Below the pieces are notes generated by a model. The model was not told the origin of the DNA and did no database searches. It worked only from the letters and a program-made list of their open reading frames with translations. Below, piece after piece: positions 1 through 64,000 of a stretch of 64,000 nucleotides of DNA. Position 1 is the first letter of the stretch. Each line of letters opens with the position of its first letter. Source of the stretch: Lachnotalea glycerini (GTDB lineage: Bacteria; Bacillota; Clostridia; Lachnospirales; Lachnospiraceae); contig NZ_QICS01000012.1 in the NCBI RefSeq assembly GCF_003201285.1, positions 62,001 to 126,000 on the forward strand. Direction: 5' to 3'. The position numbers and the translations under genes are program-made.

Positions 1-1
1 T

Positions 2-385
2 CCAACTGCTTTTTGTACTTACGAAGAATACCAGACTGCTGTTTCTACTTTAAAGAGCTTCATGGAACTTCGTATGCAGAGTATTCAAGGTCAGTTAGAT
101 GGAACTATTCCATCAACTACGCAAGGACAGGAGCAGGATTCATCAACGTTAATAGATGCATCTGCAATTACACTATCGGATATGGGTTCACAAGGTGGTG
201 GCAAAGACCAAAAGGGTGATATGCCAGGAAGACCAGGTCAAAATGATGCAAATACCTCAACTGAAACAAACGCAGATGGAACTGGTGATACAGAGACGAC
301 AAGTGATACAGAGACGACAAGTGATACAGGCACCACAAGTGATACAGGCACGACAAGTGATACAGGCACGACAAGTGCACAATAA
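2..385 (+). CDS. CotH-like spore coat kinase family protein, C-terminal end (partial)
   Basis: The reading frame is open from the first bases of the window, so this is the 3' end of a gene that starts upstream. The stretch YEEYQTAVSTLKSFMELR followed by QGQLDGTIPSTTQGQ resembles the C-terminal end of CotH-family proteins, atypical protein kinases of spore coats and of secreted proteins. After it come a Gly/Gln/Asp-rich segment and five DTETTS/DTGTTS hexapeptide repeats reaching the stop, a low-complexity tail typical of exported or surface proteins. The catalytic part lies outside the window, so kinase activity cannot be judged. A strong terminator follows. The family call rests only on this C-terminal signature. 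Confidence 0.6.
   Translation, partial: PTAFCTYEEYQTAVSTLKSFMELRMQSIQGQLDGTIPSTTQGQEQDSSTLIDASAITLSDMGSQGGGKDQKGDMPGRPGQNDANTSTETNADGTGDTETTSDTETTSDTGTTSDTGTTSDTGTTSAQ
287..376 (+). repeat. Five 18-bp tandem repeats coding for DT(E/G)TTS
   Basis: Five exact-length 18-bp units run head to tail in frame at the end of the CotH-like gene. Units 1-2 encode DTETTS and units 3-5 encode DTGTTS. The near identity of the DNA units suggests recent expansion by slippage, so copy number may vary between strains. Confidence 0.9.
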
Positions 386-451
386 AATAATAATTAATGT
401 ATTTTACAAAAAATAAGAATTTAAACAATATTAAGTAATAGTAATAAACCC

Positions 452-488
452 ACGTCTGTTAGGAAAACTCTTAACAGACGTATTTTTT
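452..488 (+). terminator. Rho-independent terminator after cotH-like gene
   Basis: A perfect 10-bp stem (ACGTCTGTTA with TAACAGACGT, 452-461 and 472-481) encloses a 10-nt loop and is followed by six T residues. Confidence 0.85.
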
Positions 489-557
489 AGTAAAAAATAT
501 TAATAGTTTCTTGTCATCAATAATTTTTGATTTTTAGAGCAGATAAGTACTCAGCAC

Positions 558-585
558 TTGAATATTATTTATCTTACTATATAAT
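558..585 (+). promoter_or_regulatory. Predicted sigma-A promoter of the first AraC-family gene
   Basis: TTGAAT (558-563) and a consensus TATAAT (580-585) are separated by 16 bp, about 65 bp before the start codon of the regulator at 652. Confidence 0.5.
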
Positions 586-651
586 AATGATATAACAAAA
601 ATGTAAAGCATATGGACATATTAAGAGGAATAACATGAGTCAGGAGGCAGT

Positions 652-1572
652 ATGGAAAGGTATGTGGGATATACACAAAGTGCGAGATTTACTTGTTTAG
701 AAGACTTAGAACTTGATAATCAGTTTAGTTTAACAAGTGCAATTAGTTTAGATTACTGTGGCTGTGAAAGATGTGAAAAAAGTTATAAATTCGGTCCATA
801 CAAGAGGGAAAACTATGTGATTCATATTATTTATGAAGGAAAAGGCTCTTATACAGTGGGTGATCAGGTTTTTCAACTGGAAAAAGGTCAGGCCTTTATT
901 ATATATCCCGAAATTGAGACGCTTTATAGAGCAGATATTATCGAACCATGGTGTTATGCCTGGGTAGGTTTTCATGGCTACCGTTCAGAGGAATTTATTA
1001 AAAAGATGGGATTTTCAAAAGAAAAACCCATCATTCATTTAAAACATGTTGAACAAGAAAAAGCATGCATTATAAATATGTTAAAAGCAAAACGTTTGAC
1101 AAGTATAGATGAATTGAGAAGAATCAGCGAATTGTTTGAATTGTTTGCACTGATGATGGAGAATAACGAAAATTATGCAGGGAAAGAAAATCATGATTAT
1201 CCAAGTGCAACATATGTTAAATATGCGATGGATTATATGAGGCTTAACATAAAAGAGAAAATTAAAATAGATGAACTGGCTGATACAATTGGAATTAGCA
1301 GAAGCCATTTAACAGGAAGCTTTAAAAAAGAGCTAAATATGTCGCCTCAAGAATATTTAATTCATTTACGGCTGGAAAATGCGACGTATCTGTTGAAAAA
1401 TACAACAAAACCGATTCGCATTGTGGCTTCTGAATCCGGTTATGAAGATTCTTTCTTTTTTTCAAAAATCTTTAAGCAAAAATATAATATAAGCCCAAAA
1501 GCTTATCGGGCGATGCAAGTTGAGGTGATACAAACAGATAAAAAGGGAAAATTTGAAGCCAAACATTTGTAA
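652..1572 (+). CDS. AraC-family transcriptional regulator of the alpha-galactoside locus
   Basis: The 306-residue protein has an N-terminal AraC-type cupin ligand domain (about residues 15-150; ENYVIHIIYEGKGSYTVG and FIIYPEIETLYRAD are typical) and a C-terminal double helix-turn-helix (about 195-295; IDELADTIGISRSHLTGSFK and the second motif IRIVASESGYEDSFFFSKIFK region). Such regulators usually bind a sugar and activate nearby transport genes. It sits directly upstream of an ABC sugar importer and a GH36 alpha-galactosidase on the same strand, so control by alpha-galactosides such as raffinose or melibiose is the likely job, by inference. The ATG follows the ribosome site AGGAGG. A terminator separates it from the next gene, which has its own palindromic operator-like site. 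Confidence 0.88.
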   Translation: MERYVGYTQSARFTCLEDLELDNQFSLTSAISLDYCGCERCEKSYKFGPYKRENYVIHIIYEGKGSYTVGDQVFQLEKGQAFIIYPEIETLYRADIIEPWCYAWVGFHGYRSEEFIKKMGFSKEKPIIHLKHVEQEKACIINMLKAKRLTSIDELRRISELFELFALMMENNENYAGKENHDYPSATYVKYAMDYMRLNIKEKIKIDELADTIGISRSHLTGSFKKELNMSPQEYLIHLRLENATYLLKNTTKPIRIVASESGYEDSFFFSKIFKQKYNISPKAYRAMQVEVIQTDKKGKFEAKHL

Positions 1573-1574
1573 GA

Positions 1575-1617
1575 AAAGAGGACACTTAGGAGCAATAGCT
1601 AATGTGTTCTCTTTTTT
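1575..1617 (+). terminator. Rho-independent terminator after araC-type gene
   Basis: AAAAGAGGACAC pairs with GTGTTCTCTTTT (one G-T pair), extended by TTAG/CTAA across a bulge, and ends in a T run. The A-rich 5' side means it could also work on the minus strand. Confidence 0.75.
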
Positions 1618-1674
1618 ATAAAGTATTATTTATATTAAAAATCACTTTAAATTGTATAAATTGTACATTAATCC

Positions 1675-1692
1675 ATAATGTAATTACATTAT
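1675..1692. promoter_or_regulatory. 18-bp perfect palindrome, likely operator of the sugar-transport operon
   Basis: ATAATGTAATTACATTAT is a perfect 18-bp palindrome 83 bp upstream of the binding-protein start. TATAAT hexamers lie downstream at 1719-1724 and 1725-1730, but neither has a good -35 box, which fits an activator-dependent promoter. The likely binder is the AraC-type protein encoded upstream, or another dimeric regulator; this is inference. Confidence 0.5.
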
Positions 1693-1774
1693 TCCATGTA
1701 CTAATACCTAGAAATTACTATAATTATAATTAGATTTATATAAATCAAACAATAGGATATAGGAGGATAAGGAT

Positions 1775-3100
1775 TTGAAAAAGAAAATATTATCACTTTT
1801 AATTACGTCCCTCATGGTTCTTTCTTTAGCAGCATGTAATTCCAAACAGAGTACTGCCATTGGTGCAGAAGAATCAACAGAACAAACAGTTACAAACAAG
1901 GACCCTCTTGAGGTTATTATATGGGATACAAATCAACAGGAAGGTTTGCAGGAAATCTGTGATTTGTTTACACAAGAGACAGGGATAAAAGTAGATATAC
2001 AGGTAAAGGATTGGGACAGTTATTGGACTTTGCTAGAAGCCGGTGCTTCGGGAGGAGATATGCCGGATGTATTTTGGATGCACTCTAATAATTCTCAAAT
2101 GTATATGAATAATGATATTCTATTAAAATTAGATGATTATATAGAAAAAAGTGATAAAATTGATTTAAGTAATTATATGGATGAAATAGTAGAACTCTAT
2201 ACATGGAATGGTTCTTATTACGCAATTCCTAAAGATTACGATACCATTGCATTATGGTATAACAAGACAATGTTTGATGAAGCAGGCTTATCTTATCCCG
2301 ATGAAACATGGACTTGGGATGACTTGTATGAAGCGGCAGTTAAATTAACAAAGGATGACGGCTCTCAGTATGGTTTTGCATTGAACCCTTCCAATGATCA
2401 AGATACTTACTACAATATGGTATATTCGATGGGCGGTAATATTATATCAGAGGATCATAAAACATCTGGTTATGACAATGAAAATACAATAAAGGCAATG
2501 GAATACGTAGGTAAGTTAATTAAGGATGCATGCCCGAGTTCTACAACCATGTCAGAAACAGGCACAGACGTTTTAATGCAGTCAGGTACAGTAGCCATGA
2601 TTACTCAAGGCTCTTGGATGACAGCAGGTTTTCTTCAAAATGATTATATGAAAGAAAATTGTGATGTGGCAATTATTCCTTTTGATGCACAGACAAAAGA
2701 AAGAGTTTCATTATGTAATGGTTTGGGATGGAGTGCCTATGCAAAAACAGACAGACCGGATGATTGCTGGGCATTGCTTGAATGGCTAGGAAGTAAAGAA
2801 ATGCAGTTAAAGCAGGCAGAATTAGGTGTAACAATGTCAGCGTATCAGAATACTTCAGATGCATGGGTAAATTGTACCGATAACTTCAACCTTCAGGCAT
2901 ATCTAGACATAACAAAGGAATCAAGTAATGATGTAACCAATCAATTAGTTTTAAGACCATATTCCTATAATTCAACAGTATGGTCAAGTGCGGCACAGAC
3001 TGCTTTGGCTAAAGCCTGGGCAGACACTTCTTTAATGAAACAGACTTGCATAGATTATGCACAAGAAATGAATGCAGCTATAGCAAAAGAAAATAATTAA
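1775..3100 (+). CDS. Sugar ABC transporter substrate-binding lipoprotein
   Basis: The 441-residue protein starts with a lipoprotein signal peptide whose lipobox is LSLAAC (Cys about residue 21), so it is anchored outside the membrane. The rest matches the family 1 extracellular solute-binding fold (MalE/MsmE/UgpB type): PLEVIIWDTNQQEGLQEI near the start, DMPDVFWMHSNN, and YYAIPKDYDTIALWYNKTMF around residues 145-165. The start is TTG at 1775, placed 8 bp after AGGAGG. It is followed by two permeases and an alpha-galactosidase, so alpha-galactosides are the probable cargo. No ATPase is encoded nearby; a shared MsmX-like ATPase elsewhere in the genome is expected. Confidence 0.88.
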   Translation: MKKKILSLLITSLMVLSLAACNSKQSTAIGAEESTEQTVTNKDPLEVIIWDTNQQEGLQEICDLFTQETGIKVDIQVKDWDSYWTLLEAGASGGDMPDVFWMHSNNSQMYMNNDILLKLDDYIEKSDKIDLSNYMDEIVELYTWNGSYYAIPKDYDTIALWYNKTMFDEAGLSYPDETWTWDDLYEAAVKLTKDDGSQYGFALNPSNDQDTYYNMVYSMGGNIISEDHKTSGYDNENTIKAMEYVGKLIKDACPSSTTMSETGTDVLMQSGTVAMITQGSWMTAGFLQNDYMKENCDVAIIPFDAQTKERVSLCNGLGWSAYAKTDRPDDCWALLEWLGSKEMQLKQAELGVTMSAYQNTSDAWVNCTDNFNLQAYLDITKESSNDVTNQLVLRPYSYNSTVWSSAAQTALAKAWADTSLMKQTCIDYAQEMNAAIAKENN

Positions 3101-3122
3101 GTAAGATGAAAATGAATAGAAT

Positions 3123-3140
3123 GGGCGGGGAAACCCGCCC
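3123..3140 (+). terminator. GC-rich intercistronic hairpin (attenuator or mRNA stabiliser)
   Basis: GGGCGGG and CCCGCCC form a 7-bp pure G-C stem with a GAAA tetraloop, followed by the weak T tract GTTGTTT. It lies between the binding protein and the first permease. Such hairpins commonly let the binding protein be made in excess over the membrane proteins, by partial termination or protection of the upstream mRNA. Confidence 0.6.
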
Positions 3141-3171
3141 GTTGTTTCAATAAAGAAAGAGAGATGATACT

Positions 3172-4080
3172 TTGAAATCCACAAACAAGATTAATACAAA
3201 AAGAATGACTTCTTGGGAAAAAAGTCAGTTTATCTGGGGATGGTTATTTATTTTACCAACTATGGCAGGTTTGCTTGTACTAAATATCATTCCTATTTTT
3301 GAAACCATTTACCAGTCTTTTTTTAAAACGGGAGATTTTGGAAAGGGTAATGTATTTATAGGTTTTGATAATTATAATAAGCTGCTTCACGATACAGAGG
3401 TTTGGAGATCACTATGGAATACCTTTAAATATACCCTGATAGAAGTACCGTTTTCCATTTCTATTGCATTGATACTTGCGGTATTTTTAAATAGAAAAAT
3501 ACGCGGAAGAAGTGCATATCGTGCTATTTTTTTTCTGCCAATGGTAGCAGCACCTGCAGCTATTGCAATGGTTTGGAGATGGTTATATAATTCTCAATTT
3601 GGACTTATTAATCATTTATTCGGTAGTAAGATTGAATGGATTTCCAATCCAAACGTTGCATGGATTAGCATTGGTATTATAGGTGTTTGGTCAATACTTG
3701 GCTATAATATGGTATTATTTTTAGCCGGGCTTCAAGAGATTCCCCATGATTATTATGAAGCAGCTGATATTGATGGAGCATCTGGAATTCAGGCATTTTT
3801 TAAAATTACAGTTCCATTGCTGTCACCGACGATATTTTTTGTATTGATTATAAGAGTGATTGGTGCACTACAGGTATTTGATTTGCTTTATATGGTAATG
3901 GACATTACGAATCCAGCACTTAAAAATACACAGTCCATTGTGTATTTATTTTATCAGTATTCTTTTACTTATGGAGATAAGGGCTATGGTTCTACAATTG
4001 TTATGCTTTTATTAGCCGTAATTATGTTAATAACCTTTGTTCAGATGAAAGGTCAGAAAAAATGGGTTTTCTATAATTAA
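3172..4080 (+). CDS. Sugar ABC transporter permease, MalF/UgpA type
   Basis: The 302-residue membrane protein has about six hydrophobic segments, starting at FIWGWLFILPTMAGLLVL (residues about 20-40), and the inner-membrane permease EAA loop YEAADIDGASGIQAFFKIT near residue 200. This is the first of two permease subunits of a CUT1-type importer. The start appears to be TTG at 3172 with a weak AAAGAGAG ribosome site; an internal ATG (MTSWEK, codon 11) is an alternative. The next permease begins 17 bp after its stop, so the two are co-transcribed. Confidence 0.88.
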   Translation: MKSTNKINTKRMTSWEKSQFIWGWLFILPTMAGLLVLNIIPIFETIYQSFFKTGDFGKGNVFIGFDNYNKLLHDTEVWRSLWNTFKYTLIEVPFSISIALILAVFLNRKIRGRSAYRAIFFLPMVAAPAAIAMVWRWLYNSQFGLINHLFGSKIEWISNPNVAWISIGIIGVWSILGYNMVLFLAGLQEIPHDYYEAADIDGASGIQAFFKITVPLLSPTIFFVLIIRVIGALQVFDLLYMVMDITNPALKNTQSIVYLFYQYSFTYGDKGYGSTIVMLLLAVIMLITFVQMKGQKKWVFYN

Positions 4081-4097
4081 GGGAAAGAGGAAACAAT

Positions 4098-4934
4098 ATG
4101 ACACTAACAGTAAAACGAAAAATACAAAAACTTTGCATACATTTTATTTTAACTATTTTTTCTATAATTATGATAACGCCGTTTGTATGGATGGCTCTTA
4201 CTGCCTTCAAAACAGTTGGGGAGGCAACCTCTGTAAATCCTTTTGTGATATTTCCGGGAAAGTGGAATCTAGATGCTTTTCAAACCGTTTGGAATAATAT
4301 GAATTTTTTAGTGCTTTATAAAAATACATTGCTGCTAATATTTTGGCGTGTATTATGTGCATGCTTAACCGCTACAATGGCAGGATATGCATTTGCCAGG
4401 TTAGAATTTAAAGGTAAAAATTTGATGTTCTCAGTCGTACTGTTCCAAATGATGATACCATCGCAGATATTTATAGTTCCGCAATATCTTATGGTAAGCA
4501 GATTAAAGATGACAAATACTATTTTTTCTTTGGTTTTTCCAGGAATCGTCACAGCTTTTGGCACATTTTTAATGAAACAGGCTTATATGACACTTCCTAA
4601 AGAGCTAGAGGAAGCAGCCAGATTAGATGGTTGTAATATTTTTCAAACATTTTTAAAAATCATGATGCCATTAACCCGATCCTCCTTGGTTGCATTATCT
4701 ATTTTTACAGCCGTGTTCGCATATAAAGATTTAATGTGGCCATTGGTTGTTAATATGAGTGCATCAAAGATGCCTTTATCAGCAGCACTGGCAACTATGC
4801 AGGGTCAATACAGCTCTAACTATCCACAACTTATGGCAGCATCCTTAATTGCCTGTATACCTATGATTATTCTTTATTTAATTTTTCAAAAACAGTTTAT
4901 TGAAGGAATTGCAACATCTGGAGGAAAGCTTTAG
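4098..4934 (+). CDS. Sugar ABC transporter permease, MalG/UgpE type
   Basis: This 278-residue membrane protein is the partner permease of the preceding MalF-type subunit. It has about six hydrophobic helices and the EAA loop LEEAARLDGCNIFQTFLKI near residues 169-187, the contact site for the cytoplasmic ATPase. The C-terminal KQFIEGIATSGGKL ending is characteristic of the MalG/UgpE branch. ATG follows AAAGAGGAAACA. The alpha-galactosidase follows within 50 bp, making a single import-and-cleave operon. Confidence 0.9.
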   Translation: MTLTVKRKIQKLCIHFILTIFSIIMITPFVWMALTAFKTVGEATSVNPFVIFPGKWNLDAFQTVWNNMNFLVLYKNTLLLIFWRVLCACLTATMAGYAFARLEFKGKNLMFSVVLFQMMIPSQIFIVPQYLMVSRLKMTNTIFSLVFPGIVTAFGTFLMKQAYMTLPKELEEAARLDGCNIFQTFLKIMMPLTRSSLVALSIFTAVFAYKDLMWPLVVNMSASKMPLSAALATMQGQYSSNYPQLMAASLIACIPMIILYLIFQKQFIEGIATSGGKL

Positions 4935-4980
4935 TGATAACAGTTTAGCAAAATAATTAAATCAGAAAGGAAAATTAACA

Positions 4981-7170
4981 ATGCCGATTCAAATTAATAA
5001 TAATATAATAACAATTCATACACGTAATACTACATATCAAATGGCAGTGGGGGAATTTGGCTTCTTACTGCATCTTTATTATGGGAAAAAAATTGAAGGT
5101 GATATGAGCTATCTTGTTACTTATAATGATAGAGGGTTCTCAGGAAATCCATATGAAGCAAAGGAAAATCGTAGTTTTTCTATGGATACGTTGCCTCAGG
5201 AATATCCATGCTACGGAACCGGAGATTATCGTGTCACAGGTTTTAATATGAAAAATGATGAAGGGATTTATGGATGTGATTTGAGATATCAGTCTCATTG
5301 CATCAGAAAGGGTAAATTTGCAATTCAAAACTTACCAGCGGTTTATGCTAAGGAAGAAGAAGCCAATACACTTGAAATCGTTTTGGAAGATAAGGCGGCA
5401 GGAATTGAGGTTACTCTTTATTATGGGGTCATTGAATCTTTAGATGTAATCACCAGAGCAGCAAAAATTAGAAACATCAAAGAAAAAAGCTGTATCATTA
5501 CAAAAGCCTCCAGTGGCTGTCTGGACTTTATGGAGGGAAGCTTTGATATGCTGCATTTTCATGGCAGACATGGAATGGAACGTATGTTGGAACGCACACC
5601 ATTGAGAGCAGGAACGATGTCCTTTGGGAGCATACGTGGTACATCAAGTCATCAACACAATCCTTTCTTTATTATTGCTGAAAAAGAGACAACGGAAGAT
5701 ATGGGCTGCTGTTATGGAATATCGCTATTATACAGTGGGAATTTTAAGTGTGAGGCAGAATTGGATCAATATAATCAAAGCAGAATTATTATTGGACTTC
5801 AAGATGAAATGTTTGAATATGAGTTAAAGCAAAATGAAACATTAAAGACTCCAGAAGTAGCATATATTTATACAGCGGATGGCTTGACGAATCTATCGCA
5901 CAAATATCACAAGCTAATCCAAAATCATATTTGCAGAGGTATTTATAAAAACCAACCAAGACCGATTCTGATTAATAACTGGGAAGCCACTTATTTTGAT
6001 TTTAATGGAAAAAAAATCATTGATATAGCAAAACAGGCAGCAGAACTTGGAGTTGAAATGCTTGTTTTAGATGATGGGTGGTTCGGAGAAAGAGACAGTG
6101 ATAATTCAGGACTGGGAGATTGGTTTGTAAATGAAAAGAAAATGGGTGGCAGTATTGCAGATGTGGTGAAAAAAATCAATGATATGGGAATGAAATTCGG
6201 TATTTGGATTGAACCAGAAATGATATCGGAAGACAGTAAGCTTTACAAAGAACATAGAGATTGGGTCTTTATCATTCCTGAAAGAAATCCAGTACTTGGA
6301 AGAAATCAATTAGTTCTTGACTTCTCAAGGAAAGAAGTTGTGGATTATATCTTTGATATGATTGCTAACATTCTCAAACAAACCAATATAGAATATATTA
6401 AAATGGACATGAACCGAAGTATAGCCAATGTGTATACAGCAGTAGCAGGAAAGCAAAATTATGGAACGATTCTTTACCATTATGTACTGGGAGTATATGA
6501 CTTCTTAGAACGACTAAATACAAGATTTCCACATATACTGATTGAAGGATGCAGCGGAGGAGGAGGCCGTTTTGACAGTGGAATGCTTTATTATACACCA
6601 CAGATATGGTGCAGTGACAATACCGATGCCATAGACAGAATTACAATTCAATATGGAACTTCTTTTGGATACCCAATATCTACGGTAGGTGCACATGTAT
6701 CCGCAGTGCCCAATCATCAGACAGGAAGAAGCACAAATATTAAAACGAGAGGTATCGTGGCAATGGCTGGAACCTTTGGCTATGAACTGGATTTAAATAC
6801 ACTTACATTAGAAGAGAAAGAGATAGTGAAGCAGCAAATCAATAATTGTAAAAAATATTGGAACTTGATTCACAATGGCTTGTACTACAGGCTTGTTAAT
6901 CCACAAAAACAACATGATATCGGAGCATGGGAATTTGCTTCAGAAGATAAAAGTGAGGCTCTCTTAAATGTAGTTACGCTGGATACCCACTGTAATGCTT
7001 ATGTTTCTTATATTAAATTAAAAGGATTGGAGGAAAAAGCATGGTATTATATGGAGCAGGACAAAGAAAAAGTTTATAGTGGCAGCGCTTTGATGTATGG
7101 GGGTATTCCAATTCCGAAAATGAGTAATGAATATCAGTCGTGGCAAGTGCATTTCGTTAAAGTAAAATAA
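4981..7170 (+). CDS. Alpha-galactosidase, GH36 (intracellular)
   Basis: The 729-residue protein is full length for bacterial GH36 alpha-galactosidase, which releases alpha-1,6-linked galactose from melibiose, raffinose and galactomannan oligosaccharides. Domains are an N-terminal beta-supersandwich (about 1-320), a TIM barrel (about 330-650) and a small C-terminal beta domain. Landmarks are NNWEATYFDFN (332-342), LDDGWFG (363-369), KMDMNR with nucleophile Asp476, EGCSGGGGRFD (522-532) and WCSDNTDA with acid/base Asp546. There is no signal peptide, so cleavage happens after uptake by the adjacent importer. The ATG follows AGAAAGGAAA. The operon ends with a hairpin terminator. Confidence 0.95.
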   Translation: MPIQINNNIITIHTRNTTYQMAVGEFGFLLHLYYGKKIEGDMSYLVTYNDRGFSGNPYEAKENRSFSMDTLPQEYPCYGTGDYRVTGFNMKNDEGIYGCDLRYQSHCIRKGKFAIQNLPAVYAKEEEANTLEIVLEDKAAGIEVTLYYGVIESLDVITRAAKIRNIKEKSCIITKASSGCLDFMEGSFDMLHFHGRHGMERMLERTPLRAGTMSFGSIRGTSSHQHNPFFIIAEKETTEDMGCCYGISLLYSGNFKCEAELDQYNQSRIIIGLQDEMFEYELKQNETLKTPEVAYIYTADGLTNLSHKYHKLIQNHICRGIYKNQPRPILINNWEATYFDFNGKKIIDIAKQAAELGVEMLVLDDGWFGERDSDNSGLGDWFVNEKKMGGSIADVVKKINDMGMKFGIWIEPEMISEDSKLYKEHRDWVFIIPERNPVLGRNQLVLDFSRKEVVDYIFDMIANILKQTNIEYIKMDMNRSIANVYTAVAGKQNYGTILYHYVLGVYDFLERLNTRFPHILIEGCSGGGGRFDSGMLYYTPQIWCSDNTDAIDRITIQYGTSFGYPISTVGAHVSAVPNHQTGRSTNIKTRGIVAMAGTFGYELDLNTLTLEEKEIVKQQINNCKKYWNLIHNGLYYRLVNPQKQHDIGAWEFASEDKSEALLNVVTLDTHCNAYVSYIKLKGLEEKAWYYMEQDKEKVYSGSALMYGGIPIPKMSNEYQSWQVHFVKVK

Positions 7171-7189
7171 TAAAATTTATTAATCTGAG

Positions 7190-7225
7190 AAAGAGTTGAT
7201 TCAAAAATTCATGAAACAACTCTTT
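7190..7225 (+). terminator. Terminator between convergent alpha-galactosidase and GH2 genes
   Basis: AAAGAGTTG (7190-7198) pairs perfectly with CAACTCTTT (7217-7225); T-rich sequence follows the stem. It lies between convergent genes and may serve both strands. Confidence 0.65.
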
Positions 7226-7272
7226 TGTGTTCACAGTTTAGTAAAATCTTTAGTAAATAGGTGCAGTACTAT

Positions 7273-10200
7273 CTATTCAAAGCGAAACCATTGAAAATCA
7301 AAATTGCTTCCGGGAAGAAATACAAAGGTTACGGTTTGCATACCAAAGACGCGGCGTATGTCAAACGTCTGGACTTCAAAGTGGTCGCTGTGATTTAATT
7401 CTGCAATCTCTATGGAATCAAAGGCTTCATTATGAAAATGTATCTGAATGGTATTTCTGTCTATCGGGCAGCGGCCGCATATAATAACCTTGCCTGCCCC
7501 CCGATTGCCAAAATCCATATTTTTAAATTCAAGTGATACATTATTGCCGATACCCTCAACACAATGAGAAGAAATGGTAAAAGTATCCCCATAAATATGA
7601 TTGGCTTCCTTTACATAGATCTTTTCAAAAGCCTTTTCTTTTTTTAAAAAGCAAAAGCCCTTAATATGAATCTTACGTTCTACTTCAATCGTAAGACTCG
7701 TAATTCCTGATAAGCGTTGATTCAGGATATATGTTGCATCTTGATACACATTCCAGATGGTTTCTTTATCATAAATAAATGAGCCAAGAAGCTTTTCTGT
7801 GTTACGTTTTCCTTCGTAAAAGCGAATGACAGCAGGAGTACTCTCCAATTCAAAAATGGGAAGTGTCAGTGTATCAGAGCCATATTCTCCAAAATCAAGA
7901 TTGTCATAGGTGATGCAAGTTAATGAATCTCTTGACGTAGCCACGCCGCGTTCATTTCCATTACTAATTTCTCCCTCATAGGAGCTATACAGTGAGCCGG
8001 AAATAAATTGATAAGGATTCAAAGTAAGCGAACCTAAACCACTAATCGAAAATTCTAGAGAGGATATGATCTGTGCATGATCTCCTCCGTTTTTGCAGCT
8101 AGCTCGAAGACGAAAATCTCCATCTCCATGAGCGGTGATTTCAACTAAATGTTCTGCATCACATAAAGATTTTACAGAAGCAATTTGAATTGCAACACCA
8201 GAAGCATTCGTTACTTGCCAGTTTATGTCATGATAGGATGCATTCATTGGATAAATTCGAGCTTCGACAATAATCCTTGTATGGTCTTTGGTAAAGGTTT
8301 GTCCGTTTCTTGAAATAAGCTCTATTTTACGAACGGGTATTTCACGCGTAATAATACTTTCAAAGGAAGACAGCAGTGCAGAAGCAACTGGTTTATTCGG
8401 TGAAGCAACAGCATTTAGTTTAAGTTGTCCCATAGGTAAGCCGATTGATGTGACATTTATTGTAATAGATCCGCTTTCCAGAGTGGAAGCAACCATTGCC
8501 AACAGCTTTCCGCTAAACAGTTTTCGGCTAGACCCCTTATAGGAGTCAGAGTCCGTACTGTCACCATTATCCAGACCAACTAAACGGCCTGCTCCCTCCA
8601 CCTTAACATAGACACGGTTGTTTGCATTCTCAACCGGATGACCCTGAGCATCCATCATTCGTATAGTTACAAAGACTAAATCCTCTGCGTTTGCTGTCAT
8701 ACATTGCTTATTTGCAGTTAACTCGATAGTAGCAGCATCATCAAAAGAATATGCATCGTCTGAAGCGATGATTTGGTTGCTTTCATCAAAAGCAACGGCA
8801 TGCAGATGTCCCCTTTCATAAGGAATCTGCCAATCTCCAATTAATTTAGTTCCGATTTGATGCTCAAGATGCTGACAGCCTAAAGAAATATCATTCAAAA
8901 ATAACTCAATCTTAGGAGCATTAGACATAATCCGTACATCAATGAGCTGGTTTGGGTTAAAGTCCCAATAGGTTGAGATGTGGATCATGGGATTTTCCTT
9001 GTAGCTGGTCCACGACGACTGATAAAAGTAAAAGGAATCCTTAGGAAAACCTGCCGTATCAATTTGACCAAAGTAGGAATTTCTTGTGTGATAAGGAGTC
9101 GGCTCTCCGATATAATCAAACCCAGTCCAAATGAATTGTCCCATTGAAAAAGGGGTATCACGTTCACTCAAAATACAAGACTCCATGCTTTTCGCACCCC
9201 AACTTGTGGTGCTGTTTCCAAGGGAAGAACACTGCTCATCATCCTCACATAAAATAGGCTCATTAAGCGGGAAATGGTAAATTCCACGACTTTGCACCAG
9301 TGAAGAGGTTTCACTGCCATAAATAGCCCAATCAGGATACTTTTTGTGATGCTCTTGATATAGCTTTTCTGTATAGTTGTAGCCTGCCAGTTTTACAATA
9401 TTGGCACATTTTCTCGCATTTTCCCAAGTCATATAATTTGAAGCGATAGTAACGTACGCATTATTACGACTGTCATGCTTTTTCACCTCATCATACAATG
9501 CCTGTGTGATTTCCATCCCATGCTCATCGGCATGAGTATCATAAATTTCATTTCCAATTGACCACATAATGACACTTGGATGATTTCGGTCGCGACGAAT
9601 CCAGCTTTTTACGTCTTTTACACAGTGCTCCTTGAAAAAACGTGCATAATCGTAAGCTGTTTTAGAACGCTCCCACATATCAAACACTTCATCAATTACC
9701 AGAAATCCCATTTCATCAGTCAGTGCCAAAAGCTCAGGAGCAGGCATATTATGCGAAGTCCGAATTGCATTGGCTCCCATTTGCTTTAAAAGCAACAACT
9801 GTCTTTTGGCAGCCGTTTTATGAAAAGCACTTCCAAGCGCACCTAAATCATGATGCTGACAGACTCCATTTAATTTCGTATGTACCCCATTTAAGAAAAA
9901 ACCCTGATTACAGTCAAATGTAATACTTCGAAAGCCAAAACGATTGTTTTCGGTATCTACAACAACATCATCGATGAGTAATTCAGAACGAAGGGTATAA
10001 AGATAGGGCTTTTCTAAGGTCCAAGGAATGATGTCACGAATCAATATCTCAACATCAGAGCTTATGCCGGACATAATGAGCTTCTCGTTTGCATCAAGCA
10101 GAGTATGTCGAACCGTTCCTATTGCATTTTGACTGATTTCATGAGAAACAATGAGAGAATAGTCCTCTTGTTTTTTATTGGTAGAAATATAAATGCCATT

Positions 10201-10650
10201 TTCTATGAAGTGGCTCATAGCATAGCTTTTAAGCCATACATTCCGATAGATTCCTGCACCTGAATACCAACGGCTGTTTGGATGTTCATGCTTTACACGA
10301 AGCTTTATATCATTTTTGCCCGTCATCAGATAAGGAGTAATTTCGTACTCAAAAGAACTATAGCCATAGGGCCAGGTGCCAACTTCTTTATGATTAATGA
10401 ACAAAGTGGAATCCATATAAACTCCATCAAAACAAAGCGACAGAAGCTGATTGCTTACTGACGTATAATAAAAATCTTTCTGATACCAGCCCTCACTTGT
10501 TTCATACAAGTCATCTCCGTAGATAAGCCAGTCGTGAGGCAGATCAACATCAGTCCACTGTATCGTAAGAGAATCCAAATTACTTAGGCTTTGACCGATT
10601 TTTTGTTTGGTAAATTTCCAATCTGTGTTAAAATACTGTTTTATGCTCAT
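7273..10650 (-). CDS. GH2 glycoside hydrolase, large beta-galactosidase-like enzyme
   Basis: The 1125-residue protein begins with a GH2 sugar-binding jelly-roll domain (DLPHDWLIYGDDLYET near 37-52, then YRNVWLKSY), an Ig-like domain and a TIM barrel (about 270-580). The acid/base is Glu368 in MWSIGNEIYD and the nucleophile is Glu447 in AIYGSETSS. The long C-terminal part holds Ig-like domains (about 640-860) and two beta-rich, probably carbohydrate-binding modules reaching the end (about 870-1125). No signal peptide is visible, so it acts on imported sugars. It lies 43 bp downstream of an AraC regulator on the same strand and diverges from a xylan-oligosaccharide operon. Beta-galactosidase is the default call; beta-glucuronidase or another GH2 activity on hemicellulose side chains is possible. 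Confidence 0.88.
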   Translation of the reverse strand: MSIKQYFNTDWKFTKQKIGQSLSNLDSLTIQWTDVDLPHDWLIYGDDLYETSEGWYQKDFYYTSVSNQLLSLCFDGVYMDSTLFINHKEVGTWPYGYSSFEYEITPYLMTGKNDIKLRVKHEHPNSRWYSGAGIYRNVWLKSYAMSHFIENGIYISTNKKQEDYSLIVSHEISQNAIGTVRHTLLDANEKLIMSGISSDVEILIRDIIPWTLEKPYLYTLRSELLIDDVVVDTENNRFGFRSITFDCNQGFFLNGVHTKLNGVCQHHDLGALGSAFHKTAAKRQLLLLKQMGANAIRTSHNMPAPELLALTDEMGFLVIDEVFDMWERSKTAYDYARFFKEHCVKDVKSWIRRDRNHPSVIMWSIGNEIYDTHADEHGMEITQALYDEVKKHDSRNNAYVTIASNYMTWENARKCANIVKLAGYNYTEKLYQEHHKKYPDWAIYGSETSSLVQSRGIYHFPLNEPILCEDDEQCSSLGNSTTSWGAKSMESCILSERDTPFSMGQFIWTGFDYIGEPTPYHTRNSYFGQIDTAGFPKDSFYFYQSSWTSYKENPMIHISTYWDFNPNQLIDVRIMSNAPKIELFLNDISLGCQHLEHQIGTKLIGDWQIPYERGHLHAVAFDESNQIIASDDAYSFDDAATIELTANKQCMTANAEDLVFVTIRMMDAQGHPVENANNRVYVKVEGAGRLVGLDNGDSTDSDSYKGSSRKLFSGKLLAMVASTLESGSITINVTSIGLPMGQLKLNAVASPNKPVASALLSSFESIITREIPVRKIELISRNGQTFTKDHTRIIVEARIYPMNASYHDINWQVTNASGVAIQIASVKSLCDAEHLVEITAHGDGDFRLRASCKNGGDHAQIISSLEFSISGLGSLTLNPYQFISGSLYSSYEGEISNGNERGVATSRDSLTCITYDNLDFGEYGSDTLTLPIFELESTPAVIRFYEGKRNTEKLLGSFIYDKETIWNVYQDATYILNQRLSGITSLTIEVERKIHIKGFCFLKKEKAFEKIYVKEANHIYGDTFTISSHCVEGIGNNVSLEFKNMDFGNRGAGKVIICGRCPIDRNTIQIHFHNEAFDSIEIAELNHSDHFEVQTFDIRRVFGMQTVTFVFLPGSNFDFQWFRFE

Positions 10651-10693
10651 GCATACATCCTTTCTTCTTACTTAAAGTCGTAATAAAGATTTC

Positions 10694-11560
10694 TTATTTT
10701 TCTTGCTGTAAATTTCTATATTGAGTAGGAGTACATTTGTTAATCGATTTAAAAAGCCGATTAAAAGTGGCTAAACTGCCAAAGCCAGATTGCATAGAGA
10801 TATCTACTATTGTTGCATCAGTTAAAGTAGTCAATAACTTTTTAGCATAGGTGATGCGAGAACGATTCAAATAGTCATAGTAAGAGTAATTCGTAAATTG
10901 CTTAAATAATCGGATAAAATGCGATTCACTAAAACCACTCAGCTTAGCTAATTCACCAACACCAATGTTCTCGGTACAATGCTCGTCAATGTAATTGCAA
11001 ATCTCCAGAAATTTGCTGACATATTTGTGAGCTCTTGTATTTTTTATATTGACAATATCAATTGGCAGGTTTGTCTTATTTCGTTCAGCAATGACTAACA
11101 TTTCTAAAATCAAAGAATAAATGGATGCATATTTTAGAATAGAATTACTTGAATATTCTAAATAAATGCTATCCATCAGCCGATTCATTTTCTCTTTGGC
11201 ATATTCACCCGATTCCTTAGTATAAAGGGCATAAGGATAGAACATGGAAGCAAGAGAATCAAGCCCCTTAATTGTGGAAAATAGGGGAGGCTCAAATAGA
11301 AAAATATATCTTTTCCCTTTATTAGGAGCGAAGATCTCATGAAGTACGCCGGGAGAAATAAAAAGAACATCACCTGGATTTAAAATTATGGTATTTTCTT
11401 CAATTTTAACAGTATAAATGCTTTCAATGGGCATGATCACCTCAATGGCTGGCTGCCAGTGTATTGGATAATTCTCATAGTCTGCATTAAAATAAAATCG
11501 AATTGGCATATTTTCATCATAAATTATGGTTTCACGTATACCATCTAATATTTCAATCAT
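10694..11560 (-). CDS. AraC-family transcriptional regulator of the hemicellulose locus
   Basis: The 288-residue protein has an AraC cupin domain (about 15-130; NPGDVLFISPGVLHEIF is the typical metal-less cupin motif) and a C-terminal AraC DNA-binding domain (about 185-285; IGVGELAKLSGFSESHFIRL and the closing GFGSLATFNRLFK and PTQYRN). It is the first gene of a minus-strand unit with the GH2 enzyme and is divergent from the Lpl-type importer operon. The 477-bp region between the two units carries a 17-bp direct repeat, a plausible binding site for this protein. Regulation in response to an imported oligosaccharide is inferred from context. Confidence 0.88.
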   Translation of the reverse strand: MIEILDGIRETIIYDENMPIRFYFNADYENYPIHWQPAIEVIMPIESIYTVKIEENTIILNPGDVLFISPGVLHEIFAPNKGKRYIFLFEPPLFSTIKGLDSLASMFYPYALYTKESGEYAKEKMNRLMDSIYLEYSSNSILKYASIYSLILEMLVIAERNKTNLPIDIVNIKNTRAHKYVSKFLEICNYIDEHCTENIGVGELAKLSGFSESHFIRLFKQFTNYSYYDYLNRSRITYAKKLLTTLTDATIVDISMQSGFGSLATFNRLFKSINKCTPTQYRNLQQEK

Positions 11561-12037
11561 AATATCAACTCCCTTAATTTTATATAATGATGTTGAGAGG
11601 TATTTTACTCCCTGACTATACTAATTCTTTCATCATATAGAAGCGAAACATGTCCAAATATAATCAAAAATATCAAATATAATCAAAAATAATTATCACA
11701 AAATTCGGACAAAGTATACAAAATAAACAAAAATAATAATATTACTTTGTTATTAAACGAAAAAATACAAATAATAAGCAAATAGTCATAAGAAAAGTAT
11801 AAAACGAAAGATATAAAAAGTAAAGACTAAATGATTCTAATTAATAAGATTCAAAAAAAATAACAATATTTGATAGTAATTTAAGAAAGAATGAGGGGAA
11901 TGTTTTGAATTAGTGCACTATAATACAAACAAGAGGGGAAATAAAATATACAAAATAACTAAAACATCGCAAGTGATCTACAAACAATGAAATGTAACTC
12001 AAAAGGGAATTGATAAAAAGAAGGGGAGAAATTTCGG
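11561..12037. promoter_or_regulatory. Divergent control region between AraC/GH2 and xylan-oligosaccharide operon
   Basis: This 477-bp, extremely AT-rich stretch has no gene. It holds the direct repeat at 11655-11690, an inverted TGTCC/GGACA pair flanking it (11651-11655 and 11707-11711), and TATAAT at 11919-11924 facing the plus-strand operon. That -10 box has no recognisable -35 partner, as expected for an AraC-activated promoter. The leader downstream contains no clear hairpin. Confidence 0.55.
11655..11690. repeat. 17-bp direct repeat with 19-bp period (probable AraC operator)
   Basis: CAAATATAATCAAAAAT occurs exactly twice, at 11655-11671 and 11674-11690, with a 2-bp spacer. Paired direct half-sites about two helical turns apart are the usual binding architecture of AraC-family proteins, and such a regulator gene starts about 95 bp away. 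Confidence 0.65.
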
Positions 12038-12994
12038 ATGGGAAAAGATAAAGTATCAATAACAGAAAGTAAGATAAAACACAAGAAGTTGTTCTCGTTG
12101 CTCAGACATGTAAAAAAGGAATGGAAGCTATATTCTTTTTTAGTTCTTCCAATTGCTTATTACATCATATTTAAATACATACCAATGGCAGGAAATATTA
12201 TTGCATTTCGAAAATATAAGGGAGGTTCAAACATATTTGGAAGCACTTGGGTAGGGCTTCGATATTTTAATCAATTTCTTCAGGATGAATCATTTTGGAA
12301 AGCTTTCGAAAATACCCTTCGACTGAGTATATCTTATATTGCGGTAAGATTTCCGGCCACTTTAATTTTTGCTTTGCTATTGAATGAAATTAAAACATTA
12401 GCTGCTAAAAAGTTTGTACAGACTGTCAGTTATCTACCCCATTTTATATCTTTAGTAGTCGTTTGTGGTATGGTAAAGGAAATTGTTTCCCTGAATGGAC
12501 CAATTAATAGTTTAATAGCAGGAATGGGATTTGAAAAAATGGCATTTATTTCTTTGCCTGAGAGTTTTTCCACTATTTATATATCTTCGGGTGTCTGGCA
12601 GGCATTGGGGTGGGGAACCATTCTATACCTTACGGCTATGACAAATATTAACATGGAATTGTATGAGGCATCGGCCATTGATGGGGCAGGAAAGCTTAAA
12701 CAGGCTTTACATATTACGATACCGGGTATCATGCCTACCATTATGACATTATTGATTCTGGATGTCGGAGGAATAATGACATCTACAAATATGCAAAAGA
12801 TTTTACTCCTATATAATCCACTTACACAGGAAAAAGCAGATATTATTGGCACTTATGTTTATAGAATGGGTATAACAGGAGGAAACTTCTCCTATGCGAC
12901 TGCGGTTGGACTATTTGAGGGAATTATTGGGTTGATCTTAGTAACAAGCGCCAATACGCTATCTAAGAAATTTACAGAGAGCAGTTTATGGTAG
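12038..12994 (+). CDS. ABC transporter permease, LplB type (oligosaccharide import)
   Basis: The 318-residue membrane protein has a cytoplasmic N-terminus of about 35 residues and six predicted helices, the first at YSFLVLPIAYYIIFKYIP. The EAA loop is EASAIDGAGKLKQALHI near residue 210. The sequence GNIIAFRKYKGGSNIFGS after the first helix is typical of the LplB branch, which imports complex oligosaccharides rather than simple disaccharides. It heads an operon with a partner permease, binding lipoprotein, GH3 and GH67 enzymes. In Paenibacillus, equivalent permeases belong to aldouronate-utilisation clusters with GH67, so aldouronates are the likely cargo. ATG follows AAGGGGAG. Confidence 0.9.
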   Translation: MGKDKVSITESKIKHKKLFSLLRHVKKEWKLYSFLVLPIAYYIIFKYIPMAGNIIAFRKYKGGSNIFGSTWVGLRYFNQFLQDESFWKAFENTLRLSISYIAVRFPATLIFALLLNEIKTLAAKKFVQTVSYLPHFISLVVVCGMVKEIVSLNGPINSLIAGMGFEKMAFISLPESFSTIYISSGVWQALGWGTILYLTAMTNINMELYEASAIDGAGKLKQALHITIPGIMPTIMTLLILDVGGIMTSTNMQKILLLYNPLTQEKADIIGTYVYRMGITGGNFSYATAVGLFEGIIGLILVTSANTLSKKFTESSLW

Positions 12995-13004
12995 GGGGAA
13001 AAGA

Positions 13005-13877
13005 ATGAAAATAAAAGTTTCTAAAAGCAGACAAATATTTTTAATTACAAATTTTTTAATCATGTTTATGGTTGTATTTGTTACGCTGTATCCATTTGTT
13101 TATTTGATCGCGCAATCCTTTAGCTCGGATAAAGCAGTAGCGGCAGGATTAGTTAGTTTTTATCCAATTGAATTTACAATCACAACTTACAAATATGTAT
13201 TAAGTAAGGTTGAATTTTATAGATACTATGCAAACACCATTTTTTATGGAATTATGGGAACCTTGATATCAGTTGCGGGTACTGCTATATTGGCATATCC
13301 GTTATCAAAAAGTAGATTAAGACTAAATAAATTTTTTATTCCTTTTTGTATATTTACAATGTATTTTTCAGGCGGTATGATTCCAAATTACATATTAGTT
13401 GCAAAATGGCTAAACTTAAGAGACTCCATGTGGTCTATTCTATTGCCGGGAGCTATTAGTACGTTTAACCTATTGTTAATGAAATCATTTTTTTCAGGAT
13501 TACCGGAGGAGCTGGAAGAAGCAGCAGCAATCGATGGAATGGGGGTTTACTCCATATTTGCAAAAATAATCATACCATTATCAAAACCAATTATTGCAAC
13601 GATGTGTTTGTTTTATCTCGTTGGCCTCTGGAATGAATGGTTTGCACCATTTATATATTTAGACAGTAAAGACAAGTGGCCGGTAGCACTGTGGGTCAGA
13701 CAATTGGTAGAAGGTGCGAATAACGTAGAAATGGGTTCGGGCGCAGAAGAAAGTCAGATTACTACGACAATTAAGTCAGCAACAATGGTACTAACTTCAT
13801 TACCGATTATATGTGTCTATCCTTTTGTACAGAAGTATTTTGTACAGGGAATGACAATGGGAGCGGTAAAAGGTTAA
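13005..13877 (+). CDS. ABC transporter permease, LplC/YtcP type
   Basis: The 290-residue protein is the second permease of the Lpl-type importer. It has six hydrophobic helices, the marker YFSGGMIPNYILVAKWLNL (about residues 123-142), which is typical of the YtcP/LplC branch, and the EAA loop ELEEAAAIDGMGVYSIFAKI near 165-185. The C-terminal KYFVQGMTMGAVKG ending is also family-typical. The gene begins 10 bp after the first permease stop, behind a GGGGG-rich ribosome site, so the two are translated together. The ATPase is not in the window. Confidence 0.9.
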   Translation: MKIKVSKSRQIFLITNFLIMFMVVFVTLYPFVYLIAQSFSSDKAVAAGLVSFYPIEFTITTYKYVLSKVEFYRYYANTIFYGIMGTLISVAGTAILAYPLSKSRLRLNKFFIPFCIFTMYFSGGMIPNYILVAKWLNLRDSMWSILLPGAISTFNLLLMKSFFSGLPEELEEAAAIDGMGVYSIFAKIIIPLSKPIIATMCLFYLVGLWNEWFAPFIYLDSKDKWPVALWVRQLVEGANNVEMGSGAEESQITTTIKSATMVLTSLPIICVYPFVQKYFVQGMTMGAVKG

Positions 13878-13947
13878 TATAAGTAACAATTTAGTGCTTT
13901 TATAGTTACGATTAATATTGTTTCAAAGAAAGGGAGAGTAGAATAAT

Positions 13948-15636
13948 ATGACTAAGAAAATGGTAGCAGTATTACTAACGGTTTCAATGGTCACTGGTTT
14001 AATGGGATGTGGGGCATCTTCAAAAAATACACTGGCTGATCAAACCTCTGACACACAGGAGGGGTCAACACAGGCACAAGGAAATGAGGAATACACCTTT
14101 GGTGCTGACAAGACCTTTTATTCAGATGAACCCGTAAGTTATTCCATGTTATTTAGTGACCATGAGAACTATCCTTACAAGGAAGACTGGCTATTATGGC
14201 AGGCAATTGAAGAAAAAACCAATGTAACCTTTGATTTAACCTTAGTAGCAAGAACGGATTATGAAGATAAAAAATCTGCCCTTGTTAACTCTGGCTCCGC
14301 ACCATATATTATTCCAAAGACCTATGATGAAGCACCTTATGTAGCCAGTGGTCAGATTGTTCCAATCAGTGATTGGGTACAATACATGCCAAATTATCAA
14401 AAGTGCGTACAAGATTGGGGAATGGAAGAGGATTTAAAACAAAAGCTGAAAGATGATGGAAAATACTATGTACTACCGGGTATGTGGGAATCGCAAGGTG
14501 GTGGTTACTCTATGATTATCAGAAAAGATATATTCGATGCAGCTGGCGTTGATGTAGAGACATTAGAAAAGAACTGGACATGGGAAGAATTTTATGATGC
14601 ATTAAAGCAGGTAAAAGAATATACGGGAGCACCCTATGTGTGGTCTGATCAATATCAAGGTTCCTGTGCACTGAATCTGGCAGCAGTAGAGTATGGAGTA
14701 AAAGCAGGACGTTCCTCAGATGGAGGAGACTGGGGACTTCAAAATGCAGTTAAATTTGATTGGGATAAAATGGAATTTTCCTTTGTGGACACAAGCGATA
14801 AGTTTAAGGAGTTTTTAAGTTTCTTTCACAAAATGTATACAGAGGGAATTGTAGACTCAGAAACATATACACAAGATATCGATGCTGCCAGGGAGAAGTT
14901 CTTTAGAGGAGAATCCTATGTGCTGACTGCCAATTATCAGCAGTTATCTGATATGATAAAAAATGAAAAGATGCAAGATGAGAATGCCAGCCTTTATATG
15001 GTGACTCCTCCTGGAGGACCAATGGGGAATCTTAGAACAGAATTATCCAGACTCGAAAACGGAATAATGATTTCTCAAAATGCATTGGATGAATTAGGAG
15101 AAGAGGGATTTATTAAGATGCTTCGTTTCGTTGACTGGTTATGGTATTCTAATGAAGGGCAGACACTTTCCCTATGGGGAGTAGAAGGAACTACATATAC
15201 AGTGGAGGATAGTAAGATAGTATTAAATCCTGATATTTACTTTAATGGCATTAATCCAGATGGCACGAAGAAATTAAATATTGACTATGGATTTGGTGGA
15301 GGAGTATTTGCATACGGAGGGACCGAAGAGCTAAGAGCTTCTAAGATGACCGAAGAGGAAAAAAATTTTACAGAAAGAGTGAACAACAATAGAGAACCGC
15401 AAAAGATTGATCCACCAATACTTGCAAATGAAGACGAGACAGAAGAAATGGAATTAATCAGAGTTCCACTTACAGACTATATTAACACGATGACTTTAAG
15501 CTTCATTACAGGAACTGCAGATCTTGATGCAGACTGGGATGAGTATGTAAAAAACTGTGAATCCAAGGGATCTACAAAATACATTGAGAAAGCAAATGAA
15601 ATATTCAGCAAAACAAAAAGTATTCTTGGTTACTAA
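13948..15636 (+). CDS. LplA-type oligosaccharide-binding lipoprotein
   Basis: The 562-residue protein has a lipoprotein signal peptide with lipobox GLMGC (Cys about residue 21), then a Ser/Thr/Gln-rich linker and a long solute-binding domain. The length, well above the 420-450 residues of MalE-type proteins, is typical of LplA/YtcQ binding proteins for large oligosaccharides. Features include YPYKEDWLLWQAIEEKTNV and LPGMWESQGGGYSMIIRKD. It lies after the two permeases, the gene order common in Lpl clusters, and upstream of GH3 and GH67 enzymes. Cargo is inferred to be glucuronoxylan oligosaccharides. A hairpin follows the gene before the enzymes. Confidence 0.9.
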   Translation: MTKKMVAVLLTVSMVTGLMGCGASSKNTLADQTSDTQEGSTQAQGNEEYTFGADKTFYSDEPVSYSMLFSDHENYPYKEDWLLWQAIEEKTNVTFDLTLVARTDYEDKKSALVNSGSAPYIIPKTYDEAPYVASGQIVPISDWVQYMPNYQKCVQDWGMEEDLKQKLKDDGKYYVLPGMWESQGGGYSMIIRKDIFDAAGVDVETLEKNWTWEEFYDALKQVKEYTGAPYVWSDQYQGSCALNLAAVEYGVKAGRSSDGGDWGLQNAVKFDWDKMEFSFVDTSDKFKEFLSFFHKMYTEGIVDSETYTQDIDAAREKFFRGESYVLTANYQQLSDMIKNEKMQDENASLYMVTPPGGPMGNLRTELSRLENGIMISQNALDELGEEGFIKMLRFVDWLWYSNEGQTLSLWGVEGTTYTVEDSKIVLNPDIYFNGINPDGTKKLNIDYGFGGGVFAYGGTEELRASKMTEEEKNFTERVNNNREPQKIDPPILANEDETEEMELIRVPLTDYINTMTLSFITGTADLDADWDEYVKNCESKGSTKYIEKANEIFSKTKSILGY

Positions 15637-15664
15637 AATTAGAGCGACAAATTTTTAATATAAT

Positions 15665-15703
15665 AAAATAAGGGTTCAAGCGGGCGCTTAGAATCCTTAT
15701 TTT
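15665..15703 (+). terminator. Intercistronic hairpin between binding protein and GH3 genes
   Basis: AAAATAAGGGTTC pairs with GAATCCTTATTTT (13 bp, one G-T pair) and ends in the T run of its own 3' arm. Position within an operon suggests partial termination, giving more binding protein than enzyme. Confidence 0.65.
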
Positions 15704-15740
15704 ACCTGCAAAAGGTATTATATCGCAGATAGGAGATAAT

Positions 15741-17912
15741 ATGAGAGTTATACCTTACAACATGAAAAGAGAAAAATATCAAAACCAGGCTAGAAAATTA
15801 GTAGAGCAAATGACATTAGAAGAGAAGGTATTTCAAACTTTGCATAGCGCACCCGCGATTGAACGATTAGGTATCAAATCCTATAACTGGTGGAATGAGG
15901 CATTACACGGGGTAGCAAGAGCAGGTGTGGCTACTGTATTTCCACAGGCGATAGGCCTGGCGGCTACCTTTGATGAAGAGGTTTTAAAGAAAGTTGGCAA
16001 AGTTGTATCCACAGAGGGAAGAGCTAAATTCAATATGCAGCAAAAATATAAGGATACGGATATATACAAGGGTCTTACTTTTTGGGCACCTAATGTGAAT
16101 ATATTTCGTGATCCAAGGTGGGGGAGAGGTCATGAAACTTTTGGAGAGGATCCCTATTTAACATCATGTCTTGGTGTGAGCTTTATCAAGGCAATGCAGG
16201 GTGATGGCGAATATATGAAAACGGCTGCCTGTGCGAAGCACTTTGCAGTACATTCAGGACCAGAGGATGTAAGACACAGCTTTGATGCAAGGGTAACTCT
16301 TCAAGATTTGCATGAAACATATCTTCCAGCTTTTAAGGCATGTGTAGAAAAGGCAGAGGTAGAAACAGTAATGGGAGCTTATAACCGTACAAACGGAGAA
16401 CCATGCTGTGGAAGCAAAACCTTATTGAAAGATATTCTAAGAACAGAATGGAATTTTAAGGGGCACGTGACAAGTGATTGCTGGGCTATTAAAGATTTTC
16501 ACGAACATCATAAGGTAACTAACGGACCGGTTGAGTCTGTCGCATTGGCGATGAATAATGGATGTGATCTAAATTGTGGAAACATTTTCATTTATTTAAA
16601 GAAAGCAGTAGAAGATGGTTTAGTAAACGAGGAGCGTTTGAATGAAGCTGTTACGAATTTATTTGTAACACGTATGAAGCTTGGTTTATTTGAAAAAACA
16701 AAGACATCATTTGATGCAATCGACTATGATAAGGTAGATTGTCCTGAGCATTGCAAATTAAATAAAGATATATCTAAGAAAACCTTGGTACTTCTTAAAA
16801 ATGAAAATCAAATATTGCCATTAAAAAAGGATAGTTTAAAGACAATTGGAATTATTGGACCAAATGCCAACAACAGAAAAGCCTTAGTTGGTAATTATGA
16901 AGGAACTGCTTCCGAATACATCACAGTTTTAGAAGGAATCAAAGAATATGTTGGAGAGAATACACGAGTACTTTATTCGGAAGGGTGTCACCTTTTTAAA
17001 GAGCAAATAAGTGGATTGGGAGAAAAAAATGATCGAATCGCAGAGGTCAAGGCCGTATGTGACAAAAGCGATGTAGTGATTGCCTGTATGGGACTTGATT
17101 CAGGCTTGGAAGGAGAAGAAGGCGATCAGGGCAATGAATTTGCAAGTGGAGATAAGCTAAACCTTCAACTGCCAGGATTGCAAGAGCAGGTTTTAAAGGC
17201 CATTTATGAAAGTGGGAAGCCAGTTGTTTTAATACTTTTATCAGGAAGTGCTCTTGCCGTTAATTTTGCAGATGAGCATATTCCGGCTATTGTACAGGGA
17301 TGGTATCCTGGCGCTCAAGGAGGAAGAGCAATTGCGGAGGTATTGTTTGGAGAAAATTCACCAGAAGGAAAGCTTCCAATTACATTCTACAAAACCACCG
17401 AGGAATTGCCGGATTTTACCGATTATTCTATGAAAAACAGAACCTATCGCTATATGACACAGGAGGCCTTGTATCCATTTGGATATGGACTGACTTATAC
17501 GGATATTGATGTAATCAAAGTGGAAATGAGTCAGGAGCAGATTAGTAAAGATGATACCATTACGGTAAAGGCAATGGTAAAGAATCAGGGTAAAATGGCT
17601 GGTGGTGAAGCCATTCAACTATACATTCAATGCGTTGGAAAGGATATGCCTAATTATTCACTTAAGGGTCTTAAAAAAGTACATCTAAAAGCACAAGAAG
17701 AAGTTGAAATATTATTTACGTTAGATGCCGCTTCCTTCGGGCTTTATGATGAAGAAGCAAGACTTAAATTGTATCAGGGAACTTATAAGGTATACATTGG
17801 TATATCACAGCCAGATGAAAGAAGCGTTAAACTGACTAAAAAAAGACCAATTTGCAAAGTAATAAAGTGTATGAGTGATGAGGTATTGTATCATCCGTCT
17901 ATTTATGAATAG
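15741..17912 (+). CDS. GH3 glycoside hydrolase, beta-xylosidase/beta-glucosidase type
   Basis: The 723-residue protein has the GH3 TIM-barrel domain (about 10-330), the alpha/beta sandwich domain (about 360-580) and a C-terminal fibronectin III-like domain (about 625-700). The nucleophile is Asp246 in HVTSDCWAI. Other motifs are NWWNEALHGVAR, WAPNVNIFRDPRWGRGHETF, and CAKHFAVHSGPEDVRH with the conserved Lys-His pair. NEALHGV and DPRWGRG patterns are those of the xylan 1,4-beta-xylosidase subgroup. There is no signal peptide, so it trims imported oligosaccharides. The gene precedes GH67 by 12 bp, and alpha-glucuronidase plus beta-xylosidase is the known pair for aldouronate degradation. Exact substrate preference cannot be read from sequence. 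Confidence 0.9.
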   Translation: MRVIPYNMKREKYQNQARKLVEQMTLEEKVFQTLHSAPAIERLGIKSYNWWNEALHGVARAGVATVFPQAIGLAATFDEEVLKKVGKVVSTEGRAKFNMQQKYKDTDIYKGLTFWAPNVNIFRDPRWGRGHETFGEDPYLTSCLGVSFIKAMQGDGEYMKTAACAKHFAVHSGPEDVRHSFDARVTLQDLHETYLPAFKACVEKAEVETVMGAYNRTNGEPCCGSKTLLKDILRTEWNFKGHVTSDCWAIKDFHEHHKVTNGPVESVALAMNNGCDLNCGNIFIYLKKAVEDGLVNEERLNEAVTNLFVTRMKLGLFEKTKTSFDAIDYDKVDCPEHCKLNKDISKKTLVLLKNENQILPLKKDSLKTIGIIGPNANNRKALVGNYEGTASEYITVLEGIKEYVGENTRVLYSEGCHLFKEQISGLGEKNDRIAEVKAVCDKSDVVIACMGLDSGLEGEEGDQGNEFASGDKLNLQLPGLQEQVLKAIYESGKPVVLILLSGSALAVNFADEHIPAIVQGWYPGAQGGRAIAEVLFGENSPEGKLPITFYKTTEELPDFTDYSMKNRTYRYMTQEALYPFGYGLTYTDIDVIKVEMSQEQISKDDTITVKAMVKNQGKMAGGEAIQLYIQCVGKDMPNYSLKGLKKVHLKAQEEVEILFTLDAASFGLYDEEARLKLYQGTYKVYIGISQPDERSVKLTKKRPICKVIKCMSDEVLYHPSIYE

Positions 17913-17924
17913 GAGAGATAAAGT

Positions 17925-19907
17925 ATGAGCTGGGAACAGGCATGGTTAGCGTATCATTGCGTTGTAAATTATGAGGACGCAAGTTATTTTGAAGCAATAT
18001 ATACGCTGGAATCAGGGAAAATAATTGATAATGCATTAGAGGAACTAAGGCTGGCCACTAATAAAATGTTTGGGAAGTCTATCGCAATTGAGCGCAGTAT
18101 GCCTCAAAAAGGGATTTGTCTTATGCTTATTGAGGAAATTTCACTAAATGAAGCAGGGTATAAAATAGAAAGAAAGAATAATTTAATTTTCTTATCCGCC
18201 AATACACAGATAGGACTTTTATATGCTGTTTTTGCACTACTTCGTCTGGCGGCCTGCAAGGAAAGCTTGAGTGATATTCATTTGGTATCGGTACCGGGTA
18301 AAGAGTTTCGAATGCTCAATCATTGGGATAACATGGATGGAAGTATAGAACGTGGTTACTCAGGCAATTCCTTTTTCTTTAAAAACCAAAAAATTGAAGT
18401 TAATGAAAGAACAAAAGATTATGCAAGACTTTTAGCCAGCATTGGTATCAATGCAACGGTCATTAACAACGTAAACGTGAGAGCTGAAGCAACCGATTTT
18501 ATTACAGAGCCTTATTTAAAACAGCTAAGAGTGTTGTCAGACTTGTTTGAGTCCTATGGGGTAAAGCTTTTTCTAAGTCTGAATTATGCAGCTTGCATTG
18601 ACATTGGAGGAATTACAACTGCAGATCCACTTGACAAAACAGTGATTTCTTGGTGGGAGGAGAGAATGGAGCTTGTGTATCAGCATATCCCAACACTTGG
18701 TGGATTTTTAGTGAAAGCGGATTCAGAAGGCAGACCCGGTCCATTTACTTATAAAAGGAATCAGGCAGACGGTGCCAATATGTTGGCGAGAGCCATTGCG
18801 CCATATCAAGGTATTATAATTTGGAGATGTTTCGTTTATAATTGTCAGCAAGATTGGAGAGACAAAAAAATTGACCGTGCCAGAGCTGCTTACGATTATT
18901 TCTATGATTTGGATGGTGAATTCTTAGAAAACGTGATTTTACAGATTAAAAATGGACCTATTGATTTTCAGGTTCGCGAGCCGTTTATGCCATTGTTTGG
19001 AAAGCTAAAGAAAACCAATCATATGATGGAAGTTCAGATAGCACAAGAATATACCGGACAGCAGATTGATTTGTGTTATTTAATTCCTTGGTTTAAAGAA
19101 CTGCTGACATCCAGAACCTATTGTGGTGAAGATAAGGATACGATTGCGGATTTATTAGAGGGAAAATGCTGTAATCATAAGGGACGGGGAATTGTTGCAG
19201 TAGCCAATACAGGTAATGATGAAAACTGGACAGGGCATGATTTGGCGGCTGCCAATTTTTACGGTTTTGGAAGGATGGCCTGGGACAGTAAGCTTTCCCC
19301 AGAGGAAATTGTTAAGGAATGGATTAGCCAGACCTTTTCCGATAAAAGAGAAGTAGTAATGGTTTTAACAAAGCTTTTAATGATGTCCTGGCCTGTTTAT
19401 GAGAAATATACAGCTCCTCTTGGGGTCGGCTTTATGGTAACGCCAAGTAATCATTATGGACCAAATATAGACGGATATGAATATTCCAAATGGGGAACTT
19501 ATCACAGAGCAGACCATTTTGGAATTGGGGTAGACAGAAGTCTTAAGGGAACAGGTTATGCCTCCCTTTACAATCCACCCCTGGCAATGCAATATGAATA
19601 TGCAGATACCTGTCCAGATGAACTTCTCTTATTCTTTCATCACGTTGACTATAATCATATATTACACAATGGAAAAACAGTACTTCAACATATTTATGAC
19701 ACTCATTTTGAAGGAGCAAAAAAAGTGGAAGAAATGCTTTCTATGTGGGAACAATTAAAGGAATCTATATCTCCAGAAAAATATGAGAGAACCCTAATCC
19801 GCTTTCAGCAACAAAGAAATAATGCGAAAGAATGGTGTGATCAGATCAATTCATATTTTTATCGCAAGTCAGGCATAGCAGATCAACATCAAAGACCTAT
19901 TTATTAA
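17925..19907 (+). CDS. aguA: Alpha-glucuronidase, GH67
   Basis: The 660-residue protein removes (4-O-methyl)glucuronic acid from the non-reducing end of xylo-oligosaccharides. It shows the GH67 pattern throughout: RMLNHWDNMDGSIERGYSG, then KADSEGRPGP with the acid Glu268, GPIDFQVREP with Asp347, and VQIAQEYTGQ with Glu375. Spacing of the last two (28 residues) matches the two carboxylates of characterised GH67 enzymes. An N-terminal beta domain (about 1-125), the TIM barrel and an alpha-helical C-terminal dimerisation part are all present, so it looks complete. No signal peptide. AGGAGAG precedes the ATG. It strongly supports aldouronates as the operon's substrate. Confidence 0.95.
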   Translation: MSWEQAWLAYHCVVNYEDASYFEAIYTLESGKIIDNALEELRLATNKMFGKSIAIERSMPQKGICLMLIEEISLNEAGYKIERKNNLIFLSANTQIGLLYAVFALLRLAACKESLSDIHLVSVPGKEFRMLNHWDNMDGSIERGYSGNSFFFKNQKIEVNERTKDYARLLASIGINATVINNVNVRAEATDFITEPYLKQLRVLSDLFESYGVKLFLSLNYAACIDIGGITTADPLDKTVISWWEERMELVYQHIPTLGGFLVKADSEGRPGPFTYKRNQADGANMLARAIAPYQGIIIWRCFVYNCQQDWRDKKIDRARAAYDYFYDLDGEFLENVILQIKNGPIDFQVREPFMPLFGKLKKTNHMMEVQIAQEYTGQQIDLCYLIPWFKELLTSRTYCGEDKDTIADLLEGKCCNHKGRGIVAVANTGNDENWTGHDLAAANFYGFGRMAWDSKLSPEEIVKEWISQTFSDKREVVMVLTKLLMMSWPVYEKYTAPLGVGFMVTPSNHYGPNIDGYEYSKWGTYHRADHFGIGVDRSLKGTGYASLYNPPLAMQYEYADTCPDELLLFFHHVDYNHILHNGKTVLQHIYDTHFEGAKKVEEMLSMWEQLKESISPEKYERTLIRFQQQRNNAKEWCDQINSYFYRKSGIADQHQRPIY

Positions 19908-20066
19908 GAAGAGAAAAAGCGTACAGATAAACAATATAACGTAATTCACAATTATTTCAAGAAGTTGACATTTCTGTTTCACATTAAAAAGGCATAATAT
20001 GGTTAATTTAAGACAGCGGACTGCGTAAAACGTATCTATGCTGGTGTTACTAGAAAAGGAGACAAT

Positions 20067-21839
20067 ATGATGAGAAGAAGAATAAGTGTAAAGATTTTAA
20101 GTTTGGTGGCAATTCTAATTGCAACAGGATTGGTTACCATTATATTATGGTCAGGCTCAATCAGAAATATGAATACGAAGGCACAGACAATTTCAAACGA
20201 TTGTTTGAGTGCAGTCAGTATATTGGCTGAAACATCAAGAAGTGTAGAACGTGTACAAAAATTTGCAAATAATTCTATGAACAGCACACAGGAAGATACC
20301 TCACAAGGAACAGATAGCACAAATCGTGAAGATATGAATCAGGAGGCTACTTCCTTAGAAAGTATGTTTTCCCAGCTTGAAGAAATTGTAAGCAAATTTA
20401 ATGATGAAGAAATGACAGCCGCATTGACACAATATGAGCAGGCTTATGAAACATATACCTCTTCAATCAGCGGAATGTTTGATTCAACTCAAGTAACAAC
20501 AGAGACTCCAAGTGATATATCCGGACAAGGGCAGGGACAGCCAAATACGAACGATGGAATGTCAGAGGCCACCAACCAATTGGATACCACTTATTCTGCT
20601 TTAAATGAGTTGATTTATAAGCAAGTAGAGCTTGCCAATACACAACTGGATAATCAATACCAGTCCTCATCAAGAATCAACTTAATTCTTTTTATCATTT
20701 TAGTTTCAATTGGAATCGTTATTGTATTGGTAACTTTACAAACAATAGTAAAGCCCATCAAAAAGGCAAACAAACAATTAAATGACCTGATTCATGAAAT
20801 TGACCACGGACAGGGTGATTTGACAAAGAGAATCGAAATCAAAAGCAATGATGAAATTGGTAATCTGGTATTAGGAATCAATACATTCATTGACCGCTTA
20901 CAGCATATACTGCAGAAAATACAAAAGGAATCATATAATATGGAGGAATCCGTGAATTTGGTAATTGAGAAAGCAGAAACATCAGAACATAATGTCAATG
21001 AGGTTTCAAGAACAATGGAAAATCTGGCAGCAGGAATGCAGGAGGTAGCGGCAACTTCAGAGGAATTAAGTACAGGAGTCAGCAACGTAGTAGACTCCAT
21101 CACCAATATTGCAACACAGGTAAAAGATGGCTATCACCTTTCAGGAGAAATTCAAAAACGCTCTGAGGATTATAGACTAAAGGCACAAAACGGTAAAAAC
21201 AATACAAATGAAGTAATGTCAGAAATCAAAAGTGTACTAGAAAAATCAATTGATAACAGTAAGTCCGTTATTAAAATTCAAGAGTTAACAGACGAAATTT
21301 TAAATATTTCTTCACAGACTAATTTATTGGCTTTAAACGCATCCATTGAAGCAGCAAGAGCAGGTGAGGCAGGAAAAGGATTTGCAGTTGTAGCGGGAGA
21401 AATTCGAGGATTAGCGGATAATACAAGAGAAACTGCAAATAATATACAAGAAATTAGTCAGATGGTGACCAACGGAGTAGAAAACTTAGCAAATGATGCT
21501 AAGAAGATGCTTGAATTTATAGATACAGAAGTGCTCAATGATTATGACAAGTTTGTAGAAACAGCAGTGCATTACCAAGAAGATGCAATTAACATTAATA
21601 ACTTATTAGAGCAGTTTTCAGGCAGCACGAAAACGTTGGAAGATACGATGAATGAAATGAACATAGGAATTAATGAAATTGCTACGACGATTGATGATAG
21701 TACCGTAGGAATTACAAATGTAGCAGGAGGTACTAACGACTTAGCAAAAGCGATTCACCAAATATACCAACAGGCAGAGGACAACAGAAGTATAAAAGAA
21801 GCACTCAAGGCAGAAGTAAATCAGTTTGCAAATATTTAA
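20067..21839 (+). CDS. Methyl-accepting chemotaxis protein
   Basis: The 590-residue receptor has a membrane helix near residues 10-30, an extracellular helical sensor domain (about 31-205) interrupted by a Ser/Thr/Asn/Gln-rich insert (about 72-92) and a Gln/Gly-rich stretch near 150-170, a second helix (about 206-228), a HAMP domain (about 230-285) and a long cytoplasmic signalling coiled coil. The hairpin tip around [20 protein letters not shown] (CheA/CheW contact) is intact. It lies 160 bp after the xylan operon and may sense a sugar released by it, but the ligand is not evident. A terminator follows. ATG is preceded by AAAAGGAGA. Confidence 0.93.
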
Positions 21840-21848
21840 AGCAATCAG

Positions 21849-21888
21849 AAAACAACAAGGGAAATAGAAAAGGCCTTTGTTGTTTTTT
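21849..21888 (+). terminator. Terminator after chemoreceptor gene
   Basis: AACAACAAGG pairs with CCTTTGTTGTT (one bulged T) and runs into a six-T tract. Confidence 0.75.
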
Positions 21889-21899
21889 ACTATATAACA

Positions 21900-21930
21900 G
21901 GTTCTGCATGACTGTAAGAACCCCTTTTTT
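21900..21930 (+). terminator. Second, tandem terminator hairpin
   Basis: GGTTCT (21900-21905) pairs with AGAACC (21917-21922), followed by CC and six T residues. It lies just upstream of the glgP promoter and backs up the first terminator. Confidence 0.5.
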
Positions 21931-21936
21931 GTTATG

Positions 21937-21964
21937 TTGACATTATAACAAAAAGTGTTAAAAT
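21937..21964 (+). promoter_or_regulatory. Sigma-A promoter of glycogen phosphorylase gene
   Basis: A consensus TTGACA (21937-21942) and TAAAAT (21959-21964) are 16 bp apart, about 46 bp before the start codon. Confidence 0.7.
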
Positions 21965-22009
21965 TTCAATATATGTTCAGACGGATTAATTAATATGAGG
22001 AGGAATTCA

Positions 22010-24271
22010 ATGATAGAGAGAGAATTACAAGCGATAACAAATAGCAGATATAATAAAGGTATTGCAGAGTGCAACAACAAGGAATTATATTATGCATTAC
22101 TGGAATTGACGAAAGGCAGTATTCAGTCAAATAAGAAGCATAAGAATGGCAGAAAACTTTATTATATATCAGCGGAATTTTTAATTGGCAAGCTATTATC
22201 AAATCATTTAATTAATCTTGGACTTTTTGATGAAGTAAACAAAATATTGTGCAAATATCAGAAGAAATTAACAGAAATAGAGGAAGTAGAACCGGAACCA
22301 TCCTTAGGAAATGGTGGACTAGGCAGGCTTGCTGCATGTTTTTTAGACTCAATAGCAACCTTGGGATTAAATGCAGATGGAATCGGACTTAATTATCATT
22401 TCGGTCTGTTTAAGCAGGAGTTTGATAATAATCTGCAAATAGAAACTATTAATCCTTGGATCCAGCCTGTGAGCTGGCTAAACAAAACAAATATAACCTA
22501 TCAGGTGGCATTTAAGGATTTTACTGCTACATCAATTTTATATGAGATGGATGTAACGGGCTATCATAATGGAAGTAACAAATTAAGATTATTCGATATT
22601 CAAACGCTAGATGAAAGTATAGTTAAAAATGGTATCATATTTGATAAAGAAAAAATAGCCAAAAATCTAACGCTCTTTTTATATCCTGATGATAGTGATG
22701 AGCAGGGTCTGCTTCTTCGAATCTATCAGCAATATTTTATGGTCAGCAATGCGGCTCAGCTCATATTAGATGAGTGCAGGGAGGAAAGCTATGACCTGAG
22801 GAAATTGCACGAGTATGTCGTAATTCAGATTAATGATACGCATCCATCTCTAATTATTCCAGAGCTGATTCGATTATTGACAGCAGAGGGAATTTCAATA
22901 GATGAAACGATTGGAATTGTGTCAAAAACCTGTGCTTATACAAACCATACGATACTCGCGGAAGCATTGGAGAAATGGCCTCTTGCATATCTTGAACAGG
23001 TGGTACCGCACTTAGTACCAATTATCAATGAATTGGATGCAAGAGTAAAAGAAAAGTATGAAGATTTGTCGGTTGCAATTATTGATAAGGACAATCGAGT
23101 TCATATGGCACATATGGATATACATTATGGATTTAGCGTAAATGGTGTGGCAGCACTTCATACAAAGATACTAAAGGAGGAAGAATTAAAAGCTTTTTAT
23201 AAATTATATCCCGAGAAATTTAATAATAAAACCAATGGAATTACCTTTCGAAGATGGCTCTTGCATTGCAACCAGCCATTGGCTCAATATATAGAGCAAT
23301 TAATTGGTGATGGTTTCAAAACAGATGCAGCAAAGCTTGAACAGTTATTACAATATAAAGATAATAAGGAAGTATTATTGTCGATAGAGAGAATAAAGCA
23401 AGAGAATAAAGCAGTACTCAAAGACTATTTAATGGAAACGCAAGGGATAGAAATAGATGTAAACTCTATTTTCGACATACAGATAAAACGCTTGCATGAG
23501 TATAAGAGACAGCAAATGAATGCTCTTTACATCATCTATAAATACTTAGAGGTTAAGAAAGGCAATTTACCAAAGAAGAAAATTACTATGATTTTTGGAG
23601 CAAAAGCAGCACCTGCTTATACGATAGCTAAGGATATCATCCACTTGCTTCTTTGTCTACAGGAATTAATTGATCATGATCCTGAAGTGAATCCATATCT
23701 CAAGGTAGTTATGGTAGAAAATTATAATGTAACAAAAGCATCCAAGCTGATACCGGCATGTGATATATCTGAACAGATTTCGCTGGCTTCTAAGGAGGCA
23801 TCAGGCACAGGAAATATGAAGTTTATGCTAAACGGAGCAGTAACTCTTGGAACGGAGGACGGTGCCAACGTAGAAATTCATCAGCTAGTCCAAGATGATA
23901 ATATTTACATCTTTGGTAAGAAGAGTGAAGAGGTCATCGAACATTATAGAAAGGCTGACTATGTTTCAAGAGTTTATTATGAAGAGGATGCATTGATTCA
24001 TGAGCTCGTAGAATTTATCTTGTCCAGAGATATGCTTTTAATTGGAGAAAAGCGTAATTTAGTCCGTCTATATAATGAGCTGATTAATAAAGATTGGTTT
24101 ATGACACTTCTGGATATTAAGGATTATATTAAGACAAAGGATCAAATGCTTGAGGATTATATGGATAGGCAAAGCTTTAATCGAAAAGCACTTATAAATA
24201 TTGCAAAAGCAGGCTATTTCTCCTCAGACAGAACCATTCAACAATATAATGAGGATATTTGGAGATTGTAA
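22010..24271 (+). CDS. glgP: Glycogen/maltodextrin phosphorylase
   Basis: The 753-residue enzyme cleaves alpha-1,4-glucan with phosphate to glucose-1-phosphate. The pyridoxal phosphate lysine is Lys604 in [19 protein letters not shown], and [19 protein letters not shown] and [16 protein letters not shown] are family hallmarks. It is slightly shorter than the usual 790-840 residues. I chose ATG 22010 because AGGAGG at 21998-22003 sits 6 bp upstream; an in-frame ATG at 21995 lies in front of that ribosome site and is unlikely. It has its own promoter. The sequence [19 protein letters not shown] in the middle is less conserved than usual, so substrate could be maltodextrin rather than glycogen. 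Confidence 0.93.
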
Positions 24272-24314
24272 AACCAGATTATAATAGAAAGAAGCTGAGG
24301 ATTTGACCATAAAT

Positions 24315-24339
24315 ATGCATCCCTTTTATCAGGATGCAT
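24315..24339. terminator. Hairpin between convergent glgP and SDR genes
   Basis: ATGCATCC and GGATGCAT form a perfect 8-bp stem with a 9-nt loop. A T run is missing on both sides, so termination is only inferred from its place between convergent stops. Confidence 0.35.
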
Positions 24340-24364
24340 GATGGAGTAAAGCTTTTACCGTTGC

Positions 24365-25102
24365 CTAAATCCAGCCACCGTCCAACTTTATCACCTGACC
24401 TGTTAAGTATTGGTGGCCCTTAGCTAGATCATAGACCAAATCAGCTACTTCATCAGGTGAACCGATGCGATTAGAAGGAATTTCTTCTATTAAAGAAGCA
24501 CGTTCTGCCTCGTCAAGAAATTGATTCATTTGCGTATCAATGACACCACAGGCAATGGCATTGACTTGTATATTGCTTGGAGCCAGTTCCTTAGCCAGCG
24601 CTTTGGTAAAGGCATTGACTCCTCCTTTGGAGGCTGAATAGGCAACCTCATAAGAAGCTCCACAGATTCCCCAAACAGAAGAAATGTTAATAATTTTTCC
24701 TGACTTTTGATGCACCATGTAGGGAATTGCAAGTTTAGAGCAATGAAAAACGGAAGAAAGATTTGTGCTAATGATATGATTCCAATCTTCAATAGTCATT
24801 TCGGATAGAAGTCCTAAATGACTGATTCCAGCGTTATTCACCAGAATATCAATGCCTTTATAGCGAGTTGTAATTTTATCAAAAAGTAATTCTACATTCT
24901 CATACTTCCCGAGGTCACCAATGAAGCTCATACAATTACAGTGATATATTTCTTCCAAATTATGTTTTAATGTCTCTAATTTTTCTATTGATTTATTACC
25001 GGTAATTATAATATTTTTAAAGCCTTCTTTTGCAAATTTAATTGTCGTATCATATCCGATTCCTTTAGAAGCACCAGTAATTAAAACTGTTTTTTTCTCC
25101 AT
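24365..25102 (-). CDS. SDR-family NAD(P)-dependent oxidoreductase (FabG-like, possibly YmfI)
   Basis: The 245-residue protein is a classical short-chain dehydrogenase: nucleotide-binding TGASKGIG (residues 9-16), NNAG in the middle, catalytic Ser in INISSVWG, and YSASKG carrying the catalytic Tyr and Lys, with a C-terminal LDGGWI. Sequence features such as a compact FabG fold with NRIGSPDEVADLV fit both 3-oxoacyl-ACP reductase and the EF-P 5-aminopentanone reductase YmfI; it stands outside any fatty-acid cluster, which slightly favours the second. The gene is monocistronic and divergent from trxB. A 38-bp tandem duplication occupies its 5' region, adjoining the AAAGGA ribosome site. Confidence 0.85.
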   Translation of the reverse strand: MEKKTVLITGASKGIGYDTTIKFAKEGFKNIIITGNKSIEKLETLKHNLEEIYHCNCMSFIGDLGKYENVELLFDKITTRYKGIDILVNNAGISHLGLLSEMTIEDWNHIISTNLSSVFHCSKLAIPYMVHQKSGKIINISSVWGICGASYEVAYSASKGGVNAFTKALAKELAPSNIQVNAIACGVIDTQMNQFLDEAERASLIEEIPSNRIGSPDEVADLVYDLAKGHQYLTGQVIKLDGGWI

Positions 25103-25116
25103 GCCAAATCTATTTC

Positions 25117-25197
25117 CTTTCTATAAGTTTATATTAATATTAAGATCATGATATCTTTCTATAAGTTTATATTAATATTAAGATCATGATATCTTTC
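25117..25197. repeat. 38-bp tandem duplication in the SDR gene promoter region
   Basis: Two identical 38-bp units (25117-25154 and 25155-25192) are followed by the first 5 bases of a third (25193-25197). Each unit contains the palindromes TTAATATTAA and ATCATGAT. The first unit abuts the SDR ribosome site, so the duplication may double a promoter or operator on the minus strand. Confidence 0.9.
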
Positions 25198-25268
25198 GAT
25201 AAATAATAGCACTATATAATTAGTTTATCAATAAATAAAAAATAAATAAAAAATTGTATGAAATATTA

Positions 25269-25296
25269 TTGTATTAAATTGAAAAAATGATAGAAT
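25269..25296 (+). promoter_or_regulatory. Predicted trxB promoter
   Basis: TTGTAT (25269-25274) and TAGAAT (25291-25296) are 16 bp apart, about 65 bp before the trxB start. Confidence 0.5.
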
Positions 25297-25360
25297 ATTA
25301 TTACCTGAATAAGAAAGCAATATTGAAATATAATAAAACAAAAGACTGGAGATGAAGAAA

Positions 25361-26275
25361 ATGTATGATTTAATCATAATAGGATCAGGTCCGGCAGGAC
25401 TATCAGCAGCAATATATGCACAAAGAGCAATGCTAAATACATTGACCATTGAGAAAAATGTGATGAGCGGTGGGCAGATTTTAAATACTTATGAGGTGGA
25501 TAACTATCCGGGCTATAAGGGGATTAATGGTTTTGACCTTGGTATGAAGTTCAGAGAGCATGCTGATTCACTGGGGGCAAAATTTATCGAAGAAAACGTA
25601 CAAGAAATTGTAGTAGTTGACGATGTTAAAAGAGTAATCACAGATCAAGGAACTTATGAAACAAAAGCAATTATCATAGCAACAGGTGCAAGATACAGAA
25701 AGCTTGAAGTTCCGGGCGAAGCAGAGTTTTCAGGTATGGGAGTTTCTTATTGTGCGACTTGCGACGGAGCCTTTTTTAGAAACAAGACAACTTGTGTAGT
25801 TGGTGGCGGAGATGTAGCAATAGAGGATGCAATTTTTTTAGCAAGAATGTGTGAGAAAGTTTATGTAATTCATAGAAGAGATGAATTTAGGGCAGCCAAG
25901 AGTTTGCAGGAAAAGCTTTTTTCTATGGACAATGTGGAGATAATTTGGGATAGTAAGGTAAAGCAAATTAAAGGGGATGAAAAAGTTAGTTCATTAGAAG
26001 TTATCAATGTAAAAACAAATGAAGAAACGAACATTTCAACAGACGGAGTTTTTATTGCAGTAGGAATCATTCCAAATTCAGATGAATTTAGCAGTGCAGT
26101 GGCAATGAATGAACAAAAATATATCATTGCAGAGGAGAATTGCAGCACTGATATCGACGGAGTTTTTGCAGCAGGTGACATAAGAACGAAAATGTTACGA
26201 CAAATTATTACAGCGGCAAGTGACGGGGCAAATGCGGTCACATCTGTACAAAATTACTTAAATAAGCTCGACTGA
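25361..26275 (+). CDS. trxB: Thioredoxin reductase (NADPH)
   Basis: The 304-residue flavoprotein transfers electrons from NADPH through FAD to thioredoxin. It has the FAD-binding IIGSGPAGLSA at the N-terminus, the redox-active CATC (Cys131, Cys134), the NADPH-binding GGGDVAIEDA, and the C-terminal FAD motif DGVFAAGDI. Length is standard. I use ATG 25361, 9 bp after GGAG; an ATG at 25352 directly abuts that site and would add three residues. It is a single gene with its own promoter. It could feed the thioredoxin-like proteins of the peptide cluster further downstream only indirectly, since those are extracytoplasmic. Confidence 0.95.
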   Translation: MYDLIIIGSGPAGLSAAIYAQRAMLNTLTIEKNVMSGGQILNTYEVDNYPGYKGINGFDLGMKFREHADSLGAKFIEENVQEIVVVDDVKRVITDQGTYETKAIIIATGARYRKLEVPGEAEFSGMGVSYCATCDGAFFRNKTTCVVGGGDVAIEDAIFLARMCEKVYVIHRRDEFRAAKSLQEKLFSMDNVEIIWDSKVKQIKGDEKVSSLEVINVKTNEETNISTDGVFIAVGIIPNSDEFSSAVAMNEQKYIIAEENCSTDIDGVFAAGDIRTKMLRQIITAASDGANAVTSVQNYLNKLD

Positions 26276-26305
26276 TTCCAATTTATACCAAATTTTATTC
26301 ATGTA

Positions 26306-26334
26306 TTGACAAGAAAACCATGCTTTGTTATACT
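26306..26334 (+). promoter_or_regulatory. Sigma-A promoter of the NlpC/P60 hydrolase gene
   Basis: Consensus TTGACA (26306-26311), 17-bp spacer and TATACT (26329-26334), about 47 bp upstream of the start codon. Confidence 0.75.
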
Positions 26335-26380
26335 TACTCTTGTAACAAATTTAACAATTATGTAACAATTGGAGATTACA

Positions 26381-27544
26381 ATGGATAAGATAAGAGTAAG
26401 AATAGTGACAGGGTGTATTGTCGGAACGATTTTTATTTCAGGAACTACAATAAACGTAAAAGCGACATCGATGGATACGACACTTCCAACAGCAGGGATT
26501 ACGTTAGCGCTTAATGAAAAATATCAGGAGGATCCTGTAACTGCGGATGCACAGATAAAAGATTTTTTAGAGCCGTCTGAGTATGATAATATAGCAATTG
26601 CTCAAGTATCATATTATGTTAATATGAGAAGTGAACCGAATGAAGAAAGTGAAATTCTAGGCAAGATATATAATAATTCGGCTGCGACAATACTCGAAAC
26701 GGATGGCGATTGGTATTTAGTGAAATCGGGTAGTGTTACAGGGTACATAAAAGCAGAATATTTTATTACAGGTGATGAGGCAGAGGCACTTGCTAAGGAG
26801 GTTGGCACAAGAATTGCAAAAGTCAATACAACAACGTTGAAGGTAAGAGATGATGCAAGCCTTGACGCCACCGTGCAGACTTTGGTTCCTATTGATGAGG
26901 AAATGGAAGTTTTGGAAGAGCTTGACGGATGGGTTAAAGTTAAAATAGACAGTGATGTAGTCGGTTTTGTATCAAGTGATTATGTTGATTTACGTACTGA
27001 CTTTGTAGAGGCAGAATCTATTGAGGAAGAAAAAGCGAGATTAGAAAAGGAAGAGGCAGAGAGAAAGGCGGCAGAAGAGGCAGCAAGAGCAGCAGATGAA
27101 GCAGCTAAGAAGAAAGCCCAGGCACAGAGTAAGAGCTCAAGCAAATCCTCTAGTCAGACATCAGGAAGTACACAGGCAGTTTCTGGGTCCAGACAGGCAA
27201 TTGTAAGCTATGCGTTACAGTTTGTTGGTAATCCTTATGTATATGGAGGAACTAGTCTGACAAATGGTACCGATTGTTCTGGTTTTACACAATCTGTATT
27301 TGGTGATAATGGTATTTCCATATCAAGAACATCGAGAGATCAGGGTGCAGGAGGAAGAGAAGTGGCACTTAGCGATATACAGCCAGGTGATTTACTCTTC
27401 TATTCAAATGGTAGTTCCATTAACCATGTTGCACTATACATAGGAAATGGACAAGTGGTACACGCCAGTACTGAAAAGACAGGAATTAAAATCTCCAATG
27501 CATTTTATAGAACACCATGTAAAGCAGTAAGTTATGTTAATTAA
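26381..27544 (+). CDS. Secreted SH3-domain NlpC/P60 peptidoglycan hydrolase
   Basis: The 387-residue protein has a signal peptide (residues 1-about 30, KIRVRIVTGCIVGTIFISG), two bacterial SH3 domains (about 70-128 and 145-208), a charged Glu/Ala/Lys-rich coiled segment (about 212-245), a Ser-rich linker and a C-terminal NlpC/P60 cysteine peptidase domain (about 275-387). The catalytic triad is visible: Cys299 in TDCSGF, His349 in NHVALYIG and His361 in HASTEK. Such enzymes cut the D-Glu-diamino acid bond in peptidoglycan stem peptides. I start at ATG 26381, 6 bp after GGAG; a TTG at 26369 would overlap that site. It is monocistronic with a promoter and strong terminator. Confidence 0.93.
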   Translation: MDKIRVRIVTGCIVGTIFISGTTINVKATSMDTTLPTAGITLALNEKYQEDPVTADAQIKDFLEPSEYDNIAIAQVSYYVNMRSEPNEESEILGKIYNNSAATILETDGDWYLVKSGSVTGYIKAEYFITGDEAEALAKEVGTRIAKVNTTTLKVRDDASLDATVQTLVPIDEEMEVLEELDGWVKVKIDSDVVGFVSSDYVDLRTDFVEAESIEEEKARLEKEEAERKAAEEAARAADEAAKKKAQAQSKSSSKSSSQTSGSTQAVSGSRQAIVSYALQFVGNPYVYGGTSLTNGTDCSGFTQSVFGDNGISISRTSRDQGAGGREVALSDIQPGDLLFYSNGSSINHVALYIGNGQVVHASTEKTGIKISNAFYRTPCKAVSYVN

Positions 27545-27551
27545 ATGATTC

Positions 27552-27588
27552 AAAAAAGACCATTGTTGAATGAAATGGTCTTTTTTTT
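27552..27588 (+). terminator. Strong terminator after NlpC/P60 gene
   Basis: AAAAAAGACCATT pairs with AATGGTCTTTTTT and ends in eight T residues. Confidence 0.9.
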
Positions 27589-27737
27589 ATATACTATGAA
27601 ATATTGTTGAATTTCCTAGTATATAAACCGACAGGGGTATACAATGATCTCACTATGCTAAAAATATTCAAAATCACCCCTATTAGACTTTTTACATTTA
27701 AGTACCTTTAAGTAAATTTATGTAAATCTTAAAAAAA

Positions 27738-27778
27738 TGCAATATATATATTGCAATATGACTGAAATATGTTATAAT
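27738..27778 (+). promoter_or_regulatory. Promoter with overlapping palindromic operator for HTH gene
   Basis: TGCAATATATATATTGCA (27738-27755) is a perfect 18-bp palindrome. It overlaps the -35 box TTGCAA (27751-27756), which lies 16 bp from a consensus TATAAT (27773-27778). Binding at the palindrome would block RNA polymerase, so autorepression by the HTH protein encoded just downstream is likely. Confidence 0.6.
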
Positions 27779-27802
27779 ATGCAATGTAAGGAGGCGATTT
27801 AT

Positions 27803-28003
27803 ATGAAGAATAAGCGAATGAAAATTGCTCGCATGGAATGTGATATGAAACAAGAAGATTTAGCAAAGGCTGTTGGAGTGACAAGGCAGACTATTGGATT
27901 AATAGAAGCAGGGGATTATAACCCAACGCTAAACTTGTGTATAGCAATCTGTAAAGCATTGAAAAAAACATTAAATGATTTATTTTGGGAGGAATCGAAA
28001 TGA
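27803..28003 (+). CDS. Small XRE/Cro-type HTH regulator
   Basis: The 66-residue protein is a single XRE helix-turn-helix domain (QEDLAKAVGVTRQTIGLIEAGD, with the YNPTLNLCIAICKAL third part typical of the short YozG/Xre subgroup). I start at ATG 27803, 8 bp after AGGAGG; a longer in-frame version from 27737 overlaps the promoter and lacks a ribosome site. The stop overlaps the start of the next gene (ATGA), so the two proteins are translationally coupled. This HTH plus small membrane protein pairing is common in Firmicutes, where the regulator controls its own operon. Confidence 0.88.
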   Translation: MKNKRMKIARMECDMKQEDLAKAVGVTRQTIGLIEAGDYNPTLNLCIAICKALKKTLNDLFWEESK

Positions 28004-28491
28004 AAAGAAAAAATATGCAAGATGAAAGAATTTTAGAACAGCGACGTAAAGTAAGTAGCGAGGTAGATGGTATTTTAATGATAGTACTTCTAGTATCAAT
28101 ATTAGTACAACAATTTTATCTAAATGCTTCGTTTAAACAATATGCTGTTGAATTTATTTGTTTTTTTGGAATGTCCATTTACAAGTTAGTGCGATACATG
28201 ACATTGGGACTTGATATTAACAGCGTAGGAAAACGTGCAAAATTCATGCCTTTAATCATTAGCTTAGTAGGTGGAATTACCGTAACGGTAATTAATGGAA
28301 TTTTAAACTACACAAGATACGCAGAACACTATATAGAGGATGGTATAGGTTATTTCATTGCAGTATTAGCAGTTACATTTATTAGTGCAACAGTTTTTTG
28401 TTTTATTGTAACGTCGTTTTTTTATCATCTGAATAAGATAAAGCAAGATAAAATTCAAAAGCGGTTGGATGAGGATGAGGAAAACCAATAG
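28000..28491 (+). CDS. Membrane protein coupled to HTH regulator (DUF6773-like)
   Basis: The 163-residue protein has a charged N-terminus and four predicted membrane helices (about 23-43, 50-68, 83-103 and 118-140), then a charged C-terminal tail rich in Lys, Asp and Glu. It resembles the DUF6773 family of small Firmicute membrane proteins; no enzymatic motif is visible. ATG 28000 overlaps the stop of the HTH gene and has GGGAGGA 6 bp upstream, inside that gene. Function is unknown; the pairing suggests a membrane partner or target of the regulator. Confidence 0.7.
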   Translation: MKRKNMQDERILEQRRKVSSEVDGILMIVLLVSILVQQFYLNASFKQYAVEFICFFGMSIYKLVRYMTLGLDINSVGKRAKFMPLIISLVGGITVTVINGILNYTRYAEHYIEDGIGYFIAVLAVTFISATVFCFIVTSFFYHLNKIKQDKIQKRLDEDEENQ

Positions 28492-29100
28492 CATAATAGC
28501 GTCCTAACTATCAGACGGTTGACAAGGAGATAATATGTGGTCAGTTTGATATTCGAAAAATATCTTATTTAATGGGGCTCAAGAGATTTGGGAGTTTTGA
28601 AATGTGTTTCATTTCGTTGGATAATGAAACACAGAACCGTTTGATCGTAGCATCATTTTATTAAGTTAGTAATGTAGTTGATTTATAAATTAAGCAGATA
28701 ATAAAGTATTTAAAAAAAACAATCAAAAAGATTGACAAAGTATAAAATATACAAGATGCACAAAGTATAAAATTTTGAAGAAAAATTATTAAAAAAAAGG
28801 TACTTTGTCAGATAAAGTTATCCACAGCTAAAAATACGATAAATACGAAAAAATGGAGTTATACACTAAGTTATCCACATTATCCACATAAAATACATGT
28901 GGAAATAGTAAAAACTTGAAGTAAAATAAAAACAAATGTTTTGTGAAAGTATAATAAATCGTATTTTACTATCAAAAAAAGGAAAAAAGGTATTGACTTT
29001 TATATCGTCAAAATATAACAAGAAGAAATTGAAAATGTTAGAGAGTTGTCAAAAAATTAAGAGAATATTTTAAAAAAATGTGAAACAAAATGTTAAGCTA
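28492..29100. other. Long AT-rich intergenic region with inverted repeat and DnaA boxes
   Basis: About 600 bp without a convincing gene. It contains an 11-bp perfect inverted repeat (TGTGTTTCATT 28603-28613 with AATGAAACACA 28623-28633, no T run), a doubtful 30-codon frame (ATG 28572 to stop 28664) that overlaps it, and a cluster of three perfect DnaA boxes at 28818-28888. The rest is A-rich, with runs of A that could be bent or easily melted. Confidence 0.5.
28818..28888 (+). promoter_or_regulatory. Cluster of three perfect DnaA boxes
   Basis: TTATCCACA, the consensus DnaA 9-mer, occurs three times in the same orientation at 28818-28826, 28871-28879 and 28880-28888, the last two directly abutting. 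No dnaA or dnaN gene is nearby, so this is more likely a DnaA-titration or DnaA-regulated site than the main origin. Confidence 0.6.
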
Positions 29101-29128
29101 TTGTAAAATAACTCAGATGTGATATAAT
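29101..29128 (+). promoter_or_regulatory. Predicted hpf promoter
   Basis: TTGTAA (29101-29106) and consensus TATAAT (29123-29128) are 16 bp apart, about 60 bp before the hpf start. Confidence 0.6.
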
Positions 29129-29189
29129 TACATTACGATATTAGATGTAAGGTAATATTGTAATACAAACAGTAAAGGAGTGGGACATC

Positions 29190-29717
29190 ATGCGTTATAA
29201 TATTGTGGGCAGAAATATTGATGTAACAGAAGGTTTAAGAAGTGCAATTCATGAAAAGTTGGGAAAATTAGAAAAGTATTTTACTCCGGAGACTGAAGTT
29301 CATGTAACTTTAAGCGTTGAGAAAGAAAGACAGAAGATAGAAGTAACAATTCCAGTGAAAGGAAGCATAATCCGCTCTGAGCAAGTTAGCAATGATATGT
29401 ACGTATCAGTTGATCTTGTAGAAGAAATTATAGAAAGACAATTAAAGAAATACAAAAATAAAATTATTGATAAGAAGCATGGTGATTTGAATTTTAGACA
29501 AGAGTTTATAGATAAAGAATATGAAGACAATGAAGAAGTCAAAATTATAAGAACCAAGAAGTTTGGAATTAAGCCAATGTATCCGGAAGATGCATGTGTA
29601 CAGATGGAATTGTTAGGACATAACTTTTTCGTATTTCGAAATGCAGAAAATGATGAAGTATGTGTCGTTTATAAAAGAAAGAGTAATACTTATGGTTTGA
29701 TTGAACCAGAATGTTAA
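29190..29717 (+). CDS. hpf: Ribosome hibernation promoting factor, long form
   Basis: The 175-residue protein is the long form of HPF, which dimerises 70S ribosomes into inactive 100S particles when growth stops. The N-terminal HPF/RaiA domain (residues 1-about 100) starts MRYNIVGRNIDVTEGLR and has the basic helix KKYKNKIIDKKHG; the C-terminal dimerisation domain (about 118-172) holds RTKKFGIKPMYPEDACVQME and LGHNFFVFRNAEN. Length is normal. ATG follows AAAGGAGTG. A terminator separates it from secA, the neighbour found in many Firmicutes. Confidence 0.96.
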   Translation: MRYNIVGRNIDVTEGLRSAIHEKLGKLEKYFTPETEVHVTLSVEKERQKIEVTIPVKGSIIRSEQVSNDMYVSVDLVEEIIERQLKKYKNKIIDKKHGDLNFRQEFIDKEYEDNEEVKIIRTKKFGIKPMYPEDACVQMELLGHNFFVFRNAENDEVCVVYKRKSNTYGLIEPEC

Positions 29718-29724
29718 GGAAAGT

Positions 29725-29750
29725 CCTGTCAGGAAACTGGCAGGTTTTTT
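29725..29750 (+). terminator. Terminator between hpf and secA
   Basis: CCTGTCA pairs with TGGCAGG (one G-T pair) and is followed by six T residues. Confidence 0.8.
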
Positions 29751-29850
29751 ATTTCATAGGGAAGACCTTGTTATGGTACACAATTACGTGTTTGAAATGT
29801 ATAAGAAAAACCACAAAAAAAATCAACTTGTTAATGATATTAGACGAATT

Positions 29851-29882
29851 ATGTACAGAGTATGTACAGAGTGTGTACATGT
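29851..29882. repeat. TGTACA-containing 11-bp tandem repeats upstream of secA promoter
   Basis: ATGTACAGAGT occurs twice in tandem (29851-29861 and 29862-29872), followed by a third degenerate copy with GTGTACATG. The one-helical-turn spacing places three TGTACA motifs on the same DNA face just before the secA -35 box. Confidence 0.6.
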
Positions 29883-29892
29883 TAGAAATTGG

Positions 29893-29921
29893 TTGAATAA
29901 TGGCATACTTAGTGTTACAAT
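29893..29921 (+). promoter_or_regulatory. Predicted secA promoter
   Basis: TTGAAT (29893-29898) and TACAAT (29916-29921) are 17 bp apart and lie 63 bp before secA. Confidence 0.55.
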
Positions 29922-29983
29922 ACTCATTAAGAGAATTTTAATAAGTACAAATCAAAGAAAATTAGCTAATAGGAGTAAAATAA

Positions 29984-32548
29984 ATGGGACTTTTTCAAAA
30001 AGTATTTGGAACGCACAGTCAAAGAGAATTAAAATTGGTTTATCCGATTGTGGATAAAATAGAGGCATTAAAGCCAACAATGGAAGCTCTGACTGATGAA
30101 CAGTTAAGAGATAAGACGAAAGAATATAAGAAGAGAGTTGCTGACGGAGAATCATTAGATAGTATTTTGCCTGAAGCTTATGCTACAGTTAGAGAAGCAG
30201 CTAAGAGAGTGCTTAAAATGGAGCATTATAGAGTACAGCTAATCGGTGGTGTGATTCTACATCAAGGAAGAATTGCAGAGATGAAGACTGGCGAAGGTAA
30301 AACTTTGGTATCCACCTTACCAGCTTATTTAAATGCGCTGACAGGTAAAGGAGTACATGTCGTTACGGTAAATGATTATCTGGCACATCGTGATGCAGAG
30401 TGGATGGGACAAGTTCACGAATTTTTAGGATTAACGGTAGGTACGGTTCTTAATGCTATGGACAACAATGAAAGACGTACTGCTTATGCTTGCGATATCA
30501 CATATGTAACAAATAACGAGCTTGGATTTGATTATCTGAGAGATAACATGGTTATTTATAAAGAACAACTGGTAATGAGAGAGTTAAATTATGCGATTAT
30601 TGACGAGGTGGATTCCGTTTTAATTGATGAGGCCAGAACTCCATTGATTATTTCTGGTCAAAGTGGAAAATCCACCAAGCTTTATGAGGCTTGTGATATA
30701 TTAGCCAGACAGTTAAAACGTGGTGAAGCAAGTGCCGAATTTTCTAAAATGGCTGCAATAATGGGCGAAGAGATTGAAGAAACAGGTGACTTTATTGTTA
30801 ATGAAAAGGATAAAGTTGTAAACCTGACCGAAGAAGGTGTTGGCAAAGTAGAGAAATTCTTCAGTATTGATAATCTTGCAGATGCAGATAATCTTGAAAT
30901 TCAGCACAATATTATATTAGCACTGCGTGCACATAACTTAATGTTTAGAGATCAGGATTATGTTGTAAAAGATGATCAAGTACTTATTGTAGATGAATTT
31001 ACCGGACGTATTATGCCAGGAAGAAGATATTCAGACGGACTTCATCAGGCAATTGAAGCGAAAGAGCATGTTAAAGTAAAGAGGGAAAGTAAGACCTTGG
31101 CCAATATTACGTTCCAGAATTTCTTTAATAAATATGTAAAGAAATGTGGTATGACAGGTACCGCTTTAACGGAAGAAAAGGAATTTAGAGATATTTATGG
31201 AATGGACGTTATTGAAATTCCTACAAATCAACCGATTGCAAGAGATGATAGGCAGGATGCGGTTTATAAGACGAAACAAGAAAAGCTGTATGCAGTAATT
31301 CATGAAATAAAAGAATCCTACGAAAAAGGACAGCCGGTGCTTGTTGGTACAATAACAATAGAAGCGTCTGAAGAAGTAAGTGCCCTTTTGAAAAAACAAG
31401 GAATTCCACATAAGGTATTAAATGCCAAATTTCATGAGTTAGAGGCCGAAATTGTAGCAGAAGCAGGTGTTCATAAGGCAGTTACAATTGCTACGAATAT
31501 GGCAGGTCGTGGTACGGATATCAAGCTTGACGAAGAAGCAAAGGCAGCAGGTGGATTAAAGATAATCGGAACGGAAAGGCATGAATCAAGACGTATTGAT
31601 AATCAGTTAAGAGGTCGTGCAGGTCGTCAGGGAGATCAAGGTGAGTCCAGATTTTTTATTTCGTTAGAAGATGATTTGATGAGATTATTTGGTTCTGAGC
31701 GTCTTATGAATATGTTTACAACGCTTGGAGTTCCGGAGAATGAACAGATTGAACATAAGATGCTATCCAATGCGATAGAAAAAGCGCAGATGAAGATAGA
31801 AAGCAATAATTTTGGTATCAGAAAGAATTTGCTTGAATATGATCAGGTTATGAATGAACAGCGCGAGATTATTTATGCTGAAAGACGAAGAGTGTTAGAC
31901 GGAGAAAGTATGCGTGACGTTATCTATAAAATGGTAACGGATACGGTAGAAAGTGCAGCCGATATTGTAGTTGGAGATGACAGCATATCTGAGGATTGGA
32001 ACTTAACCGAGCTTAACTCCTTATTGATACCAATTATTCCGATACAGGAGATTACACCGGATAAAGTGAAAGATATTAAGAAAAATGAGTTAAAGCATAT
32101 GCTAAAGGAAAATGCAGTTAAGCTTTATGAAGAAAAAGAAGCTGAATTTCCAGAAGCGGAGACACTACGTGAGCTAGAGCGAGTGATTCTTCTTAAAATT
32201 ATAGATAAAAAATGGATGGATCATATTGACGATATGGATCAACTTCGTCAAGGAATTGGTTTACAAGCGTATGGACAAAGAGATCCGCTGGTAGAATATA
32301 AACTCAATGGCTATGAGATGTTTGATGCAATGACAGCAAATATACGAGAGGATACGGTCAGACTTTTAATGCATGTTCGTATTGAACAAAAGGTTGAAAG
32401 AGAACAGGTTGCTAAGGTAACAGGGACAAATAAGGATGATACAGTTGCAAAGGCTCCGGTACGTCGTGAAAATACAAAGGTTTACCCAAATGATCCATGT
32501 CCTTGTGGAAGCGGTAAAAAGTATAAACAATGCTGTGGCAGAGCATAA
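29984..32548 (+). CDS. secA: Preprotein translocase motor SecA
   Basis: The 854-residue ATPase drives proteins through SecYEG. The Walker A site is GEGKT with Lys106, Walker B is DEVD (207-210), and the second nucleotide-binding domain has [16 protein letters not shown] and [16 protein letters not shown]. The helical scaffold region with [19 protein letters not shown] follows. The C-terminal zinc finger [14 protein letters not shown], which binds SecB-like clients or ribosomes, is intact. Length is typical for Firmicutes. GGAG-like AATAGGAGT precedes the ATG. prfB follows 30 bp later, the usual clostridial order secA-prfB. Confidence 0.98.
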
Positions 32549-32578
32549 TATAAAATCAGTATGAAGAAAGAAGGGAAG

Positions 32579-33704
32579 ATGTTGGTAGAACTTGATCAAT
32601 TTAAAGTTACGCTTAACACCTATGTAGAAGGATTAATAGAAGTAAGGGATTCACTTTGAATTAGATAGAAAAGAAAAGAGAATCGAAGAATTAGAAAAAG
32701 ATATGGAAGCCTCTAGTTACTGGGATAACACTGAAAAGTCTCAAGCTGGAATGAAAGAATTAAAGGTACTAAAAGACGATATTGAGGATTACAATGAATT
32801 AAAAAATACCTTTGAAGAGATTGAAACATTAATTGAAATGGGATATGAGGAAAATGATGAGTCTCTCATCCCAGAGATCGATGAGCTTCTTAGTCAATTT
32901 ATTAATAAGCTGGATGGAGTAAGAATCCGAACACTATTATCAGGAGAATATGATAAAGATAATGCAATTGTCACTCTTCATGCAGGGGCTGGAGGAACAG
33001 AGGCCTGTGACTGGGTGAGCATGTTGTATAGAATGTATAGTAAATGGGTGGATTCAAAAGGATTTACTCAGGAGGTACTTGATTATTTAGATGGCGATGA
33101 GGCTGGAATTAAGTCAATTACCTTTCAGGTAAATGGAGAGAATGCTTTTGGCTATTTAAAGAGTGAAAAGGGTGTACATCGATTGGTTCGTATATCACCG
33201 TTTAATGCAGCAGGTAAAAGGCAGACTTCGTTTGCTTCCTGTGATATCATGCCGGATATAGAGGAAGATTTAGGAATTGAAATTAATGAGGACGATTTAC
33301 GTATTGACACGTATCGTTCAAGCGGAGCAGGCGGTCAGCATATTAATAAGACATCATCTGCAATAAGGATTACACATATTCCTACCTCAGTTGTAGTACA
33401 ATGCCAAAATGAGCGTTCTCAGCATAGTAACAAAGATAAAGCTATGCAAATGTTAAAGGCAAAATTATATCTATTAAAGCAGCAAGAGAATGCTGATAAA
33501 ATATCAGATATTCGAGGCGAGGTAAAAGAGATTGGTTGGGGCAATCAGATACGCTCCTATGTTATGCAACCTTATACAATGGTCAAAGATCATAGAACCA
33601 ATGTTGAGTCGGGAAATGTTGACAGCGTAATGAATGGCAATATAGATTCTTTCATTAATGGTTATTTAAAATGGAACAGCATGAATTGGAATAAGGAGGA
33701 TTAA
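32579..33704 (+). CDS. prfB: Peptide chain release factor 2, with programmed +1 frameshift
   Basis: RF2 releases proteins at UGA and UAA codons. The gene begins at ATG 32579 and reads 26 codons (ending EVRDSL) to an in-frame TGA at 32657-32659. Shifting +1 at CTT-TGA (32654-32659) continues as ELDRKEKRIEELEKDME and on through the main frame, giving 374 residues in total. An internal SD-like AGGG lies 5 nt before the slip codon, the same geometry as in E. coli prfB. The GGQ loop is present as SGAGGQHINKTSSA, and the recognition-domain serine region is intact. A gene finder ignoring the shift would call only 32703-33704. AAGAAGGGAAG precedes the true start. Confidence 0.95.
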
Positions 33705-33705
33705 A

Positions 33706-34170
33706 ATGGAAGACATTAAACCAATTATATTCAAATTGAACAATGAAGAGTATGGTATAGACATATCTTTAGTAAACGCGATAGAACCGGCACAGCATAC
33801 TGTAAGAATACCAAATGCACCAAATCATATCAAAGGAATTATAAATCTAAGAGGTGAAATTATCCCGGTATTTAGCCTGAGAAGTAAATTTAATTTACCG
33901 GAGGCACAAGAGGATAATATAGAGAGAAAAATTATAGTAACAAATATAAAAAAAATGCCTATAGCGCTAGAAGTAGATATGGTTAGTGAAATACAAAGCA
34001 TTGATAAAATGAATATTACTGATGTTCCGCCAATTGTAAAATCTTATGATACCTTATATATTAAATCAATTGCGAAGGTAGATAGTAACATTGTTATTAT
34101 ACTCAACACAGAGAAGCTTATGTCAGATGAAGAACAGGACAATATAGCAGTATTTATGGAAAACCAATAA
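33706..34170 (+). CDS. cheW: CheW-type chemotaxis coupling protein
   Basis: The 154-residue protein consists of one CheW domain, which bridges chemoreceptors and the kinase CheA. Markers are FKLNNEEYGIDISLVNAIE at the start, and IKGIINLRGEIIPVFSLRSKF (about 43-63), the conserved receptor-binding turn. The ATG overlaps the end region of prfB by one base gap, with AAGGAGG located inside the prfB 3' end, so its translation is coupled to a housekeeping gene rather than to a che operon. Two chemoreceptors are encoded elsewhere in the window. A terminator follows. Confidence 0.93.
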   Translation: MEDIKPIIFKLNNEEYGIDISLVNAIEPAQHTVRIPNAPNHIKGIINLRGEIIPVFSLRSKFNLPEAQEDNIERKIIVTNIKKMPIALEVDMVSEIQSIDKMNITDVPPIVKSYDTLYIKSIAKVDSNIVIILNTEKLMSDEEQDNIAVFMENQ

Positions 34171-34171
34171 A

Positions 34172-34214
34172 ACAATAAAAAGGGCAGGCGCTGTATACCT
34201 GTCCTTTTTATTGT
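34172..34214. terminator. Bidirectional-looking terminator after cheW
   Basis: ACAATAAAAAGGGCAGG pairs with CCTGTCCTTTTTATTGT (one G-T pair), a 17-bp stem with a short loop and T-rich 3' arm. Confidence 0.85.
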
Positions 34215-34319
34215 AAGATGTTTAAAAAGAAATGAGTAAATACTACATAATTCTAGAATAGCAAAATAATAGAAATGTGTTTAATTTGATGTGCAAAAAC
34301 AATTATAAAACAAAAACGG

Positions 34320-34348
34320 TTGCATAGAACTAACAATTGTGTTAATAT
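34320..34348 (+). promoter_or_regulatory. Predicted promoter of the threonine-pathway operon
   Basis: TTGCAT (34320-34325) and TAATAT (34343-34348) are 17 bp apart, about 53 bp before the ACT-domain gene. Confidence 0.45.
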
Positions 34349-34400
34349 CTTTGTTGAGAATACAAATGTTTTTCGTGTGCAAACAAAGAGGAAGGATTGT

Positions 34401-34844
34401 ATGGTAGAAAGAGAAAAATATTATGTAGTAAAACAAAAAGCTGTTCCAGAGGTTTTGCTCAAAGTAGTAGAGGCTAAGAGATTATTGGATGCTGAGAAAG
34501 TTATGACAGTTCAGGAGGCCACAGAAAAAGTAGGAATAAGCCGAAGTTCTTTTTATAAATATAAGGACGATATTTTTCCGTATCATGAAAATACAAAAGG
34601 AAAGACAATGACATTTGTAATTCAGCTTGATGATATTCCTGGACTTTTATCTGAGGTATTAGCAAGCATTGCTGAGTATAGCGGGAATGTATTAACCATC
34701 CATCAAACGATCCCTATTAATGGCATAGCAACATTAACATTAAGTGTTGACATATTGCCAGAATCAGGTGATGTAACTAAAATGATTGAAAACATAGAAG
34801 AAATAAGAGGAATTCATTATTTAAAAATATTAGCTAAGGAGTGA
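34401..34844 (+). CDS. pheB: ACT domain protein, PheB/UPF0735 family
   Basis: The 147-residue protein has an N-terminal helix-turn-helix-like segment (VQEATEKVGISRSSFYKYKD, about 36-55) and a C-terminal ACT domain (about 68-145; FVIQLDDIPGLLSEVLASIA), a fold that binds amino acids. This is the UPF0735/PheB family, named after a Bacillus gene next to pheA. Here it precedes homoserine dehydrogenase by 4 bp, so it may sense an aspartate-family amino acid and regulate the pathway; that is inference. I start at ATG 34401, after AGAGGAAGG; a longer frame from 34320 would run through the promoter. Confidence 0.88.
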   Translation: MVEREKYYVVKQKAVPEVLLKVVEAKRLLDAEKVMTVQEATEKVGISRSSFYKYKDDIFPYHENTKGKTMTFVIQLDDIPGLLSEVLASIAEYSGNVLTIHQTIPINGIATLTLSVDILPESGDVTKMIENIEEIRGIHYLKILAKE

Positions 34845-34848
34845 CAAG

Positions 34849-36066
34849 ATGATAAATATAGGAATATTAGGATATGGCACAGTAGGTTCAGGTGTTGTAG
34901 AGGTATTAAACACGAATCAGGAGAGTATTAACAAACGTGCAAACGAGGAAATTAATATTAAATATGTTTTAGACTTAAGAGATTTTCCGGGTGACCCAAT
35001 ACAAAATAAAATTGTTCATGACTTCGACAAAATTATTAAGGATGAGGAAATTAAAATTATTGTAGAAGTTATGGGAGGTGTTGAACCTGCTTATACTTTT
35101 GTAAAAAATGCACTTTTGGCAGGTAAAAGTGTATGTACCTCTAACAAAGAGTTGGTTGCAAAGCACGGTTGTGAGCTTCTTCAAATAGCAAGAGAAAAAA
35201 ATATTAATTTCTTATTTGAGGCGAGTGTAGGGGGTGGAATCCCTATTATCAGACCATTAAATTCTTCCTTAACGGCAGATGAAATCGATGAAATTACGGG
35301 AATTTTAAATGGAACAACAAACTACATATTAAGTAAGATGGCTCATGAGGGGCTTGATTTTGACACAGTGCTTAAGGATGCGCAAGATAAGGGCTTTGCC
35401 GAAAGGCACCCTGAAGCAGATATAGAAGGTTACGATGCTTGCAGGAAAATAGCAATCCTTTCTTCTCTGGCATTTGGCAATCAGGTGGATTATGAAGATA
35501 TTTATACAGAGGGCATTACAAAAATAACGGCAGAGGATATTAAATATGCAAATCAGATGGGAAGGGCAATCAAACTTTTGGCATCCAGCAAAAGAGTAGG
35601 AGATAGCTTTTATGCTATGGTTGCCCCATTCATGATAAGTTCGGAGCACCCATTATTTAGTGTAAATAATGTATTCAATGGAATATTTGCACATGGTAAT
35701 GTTCTTGGAGATGTAATGTTCTATGGAAGTGGAGCGGGTAAACTTCCGACGGCTAGTGCAGTAGTTGCCGATGTAGTTGATGCAGCAAAGCATTTGAATC
35801 GAAACATTATGCAGTTATGGAGTAATAAAAAGCTTGAATTGGCAGATATCAGATCCTCCAAAACCAGATTCTTTGTACGTGTTAGTGGTAATGAAAATGT
35901 ACAGCTAAATGTGATTGAGGGAATTTTTGGTAAGGTTGAAGTTGTTAAAGTTTCAGATCTAAAAGATGAATTTGGCTTTGTAACAGAAATTATGACAGAA
36001 GCAGATTATCAGGTAAAGGCAGAAAAATGTGAAGGAATCATAAATCGCATTCGAATAGAAGACTAG
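34849..36066 (+). CDS. hom: Homoserine dehydrogenase
   Basis: The 405-residue enzyme reduces aspartate semialdehyde to homoserine, the branch point to threonine and methionine. It has an NAD(P)-binding Rossmann motif (GILGYGTVGSGV at residues 4-15), the catalytic domain with GILNGTTNYIL and KDAQDKGFAERHPEADIEGYDACRK, which includes the catalytic Lys/Asp region, and a C-terminal ACT-type regulatory domain (about 330-400; FVRVSGNENVQLNVIEGIFG), suggesting feedback inhibition by threonine. It is co-transcribed with the ACT protein upstream and the ApgM-like gene downstream. Confidence 0.96.
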   Translation: MINIGILGYGTVGSGVVEVLNTNQESINKRANEEINIKYVLDLRDFPGDPIQNKIVHDFDKIIKDEEIKIIVEVMGGVEPAYTFVKNALLAGKSVCTSNKELVAKHGCELLQIAREKNINFLFEASVGGGIPIIRPLNSSLTADEIDEITGILNGTTNYILSKMAHEGLDFDTVLKDAQDKGFAERHPEADIEGYDACRKIAILSSLAFGNQVDYEDIYTEGITKITAEDIKYANQMGRAIKLLASSKRVGDSFYAMVAPFMISSEHPLFSVNNVFNGIFAHGNVLGDVMFYGSGAGKLPTASAVVADVVDAAKHLNRNIMQLWSNKKLELADIRSSKTRFFVRVSGNENVQLNVIEGIFGKVEVVKVSDLKDEFGFVTEIMTEADYQVKAEKCEGIINRIRIED

Positions 36067-36088
36067 TAAATTAATTGAGGTGAACGAA

Positions 36089-37291
36089 ATGAAATATATT
36101 GTTGTATTAGGTGATGGTATGGCAGATGAGCCACTTGAAGAGCTTGGCGGTAAAACTCCGCTAGAGTATGCCAACACACCCAAAATGGATGAACTTTCAA
36201 AGATGTCAGAGATAGGACTGATTAATACGATACCGCAAGGAATGAAGCCGGGTAGCGATACAGCTAATTTATCTGTATTGGGATATGACCCTAAGCTCTA
36301 TTATACGGGACGTTCTCCCCTTGAAGCGCTAAGTATTGGTGTAGACATGAAAGAAACAGATATTGCTATCCGATGTAATATAGTTACTATATCAGATGAC
36401 AATAAACCCTATGAAGAAAAAACTATTATTGATCATAGCTCAAGTGAGATTAGTACAAAAGATGCAGCAGTCTTACTAGAGGCTGTAAAAGAAGAATTGG
36501 CGAATCATGAATTTTCTTATTATTTAGGAACCAGTTATCGGCATCTTCTCATATGGGATAAAGGAGAGGTAGTAGAGCTGACTCCGCCTCATGATGTGCT
36601 AGGACAGGTAATTGGTCAGTATTTACCTCAGGATAAAGCATTAAGTGCTATGATGAAGAAGAGCTATGAAATACTTTCCAAGCATCCAATCAATATAGCA
36701 AGAAAAGAAAAAGGCTTGAATCCAGCAAATTCCATATGGTTTTGGGGAGCCGGAACAAGACCAGCGCTTTCTTCCTTTCAAGAAAAAAATCATAAAAAGG
36801 GAGCTATGATATCAGCTGTTGATTTATTAAAAGGAATTGCAGTTGGGGCTTCCATGCTTAATATTGAAGTAGAAGGTGCAAATGGAACTTTAGAAACGAA
36901 TTATGAGGGAAAAGCACTTGCAGCAATCGATGTTTTAACAAAGCAGGATTATGATTTTGTGTACATACATGTGGAAGCACCAGATGAAATGGGGCATCAA
37001 GGAAGTATTGAGAGAAAAGTAAAAGCAATCGAATATCTGGATCAAAGAGTAATAAAAAATGTAGTAGACGGATTAGATGCTAAAAAGGTAGATTATCGAA
37101 TGATTGTTCTTCCAGATCATCCTACACCAATTTGTGTCAGAACCCATACTAGCGATCCAGTGCCATATATGCTGTATGATAGTACCAATATACAGAATCA
37201 TACATGGAATTATAATGAGGCAGAAGCCAAAAAAAGTGGCAATTACATAGAAAATGGCCATAAAACCATAGACTATTTATTTAGCAAATAG
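36089..37291 (+). CDS. ApgM-like phosphoglycerate mutase family protein, probable homoserine kinase (ThrB2)
   Basis: The 400-residue protein belongs to the alkaline-phosphatase superfamily, cofactor-independent phosphoglycerate mutase archaeal type. The N-terminal metal-binding VVLGDGMADEPL, the PGSDTANLSVLGYDP motif with the catalytic Ser, and C-terminal HVEAPDEMGHQG and LPDHPTPICVRTHTSDPV with metal-binding His/Asp are all present. Comparative-genomic work has proposed that members next to homoserine dehydrogenase replace the missing homoserine kinase ThrB. The position here, directly after hom with no thrB nearby, fits that. I start at ATG 36089 after TTGAGGTGA; the GTG at 36080 overlaps this ribosome site. 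Phosphoglycerate mutase activity remains possible. Confidence 0.85.
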   Translation: MKYIVVLGDGMADEPLEELGGKTPLEYANTPKMDELSKMSEIGLINTIPQGMKPGSDTANLSVLGYDPKLYYTGRSPLEALSIGVDMKETDIAIRCNIVTISDDNKPYEEKTIIDHSSSEISTKDAAVLLEAVKEELANHEFSYYLGTSYRHLLIWDKGEVVELTPPHDVLGQVIGQYLPQDKALSAMMKKSYEILSKHPINIARKEKGLNPANSIWFWGAGTRPALSSFQEKNHKKGAMISAVDLLKGIAVGASMLNIEVEGANGTLETNYEGKALAAIDVLTKQDYDFVYIHVEAPDEMGHQGSIERKVKAIEYLDQRVIKNVVDGLDAKKVDYRMIVLPDHPTPICVRTHTSDPVPYMLYDSTNIQNHTWNYNEAEAKKSGNYIENGHKTIDYLFSK

Positions 37292-37303
37292 CATTTATAT
37301 TTA

Positions 37304-37345
37304 AATAACCTACTAAAATAAGCTTTATTTTGGCAGGTTATTTTT
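37304..37345. terminator. Terminator between convergent apgM-like and DUF2752 genes
   Basis: AATAACCT pairs with AGGTTATT, continued by AAAATAA/TTATTTT across an internal mismatch, followed by T residues on the plus strand; A-rich 5' flank allows use on the minus strand. Confidence 0.75.
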
Positions 37346-37398
37346 ATATAATAATTTTTCAATAATTTGTGTGAGATCAGCATGAAAACTTAAAGCTT

Positions 37399-37824
37399 TT
37401 AGATAATTGTTAAATCTATATGGAATGCTATAAGAAGAATATTTCGTATTATAAAAAAAATAAGAATTAGAATCAGACCGAGCCAAATATAACAATCACG
37501 GTACTTCATTCCTATTTTAATCTTATGTTTAGAGAGTATTTCAATGGTGTTGCTAAACATATAACAGATATATATGCATACACAATATACAACAATCGGG
37601 TTATATTGAAGCGATACCAAGGGATGTCCATGCAGTAGGGCGTGCACAGAGCGGGTTCCACCACAGCCAGGGCAGTATAAGCCGGTTAATTTATGAAATA
37701 AACATGGAAATAAAAATATTTCATAGTGAATATGAAATAGGTATATCAATGATATCGTAAAAAGTGCAAGTATTAGAAGCGCTAACCCTATTTGATAAAG
37801 CATTTTATCGTTATCTGTATTCAT
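37399..37824 (-). CDS. DUF2752 membrane protein
   Basis: The 141-residue protein carries the DUF2752 signature LTGLYCPGCGGTRSVHALLHG near residue 50, preceded by one membrane helix and followed by two more (about 75-97 and 112-135). The CPGCGGTR motif is conserved but its role is unknown; a metal or redox function has no proof. I start at the methionine at 37824, with AAAGGAG just upstream on the minus strand; a longer frame from 37851 reads through that ribosome site. The divergent DUF975 gene begins 135 bp away. The pairing of DUF2752 with small membrane proteins is common in Lachnospiraceae. Confidence 0.85.
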   Translation of the reverse strand: MNTDNDKMLYQIGLALLILALFTISLIYLFHIHYEIFLFPCLFHKLTGLYCPGCGGTRSVHALLHGHPLVSLQYNPIVVYCVCIYICYMFSNTIEILSKHKIKIGMKYRDCYIWLGLILILIFFIIRNILLIAFHIDLTII

Positions 37825-37958
37825 AAAAATCTCCTTTAGTGAACGTATCATTTATAAACTATGGTATCACACTTAAATATTTCTATGCAATATTGAGTTT
37901 TATCAGTGTTAATGTTATACTTAATAAGATTATGAAAAAGAATGGAGAGTTAATATAT

Positions 37959-38732
37959 ATGAATTGTAAATCATCTGCAGAGCTTAAGGCTTTGGCTAGA
38001 GAAAAGCTAAAAGGAAGATATGCTATAGCAATAGGAGTCTTACTATTGTCGGGATTAATCACATTACCAGTAACACTAATAGCAGCATTATTTTATAATG
38101 AGAATAACACAACCTCTGTCATTATTTATTACGTAATAATAATAATAATATCCTTGTTGTCAACTGTACTTGGAGTAGGATTAATTCGATTTTATACTAA
38201 TTTATGTAGAAATAAGAATTATCAAGTTAGTGATATTTTCTGGGGGTTTTCCAATCATCCTGATAAAATAATTATTATAGCAGTGCTTATCAGTCTTATG
38301 GGAATTTTATGCTATTTACCTGCAATTTTGTTAGTCGCAGCATATGCTGTAACAAAAAGTATTTCCATTGTTTTAATGGCTATATTTGCTTTTATTGCAG
38401 GATTTGTTTTAGTGATTATGATTAATCTTAATTATGGTTTAACCTTTTATATTATGTCAGATAATTTTCAGCATTCTGCTGTTGAAGCATTAAAAGCATG
38501 TCGTACCATGATGAAAGGTCACAAAGGCAGGTTCTTTTATATACTTATTTCATTTATTGGCTGGCAGCTATTGTCTTTATTAAGTTGTGGGTTATCAATG
38601 CTATGGGTCGAGCCATATCTATTTAGTACGGTTACATATTTTTATATGGATTTAAGAGGAGAGCTTAGGGAAACTATAGCCAAGGACACAAATGAAGTTA
38701 TAGAATCAGAACACGATTATCACTTTCAATAA
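37959..38732 (+). CDS. DUF975 integral membrane protein
   Basis: The 257-residue protein begins CKSSAELKALAREKLKGRY, the characteristic N-terminal amphipathic segment of DUF975, and then has about six hydrophobic helices, including IISLLSTVLGVGLI and a strongly hydrophobic pair around residues 105-165. The late SAVEALKACRTMMKGHKGRFF motif is also family-typical. Function is unknown. I use ATG 37959, about 10 bp after GGAGAG; the upstream in-frame ATG at 37839 would add 40 residues not seen in the family. A terminator follows. Confidence 0.88.
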   Translation: MNCKSSAELKALAREKLKGRYAIAIGVLLLSGLITLPVTLIAALFYNENNTTSVIIYYVIIIIISLLSTVLGVGLIRFYTNLCRNKNYQVSDIFWGFSNHPDKIIIIAVLISLMGILCYLPAILLVAAYAVTKSISIVLMAIFAFIAGFVLVIMINLNYGLTFYIMSDNFQHSAVEALKACRTMMKGHKGRFFYILISFIGWQLLSLLSCGLSMLWVEPYLFSTVTYFYMDLRGELRETIAKDTNEVIESEHDYHFQ

Positions 38733-38753
38733 GAATAAGATAAGTTAAAAGAA

Positions 38754-38783
38754 GCCGGCTGAAGTAAATTCATCCGGCATTTT
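38754..38783. terminator. Terminator between convergent DUF975 and DUF4190 genes
   Basis: GCCGG-C-TGAA pairs with TTCA-T-CCGGC (one internal mismatch) and is followed by ATTTTG. Confidence 0.65.
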
Positions 38784-38827
38784 GTATTTAACTGAAAAAT
38801 TTGCAGTAAAAAGAAAAATTAGTAATT

Positions 38828-39361
38828 TTATAATGTTTTTGGCAATTTAATTATTTCAGGCTGACCATTATTATAATAATCGTATGTACCGTCATCATAA
38901 TAGTTAAATGTATCCGAGCCATTATTATAATCATAATTATAAGAACCAGAGTTATCATTATAATCAAATTGATAAGGAAATTCAGAACCATAATATTCTT
39001 CGTAGTAAGATTCATAATCTTTCATAAATTCCTCCGGTGAATTATAGGTAGTAAATAACACAACAGCATAAGCTGCAATTATGAAAGTAGAAATTGTCAT
39101 GCCTATAATGGAAAGAATAGTTCCAACTAATGCATTAGAACTAAGTTTTGTATTTTTTCCTCTTGATAATAAGGCAAGAGTAATAGCAATACCTCCAAAC
39201 ACATACGATCCAAAAACACAGCAAATAGATATGATTGCAAGAATACCGAGTACTAGGGAAGCCGTAGCCATTCCATTTGCTTGATTATCATTTGAATAAT
39301 TATTATTAGTTTGATTAACTGAATTATTTTCAGGTATTGATTGATTATTGTTAAAATCCAT
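38828..39361 (-). CDS. DUF4190-domain membrane protein with Tyr/Asn/Asp-rich tail
   Basis: The 177-residue protein has a cytoplasmic Asn-rich N-terminus, a DUF4190 pair of membrane helices (about 33-62 and 75-103; ATASLVLGILAIISICC and LVGTILSIIGMTISTFII), and a C-terminal tail of about 70 residues made almost only of Tyr, Asp, Asn, Ser and Gly (for example YYEEYYGSEFPYQFDY). The tail is acidic and low-complexity and probably lies outside the cell. No enzymatic motif is present. The GGGAGGAC ribosome site precedes the ATG on the minus strand. It is divergent from tex. Confidence 0.8.
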   Translation of the reverse strand: MDFNNNQSIPENNSVNQTNNNYSNDNQANGMATASLVLGILAIISICCVFGSYVFGGIAITLALLSRGKNTKLSSNALVGTILSIIGMTISTFIIAAYAVVLFTTYNSPEEFMKDYESYYEEYYGSEFPYQFDYNDNSGSYNYDYNNGSDTFNYYDDGTYDYYNNGQPEIIKLPKTL

Positions 39362-39439
39362 AAAGTCCTCCCTAAATTTTAAAGTGTTTCCAAATTATCA
39401 CTAAAGTAGATTTTAACATGCCTTACAAATAATTACAAC

Positions 39440-39468
39440 TTGAATAGCATTCAAAATTGATTTATAAT
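39440..39468 (+). promoter_or_regulatory. Predicted tex promoter
   Basis: TTGAAT (39440-39445), 17-bp spacer and consensus TATAAT (39463-39468), 66 bp before tex. Confidence 0.6.
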
Positions 39469-39533
39469 TTTAATTAGCGTTTGCCCAATGAGGTAAATGT
39501 TGGGAATAGGAAAGGAAATGGTATGAAACAACT

Positions 39534-41678
39534 ATGGATATTATAATAAAATTAGCTACCGAACTGGAAGTCAAAAAGTGGCAGGTGGAAGCAGCAGTAA
39601 AGCTGATTGATGAAGGCAATACAATTCCATTTATTTCAAGATACAGAAAAGAAGCAACAGGTACTTTAAATGATGAAGTTCTAAGAAATTTAAACGATAG
39701 ATTAATTTATCTTCGCAATCTAGAAGAGAAAAAGGTACAGGTTCTGGCTACCATAGAAGAACAGGGAAAACTTACAGAAGAGTTAAAGAGTCAAATTCTT
39801 GGTGCTGAAACATTGGTCATTGTAGAAGATTTATATCGCCCATATAGACCAAAGAGGAGAACAAGGGCAACCATAGCCAAAGAAAAAGGACTGGAACCAT
39901 TGGCCAATATCATAATGCTTGGTAATACTAAAAATTCAATCGAAAAAGAAGCAGAAGCATTTATCGCCCCAGATAAGGAAGTCAATACAATTTTGGATGC
40001 TATAGATGGTGCAAAGGACATTTTGGCTGAGTATATATCAGATGAAGCGGACTATAGAATTTATATTCGAAATATAACTGAGAAAAAAGGAATCTTAACT
40101 TCAACGGCAAAAAACGAAAGTGCAGAATCAGTATTTGAAATGTATTATAACTTTCAAGAACCGATTGTAAAATTAGCTGGTCATAGAATTTTAGCTCTAA
40201 ACAGAGGGGAAAGTGAAAAACTGCTTAATGTTAAAATTGAGGCGCCAGAGGAAGATATTCTTCGCTTTTTAAAAAAGCAGATTATCAAGTTAGAAAATGA
40301 GAAAACAAATTCGATATTGGAAGAAATCATTCAGGACAGTTATAAGAGATTAATTGCACCTGCGATTGAGCGTGAGATTCGAAATGAATTGACAGAAAAT
40401 GCAGAAGACGGAGCAATCAAGGTTTTTGGTAAGAACTTAGAGCAGCTTTTAATGCAGCCGCCAATTATTGGCAAGGTGGTGCTTGGATGGGATCCGGCCT
40501 TTCGAACAGGCTGTAAACTTGCTGTAGTAGATGCAACGGGTAAGGTGCTTGATACTACAGTTATTTTTCCAACTGCTCCACAAAACAAAGTAAAAGAAGC
40601 GAAAGCTACTGTAAAAAATCTAATTGAAAAGTATAATATATCATTGATTTCAGTGGGAAACGGAACTGCATCCAGAGAATCCGAAATGGTTATAGTAGAT
40701 ATGATAAAAGAAATAAAAATGAATATTCAGTACGTCATAGTAAATGAGGCAGGAGCCTCTGTGTATTCAGCGAGTAAGCTGGCAACAGAAGAGTTTCCGA
40801 ATTTTGATGTAGGACAAAGAAGTGCTGCTTCCATTGCAAGAAGGTTACAAGATCCCTTGGCAGAGCTTGTCAAAATTGATCCTAAATCCATCGGAGTTGG
40901 CCAATATCAGCACGATATGAATCAAAAGAAGCTTAGCGAGGCGCTTGGAGCAGTGGTAGAGGATACAGTAAACAAAGTGGGAGTAGACTTAAACACGGCA
41001 TCCGCTTCCCTTCTGGAATATATTTCAGGAATCAGCAAGGTTATTGCGAAGAATATTGTAATTTACCGGGAAGAGAACGGGCGTTTTGAAGATAGAAAGC
41101 AACTGCTTAAAGTAGCAAAGTTAGGACCCAAAGCATACGAACAGTGTGCAGGATTTATGAGGATTCAAGGAGGCAAGAATCCATTGGATGCCACAAGTGT
41201 ACATCCAGAAAGCTATGAAGCCGCAAAGGCTTTACTTGAGAACTTAGGTTATTCATTAGAGGACATTTCAAAAGGAAGCCTGAATCATTTAACGAAAAAG
41301 ATATCAGATTACAAGAAAACAGCACAAACATTGGGAATCGGAGAGATTACGTTGCAGGATATTGTGAAAGAATTAGAAAAGCCTGCGAGAGATCCAAGAG
41401 ATGAAATGCCAAAGCCAATTCTTAGAACGGACGTGTTGGAAATGAAAGATTTAACACCGGGAATGACTTTAAAGGGAACGGTTAGAAATGTAATAGATTT
41501 TGGAGCATTTATAGATATTGGAGTTCATCAAGATGGTTTAGTTCATATTTCACAAATGACAGAAAAATATATCAAACACCCACTCGAGGTGGTTAGCGTC
41601 GGAGATATCGTAGATGTAATGGTTATGAGCGTAGATTTAGCAAAAAAAAGAATACAACTGACAATGAAAGTACAGTAA
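39534..41678 (+). CDS. tex: Tex-family RNA-binding transcriptional accessory protein
   Basis: The 714-residue protein has the Tex layout: N-terminal helical domain with EGNTIPFISRYRKEATGTLN near residue 27, a YqgF/RNase H-like domain (about 318-445; GWDPAFRTGCKLAVVD), helix-hairpin-helix motifs (about 490-560; DLNTASASLLEYISGI) and a C-terminal S1 RNA-binding domain (about 640-712; GMTLKGTVRNVIDFGAFID). It is essentially full length. The start ATG 39534 matches the family's N-terminus but lies 17 bp from the best ribosome site; that site instead serves an overlapping 7-codon frame at 39523-39546, so translation may be coupled. A terminator follows. Confidence 0.95.
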   Translation: MDIIIKLATELEVKKWQVEAAVKLIDEGNTIPFISRYRKEATGTLNDEVLRNLNDRLIYLRNLEEKKVQVLATIEEQGKLTEELKSQILGAETLVIVEDLYRPYRPKRRTRATIAKEKGLEPLANIIMLGNTKNSIEKEAEAFIAPDKEVNTILDAIDGAKDILAEYISDEADYRIYIRNITEKKGILTSTAKNESAESVFEMYYNFQEPIVKLAGHRILALNRGESEKLLNVKIEAPEEDILRFLKKQIIKLENEKTNSILEEIIQDSYKRLIAPAIEREIRNELTENAEDGAIKVFGKNLEQLLMQPPIIGKVVLGWDPAFRTGCKLAVVDATGKVLDTTVIFPTAPQNKVKEAKATVKNLIEKYNISLISVGNGTASRESEMVIVDMIKEIKMNIQYVIVNEAGASVYSASKLATEEFPNFDVGQRSAASIARRLQDPLAELVKIDPKSIGVGQYQHDMNQKKLSEALGAVVEDTVNKVGVDLNTASASLLEYISGISKVIAKNIVIYREENGRFEDRKQLLKVAKLGPKAYEQCAGFMRIQGGKNPLDATSVHPESYEAAKALLENLGYSLEDISKGSLNHLTKKISDYKKTAQTLGIGEITLQDIVKELEKPARDPRDEMPKPILRTDVLEMKDLTPGMTLKGTVRNVIDFGAFIDIGVHQDGLVHISQMTEKYIKHPLEVVSVGDIVDVMVMSVDLAKKRIQLTMKVQ

Positions 41679-41688
41679 TACACATAGT

Positions 41689-41708
41689 CCCTCTTCGGAG
41701 GGGTTTTT
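41689..41708 (+). terminator. Terminator after tex
   Basis: CCCTC and GAGGG form a stem closed by a TTCG tetraloop, followed by GTTTTT. Confidence 0.85.
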
Positions 41709-41996
41709 ATTTGTTACAACTTAGAAATACATTTAACGGCAAATATTTAGCAATTTACAAAATTTGGAAGTAGTTTACAAAATGGAAAAGTCAAAATACA
41801 GTTCACCACTTGTTAAAACATGTTTATAAAAATAGTCCATTGGTGCTTTTAAGATGTCCATTTACGCTAAAATCATCAATTATTTCAATAATATGATATA
41901 TTTAAATCAGAAATAAATTATTTTTAAATGCTTCATAATTGTAAATAAAATATATTATAATTTAATGCATAATTTTTTGAGGAGGGGAAGAGAAGA
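41709..41996. promoter_or_regulatory. Control region of the peptide cluster
   Basis: This AT-rich stretch has no gene. TTTACAAAAT occurs at 41754-41763 and 41774-41783, exactly 20 bp apart. A TATAAT at 41956-41961 with a poor TTCATA -35 (18-bp spacer) is the best promoter candidate, and GAGGAGGGGAAGAG just before the M50 gene is a very strong ribosome site. An ACAGTT motif at 41798 resembles one LytTR half-site, too weak to call alone. Confidence 0.45.
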
Positions 41997-42899
41997 ATGA
42001 ATATTAAATATTTATTGAGTATTATAATGTGCAAGGTTAATATTATTCCAGATTTTCCACCTAGAGTAAAATTAATAGACAATATTATTTCTGACGACGC
42101 GTTACAATATGAAACAAAATTAAATAGCACAGCGTTAGCTGTATTTAAACTAGTAGATGGAAAAAACAATTTATTAGATATAGTGAAAGATATGAACTTT
42201 CAATATGGATGTAAAGATGACAGAGTTTTGAATGATGTAAATCAATTAATTCTTGATGCAAACAAAAGAAATATACTCAATTTGAAAATAGAATCAAATA
42301 ATTTATTATATAAAAATATTGCACGATTGATTTTTAATATTCTATATAGAAGAGTAGAACGCTACGACATACTAGACAGTAACTTCTTTATGATATTTGT
42401 TCAATTATGTAAGATTATAATAAGCAAGCTGAAAGGATTAGTTATTATATTGGATTTAGCAATATTATTTATATTGTATTTATCTTATGATTTTAATCAA
42501 ACAATATATGAATATGCATGGAATATCTTTGCTTATGTTAATTTATTTATAATAGGTACTGTTACGAGTATTTCTATGCATGAAACGTTACATGCCTACT
42601 ATTTTAGAAAAATTTCCAATCAAACCAAGAGTGGTTTCTTTGTAATTAGAGGGATGATGATGTCTTTTAAACGAAGAAAAGATCAACAAATTTCAGGTTT
42701 GTGGGTAGAACTTTCAGGCCCATTCATTACATTTGTAATAGGTGCTGCCGGTTATGTAAGTACATATTTTCTCATACCAAAAGAATTCTATTTGTATTTT
42801 TATATATTCTTTTTTTCTTATTTAATACAAATAGTCAACTTACTTCCATTTTCAGGAGATGGAAAAAATATATTGCTTCGCATTCTGTTTAGTAAATAA
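41997..42899 (+). CDS. PqqD-like domain fused to M50 intramembrane metalloprotease
   Basis: The 300-residue protein has a PqqD-like winged-helix domain at its N-terminus (about 15-100; LNSTALAVFKLVDGKNNLLD and DVNQLILDANKRNILNL), a fold used as a leader-binding RiPP recognition element. The rest has about four to five membrane helices. The zinc site HETLH is at His195-His199 in SMHETLHAYYF, and the second motif LLPFSGDGKN supplies Asp288, as in M50 site-2 proteases. The protein therefore looks like a protease that recognises a peptide leader and cuts in or near the membrane. The precursor-like peptide gene follows within 60 bp. The substrate assignment is inference. Codon use is notably AT-rich. 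Confidence 0.8.
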   Translation: MNIKYLLSIIMCKVNIIPDFPPRVKLIDNIISDDALQYETKLNSTALAVFKLVDGKNNLLDIVKDMNFQYGCKDDRVLNDVNQLILDANKRNILNLKIESNNLLYKNIARLIFNILYRRVERYDILDSNFFMIFVQLCKIIISKLKGLVIILDLAILFILYLSYDFNQTIYEYAWNIFAYVNLFIIGTVTSISMHETLHAYYFRKISNQTKSGFFVIRGMMMSFKRRKDQQISGLWVELSGPFITFVIGAAGYVSTYFLIPKEFYLYFYIFFFSYLIQIVNLLPFSGDGKNILLRILFSK

Positions 42900-42904
42900 T
42901 AGTT

Positions 42905-42927
42905 AATAAAAACATTATGTTTTTATT
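42905..42927 (+). terminator. Short hairpin between protease and peptide genes
   Basis: AATAAAAACA and TGTTTTTATT form a perfect 10-bp stem with a 3-nt loop; the T run is inside the 3' arm. It may act as a weak terminator or processing site. Confidence 0.4.
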
Positions 42928-42956
42928 ATATAAAAATTATGAGGGGAGGAAAACTC

Positions 42957-43169
42957 ATGGAAAACTATATTGCACCTAGTATGTCAGCAGATTTGGCGGT
43001 TACCGAAGATTTTGTTGTATGGTACGTTATAGCAATTGCTATATTAGTGGCACTTGCAGCAACTATTGTTGCAGCTTGTGCACTATTCTGTATTGCTAAG
43101 GGAAAAACCTTTAGCGGTCAATGGTCATACACAGATGGCGGAGGTAGCGTGAAAATCGGATGTCAATAG
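42957..43169 (+). CDS. Putative membrane-helix precursor peptide of RiPP-like system
   Basis: This 70-residue peptide has a short acidic N-terminal leader (MENYIAPSMSADLAVTED), a strongly hydrophobic helix (about 20-47, with Cys41 and Cys45 near its end) and a 23-residue polar tail (KGKTFSGQWSYTD, then GGGSVKIGCQ) with Cys69 next to the end. Size, leader and Gly/Cys-rich tail fit a bacteriocin or signalling precursor; I recognise no named family. Neighbours are a PqqD-M50 protease, an ABC exporter and disulfide proteins. A disulfide between Cys45 or Cys41 and Cys69 is an attractive possibility. I start at ATG 42957, after GAGGGGAGGAAAA; the ATG at 42939 precedes this site. A 13-bp hairpin follows, typical after highly expressed precursor genes. 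Confidence 0.7.
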   Translation: MENYIAPSMSADLAVTEDFVVWYVIAIAILVALAATIVAACALFCIAKGKTFSGQWSYTDGGGSVKIGCQ

Positions 43170-43192
43170 CATACGATAGCTAATATGAATGA

Positions 43193-43225
43193 TTGGTGAA
43201 AACTATTATTTTTAGTTTTCACCAA
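43193..43225 (+). terminator. Perfect 13-bp hairpin after precursor peptide gene
   Basis: TTGGTGAAAACTA (43193-43205) pairs perfectly with TAGTTTTCACCAA (43213-43225), loop of 7 nt, no T run after the stem. Likely stabilises the precursor mRNA or attenuates reading into the exporter genes. Confidence 0.6.
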
Positions 43226-43301
43226 CATTTATATTATAGTATAGTTGCATACAATCCTTATATTTGAAAAATCTTTATATAATTTGTAGGAAAGGTATAC
43301 T

Positions 43302-44048
43302 ATGTTTAAGATAGACAATATTTCAAAACAATATTCCAATGGATTTTGGGGTATTAAAAATTTTACGTTAGAGTTATCAGAGGGAGAAATAATATGTTTA
43401 TCGGGACCAAACGGTTCTGGAAAAACTACCCTTATTAACTCTATTTTTGGAATTATTAATCCTACTTCTGGTAAAGCATATTTAGATGAATTTGAGAATG
43501 GGACAATTCAATTTAAAAGAAATGTTTTTTATGTACCAGACGAATTACTCTTAATTGAAGCATTGACGGGAAAAGAATATATAGATTTTGTAAGTAAAAT
43601 ATATATTGATATCAAGGAAGACTTTAAAAATAATTTAGTAAATTTATTTCATATTGATACATATTTAAATGAACCAATAAAAACATATTCTCATGGAATG
43701 AAAAAGAAGATACAGTTAATCACTGCTTTTATGGTAAAAAGCAAAGCAATGATACTTGACGAACCTTACAGAGGTTTGGATGTAGAAGCAATTATTATTC
43801 TGAAAAAGTTAATTAGAAAGTATGTGAGCAATGGAGGCAGTGCTATTATATCTTCACATGATTTAGTTTCAGCCGAACAATTATGTGACAGAATGGCAAT
43901 TATATCTTGTGGTAGTTTATTAGAGCTTGGTACAATTGAAGATTTGAAATACAGATATCAAACAGATGATATTGATGAAGTATTTTTAAAATGTTCAATC
44001 AAACAGGATAGAGGTGAAGATATTGAGAAGCTCATTAATTCTCTTTAA
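43302..44048 (+). CDS. ABC transporter ATP-binding protein of the peptide cluster
   Basis: The 248-residue ATPase has Walker A GPNGSGKTT (35-43, Lys41), the signature-like SHGMKKK around residue 132, Walker B MILDEP (Asp153-Glu154) and the switch His in IISSHDL. The sequence most resembles single-domain ATPases that pair with ABC-2 type permeases for peptide export or immunity. The stop overlaps the next gene, the permease, by about 26 bp, so they are coupled. Export of, or self-protection against, the upstream peptide is inferred. The ATG follows AGGAAAGG. Confidence 0.92.
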   Translation: MFKIDNISKQYSNGFWGIKNFTLELSEGEIICLSGPNGSGKTTLINSIFGIINPTSGKAYLDEFENGTIQFKRNVFYVPDELLLIEALTGKEYIDFVSKIYIDIKEDFKNNLVNLFHIDTYLNEPIKTYSHGMKKKIQLITAFMVKSKAMILDEPYRGLDVEAIIILKKLIRKYVSNGGSAIISSHDLVSAEQLCDRMAIISCGSLLELGTIEDLKYRYQTDDIDEVFLKCSIKQDRGEDIEKLINSL

Positions 44049-45492
44049 TTTAATATTAAAAATCTGGAAGAAAAGTTTAGCAGGCTTTCTTGACACTACA
44101 CAAAAAAAAGTTCAGATTGGAATACTATTCATACTATTCTTTGGTATATGTTTTTTTACGGGCTATCTAATAAGTGGTGAAATACTAACTTTATTTTTAA
44201 ACGGAGATTCAAGAGCTCTTTATTTATTATTATTATCAGAATTAATAACAATTTCGTTTATTACAGTTATGTTTTTTATATTACTAAGATGTCTGACTCC
44301 GGAACAAAATACAATTACTAGAATATTAATATGTTTTCCAATAAAAGAAATTGAAAAAAAAATTGGTTATTATTTACCTGTTATTATAAATATTATTTTT
44401 AGTTCTTTTTTATTTGTTTTTATTATATATATACCAGCTATGTTAGTTAATAAAATCGACCTAATGATTATTTTTGGCTTTATTTTTTGTTTATTATTAC
44501 AATCAATAATAATTACCTTATTTCTATTTAGTATATTTAATTTGCTTATGTTTATAGCTTCAAAAATAAGGATTCCATATTACAAAAATATAATCACAAC
44601 AATCATAGTGTTTGGTATTGTATGGTATCATATTCAATTTTTTGAGGTATATGAAAATATGCTTCAAAGTTATTCCGTTTATAAATTTGAATTGATTACG
44701 ATCACTGCTCCATTTATAACATTATTTTCTTCACAGTTACCTAAAATAGAATGTAATTATTTGATTAATGTTGGATTCATAGTCTCAATTATTCTAATAT
44801 TTTTTATAGTATCTAGCTTAAGTGAGAAAATTGAGGAGGAAAGGTTATTTAAAATTTTTAAGTTTATAAAATTTCATAAAAATAAAATAGTTAATATAGC
44901 TATTAAAGAAATAAAAATATTAGCACGCAACGAAGAAATTGTAATGTTTAATATTTTAGCATGTATTATTGTGATTTTAGTAAGAAAAGTATTAAAGCTT
45001 AACATATCAAATAGTGGAATATGCATGTTTACAGGTGCATTAAGTTCTTTTATATCTATTTATTCATATGGAATGGAAGAGAATTTATTACCGTTGTACA
45101 AAAACCTGGGAATAAGTTACAAGCAATATACTTATGGAAAGCTTATGGGTAACATAATAGTTTCACTTACGATATACATTATATTAAGTACTATACTATT
45201 TACTTATCCTGTTAATGTATTTAATATTTTACTTGGTCTGATAACAAGTTGCACAGGAAGTATAATATTATATTTCATAGGATTATTGTTTCCTCTTACT
45301 TCAGAGAAACCATTTATGCAAGGGTTAATTTCGATCGGAATAATTTTTGGTATGATTCCAATATTATTTATTATGAGCAAATTGTTTCAAATAAATAAAT
45401 ATATTTTATATGTTATAATATTTTTTTTAATGGTAACAATCTATTTTATGATTTTTAAGATTACCAAGTTGAAATGGAATAAAGAAAGCTAA
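44023..45492 (+). CDS. Large ABC permease of the peptide cluster
   Basis: The 489-residue protein is highly hydrophobic, with about twelve predicted helices in two groups separated by a soluble segment near residues 265-300 (SEKIEEERLFKIFKFIKF). It has no recognisable motif beyond ABC-2-type character and shares no close similarity I can name. It overlaps the ATPase gene, which defines it as the partner membrane subunit. I prefer the TTG at 44023, 6 bp after GAGGTG; a GTG at 44014 in the same frame is the alternative. Base composition is the most AT-rich of the window. Confidence 0.75.
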   Translation: MRSSLILFNLILKIWKKSLAGFLDTTQKKVQIGILFILFFGICFFTGYLISGEILTLFLNGDSRALYLLLLSELITISFITVMFFILLRCLTPEQNTITRILICFPIKEIEKKIGYYLPVIINIIFSSFLFVFIIYIPAMLVNKIDLMIIFGFIFCLLLQSIIITLFLFSIFNLLMFIASKIRIPYYKNIITTIIVFGIVWYHIQFFEVYENMLQSYSVYKFELITITAPFITLFSSQLPKIECNYLINVGFIVSIILIFFIVSSLSEKIEEERLFKIFKFIKFHKNKIVNIAIKEIKILARNEEIVMFNILACIIVILVRKVLKLNISNSGICMFTGALSSFISIYSYGMEENLLPLYKNLGISYKQYTYGKLMGNIIVSLTIYIILSTILFTYPVNVFNILLGLITSCTGSIILYFIGLLFPLTSEKPFMQGLISIGIIFGMIPILFIMSKLFQINKYILYVIIFFLMVTIYFMIFKITKLKWNKES

Positions 45493-45505
45493 TATGGAGG
45501 TATAT

Positions 45506-45823
45506 ATGAAAGATAAAAAAAATATTTTGTTAACTGTTTTGTCAGGTTATGGCATGGCTTTTGGAATTGTAATTTGTAGTACGTTTGCTCTAATTATATG
45601 TTCGGCAGCTTATGCATTTTTTGCTGAGACAACTATCACGTTTCCATTTAACAGCTTTAGCATAGTTGGAGGAGATGTAGGAGGAGTGACAGGGTTAGAA
45701 ATTAATTATCGAAATTCCTTGTTTTCCATATTGTCTATTGTATTTGTAATATTAGGCTTTGTTTTTTCAATGATAAAATTTTTGTTAGCAAAGTATAAAA
45801 TAGAAAATAGTAAAGAAAATTGA
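45506..45823 (+). CDS. Small two-helix membrane protein of the peptide cluster
   Basis: The 105-residue protein has two membrane helices (about 10-37 and 70-93) joined by a loop of about 30 residues on one side of the membrane, containing NSFSIVGGDVGGVTGLE. I recognise no family. Plausible roles are immunity protein, transporter accessory subunit or a second processed peptide; the Gly-rich loop loosely recalls the tail of the 70-residue peptide, but without Cys. ATG 45506 follows TGGAGG by 5 bp; the in-frame ATG at 45494 overlaps the ribosome site. It sits 13 bp after the permease in the same operon. Confidence 0.65.
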   Translation: MKDKKNILLTVLSGYGMAFGIVICSTFALIICSAAYAFFAETTITFPFNSFSIVGGDVGGVTGLEINYRNSLFSILSIVFVILGFVFSMIKFLLAKYKIENSKEN

Positions 45824-45834
45824 GGTTTATAAAT

Positions 45835-46374
45835 ATGAAAAAGAAAGTCATTTTAATACTAATACTTATTATTTTGCTTTCTGTTTTTACTAATTTATAT
45901 CATGTTTATTGTAATTCGGGCAATGTGGTTGCTTTATCCAGTGAAGGTATTAAATTTGGAAGTGATAGTGCAAAAATTAAAATATATTTTTATACTAGCT
46001 TCAGTTGCAGTAAATGTAAACAGTTAAGTGCTAATATAAGAGAAGCTGCAAAGGGCTTACTTGATAGTAATGAAGTTCAAATAATTTATAAAATAACGGA
46101 TGATTATGTATACAATTGGAGTAACGATAAGTTTTATGACTATGATTTTATAACAAATGGTTACGAAAATTGGATGGATTATGCAACAATAGATGAATCT
46201 GAATCACTAAGTGCAGCTGAGCTTGAAAAGAGAAAAGAAATAAAAGGAACAATAGAACAAGAAATGGAACTAAATAAAATAGAAGGTGTTCCGGTTTTTT
46301 TTGTGAATAATGAAAAATTTAATGGTTTATATTCGACTGAAGAAATTAGTAAAATATTATCTAAGGAAGAGTAG
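45835..46374 (+). CDS. Secreted DsbA/thioredoxin-fold disulfide protein
   Basis: The 179-residue protein has a signal anchor (KKKVILILILIILLSVF) and an extracytoplasmic thioredoxin fold with active site FSCSKCKQ (Cys58, Cys61) and the cis-proline loop EGVPVFFVN near residue 150. Between them is a helical insertion, as in DsbA-type thioredoxin_4 proteins, so it probably makes or exchanges disulfides outside the cell. It is in the same operon as a thioredoxin-CcdA membrane protein that could keep it in the right redox state. The obvious local substrate is the Cys-containing peptide. I start at ATG 45835 after TGAGG; TTG 45820 overlaps that site. Confidence 0.82.
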   Translation: MKKKVILILILIILLSVFTNLYHVYCNSGNVVALSSEGIKFGSDSAKIKIYFYTSFSCSKCKQLSANIREAAKGLLDSNEVQIIYKITDDYVYNWSNDKFYDYDFITNGYENWMDYATIDESESLSAAELEKRKEIKGTIEQEMELNKIEGVPVFFVNNEKFNGLYSTEEISKILSKEE

Positions 46375-46410
46375 AGTAAAATGTAATGTAGATAAAAGGA
46401 GTATTATAAC

Positions 46411-47550
46411 ATGAGTACTAGAAAAATTATGATAATATTGGCTATCTCAATATGTACTCTTTTATATTTAAAATCAGATGTACAAGCAGAAAATATTGTA
46501 AAGAGTGTTTATTTTTATTCTCCAACTTGCTCTGATTGCATGATGATTGAGAAAGCATTTGCAAAAATCAGCAATAGCAATGTCCTTTATTTAAATGTAT
46601 CGGATACGTCTAATCTGAATTTATTCTTCAGTTTTTGTGATACGTATCACATCGATGAGAAAGAGCGATCGGTTCCCATTCTATTTGTAGGTGAAACGGT
46701 TTATTCCAATGCGGAGAATATTATACAATCAATTGAAAATGGTGTTGTTGATAAAAATACAGAGAATTTATTGGTAGATATCAATGATATTAAGGCAAAA
46801 GGGAATTTTACGCAGTCAGATGATACCAAACTAACAATCGTTTACTTATTTATTGCTGGTTTGTTAGATGGCTTTAATCCCTGTGCGGTTGCGATGTTGC
46901 TTTTGCTTATTTCACTGTTAGGCTTTGTCAATGACAAGAAAAAGATTATAAAACTTAGTATTAGCTTTATTAGCGGAATCTTTATTACATATTACTTGAT
47001 TGGAACAACATTGTACTCCTTTGTATCCAAGATAGATTTTAGTATTGTTAATTTTGTCATTAAATACTTTATATTAGTGTTATGTGCTGTTTTATTTGTA
47101 TTGAATTTAATAGATGCAATAAATTCATGCAAAATGAAACATCAAAAGGTGGTATTGCAATTGCCAAAGAGAATTAAAAAATTCAATAAACATCTTATGC
47201 AGAAAGTAGTGTCTGTTCAAAATAGAAGATTTGTTTATTTCATATATTTTGGGTTGGGCGTAGCAATTTCCTTTACTGAGTTTATGTGTACTGGACAAAT
47301 TTATCTGCCTGTTATTTTACTGATGTCACAAACTCAAAATATATCGTCAATAAGAATATGTTTTAACTTTTTTATTTATAACACTGCCTTTGTCTTACCC
47401 TTGATAATAATCAGTATCATAGCAATTAATAAAGATAAGGTAATAAGTATAAGCAGTATTTTTGTTGAACGAATGTATCTGATTAAAATTTTAAATGCGA
47501 TATTTTATTTTATTTTAGGAAGTCTCGTTCTATACTTATTTATTTTATAA
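46411..47550 (+). CDS. Thioredoxin domain fused to CcdA/DsbD-like membrane protein
   Basis: The 379-residue protein has a signal peptide (1-about 26), an extracytoplasmic thioredoxin-like domain with SPTCSDCMM (Cys40, Cys43) and a VPILF cis-Pro loop, then six or so membrane helices of the CcdA/DsbD type starting near residue 145. The membrane part has the paired cysteines of the family: Cys158 in DGFNPCAV and Cys293 in TEFMCTGQIYLP. Such proteins carry reducing equivalents across the membrane. Having the soluble domain N-terminal is unlike classical DsbD order (alpha-beta-gamma) but suits a two-domain version. It is preceded by a good GGAG site. Confidence 0.85.
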   Translation: MSTRKIMIILAISICTLLYLKSDVQAENIVKSVYFYSPTCSDCMMIEKAFAKISNSNVLYLNVSDTSNLNLFFSFCDTYHIDEKERSVPILFVGETVYSNAENIIQSIENGVVDKNTENLLVDINDIKAKGNFTQSDDTKLTIVYLFIAGLLDGFNPCAVAMLLLLISLLGFVNDKKKIIKLSISFISGIFITYYLIGTTLYSFVSKIDFSIVNFVIKYFILVLCAVLFVLNLIDAINSCKMKHQKVVLQLPKRIKKFNKHLMQKVVSVQNRRFVYFIYFGLGVAISFTEFMCTGQIYLPVILLMSQTQNISSIRICFNFFIYNTAFVLPLIIISIIAINKDKVISISSIFVERMYLIKILNAIFYFILGSLVLYLFIL

Positions 47551-47569
47551 AATAATACGGAGTGATTGT

Positions 47570-47863
47570 ATGAATCAAGAAGTTATAATAATGTACGATA
47601 ATCAGATAATTTATAAAGGGAAAATAGAAAATATACCAATTAAAGAACATGTAATAATAGAACAAAGCATAATTCAATTTGGAGATGATGATCCTTGCAT
47701 CATACATAGGTCATATGTAATTAAGAAAATATTAATCGAGTTTTTAAAAGAAATAAATAGTCATATGAATGGGAAAAAGCTAATTCTTAATCATATTAAT
47801 AAAGAAATGATAGAGCAATTAGATTTGGAGCATGCTTACAATGCTGTAATTGAATTTTGTTAA
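47570..47863 (+). CDS. Hypothetical 97-residue protein before cysteine desulfurase
   Basis: I do not recognise this protein. It has no signal peptide or membrane helix, is predicted to be a mixed alpha-beta cytosolic domain, and ends in Cys (AVIEFC). It contains DDDPCIIHRSYVIKKILIEF in the middle. A GGAG site precedes the ATG and it ends 25 bp before the desulfurase start, in the same operon. A C-terminal or central Cys next to a desulfurase could make it a sulfur acceptor, but nothing else supports that. Confidence 0.6.
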   Translation: MNQEVIIMYDNQIIYKGKIENIPIKEHVIIEQSIIQFGDDDPCIIHRSYVIKKILIEFLKEINSHMNGKKLILNHINKEMIEQLDLEHAYNAVIEFC

Positions 47864-47888
47864 GAAAAACAGTGAGAAAAGAGGAAAT

Positions 47889-49040
47889 ATGAGAGAAATA
47901 TATCTGGATAATAGTGCTACTACTTATGTAAGAGAGGAAGTGCTTAAACATATGTTACCGTATTTTAAAGATAATTACGGAAACCCTTCTTCTATTTATA
48001 AAATAGGTTTAAGCAATCAAAAATGCATCAACGTTTGTCGTCAGCAAATAGCAAAATTATATCACTGCGCATCCGCTAAAGAAATATACTTCACCTCTTG
48101 TGGCACAGAATCTAATAATTGGGCATTAAAGGCTGTGTGTCTCCAAAATAAAAGTGGTCACGTCATAATATCCTCAATTGAACATAGTTCAATCATAGAA
48201 TCTTCTTATTTTCTCAAGCAATTAGGATTTGATGTAACATACTTATCCGTGAACAAGAATGGTTTGATCAATCTGCAAGAACTAGAAAGAAGCATTCGTA
48301 AGGATACAATTTTAGTATCTGTGATGTATGTAAACAATGAAGTAGGGGTTATAGAACCAATCAAAAAAATCGCAGATATATGTAAAAAATACAATGTTTT
48401 ACTACATACGGATGCGGTACAGGCAGCTCCACATTTAAAAATTAATGTGCAGGAATTGGGAATTGACATGATGAGTATATCAGGACATAAGGTATATGCT
48501 CCGAAAGGGGTTGGGCTGCTTTATGTAAAGAAAAATACTCCAATGATACCGTTGATTCATGGTGGACATCAGGAAAACCAAATGAGAGGCGGGACAGAAA
48601 ATATTGCAAGTATAGTAGGTCTTACAAAAGGATTAGAATTGTGCAATGAAGAACTTAAAATCAATACAGTAAAATTTGAAAGGCTTCGAACACGTTTGAT
48701 ACGCGGTTTAACAGAGCGTAATTATGACTTTATTGAGATAGGTAAAGATAATGATAATAAATTAGATTCTATCATAAATATCTGTTTTAAAAATATTAAT
48801 TCTAAAACCTTAGCAATTTTATTAGGTGAAGAAGAGATATATGTATCAACAGGAAGTGCTTGCAATTCAGGTAGCGTAGTGCCATCACATGTGTTACAGG
48901 CTTTAAAAATACCAGATAGTTATATCAATGGTGCAATAAGAGTTTCGTTGGGGAAGGATACAAGTGAGCAGGAGATAGATCTGTTTATTGATACATTAAG
49001 TAATATATTTAAGAACAAGCTTAGTTTTATACAAGAATAA
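47889..49040 (+). CDS. Cysteine desulfurase, NifS/IscS type
   Basis: The 383-residue PLP enzyme takes sulfur from cysteine as a persulfide. It begins YLDNSATTYVREEVL, has the PLP lysine in SISGHKVYAPKG (Lys201), HTDAVQ, and the active-site loop STGSACNSG with catalytic Cys325. The loop and length match group I NifS-like enzymes. No IscU, thiI or mnmA gene is adjacent, so the acceptor is unclear. It is the last gene of the peptide cluster, so it may supply sulfur for modification of the peptide or for a cluster protein; alternatively it is a housekeeping NifS placed there by chance. I start at ATG 47889 after AGAGGAAAT; the upstream ATG at 47850 overlaps the preceding gene. Confidence 0.92.
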   Translation: MREIYLDNSATTYVREEVLKHMLPYFKDNYGNPSSIYKIGLSNQKCINVCRQQIAKLYHCASAKEIYFTSCGTESNNWALKAVCLQNKSGHVIISSIEHSSIIESSYFLKQLGFDVTYLSVNKNGLINLQELERSIRKDTILVSVMYVNNEVGVIEPIKKIADICKKYNVLLHTDAVQAAPHLKINVQELGIDMMSISGHKVYAPKGVGLLYVKKNTPMIPLIHGGHQENQMRGGTENIASIVGLTKGLELCNEELKINTVKFERLRTRLIRGLTERNYDFIEIGKDNDNKLDSIINICFKNINSKTLAILLGEEEIYVSTGSACNSGSVVPSHVLQALKIPDSYINGAIRVSLGKDTSEQEIDLFIDTLSNIFKNKLSFIQE

Positions 49041-49052
49041 TGCGGTTGTTTG

Positions 49053-49090
49053 AAAGGAGAGGTAGACTTTAAGTAAACCGCTCCTTTTGT
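49053..49090 (+). terminator. Terminator at end of peptide cluster
   Basis: AAAGGAG (49053-49059) pairs with CTCCTTT (49081-49087), followed by TG; an alternative GCGGTT/AACCGC stem (49042-49047 with 49076-49081) overlaps it. Together they are likely to stop the cluster transcript. Confidence 0.55.
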
Positions 49091-49471
49091 TATAAAGTAT
49101 ATGCGAAAACTTATGAGTATTAGTCAGTAAGTACTATTTAAAACAGAACAAATATGTTCTAAAATATAAAAAATGTATCAACAAGCTGATGGATTTAATT
49201 CTTGGGAGAGTTTAACTGGTTTCATAATAGTTGTATTAAAGAGTTTAAATTTTGTAGTACTGGATAGGTATATGAAGATGGATCAATGTTCCATTCAAAT
49301 TAATTAGATGCGTTACCAAAATATTTCAATCGGGATAAATAAAATGAATAGAAAAGATATCAAATATTGTCGAATAATGACGAATAAGAAATATCTTTTC
49401 TTTGTAAATAGAGTTAAAAGACTGATATCGTGCATATAAAGGAAAAGCATTAAATAATAATCTTATAACAG
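49091..49471. other. Intergenic region upstream of agr-like genes
   Basis: This region has no convincing gene. It contains an inverted repeat GAAAAGATAT (49351-49360) with ATATCTTTTC (49391-49400), whose 30-bp interior carries CGAATAA twice (TCGAATAATG and ACGAATAAG). This could be an operator or a small RNA hairpin. The rest is AT-rich sequence without visible structure. Confidence 0.45.
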
Positions 49472-49500
49472 TTGAAAAAATTACCAAATAATGGTATAAT
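49472..49500 (+). promoter_or_regulatory. Predicted promoter of agr-like genes
   Basis: TTGAAA (49472-49477), 17-bp spacer and consensus TATAAT (49495-49500), about 100 bp before the agrB-like start. An ACAGTTGAA at 49469-49477 resembles an agr-type LytTR half-site and overlaps the -35 box. Confidence 0.65.
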
Positions 49501-49603
49501 TTAATTGTTTATTTTAGTAGAAATAACGATAAGATGCCATGAAGCTGTATATGCTATTAGACATGCGTAAAGCTAAATCGGGGAAAGGAGGTACATAGAT
49601 TTA

Positions 49604-50305
49604 ATGTACAAGCTAATTGTGAAGAAAGTTTTCCCAGGCGTCATTAATCAAGCGGAAAACGAGGAAGAAAAGGAGGTGGTTATATATGGTTTAGAAGTAA
49701 TGTTGTCTAGCATGGTTAATTTAGCTGCAATGTTACTCATTGGTTACGTTAGTAATAATTTAATAGGAACCGTCATTTATTTAATATGTTTTTGTACAAT
49801 TCGCATTATGGCAGGAGGGTATCATGCCAATACTTATTTAGCATGCTTTTTATGTTCGATTATTTCATATTCTTTCATAATAGGAATTAATCCCTATATT
49901 ACTGAAAAATATAATATGATATTAATTATTTTGGCAGCGATATCTTACATCATCACATTAGGGCTGGCACCTATCTTAAATGGCAAGCGCACATTTTCTA
50001 CAGAAGAAATCCAAAAAGCCAAGAAAAAAGTCAGATTTATATTAACTACAGAACTATTTGTTACAATAGGATTGTACCAGATAAATTATAAATTATACAA
50101 ATTCGCAATTTTTGCGATCATTACAGAAGGAGTGATTGAAATAATGGGTAAAATTAAATATTCAGATATTAATAAGAAGGATTTGTTAAAAAAAATGATG
50201 AAAATATCAATGGGTGCTGCTCTATTATCAGGCTGGCTTCCAAGCTTTGCTACTTTTCATGAGCCTGAAATGCCACAAGCTTTAAAAGATAAACTGGAGA
50301 AATAG
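49604..50305 (+). CDS. agrB: AgrB-like peptide processing membrane protein continuous with AgrD-like pro-peptide
   Basis: The 233-residue frame begins with an AgrB domain (about 1-180), a membrane cysteine endopeptidase that cuts and cyclises the AgrD autoinducer pro-peptide. Catalytic residues are His74 and Cys81 in AGGYHANTYLACF, seven apart as in Staphylococcus AgrB. The frame does not stop after the last helix but continues through IKYSDINKKDLLKKMMK and WLPSFATFHEPEMPQALK, an AgrD-like pro-peptide: amphipathic helix, core SFATF and the acidic EPEMP recognition tail. Ser214 takes the usual Cys position, predicting a Ser lactone. Either this is a true AgrB-AgrD fusion or AgrD is translated from an internal start. 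The ATG lies 12 bp after AAAGGAGGT. Confidence 0.88.
   Translation: MYKLIVKKVFPGVINQAENEEEKEVVIYGLEVMLSSMVNLAAMLLIGYVSNNLIGTVIYLICFCTIRIMAGGYHANTYLACFLCSIISYSFIIGINPYITEKYNMILIILAAISYIITLGLAPILNGKRTFSTEEIQKAKKKVRFILTTELFVTIGLYQINYKLYKFAIFAIITEGVIEIMGKIKYSDINKKDLLKKMMKISMGAALLSGWLPSFATFHEPEMPQALKDKLEK
50144..50305 (+). CDS. agrD: AgrD-like autoinducer pro-peptide, in-frame internal start within agrB
   Basis: The last 53 codons of the agrB-like frame form an AgrD-type pro-peptide. An in-frame ATG at 50144 has AAGGAG 11 bp upstream, giving a peptide that starts MGKIKYSDINKKDLLKKMMK. The amphipathic N-terminal helix, a 5-residue ring core SFATF (residues 34-38) and the tail HEPEMPQALKDKLEK match AgrD layout, with the tail cut site predicted before His. 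Serine in place of the ring cysteine is known in Staphylococcus intermedius group pheromones. Whether it is made separately, only as a fusion, or both, is unresolved. Confidence 0.6.
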   Translation: MGKIKYSDINKKDLLKKMMKISMGAALLSGWLPSFATFHEPEMPQALKDKLEK

Positions 50306-50351
50306 CAGATAAAATAATTCTAAATATTTAATATTAAATATAATAAAATAT

Positions 50352-50396
50352 AGAGCTTCCTTTTTGTCCAGAGGTTTGACAAAAAAGAAGCTCTTT
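50352..50396 (+). terminator. Strong terminator between agrBD-like and agrC-like genes
   Basis: AGAGCTTCCTTTTTGTC pairs with GACAAAAAAGAAGCTCT (17 bp, one mismatch), loop of 9 nt, followed by TTTTGG. It suggests the pro-peptide gene and the two-component genes are transcribed partly separately. Confidence 0.8.
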
Positions 50397-50513
50397 TGGT
50401 AATTTGTGGTAGAAACAAAGAGATATATGTATTATAATAATTTATGAGTAGATAATTTTAAATAAATTTGTTAATAATTGGTGTGGTTATAAAGTTATTT
50501 GGAGGGGTTAGTA

Positions 50514-51851
50514 ATGATTTTCATTCAGTACATAGCAAGAGCGGTTGTAGCATTTGTTGAGGCTATTATATATTGGATATTCTTTAATGGCGTTTTTGAA
50601 AGAAAGCGAAGAGGTTGGAATAATTTGCTTATTCTATCTATTTTTCCTACTAGTATTTTTATAACTGGATATTTTGCTACACTTGGATTACCAGTAACAA
50701 TAAAATTATTTATACTGTTTACAATTGGCTGCATTGTTGCTAATTTATTATTTCAAACTTCTCTAAGAAATATTATTGTATATCAAGGCTTATGGACATT
50801 ATGCTCAGTGATAGGTGACAGTGTATCATTGGGGATTTTATCATTAAGACATGGGTCAATTAATGTTGCAGAATTATTAAATAATTTTACAATAGGCCTA
50901 CAAATTACCTTTCTTTCAAAAACAGTAGATATATTAATTGTCTCTATATTAGTAAGAAAATTGGGTAAAGAAACGAAACGATATTCACTTTCGGAAGTTC
51001 TTATCATGTTACTACAAGGCATATCAGGAGTTGCTTGTTTGACAATGGTAATTGAATTTTCTTACTATAATATTTCAACCTACCAAGTTACATCCTTATA
51101 TTTAATAGTATTATCATTACTGATTTTTTCGTCATATATAGTATTTTACCAAGTTTTTAATAGTTACATCAAAAAGCGAAACATTGAGCAGGAAGCCACG
51201 AAGGTACAATTTTACAATCAAGGACAGTTTGAGTACTATGCGGCATTGGAGAAAGAAAATGTCAACGTAAGGAAGATGTACCATGATATTAAAAACCATC
51301 TTCTGGCTATTCAAGGCTTGAACCATGAAAATGCAGAAGCCTCTCAAACATATGTTGAGGAATGTCTGGCAACGGTTGAAGGATATGACGAATTCTTTGA
51401 TACAGGAAATGAATTAGCAGATATTATATTTTATGAAAAGTGTAATACAGCTAAGCTTAATCATATCAAGACAAAAGTTTTAGTTCAAAAAAATAGTTTG
51501 AATGAGCTTGAAATGCTTGATTTATGTGCGATTTTAACAAATAGTTTTGATAATGCGATGGAAGCCTGTAAGAAGTGTCAGGGGGAACGTTACATAAAGG
51601 TTAATATTATCAGAAATGAAGCGGCAATTATTATTACCGTAAAAAATAATTTTGAAATTGAACCAGCAATAAGTAAAAAGGGTGATTTAATTACAAGTAA
51701 GAAGAACAAGGCAGAACATGGACTTGGTATGCAAAGCCTTAAAATGGCAGCAGCCAAATACAATGGAAATGTAGAGTTTAGCGTTGATAAGGAGAAAAAA
51801 GAGTTTTTGTTAATTATTATGCTGCCGATTGCTTATCAAAATACATTATAA
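50514..51851 (+). CDS. agrC: AgrC-like sensor histidine kinase (GHKL)
   Basis: The 445-residue protein has about six membrane helices (1-205), a dimerisation coiled coil, the phosphoacceptor His257 in MYHDIKNHLLAIQG and a GHKL-type ATPase domain (about 330-445; NSFDNAMEAC, then KAEHGLGMQSLKM). This is the arrangement of AgrC-type receptors for cyclic peptides. It precedes a LytTR response regulator and follows the agrBD-like gene, so it should sense the predicted Ser lactone. ATG 50514 follows GGAGGGG by 7 bp; a longer TTG frame at 50499 overlaps that site. Confidence 0.9.
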   Translation: MIFIQYIARAVVAFVEAIIYWIFFNGVFERKRRGWNNLLILSIFPTSIFITGYFATLGLPVTIKLFILFTIGCIVANLLFQTSLRNIIVYQGLWTLCSVIGDSVSLGILSLRHGSINVAELLNNFTIGLQITFLSKTVDILIVSILVRKLGKETKRYSLSEVLIMLLQGISGVACLTMVIEFSYYNISTYQVTSLYLIVLSLLIFSSYIVFYQVFNSYIKKRNIEQEATKVQFYNQGQFEYYAALEKENVNVRKMYHDIKNHLLAIQGLNHENAEASQTYVEECLATVEGYDEFFDTGNELADIIFYEKCNTAKLNHIKTKVLVQKNSLNELEMLDLCAILTNSFDNAMEACKKCQGERYIKVNIIRNEAAIIITVKNNFEIEPAISKKGDLITSKKNKAEHGLGMQSLKMAAAKYNGNVEFSVDKEKKEFLLIIMLPIAYQNTL

Positions 51852-51864
51852 AGAGGGAATGCTT

Positions 51865-52581
51865 ATGAAAGTTAATGTTGCTATTTGTGATGACAATGAG
51901 ATTTTTTGCAATCAAATAAAAGAATTTATTGAACGCTTCAATAAGGAAAATAATACCAACTGTGAAGTGAGCACATTTAATAGCGGCTTCGATTTATTAG
52001 GGCAATATACCGCTGAATATAAAATTATTATACTTGACATTGAAATGAAAGGTATGAATGGAATTGAAACAGCATTAGAAATTCGAAAGAAAAATCAGAA
52101 AGTAATCATCTGGTTTCTGACTGTTTCTAAAGATTACATGTTAGAGGGCTATAAAGCAGAGGCATTTCGTTATCTAATCAAACCACTTTCTTATGATGAT
52201 TTTGCGAAAGAGTTTGATGAGAGTATAAGAGGGGTAGATGAAAAGTATGTAAGACCTATTATAGTGGAATATAAGAATGAAACCTATCATTTGGAGACGA
52301 ATGATATATTGTTTATTGAAGTATTTGGACATAAATTGATTTATCATTTATTGAATGAGAAAATCACTACGATAGATACGTTAAAAAATATAGAAATTGA
52401 GCTATGCAAATTGAATTTTGTAAGAATTCATAGAAGTTACTTAATCAACCTAAAGAAAGTTAAAACCTTTAATAGAAATGAAGTAGTTATGAAAAATAAT
52501 GAAAGAATACCGATTAGTAAATATAAGGAAAAGGATTTCAAGGAAGCTTATACACACCTGTGGGGAAAAATTTTGGGATAA
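51865..52581 (+). CDS. agrA: AgrA-like LytTR response regulator
   Basis: The 238-residue protein has an N-terminal receiver domain (1-about 120; AICDDNEIFC, phosphoacceptor Asp58 in IILDIEMKG, and IKPLSYDDF with the conserved Lys) and a C-terminal LytTR DNA-binding domain (about 140-235; ILFIEVFGHKLIYHL and FVRIHRSYLINLKKV). It is the partner of the kinase directly upstream. LytTR regulators bind paired 9-bp direct repeats; no convincing pair was found upstream of agrB or the peptide cluster. ATG 51865 lies 7 bp after AGAGGG. Targets may include the neighbouring peptide cluster, by inference. Confidence 0.93.
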   Translation: MKVNVAICDDNEIFCNQIKEFIERFNKENNTNCEVSTFNSGFDLLGQYTAEYKIIILDIEMKGMNGIETALEIRKKNQKVIIWFLTVSKDYMLEGYKAEAFRYLIKPLSYDDFAKEFDESIRGVDEKYVRPIIVEYKNETYHLETNDILFIEVFGHKLIYHLLNEKITTIDTLKNIEIELCKLNFVRIHRSYLINLKKVKTFNRNEVVMKNNERIPISKYKEKDFKEAYTHLWGKILG

Positions 52582-52676
52582 AAGAAAGATATTTAGCAGA
52601 AGTTTTACAATGATTATACTTCAAATTAACGTATTGTTGCTATAATAACCCAACAATAGTTAACAGGAGGAATCAA

Positions 52677-54353
52677 ATGATAAAACGGCAAATGAAAATT
52701 TCTGTAGGAGAAAACTTAAGGAAAGTTTTTCGAACAATTATAATATCGTCTTTTATTATCTATGTATTATTATTTTTTACAATTATGAGTATGTATACTG
52801 ATTATAAGAATTTAGAAACAAGCAGTCTTGTAATGGTAAATAATATTAGTATAGCTAGAAATGCAAGCTTATGTACGCAAAACGCTGTATATAAAATGTG
52901 TTTGTCTAAGGAAAAAGAGCAGCAGAAACAATTTAATGATGAAGCAGATTCATATGATATGCTTATTCAAGAGTATCTAAGTAAAATCGCCGAGGCTAAG
53001 CCACAATATAAGAAGAATATTTCAGAGATTAAGCAAATACAACAGGATGCATTCATTTATAGAAGTCAGGCTATATTGCTTGGCAGTCAAGAAAGAAAGC
53101 AGGAAGCAATAGAATTGCTAGCTGAAAATTATTTTGATAAAATGCAAAGTATTGATGATATATTGCAGGAAATTACAAATAATACGAATAGCCAGCTGAA
53201 AAGTCACATAGAAAATGTAGAAAAGGGAATTTTACTATTGATTCTATTATTGTTAGCGCTCATCGGGGTAACAATATGGCATTGCGTAATCAGAATAAAC
53301 AAAGTAATTAAAAGTATACAGATGCCTTTGGATGAAATTGGTGATGCAATGGAGGAAGTTCACAGAGGAAATTTGAATTTTAGCCTTGCATATCAATCAG
53401 AAAATGAATTAGGTAAATTGGCTGATAGGGTAAGAGAAACGGGAGAACAACTTAAAATATATGTTAAAAACATTGATAACGTATTAGGAGAGTTATCACA
53501 AAAAAATTTTCATGTAACCGTAGACATGGAATATAAGGGTATGTTTAATCCCATAGAACAATCTATGAAAGAAATTATTCTTGTATTACATAGTGTGATG
53601 GAGTCGATTTTTAATACAAGTCAAATGGTAACATTTAGTGCAAAGAATATCAGCCTGATTGCGGATGAAATGACAGAAGGTGCCGCAACGCAGGCGAGTG
53701 CGACAGAAGAGCTTCTCAGTTATATTAGAACTATTTCATGTGATGTGGAGAAAAATGCTGAAGAAACATTTGAGGTATATGAGCACAGTGAAGGTGTAAA
53801 AAAGTCTATTGTAACTAGCAAAGATAAAATGAGCGAACTGATATCAACTATGTCAAGGATGCTGGAATCTTCGAAACAAATATTTGAAATTGTTTCAATC
53901 ATTGAGAATATTGCAGAACAAACTAAACTTCTTTCTTTCAATGCAGCAATTGAGGCTGCAAGAGCAGGTGATTCAGGTAATGGATTTAGTGTGGTAGCCT
54001 CTGAGATTAAGAAATTGGCAGATAGCACCAGTGAAGCTGCAAATCGTACGAAGCACTTAATTCATAAAAGTAATAGTATTGTTGCTGAAGGAAATGAAAA
54101 AGTAAATGAGATAAGTAAAAGTTTTGAGCATGTAGACCATGCCGTTGGAATTGTTTCAGAAAAGTCATTACATGTATCAAAAGTATCTAAATCACATACC
54201 AATACACTTTTAGAGCTTGAGTTGGTAATACAATCTATTTCAGCAGTAGTCCAAAATAATTTGAAGCTCGCTCAAAATATCCAAAATAATAGTAAAGATA
54301 TGAAATTAAAATCCAGTGAATTGCATGTTATGCTAGAAGCATTCAGATTATAG
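52677..54353 (+). CDS. Methyl-accepting chemotaxis protein
   Basis: The 558-residue receptor has an N-terminal membrane helix (about 20-42), an extracellular four-helix-type sensor (about 43-180), a second helix (about 184-205), a HAMP domain (about 207-262) and a signalling domain whose tip is [21 protein letters not shown]. The sequence [13 protein letters not shown] lies in the methylation region. It follows the agr-like two-component genes by 95 bp but has its own AGGAGG site, so co-transcription is uncertain. Possible ligands are unknown. It differs from the first receptor by a shorter sensor. Confidence 0.92.
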
Positions 54354-54357
54354 TTAG

Positions 54358-54406
54358 GAGTCTAAATTCAGTCAGTTTATTGTGATAATTTTGGCTCTTT
54401 CTTTTT
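54358..54406 (+). terminator. Possible terminator after second chemoreceptor gene
   Basis: GAGTCTAAATT pairs with AATTTTGGCTC (one mismatch, one G-T pair) around an 18-nt loop, followed by TTTCTTTTT. Confidence 0.45.
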
Positions 54407-54572
54407 GTTATAATATGCTTGATATTGTCAGTTAAAAGTACGATAATAAAAATGTTGAAATATATAGTAAAATCTTTAAGGAAACAGTAAGAAATATTTA
54501 AAGATTTATTTTTAAAAAAATAGTAATATCAAATAAGATGGTTTATCTATAAAAATGTTAAGGGAGAATACG

Positions 54573-56804
54573 ATGAAGAAATTTTACAAAAAGCTAACAG
54601 CACTTGGAATGGCAGCACTAATGTGCGTACCTACCGCAGCCTGTGGTGGCAAGAAAGAGTCGAATACCTCAGCCAATGCCACAAAAGATTATGTTTATGT
54701 TCCGGAATACAAAACGGTATCTGAGACATCAGATATTTCTAATGTAGTAATAAATAATAATATGATTTATTATTCTGTGTGGGATTATGATGACGCTACG
54801 CAGGTATCTTCTGCTGCAATTAAAACAATGGAGTTGGGAGGTACTGAGGGAAAGACTCTGCCAATTGAAATTGGGGAGAATGATAATGTTTATAATATCT
54901 GTACGGATAATGACGGTAATCTTATTATAGTAATGGGTACTTATAATACATCAGAGGATATTGATGAATATTTACAAACTTACAGTCTTAAAAAATACGA
55001 TAAAGATGGAACGGAACTATTTACAATGGATTTATCAGGGATGATGAGTGAGGATAATGCCTATATTCAATATGCTTGTGTAGATGGTGATGGAAATATC
55101 TATTTATCAAATGGTGAAAATAAGATTTGGCTTTTAGATGCACAAGGAAATCAAGTTGGAAGTATTGATGTTACCAACTACCTACAGTCGATGGGAGTTA
55201 CCAAAGAAGGTAAAGTTGTTGTTGCAACGTATGGCACAGAGAACATAGTGTTACAAGATGTTGATTTTGCAAGCAAGAGTTTAGGAGCTACCTATGATAA
55301 TGTTCCAAACCCTTATGGAAATCTGACCATATTAAAGGGAATAGATAAAGGCTGCCTGATTAATTCAGGAAATTCATTATTTAATTATGATTTTGATACA
55401 CAAAAATCTGAAGAAATATTAAACTGGATTGATAGTGATATTGACAGTGATAACATTGTTGCTGTATCTGTTTTGGATGATGGAAGAATTTTTGCATTAA
55501 CAAGAAACAATACAGAAGAGAATTCATCAACTGAGATGATTTATTTAACTAAGACAGCTTCGTCAGAGGTGACTCAGAAAACAATTATAACTTACGGAAC
55601 TGTATATATGAGTTCAAGAGTAAGAAGTGAAATTATTAATTTTAATAAAACCAATGAGAAATATCGTATTCAGCCAAAGGAATACGGCAGCGATGATTAT
55701 GAAGCTGGCATGGCTCAGATGAACTCAGATATTGTGTCTGGAAATTCTCCTGATATTATTGATTTGTCAAGTGGAAGCACTAATTTGTATATAGAAAAGG
55801 GCGTGTTGGAGGATTTATACCCATACTTCGATAATGATACAGAATTAAAGAAAGAGGATTATGTTGAAAATGTTTTGAAAGCATATGAAAGAGACGGAAA
55901 GTTATATGCCATATTACCATCTTTTTCTTTAAGTACAATCATTGGCAAGACTGCTGATGTGGGAGATAAGCAGGGATGGACTCTGGATGATATGATAGCT
56001 CTTGTTAATAGTAAACCTGAAGGAACAGAAGTTTTTCAATATGCTACAAAAGATAGTATTTTAACGATTTTATGTATGTATGGAATGGATCAATTTGTGG
56101 ATTGGCAAACTGGAAAATGCAGTTTTGACAGTGATACGTTTATGAAGTTACTAGAATTTGCTAATACATTTAAGAGTGAGTTTAATTATGATGAAAACGA
56201 GCCGAGTGAAGTAAGCAAAATTAGAGATGGAAGTCTGCTTTTGTCTCTTACAGATATAGGAGATGTGCAGACATATCAGATATATGAAACAATGTTTGGT
56301 GAGCCTATTAATTGTGTTGGATATCCTACACAAGAAGGAACTGGTACAGCCATTTCAATAGGAGGAATCTTATTAGGAATATCATCAAAATCCTCTAATA
56401 AGGAAGGTGCCTGGGAATTTGTAAAAAGATTTTTGACATCTGATTATCAAAATAGTTCCGATGTGTATAGTTTTCCTATATTAAAAACAGCATTGGATGC
56501 GAAGTTTCAGGAGGCAATGACACCAGAATACTATGTAGATGAAAATGGAAATCAGACAGAAGCAACAAAAACATCTTGGGGCTTTGGCGATGTTAATTTA
56601 GAAGTTTATGCTGCTACGCAGGAGCAGGTGGACGCAGTTAAGAGTTTAATTGACAGTGCAGATAGTGCTTATGAATATAATGAAGAAATGTTTTCTATTA
56701 TAACAGAAGAAGCAGCAGCGTTCTTTGCAGGACAAAAGGATGCTAAGGCAGTAGCAGATGTTATTCAAAGTAGAGTACAAATTTATGTAAATGAAAATAA
56801 GTAA
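54573..56804 (+). CDS. Large ABC substrate-binding lipoprotein with N-terminal propeller-like domain
   Basis: The 743-residue protein has a lipoprotein signal peptide with lipobox PTAAC (about residue 25). The first part (about 50-330) is rich in short beta repeats such as VYNICTDNDGNLIIVMG and YACVDGDGNIYLSNG, which look like blades of a beta-propeller. The second part (about 340-735) is a family 1 solute-binding domain (ISGNSPDIIDLSSG, YLTSDYQNSSDVYSF). Typical binding proteins have only the second part, so the propeller is an extra extracellular domain, perhaps for cell-wall or polymer binding. Genes for two permeases, a membrane-fusion protein and a MacB-core protein follow. ATG 54573 follows AGGGAGA. 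Confidence 0.85.
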   Translation: MKKFYKKLTALGMAALMCVPTAACGGKKESNTSANATKDYVYVPEYKTVSETSDISNVVINNNMIYYSVWDYDDATQVSSAAIKTMELGGTEGKTLPIEIGENDNVYNICTDNDGNLIIVMGTYNTSEDIDEYLQTYSLKKYDKDGTELFTMDLSGMMSEDNAYIQYACVDGDGNIYLSNGENKIWLLDAQGNQVGSIDVTNYLQSMGVTKEGKVVVATYGTENIVLQDVDFASKSLGATYDNVPNPYGNLTILKGIDKGCLINSGNSLFNYDFDTQKSEEILNWIDSDIDSDNIVAVSVLDDGRIFALTRNNTEENSSTEMIYLTKTASSEVTQKTIITYGTVYMSSRVRSEIINFNKTNEKYRIQPKEYGSDDYEAGMAQMNSDIVSGNSPDIIDLSSGSTNLYIEKGVLEDLYPYFDNDTELKKEDYVENVLKAYERDGKLYAILPSFSLSTIIGKTADVGDKQGWTLDDMIALVNSKPEGTEVFQYATKDSILTILCMYGMDQFVDWQTGKCSFDSDTFMKLLEFANTFKSEFNYDENEPSEVSKIRDGSLLLSLTDIGDVQTYQIYETMFGEPINCVGYPTQEGTGTAISIGGILLGISSKSSNKEGAWEFVKRFLTSDYQNSSDVYSFPILKTALDAKFQEAMTPEYYVDENGNQTEATKTSWGFGDVNLEVYAATQEQVDAVKSLIDSADSAYEYNEEMFSIITEEAAAFFAGQKDAKAVADVIQSRVQIYVNENK

Positions 56805-56815
56805 GGGGTAATGAT

Positions 56816-57751
56816 ATGAAGTTATTTAGTAGGCTAAAAGAGGTAAAGTTATATAAAAAGCAAAATAAAGAACTTCATTGTCATTCAAAAGGTGATAAAA
56901 AACGCCGTTTAGGCTTGATGCTATTTTTAGCACCAAGTCTAAGTGGCGTTTCAATATTTTTTATACTTCCATTTGCAGTAGTGTTTTATTATGCTTTAGT
57001 GGATAATCCAATCAGCCAGCAATTTGCATATCTTGACAATTTTGTAAAAGTTATGGGTAACGGAGCATTTCAACTCGCTGCATTAAACACGTTAAAATTT
57101 TCGGCTGTGGCAGTTCCATTAGCAGTGCTCTTATCACTGGGTTTGGCACTTTTGTTAGAACGTGAGATACCTTATCGGAGTCAATTTAGAACTTTCTTTT
57201 TAACTCCGATGATGGTTCCTGTTGCTTCGATTGTATTGATATTTCAGGTTCTGTTTCACTACAATGGTGCTATGAATGATGTTTTAGCTTTTTTGGGAAT
57301 AAGTAAGATTGACTGGTTTAAATCAAGTTATGCGCAAATTGTTATTGTTATTTTATTTCTTTGGAAAAATCTTGGCTATAATATGATACTTTTTATGGCA
57401 GCTATTAGCAGTATTCCAAAGGATATTTTAGAAGTGGCGGTTTTGGAAAGTGCTTCAGCGTGGAAGATATTTATACATATTAAGATTCGATATTTATCAT
57501 CAACTATTTTATTTGTAACGATTTTATCCTTAATTAGTTCCTTTAAAGTATTTAGAGAAATATATCTTCTTACTGGTGATTATCCTTATGATACGTTGTA
57601 TATGCTACAGCATTTTATGAATAATACATTCCAAAGCTTGGATTATCAGAAGTTGTCAGCAGCGGCGATTATTATGTCCATTGTTATGATTATTATAATT
57701 GGGATATTGTTTATTACGGAAAATCGATTTGGAAAGGATATGGAAGAATGA
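56816..57751 (+). CDS. Sugar-type ABC permease, MalF family
   Basis: The 311-residue protein has a basic cytoplasmic N-terminus of about 30 residues and six hydrophobic helices (first at LGLMLFLAPSLSGVSIFF). The EAA loop reads LEVAVLESASAWKIFIHIKI near residue 204, with the canonical Gly replaced by Ser/Ala in ESASAW, a slightly divergent ATPase contact. It lies 11 bp after the binding protein and overlaps the next permease by 4 bp. The divergent EAA loop may reflect an unusual ATPase partner, which is not in the window. Confidence 0.87.
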   Translation: MKLFSRLKEVKLYKKQNKELHCHSKGDKKRRLGLMLFLAPSLSGVSIFFILPFAVVFYYALVDNPISQQFAYLDNFVKVMGNGAFQLAALNTLKFSAVAVPLAVLLSLGLALLLEREIPYRSQFRTFFLTPMMVPVASIVLIFQVLFHYNGAMNDVLAFLGISKIDWFKSSYAQIVIVILFLWKNLGYNMILFMAAISSIPKDILEVAVLESASAWKIFIHIKIRYLSSTILFVTILSLISSFKVFREIYLLTGDYPYDTLYMLQHFMNNTFQSLDYQKLSAAAIIMSIVMIIIIGILFITENRFGKDMEE

Positions 57752-58629
57752 GAAAGAAACGTATCAAAATCTATATTGCTACTTTAGTAGCTGCGGTTAT
57801 TGCCATATTATTTCTAATGCCGATTGTATTAACAATAACCAATTCATTTATGTCTTCCTCTGAAATATCTTCTAATTACGGAACCGTTTTTGCAACAAAT
57901 GAAAAAGGCGGCAAGGTTTACATTTCTAATAAGGTGAACCTTAAATTTATACCAGATATGGTTTCCTTTAGCCAATATGTAACAGTGCTTTTAAAAAGTC
58001 CTGAGTATTTATTGAAATTTTGGAATTCGGTTATTTTGGTAGTACCAATACTTATATTTCAGTTGGTAGTGGCCTCATTAACCTCCTATGCCTTTACCAG
58101 ATTAAGGGGCAGACTGAAAGAAATGATTTTCTTTACATATATCATATTGATGTTAATGCCCTATCAGGTTACGTTGGTACCTAATTATTTAGTATCTAGC
58201 TGGCTGCATATTTTGAATACGAGATGGGCGATTTGGCTGCCTGGTGTATTTTCACCATTTGCCGTTTATCTTTTAACAAAATTTATGCGAAGGATTCCGA
58301 AGGGGGTAATTGAGGCTGCTCAGATTGATGGAGCGGGAGAATGGCAGATATTTAGAAAAATCTGTATGCCGCTTTGTAAGGGAGCTTTGTGTTCCGTTGC
58401 AATATTAGTATTTATTGACTATTGGAATATGGTTGAACAGCCTTTAATCTTACTTTCGGATACAGAAATGCATCCGCTCTCCATATTTTTATCTAAAATA
58501 AATAGTGGAGAAATAGGATTGGCATTCGCTGTTGCGACAATATATATGGTTCCTTGTCTGCTGGTATTTTTATATGGGGAAGATTATCTGGTAGAAGGAA
58601 TAACCTATCAAGGTGGAATTAAGGGATAA
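57748..58629 (+). CDS. Sugar-type ABC permease, MalG family
   Basis: The 293-residue permease has six hydrophobic helices with a long loop (about 50-85) after the first helix. The EAA loop is canonical, IEAAQIDGAGEWQIFRKI near residue 190, and the end YLVEGITYQGGIKG is family-typical. Its start overlaps the stop of the MalF-type gene (ATGA), so they are translationally coupled. Its partner has a less conserved EAA loop, which makes this the better ATPase-binding subunit. Confidence 0.9.
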   Translation: MRKKRIKIYIATLVAAVIAILFLMPIVLTITNSFMSSSEISSNYGTVFATNEKGGKVYISNKVNLKFIPDMVSFSQYVTVLLKSPEYLLKFWNSVILVVPILIFQLVVASLTSYAFTRLRGRLKEMIFFTYIILMLMPYQVTLVPNYLVSSWLHILNTRWAIWLPGVFSPFAVYLLTKFMRRIPKGVIEAAQIDGAGEWQIFRKICMPLCKGALCSVAILVFIDYWNMVEQPLILLSDTEMHPLSIFLSKINSGEIGLAFAVATIYMVPCLLVFLYGEDYLVEGITYQGGIKG

Positions 58630-58646
58630 GAGAGGACGAGACTAAG

Positions 58647-60464
58647 ATGAATGAAACTGCAAAAAAAAGAAGGGATTGGGTAAAAAATGCAGCAATTATA
58701 TTTTTATCAATTATGCTGGTTTTGACTTTTTTCTCTAATACAATTATGAATTATTCACTTCCCGAGGTAGCGACGCAAGCAGTTACCTCAGGAACGATTA
58801 CGACGAAAGTAAGAGGTTCAGGTACAGTTAGTGTAAGTGAACCTTATAATGTTACAGTAAAGGAAAGTCGTGTAATTAAGAGTGTAGATGTAAAAAAAGG
58901 TGATGTGGTAGAAAAGGGAGCCATTCTTTTTGAACTGGAAGACAGCGACAGCACAGAGTTAAAGGAAGCAGAGTCAACACTGTCTCAGTTGATTCTAGAT
59001 TATCAGAAAGCGATTTTAAATGGAGATACTTCTCTAAGCAAGGTAAATCAGATTGAAGAAGGTAAAATTACCGATATGACAACTTTGCAGCAGAAAGTAG
59101 AGAATGCCAAGAATGCCGTCAAGGCCGCTGAAGATGATGTGGCAGCCCGCACCAGTGATGTTGCATCAATACAAAAACAAGTGGATTTGTTAAATAACGA
59201 AACGGTTGATACATCAGATGAAGAAGCAGCCGTGACAAAGGCAAACAAAGCTTTAACTAAGGCTCAGGCTGCACTTAGTAAAGCAGAGAATACGAAAACG
59301 TCTACAGAAGAAAAAGTATTGGAATTTGGAAGTTCAATAGGTGAAGTCAGAACACTGTATAGCAGTAAAGAAACCGCTTATAATGATGCGGTAACTGCAT
59401 ATGATACAGCAAAAAAAGCATTTGATGCAGTAACGACAACAGACTCAACTTATGCAGACTTAAAAGCAGCATTAGATTCTGCAACAAAAGCGAAAGATAC
59501 TGCAGCTTCAGAGTTTGAAAAAGTTAAGGCAAGCAAAAGCTCTATCGATAGTGCCTTATCAGCATATGACAAGGCTGCTGCTGCGTATGAGAGTGCAACA
59601 ACTAAGGTGACAGATTGTACACAAGCAGTAACAGAAGCGGAGGCGGCTCTTACCGCAAAGACAAGCAGCACAGCAAACAAAAATGAGCTTGCTGACTTGA
59701 ATGGTCAATTGATTGAGGCAAATGATCAGTTAACGAGAGCAAATGCCACACTTACAGAGGCACAATCTGATCAGGAGGATATTCTTAAACAGGTATTAGA
59801 AGAGGTTGATCTGGGCGGTCAAAATGATAAGATAAAGGAACAGCAAGAGAAAGTAGATAAATTAAAAAGCGAGGCGATAGGTGCAACCATTGAAGCTCCG
59901 GTAGCAGGAACAGTTACAAGTCTTGCAAAGGCGGCAGGTGAATCGACTACACCAGATGAAGCACTTGCAGTCATTCAGATTGCAGATAAGGGATTTTCAT
60001 TAAGCTTTTCTGTTTCAGAACAACAGGCAAAGAGTGTTGCAGTTGGTGATGTGGCGGATATAGAAGATTCATGGAATTATGAAGATTGTAAAGTAACACT
60101 GGCTTCCATTAAGGCGGATTCAGAAAGTAAAGGCAAAAATAAACTTTTAGTATTTGATGTAACAGGTGAGATATCAGATGGACAGCAGCTCAATGTAACA
60201 GTGGGAAGTAAAAGTGCCAATTATGATTTGATTGTTCCAACGAGTGCGATTCGTGAGGATAAAAATGGTAAATTTATATTAACGGTAGAATCTAAGAACA
60301 GCCCGCTTGGGAACCGATATATAGCAACCAGAGTAGATGTTGAGATTTTGGCGTCGGATGAAACTCAAACAGCAGTATCAGCGGGATTGTATGGATATGA
60401 ATACGTAATAACAACATCAACAAAGCCTGTTGAAGCAGGAAAACAAGTCAGACTTGCAGATTAG
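58647..60464 (+). CDS. Membrane-fusion (HlyD/MacA-type) adaptor protein with long coiled coil
   Basis: The 605-residue protein has one N-terminal membrane helix (about 13-32), a lipoyl/barrel-sandwich first half (about 60-100; GSGTVSVSEPYNVTVKES and VKKGDVVEKGAILFELED), a long Ala/Lys/Glu/Asp/Thr-rich coiled coil (about 105-405), the second lipoyl half (EAPVAGTVTSLAKAAGEST) and a beta-barrel region (about 450-600). It is much longer than MacA, about 370-400 residues, because of the extended coiled coil. Gram-positive members link ABC exporters to the cell surface. Placement after sugar-type permeases is unusual. Confidence 0.87.
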   Translation: MNETAKKRRDWVKNAAIIFLSIMLVLTFFSNTIMNYSLPEVATQAVTSGTITTKVRGSGTVSVSEPYNVTVKESRVIKSVDVKKGDVVEKGAILFELEDSDSTELKEAESTLSQLILDYQKAILNGDTSLSKVNQIEEGKITDMTTLQQKVENAKNAVKAAEDDVAARTSDVASIQKQVDLLNNETVDTSDEEAAVTKANKALTKAQAALSKAENTKTSTEEKVLEFGSSIGEVRTLYSSKETAYNDAVTAYDTAKKAFDAVTTTDSTYADLKAALDSATKAKDTAASEFEKVKASKSSIDSALSAYDKAAAAYESATTKVTDCTQAVTEAEAALTAKTSSTANKNELADLNGQLIEANDQLTRANATLTEAQSDQEDILKQVLEEVDLGGQNDKIKEQQEKVDKLKSEAIGATIEAPVAGTVTSLAKAAGESTTPDEALAVIQIADKGFSLSFSVSEQQAKSVAVGDVADIEDSWNYEDCKVTLASIKADSESKGKNKLLVFDVTGEISDGQQLNVTVGSKSANYDLIVPTSAIREDKNGKFILTVESKNSPLGNRYIATRVDVEILASDETQTAVSAGLYGYEYVITTSTKPVEAGKQVRLAD

Positions 60465-60478
60465 GAGAGTGAGGTAGA

Positions 60479-61603
60479 ATGAAAAATTTCATGAAAGACT
60501 TCACCCATAAATTTACAAAGAAGCAGATATGTCTTACCTTAGTTGTATTCGTATCAATTATTGTGTTTGCAATTTTTCAAATAATTTCAGTTTGCCTAAA
60601 GAATTCTCTTGATTCGCAGCAAATAGCGCAAAGATGGGATAATACAGGCAAATCAGCTCAGGTAAGCTGCTTTATATCTGAAAATACAGAAGTTACGACA
60701 CAACAATTTACTAATTTGGAGCATGCAATTGATACCGCTTTGCAGGAAGTATCCATAACGGCGGAAAATGAAAATGCCAGACTATGGGTAGATTCTTATA
60801 GTGCAAGAGGAGAGATTACTGTAGTAAGTGAAAAGACTTCTATTACATCAACGGCAATCGGTGTAGGAGGAGATTTCTTTTTATTTCATCCATTAAAACT
60901 TTTAAATGGCTCTTATTTCTCGGATGAAGATTTAATGCAAGACTATATCATTATAGATGAAGATGCTGCATGGCAGCTTTTTGGCTCAAATGACGTAATC
61001 GGAATGCAGGTAACAATAGGTGGAATACCACATATTGTACGCGGTGTGATTCAAAGAGATTCCGGGCGAATTAATAATAAAGCAGGAAATGATAAAATTA
61101 TTTTTTATGTTTCCTACAATAGTTTAACTCAGTATGGTAAGTCAAAAGGCATTAATACATTTGAAGTAGTTATGCCAAATCCAATATCAAGCTTTGCATT
61201 AAACACTATAAAAGATAAAATTGGTATTGATGAAACAAGTATACAACTCGTAGAGAATTCAAAGAGATATTCAATGCTATCACTATTGACGGTTCTTTCA
61301 CAATTTGGGATTAGGTCTATGAATCAAAAAGCAATTGTTTATCCCTATTGGGAAAATGTTGCAAGAGGCTATGAGGATATATTAGCAATGCTATTATTAT
61401 GGAAATTTATATTTTTACTCATTCCAATGGCAATAGTAATTATTTATTTATGTTACCGCTTTAAGCATAGGTCATGGAGTATCAAAACTATTTTTGAAGC
61501 AAGTCTTTCCCAGAAAGATAAAATAGTGCAAAAATATAAGGAACGAGAAAAAAAGTCAGGTAAAATATCATTTCCAATCAAAATAAGACGTAAAAAACGT
61601 TAG
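60479..61603 (+). CDS. MacB-core domain protein with only two membrane helices
   Basis: The 374-residue protein has a membrane helix at about 18-42, an extracellular MacB periplasmic-core-like domain (about 45-300; GGDFFLFHPLKLLNGSYF, IIDEDAAWQLFGSNDVIGMQV and IGGIPHIVRGVI are typical) and one more helix near residues 308-328, then a basic cytoplasmic tail rich in Lys and Arg. Complete MacB/FtsX permeases have four helices; the last ones appear to be absent, though no frameshift is visible. It may be a non-transporting partner of the adaptor protein encoded 14 bp upstream. The ATPase partner is not in this operon. Confidence 0.75.
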   Translation: MKNFMKDFTHKFTKKQICLTLVVFVSIIVFAIFQIISVCLKNSLDSQQIAQRWDNTGKSAQVSCFISENTEVTTQQFTNLEHAIDTALQEVSITAENENARLWVDSYSARGEITVVSEKTSITSTAIGVGGDFFLFHPLKLLNGSYFSDEDLMQDYIIIDEDAAWQLFGSNDVIGMQVTIGGIPHIVRGVIQRDSGRINNKAGNDKIIFYVSYNSLTQYGKSKGINTFEVVMPNPISSFALNTIKDKIGIDETSIQLVENSKRYSMLSLLTVLSQFGIRSMNQKAIVYPYWENVARGYEDILAMLLLWKFIFLLIPMAIVIIYLCYRFKHRSWSIKTIFEASLSQKDKIVQKYKEREKKSGKISFPIKIRRKKR

Positions 61604-61673
61604 TAAATCATATTGTTATGCAGGATTACTTATAAATTGATGAAACAAGGAAATAGAATTTTGTAACATAAAG

Positions 61674-61702
61674 TTGACAAACAGCATATTTAGAAGTAGT
61701 AT
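61674..61702 (+). promoter_or_regulatory. Promoter of the riboflavin transporter leader
   Basis: Consensus TTGACA (61674-61679), 17-bp spacer, TAGTAT (61697-61702), placed about 20 bp before the riboswitch. Confidence 0.65.
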
Positions 61703-61725
61703 AGAGCTATCAATAGAATATGGAA

Positions 61726-61863
61726 ATTCTTCGGGGCAGGGTGATGCTTAGGCAGATTCCCGACCGACGGTGATACACATATGTGGTGAGTCCGTGAGCT
61801 GCAAAGCAGTTGAGCTAGGTGAGAATCCTATACCGACAGTATAGTCTGGATGAGAGAAGAAAG
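61726..61863 (+). promoter_or_regulatory. FMN riboswitch (RFN element)
   Basis: The leader carries the conserved RFN blocks in order: TTCTTCGGGGCAGGGTGATG, GATTCCCGACCGACGGTGAT, GTGAGTCCGTGAGCTGC, GGTGAGAATCC, ACCGACAGTATAGTCTGGATG and the closing GAGAGAAG that pairs with CTTC at the start to form P1. FMN binding should stop expression of the downstream riboflavin importer through the terminator at 61891-61924. Confidence 0.95.
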
Positions 61864-61890
61864 CTTTAATTTGTTAAGCAATAATACAAG

Positions 61891-61924
61891 TACCCTCGAA
61901 TTTATATATTTGAGGGTATTTTTT
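61891..61924 (+). terminator. Riboswitch-controlled terminator before ribU
   Basis: TACCCTC-G-AAT pairs with ATT-T-GAGGGTA and runs into six T residues, 60 bp before the ribU start. Confidence 0.85.
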
Positions 61925-61985
61925 AATTCGCTTCAAATTAAAGTATAATACCTTGGAATTTCCTTTATAAAAAGGAGAGTTAACT

Positions 61986-62585
61986 ATGAACAGTAACCAA
62001 ACATCTGGAAAAGTAAGAAAAATGGCACATATTGCTATGCTATCAGCAGTTTCAGTAATTTTAATGTTTTTTGACATTCCATTATTATTTGCACCAAGCT
62101 TTTATAAGATTGACTTAAGTGAAGTTCCAGTATTAATTGGTACTTTCTCTATGGGACCATTGGCCGGTGTTATTATTGAATTAATTAAGATTGCCTTAAA
62201 TTTAGTTTTAAAGGGAAGTCTGACGGCCGGCGTAGGTGAATTGGCTAATTTTTTAATAGGATGTGCATTTATTATACCAAGTGGTATAATTTATCAAAAG
62301 AGTAAAACTAAGAGAGGTGCAATCACTGGTATGTTAGCAGGTACTCTTACCATGACAATTATTGGCGGGATACTGAATGCATTTGTTTTACTTCCGGCTT
62401 ATGCTAAGGCGTTTGGGACACCTATTGATTATTTGATACAAATGGGTTCAGAAGTAAATCACTATATTACCAATATGTCTTCATTTGTACTTTTTGCAGT
62501 AGTGCCATTTAATCTATTAAAAGGCGGCGTAGTTTCACTGATTGTAGCATTAATTTATAAAAAAATCAGTCTGGTACTTAAATAA
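61986..62585 (+). CDS. ribU: Riboflavin ECF transporter S component
   Basis: The 199-residue protein is a six-helix ECF substrate-binding subunit that captures riboflavin for import with the shared EcfAAT module. It has the RibU pattern: KMAHIAMLSAVSVILMFFDI, then FYKIDLSEVPVLIGTF and GPLAGVIIELIKIALN. The FMN riboswitch directly upstream supports the substrate. GGAGAG precedes the ATG. It is monocistronic as far as seen. Confidence 0.95.
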   Translation: MNSNQTSGKVRKMAHIAMLSAVSVILMFFDIPLLFAPSFYKIDLSEVPVLIGTFSMGPLAGVIIELIKIALNLVLKGSLTAGVGELANFLIGCAFIIPSGIIYQKSKTKRGAITGMLAGTLTMTIIGGILNAFVLLPAYAKAFGTPIDYLIQMGSEVNHYITNMSSFVLFAVVPFNLLKGGVVSLIVALIYKKISLVLK

Positions 62586-62625
62586 AATTTGGTATAAATT
62601 TTAGAAAAAAGCATAAATAATATTG

Positions 62626-62691
62626 ACAGATTAAGTCTAATGTATTATTGTATTAAGTGTTTAGTACAATAATACATTAGACTTAATCTGT
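62626..62691. repeat. Perfect 27-bp inverted repeat with 12-nt loop
   Basis: The 27-nt arms (62626-62652 and 62665-62691) are exactly complementary; the left arm begins ACAGATTAAGTC and the right arm ends GACTTAATCTGT. There is no T run behind it. A TTGACA (62623-62628) overlaps the left edge, with TATTGT 17 bp on, so it could be an operator over a promoter for the downstream exporter genes. Confidence 0.85.
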
Positions 62692-62847
62692 AATTAAAAT
62701 GATTTTATTTATTTATGTCATATTATGTCAGAAACGTAAGAAAAAAGTTAAGAATTATTCATTTTATTTTATTACTATTTATATTATGACTCATTATTTG
62801 TTAAAGTAGTTATAATGATGAAATGTATAAGAAAGGAGGAGTTTAAT

Positions 62848-63549
62848 ATGAGTGCACTTGTTGATGTAAAAGATATTTGTAAAATATATAATCCCGGTGA
62901 GAATGAAGTCAGGGCATTGGATAATGTGACCTTGAGTATAGACAAAGGCGAATATGTAGCCATTATAGGACAGTCAGGTTCAGGAAAATCTACACTTATG
63001 AATGTGTTGGGATGCTTGGATGTTCCAACATCAGGAACGTATTATTTAAATGGATCTAATGTTTCTGATTTAAGTGACGATGAGTTGTCCGATATACGAA
63101 ATTTAGAAATTGGCTTTATTTTTCAGGGCTTTAATTTAATACCAAATCTTACCGCTTTAGAGAATGTTGAATTACCATTAATTTATAGAGGGGTAGGGAA
63201 GAAAGAAAGACATAAACTAGCAGCAGAATCATTAGAAATGGTAGGCCTGGAACATAGAATGGATCATAAGCCGTCTGAAATGTCAGGTGGGCAGCAACAA
63301 AGAGTTGCGATAGCAAGAGCCATTGCAGCAAAGCCACCTGTTATACTTGCTGATGAACCGACAGGTAACCTTGATTCGTCTTCAAGCAAAGATATTATCA
63401 GAATACTAAAAGGATTGCATAAAGATGGCAGGACAGTAATTTTAATCACACATGATAATGAGATAGCTGACCAAGCGAAAAGAGTAATTAGAATTATTGA
63501 TGGCAAAATAGAAAAGGACTATATTAATGACAATTTCGATGCATGCTAG
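62848..63549 (+). CDS. MacB-type ABC exporter ATP-binding protein
   Basis: The 233-residue ATPase has Walker [10 protein letters not shown] (41-49), the signature [14 protein letters not shown] (about 146-159) and Walker B ILADEP, followed by [13 protein letters not shown]. The sequence [19 protein letters not shown] is typical of the LolD/MacB family. The next gene is a membrane-fusion protein, so this is part of a MacAB-like exporter whose permease should lie beyond the window. I start at ATG 62848, 5-8 bp after AAAGGAGGA; the ATG at 62818 precedes that site. A TATAAT lies at 62811-62816, but without a good -35. Confidence 0.93.
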
Positions 63550-63573
63550 GTGATAAATGGAAGGATGGGAGTT

Positions 63574-64000
63574 ATGTTTAAAAAGAAAAAAGACAATGAT
63601 ATGACCGAATTAAAAGAAGTCAAACCGGCTAGGAAGAAAAATAAAAAGTTAATTAAAAGAATCATAATTGCAGGAGTTATTATTGTAATTTTAGCGTTGA
63701 TTATACTGCCTAGGTTATTTACTCCTGAGGTATTACCTACAGTTACAACACAAAAAGCATATAAAGGTGATATCGAACAGGTGTTGTCAACAAGTGGATT
63801 TGTAGAGAGCGAGGAAACCAAAATCTGCTATTCAGATGTGAGCGCCAAAATTACAGAATTTAATGTAGAAAAAGGATCCAATGTTCATTCAGGTGATGTT
63901 CTTGTTGCTTTTGATGAACAAGCGTTAGAAAATGCATATAAACAGCAAGAATTGCAAAATAATGCCAGCAAGGCAGAATATGCTCAGGTATTAGCCGATG
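63574..64000 (+). CDS. MacA-type membrane-fusion protein (partial, runs off the window)
   Basis: This frame is open from ATG 63574 to the end of the window (142 codons). It has a basic cytoplasmic N-terminus, one membrane helix (about 29-50; RIIIAGVIIVILALIILP), the start of a lipoyl domain (GDIEQVLSTSGFVESEETKI, then EFNVEKGSNVHSGDVLVAFD) and the beginning of a coiled coil (ENAYKQQELQNN). It starts 25 bp after the ATPase, so both belong to one efflux operon. The ribosome site GGAAGG is about 10 bp upstream. Confidence 0.9.
   Translation, partial: MFKKKKDNDMTELKEVKPARKKNKKLIKRIIIAGVIIVILALIILPRLFTPEVLPTVTTQKAYKGDIEQVLSTSGFVESEETKICYSDVSAKITEFNVEKGSNVHSGDVLVAFDEQALENAYKQQELQNNASKAEYAQVLAD

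Follow-up and report, generated by a model that had tools for sequence, protein, structure and literature searches.

A PqqD/M50 membrane protease cassette in Lachnotalea glycerini and distantly related bacteria, and the small peptide it may produce

A stretch of 64,000 nucleotides from Lachnotalea glycerini (contig NZ_QICS01000012.1), hereafter the window, contains a set of same-strand genes in which a leader-binding domain fused to a membrane protease lies next to a short peptide gene and an ABC exporter. The question is what such a set makes, and whether all of its genes belong together. A first-pass annotation listed eight genes, whose coordinates, strand and identities were all correct, but the set was incomplete, a ninth gene (45506-45823) having been overlooked. 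The fusion of a PqqD-like domain to an HETLH intramembrane protease, the 70-residue helix-plus-tail peptide, the ABC exporter, the two extracytoplasmic redox proteins, the 97-residue protein and the cysteine desulfurase were found as described. The features are as follows.

41686-41705, + strand: intrinsic-terminator-like hairpin (terminator scan) behind the preceding tex-like gene (39534-41678), the left neighbour of the block
41835-41864, + strand: LytTR-type direct repeat, GTCCATTGG-N12-GTCCATTTA, 21-bp period, upstream of the cassette
approx. 41871-49583, + strand: extent of the block missing from two same-genus genomes (genome comparison)
41997-42899, + strand: M50 site-2-type membrane protease carrying a fused PqqD (RRE-like) domain, motifs HETLH and NLLPFxxDG; PqqD half assigned by fold, with weak E-values
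42957-43169, + strand: 70-aa precursor peptide with Y..P motif, hydrophobic helix, predicted beta-hairpin tail, and conserved Cys45 and Cys69
43193-43225, + strand: 13-bp hairpin, possible partial terminator, between the peptide and ATPase genes
43302-44048, + strand: ABC transporter ATPase, core
44023-45492, + strand: ABC permease, about 489 aa, core, no convincing Pfam match
45506-45823, + strand: 105-aa membrane protein, two hydrophobic stretches; counted as core from its position
45835-46374, + strand: DsbA/thioredoxin-like extracytoplasmic protein, CSKC
46411-47550, + strand: thioredoxin-like plus CcdA/DsbD-type membrane protein (DsbD_TM E 0.0093, under cut-off)
47570-47863, + strand: 97-aa protein without known domain
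47889-49040, + strand: NifS/IscS-type cysteine desulfurase

The block is not present at the syntenic place in two same-genus genomes, and among 397 family genomes sampled the M50 gene was found in the window's own genome only; the proposal of a transferred module is therefore supported. The reported AT-richness was also seen, gene GC within the block being 0.23-0.29 against 0.338 for the window, with the peptide gene (0.41) and the NifS gene (0.33) as exceptions. AT-richness occurs at 49-53 kb of the window as well. The statement that the block is bounded by terminators was half borne out, since a hairpin is present upstream (41686-41705) and the terminator scan downstream of the NifS gene found none. 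Radical-SAM, LanB/LanM and YcaO enzymes, said to be absent, had no match among the nine window proteins.

Related cassettes occur in three distantly related bacterial groups, namely the window species, Peptostreptococcaceae and a Bacillus-like family, and the recurrence of the core gene set in other families is beyond chance. In the Bacillus-like family 27 of 80 genomes carry a related cassette, and in one Bacillus-like genus 24 of the 44 species sampled have the module; cassettes were also found on Paraclostridium plasmids. The gene order in Peptostreptococcaceae and the Bacillus-like family is peptide-ATPase-permease-PqqD/M50-small membrane protein, from which the window differs in having the protease gene first. 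The first-pass annotation had made its proposal depend on the M50 fusion not occurring without a nearby peptide, and precursor and PqqD/M50 genes share one cassette in 34 of 34 relatives with a readable neighbourhood (27/27 Bacillus-family genomes with M50, 3/3 plasmid records and 4/4 loci found via the permease). This count leaves out G841, where the M50 and peptide genes are on different short contigs, and takes L005, whose permease and DsbA frames are annotated as broken, for gene presence only. Profiles of the M50 protein and of the peptide picked out identical genomes, 6 of 71 in the Peptostreptococcaceae sample and 3 of 398 in the phylum. The refuting observation was thus not made, and the peptide, PqqD/M50 and ABC genes are supported as a conserved unit.

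Among genome contigs, the M50 profile found no relatives and the permease profile found four loci. Viral contigs, searched with the M50 protein, the M50 profile and the ATPase profile, gave no relatives, and phage records gave no peptide match and one short match of PqqD length (E 0.01). A class-level search returned, beyond the window genome, matches to the PqqD part only; the PqqD-part matches L009, L011 and L012 were set aside, as radical-SAM genes lie at those loci. Two of the three plasmid stretches carry LytTR and histidine-kinase genes some 3.5-5.5 kb downstream of the cassette.

The PqqD domain of the window protein barely reaches the Pfam gathering cut-off (23.7 bits against 23.4), and its Peptidase_M50 match is weak (E 0.046), so the protease was called on conserved motifs. 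H-E-H and LLPF..DG are invariant in 33/33 proteases, giving the HExxH and second Asp-containing motif of M50 site-2 enzymes. With a threshold of E 0.01, PqqD was detected in 32 of these 33 proteins and Pfam Peptidase_M50 in only four. Against solved-structure sequences, the protease profile matched PqqC/D chains (best E 2.5e-7) and lasso B1 chains, and a single-sequence search with the window protease found no match. A structural model of the M50 protein (mean pLDDT 52.5, poor in the membrane half) had no structure match at E 0.001 or better and no site-2 protease among its matches, the top ones, with weak E-values, being PqqD and lasso B1 chains and also a methyltransferase with a winged-helix part. 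Linkage of an RRE/PqqD-fold domain with a short, conserved precursor, as found here on weak fold evidence, is one mark of RRE-dependent RiPP-like systems; another is enzymatic chemical modification of the precursor, and no modifying enzyme was seen in the cassette.

Alignment of 24 precursors (14 of the 25 fetched Bacillus-family loci were used, with L104 twice; L005, the second cassette described below and 11 Bacillus-family loci were omitted) revealed that every one has a Y..P motif near the N-terminus, followed by a hydrophobic helix, and two cysteines. Y4, P7, C45, F52, G54, I67 and C69 are invariant, A, S or K precedes the conserved Pro, and the helix is no less conserved than the tail. 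Both cysteines are also present in all 11 Bacillus-family peptides left out. No further Cys occurs in 17/24 precursors; the window peptide has a third (Cys41), and in six Clostridia peptides the leader part contains one or two more. The peptide was modelled with a helix at 10-47 and strands at 52-59 and 62-69, at low confidence (mean pLDDT 68.5, about 61 in the tail). Pfam gave weak matches only, under cut-off; 6 of the 24 weakly matched an uncharacterised NCBIfam model (best E 0.0047, also under cut-off), four matches to solved-structure sequences were all insignificant, and a literature text search for six precursor peptide strings found none. The gap between the peptide and ATPase genes folds at z -6.4 in the window (whole gap) and at -1.5 or lower in 8 of 10 Bacillus-family gaps folded; no hairpin was seen in 4 of 5 Peptostreptococcaceae gaps folded, nor in the second cassette.

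This second cassette, in the same genome, is diverged and carries a thioredoxin-like gene. It has neither a PqqD match nor a Y..P motif, a joint absence that would be expected if one binds the other.

DsbA-like genes are present in the window and Peptostreptococcaceae cassettes and in only 1 of 27 Bacillus-family cassettes; at one locus, L105, DsbA is accompanied by VKOR. These genes suggest one disulfide in the peptide. The permease had two weak Pfam matches (E 0.02-0.03), each in one member of eight. The 105-aa membrane protein shares 20-34% identity in alignment with counterparts at the same position, BLAST of the window protein against its counterpart showing no similarity, and may have an immunity or accessory role. 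None of the other cassettes inspected was found to have the Trx-CcdA, 97-aa or desulfurase gene, although all three had been counted as part of the cluster. The desulfurase was dropped as a core gene, having no cassette counterpart elsewhere and being an extra copy beside four further full-length NifS-like genes in the window genome; NifS matches around other cassettes are weak (22-29%) and lie outside the cassette. For protein P0007, a search of 60 other relatives gave a single distant match (G067, 27%).

The best explanation, which we hold to be fairly probable, is that the cassette makes, trims and exports one small, disulfide-closed helix-hairpin membrane peptide, most likely a bacteriocin. 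The precursor would begin with a short recognition motif (Y..P), continue as a hydrophobic helix and end in a beta-hairpin tail. The PqqD domain would bind the Y..P motif and present the peptide to the M50 protease, which would remove the leader; MpaP is a known analogue of such RRE-guided leader removal (PMC10036551). Because the daptide leader motif ends in ...EAP, the cut is proposed to fall most likely right after the conserved Pro, leaving about 60-65 residues, while a cut inside the helix might leave a tail of 25-30 residues. Transport across or out of the membrane would fall to the ABC transporter. Once the peptide is outside, its invariant cysteines, one at the helix end and one near the C-terminus, would be joined by the cassette DsbA-like protein where one is encoded; in Bacillus, enzymes of the cell itself would presumably do this. 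Protection of the producer may come from the small membrane protein and/or the ABC transporter, and the most likely target of the product would be the membranes of related bacteria.

In the window species the cassette lies behind a repeat (41835-41864) that we take to be a predicted LytTR-type binding site. The repeat region of 36 bp is 86% identical to that at the syntenic place in one same-genus genome (G002), there just upstream of agrBD, and a similar repeat precedes agrBD in another (G001); judged from this alignment, it is an agr-type site native to the locus that stayed upstream when the cassette was inserted. Such repeats are not rare, three occurring in the window at <=3 mismatches (shuffle mean 1.36). 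The block sits between the LytTR-type repeat and agrBD, so agr control of the window cassette is possible, and the cassette may be switched on by cell density.

This placement would also suit the foremost alternative, an unlikely one in our view, namely that the peptide is a signal (pheromone), cut in the helix by the M50 protease and exported as a short tail by the ABC transporter, in the manner of Eep with EcsAB/PptAB. Bacteriocins are often quick to diversify. Between Peptostreptococcaceae and Bacillus, the peptide retains 54-67% identity, as compared with 47-48% for the ATPase, 25-28% for the protease and 23-25% for the permease; being better conserved than its partners, the peptide fits a signal role too, and such strong conservation suggests a conserved target or receptor. 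The Eep and EcsAB/PptAB route serves linear pheromones, unlike which the tail here is predicted to be disulfide-closed and is accompanied by DsbA and, once, VKOR genes. Conservation of the helix matches or exceeds that of the tail, which a part to be discarded would not require, and no receptor gene is common to the cassettes seen, flanking frames differing among the nine loci inspected in a non-systematic way. Peptide signals are nevertheless known to be produced through a membrane metalloprotease acting with an ABC exporter (PMC7157817).

A daptide-type or other modified RiPP, with its enzymes elsewhere in the genome or with the NifS-like and 97-aa proteins as modifiers (for example by sulfur insertion), is distinctly improbable. 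By sequence the protease is a relative of daptide proteases: model NF041824 matched 19 of 33 at E 0.001 (best 9.7e-9), the window protease scoring 13.8 bits, far under the curated cut-off of 300. The NifS and 97-aa genes do lie in the block in the same direction, but they were seen in no other cassette, and the genome has its four other NifS-like genes. Among eight flanking proteins tested at seven loci were an Fe-ADH, a luciferase-like protein and a PLP enzyme, whose genes all lie beyond the cassette. The luciferase-like gene (L098, same strand) and the Fe-ADH gene (L104, opposite strand) belong to families that daptide clusters also contain, but each was seen at one locus only; PLP-enzyme frames lie upstream at L053 and six other Bacillus loci, but on the opposite strand, and the PLP gene encodes an enzyme of Cys/Met metabolism. 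A C-terminal Thr is found in 0/24 precursors, and the nine window proteins include no oxidative decarboxylase, daptide-kind aminotransferase or methyltransferase.

It is very improbable that the cassette serves quality control or stress by degrading a membrane peptide, with the short gene encoding an unsecreted substrate or inhibitor of the protease. Small membrane proteins can regulate M50 proteases, as BofA and SpoIVFA do with SpoIVFB, but an outward role is suggested by the PqqD domain, the exporter and the extracytoplasmic redox genes, and the hairpin after the short gene would suit a highly expressed precursor in those cassettes that have one.

If the cassettes do make a disulfide-closed peptide matured without tailoring enzymes, daptide RRE/S2P leader removal exists without the chemistry, and a disulfide can replace tailoring. 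A whole peptide-production module would then have been little noticed despite its presence in more than half of the sampled species of one Bacillus-like genus and on Paraclostridium plasmids. With five genes, the cassette would also be a minimal system for studying RRE substrate presentation to an intramembrane protease, and its products would be candidates for a new class of membrane-active peptides.

Several known systems resemble the cassette in part. Pediocin-like class II bacteriocins are small peptides made without tailoring enzymes, with a disulfide, a hairpin and a helix; the order of helix and hairpin is reversed in the cassette peptide, and neither a double-glycine leader nor the YGNGV motif is present in the aligned precursors. 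A disulfide alone is usually not counted as a RiPP modification. Eep and EcsAB/PptAB are general genes not known to carry an RRE, whereas protease and exporter of the cassette are tied to one precursor. Both systems couple a membrane metalloprotease to an ABC exporter, Eep and EcsAB jointly handling small peptides and acting on lipoprotein leaders (PMC7157817). The epipeptide operon yydFGHIJ of B. subtilis, by its description, likewise combines a short precursor, a membrane protease and a two-gene ABC transporter, and its product kills through membrane permeabilisation; it has a radical-SAM epimerase, of which none is found in the window cassette or the annotated plasmid cassettes, and the description as available mentions no disulfide or RRE (PMC7026026).

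The closest likeness is to daptides, and the first-pass view that no described system has this gene set did not hold: daptide clusters are similar, and an RRE-intramembrane protease fusion was already known in MpaP (PMC10036551). As far as these clusters are described in that source, they share with the cassette a site-2 intramembrane protease bearing an N-terminal RRE, as well as ABC transporters and short precursors that contain an aliphatic stretch, and they are known also from Bacillota (PMC10036551, PMC12338566). The leader motifs are in both cases N-terminal and conserved, ELExMEAP in daptides and, among the cassette precursors, only Y..P, with A, S or K before the Pro. The C-terminal Thr invariant in daptides is missing from all the cassette precursors, and DapB, the oxidative decarboxylase/oxidoreductase, the aminotransferase and the methyltransferase are absent from the nine window proteins and the annotated plasmid cassettes. 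Unlike the daptides so described, the cassette has two invariant cysteines with a predicted hairpin, mostly one precursor, a core order that is constant in Peptostreptococcaceae and Bacillus (protease first in the window), DsbA in Clostridia and one Bacillus-family cassette, and VKOR in one. The RRE-protease fusion itself is thus not new; the cassette lacks the daptide modifying enzymes and C-terminal Thr. We give an even chance to the view that these cassettes represent a separate, old and widespread Bacillota peptide family, consisting of one-disulfide helix-hairpin peptides released by an RRE-guided intramembrane protease with no tailoring enzyme, the window cassette having acquired quorum-sensing control through insertion between an agr autoregulation site and agrBD.

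The region at 41997-49040 of the window carries nine genes on one strand. A single-strand block had been described in the first-pass annotation, and this holds; its count of eight genes does not, since a membrane protein was overlooked. Besides the Pfam matches listed here, Thioredoxin_4 and Aminotran_5 were also matched among the proteins of the block.

Genes at 41997-49040, all on the same strand:
PqqD-M50 fusion protein, matching Pfam PqqD at its gathering score
70-aa peptide, with weak Pfam matches only
ABC ATPase, matching Pfam ABC_tran
489-aa permease, without Pfam match
105-aa membrane protein, the gene missing from the earlier list
DsbA-like protein
thioredoxin-CcdA-like membrane protein
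97-aa protein, without Pfam match
NifS-like cysteine desulfurase, scoring above the curated cut-off of NF002806 (307.5 vs 304) and below that of NifS itself (451.1 vs 530.75)

The cassette is real and conserved. A search for plasmid proteins yielded three Paraclostridium bifermentans records (29-30% identity), and in all three neighbourhoods the order is peptide, ATPase, permease, PqqD/M50, a 94-aa protein, thioredoxin and DUF3267. The permease profile added four loci, all with the plasmid-type gene order, from an uncultured Peptostreptococcaceae bacterium, Romboutsia sedimentorum, Paraclostridium ghonii and Romboutsia lituseburensis. Among 71 sampled Peptostreptococcaceae genomes the M50 and peptide profiles matched the same six, and among 398 genomes of the phylum the same three, including that of the window. 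In a Bacillus-like family, whose identity was inferred from gene content, the M50 gene occurs in 27 of 80 genomes (24 of 44 in one genus), always preceded 5' by peptide, ATPase and permease in this order (27/27). A small membrane protein follows it in 25 of these cassettes; in the loci L105 and L106 BLAST did not recognise one, and L105 has a frame matching it in size and place. The window deviates from its relatives in having the PqqD/M50 gene first.

Variants of the precursor locus were also seen. One Bacillus-family cassette (L104:3419-3997) has a tandem pair of precursor genes with an FtsX-type ABC transporter ahead. In a Paraclostridium plasmid record (L003, about 7340-7700) an inverted repeat, GACTTAGGTGT / ACACCTAAGTC, was noted by eye on either side of the peptide gene. 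A weak peptide match in the Peptostreptococcaceae sample (G814:C315:327-467, E 0.005), with three stop codons inside, is possibly a decayed precursor gene.

Alignment of 24 precursors revealed seven invariant columns (Y4, P7, C45, F52, G54, I67 and C69). Both cysteines are present in all 24, with no further Cys in 17, and the first 20 residues have a net negative charge in every one. An AlphaFold model of modest confidence places a helix at 10-47 and strands at 52-59 and 62-69. When Peptostreptococcaceae and Bacillus representatives are compared, peptide identity is 54-67% and ATPase identity 47-48%, and the values for permease, M50 protein and small membrane protein are 23-25%, 25-28% and 23-33%, respectively; between the window and its relatives the ATPase (43-48%) exceeds the peptide (33-42%). 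The window has a strongly folding peptide-ATPase gap (z -6.4), and eight of ten folded Bacillus-family loci reach z <= -1.5 (-0.4 and +0.7 in the other two); strong folding is missing in four of five Peptostreptococcaceae loci and in a second cassette of the window's genome.

HExxH and LLPFxxDG are invariant in all 33 proteases. PqqD matched 32 of them at E 0.01 and Peptidase_M50 only four, and the NCBI model of the daptide intramembrane protease matched 19 at E 0.001 (best 9.7e-9). Against solved structures the protease profile found PqqC/D chains, with weaker matches to chains of PqqD and lasso B1. Outside the N-terminal domain the AlphaFold model is poor, and a structure search with it gave no match at E 0.001; its top matches were PqqD and lasso B1 chains (5e-3 to 6e-2), and also a methyltransferase.

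A DsbA-like gene accompanies the window and Peptostreptococcaceae cassettes, and one of the 27 Bacillus-family cassettes, L105, where a VKOR gene (8311-8772, E 2.3e-20) lies directly 3' of it, forming a disulfide-forming pair. The two invariant cysteines and the redox genes point to one disulfide in the peptide, which a dedicated enzyme would form in hosts that may have none of their own.

In the window species the cassette was recently inserted, and genome comparison marks the nine-gene block as the inserted segment. All nine genes are missing from two genomes of the same genus: in G002 agrBD lies directly 3' of a tex-like gene, and in G001 other small genes lie between them. Similarity to these genomes returns at about 49584; at the left border 41835-41870 (36 bp) is 86% identical to a native intergenic stretch of G002. 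Among 397 sampled genomes of the host family, which its size and content suggest is probably Lachnospiraceae, the M50 gene was found in the window's own only. The 36-bp stretch contains a direct repeat, GTCCATTGG-N12-GTCCATTTA (21-bp period), 162 bp upstream of the first cassette gene. A similar repeat lies just upstream of agrBD in both G002 and G001; none was detected upstream of the window's agrBD. LytTR regulators bind direct repeats of this kind, and a GHKL kinase and a LytTR regulator are among the products of the window agr locus. Capture of an agr-type promoter by the cassette is possible, an argument resting on synteny; three repeats against a shuffle mean of 1.36 are not rare by number alone. 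At 49604-50305 the C-terminal end of AgrB continues into AgrD-like sequence (TIGR04223, E 0.053, under cut-off), an apparent AgrB-AgrD fusion. It recurs in both same-genus genomes with ...PCVLVFHE..., which in the window reads ...PSFATFHEP..., Ser replacing Cys.

The window's genome has a second, diverged cassette (L010:5832-9905). Its 86-aa peptide has Cys at the end of the helix and close to the C-terminus and lacks the Y..P motif, and its M50 protein carries HELGH and gives no match to PqqD. The other members are an ATPase, a permease, a thioredoxin-like protein and a membrane protein of 97 aa; a subtilase-like gene was noted by eye after the cassette. A radical-SAM/PqqD cluster of the same genome (L009:6710-11795, near a contig end) was set aside as a different system: its ABC transporter, signal-peptidase-like protein and two radical-SAM genes were named by eye, its standalone PqqD excepted. 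At a further locus (L011:7331-12541) one IS element is present twice, in inverted orientation, and radical-SAM and PqqD genes lie between the copies. Just outside lies a minus-strand peptide (12326-12541) that starts ...NYQSPSI..., similar to the N-terminal motif of the cassette precursors, and finishes with a hydrophobic helix containing WVWCDPYW.

The peptide strings were absent from the open-licence literature searched, and among the titles and abstract openings listed by further searches of it none describes the cassette. Daptide clusters came to light through the fusion of an RRE (the PqqD-like, leader-binding domain) to the N-terminal end of an intramembrane site-2 protease; their precursors carry ELExMEAP, an aliphatic segment and Thr at the C-terminus, clusters include ABC transporters, and MpaP removes the leader (PMC10036551). 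The RRE/S2P-precursor-ABC core is common to both, whereas the class-defining modification enzymes and the C-terminal Thr are absent from the present cassette, which is no daptide under the published definition. The systems yydFGHIJ (PMC7026026) and Eep/EcsAB (PMC7157817) are looser analogues. By analogy, the cassette would work like the leader-removal part of the daptide pathway; this proposed mechanism is likely, any activity of the product is putative, and the cassette is a new variant among RRE/S2P-processed peptide systems.
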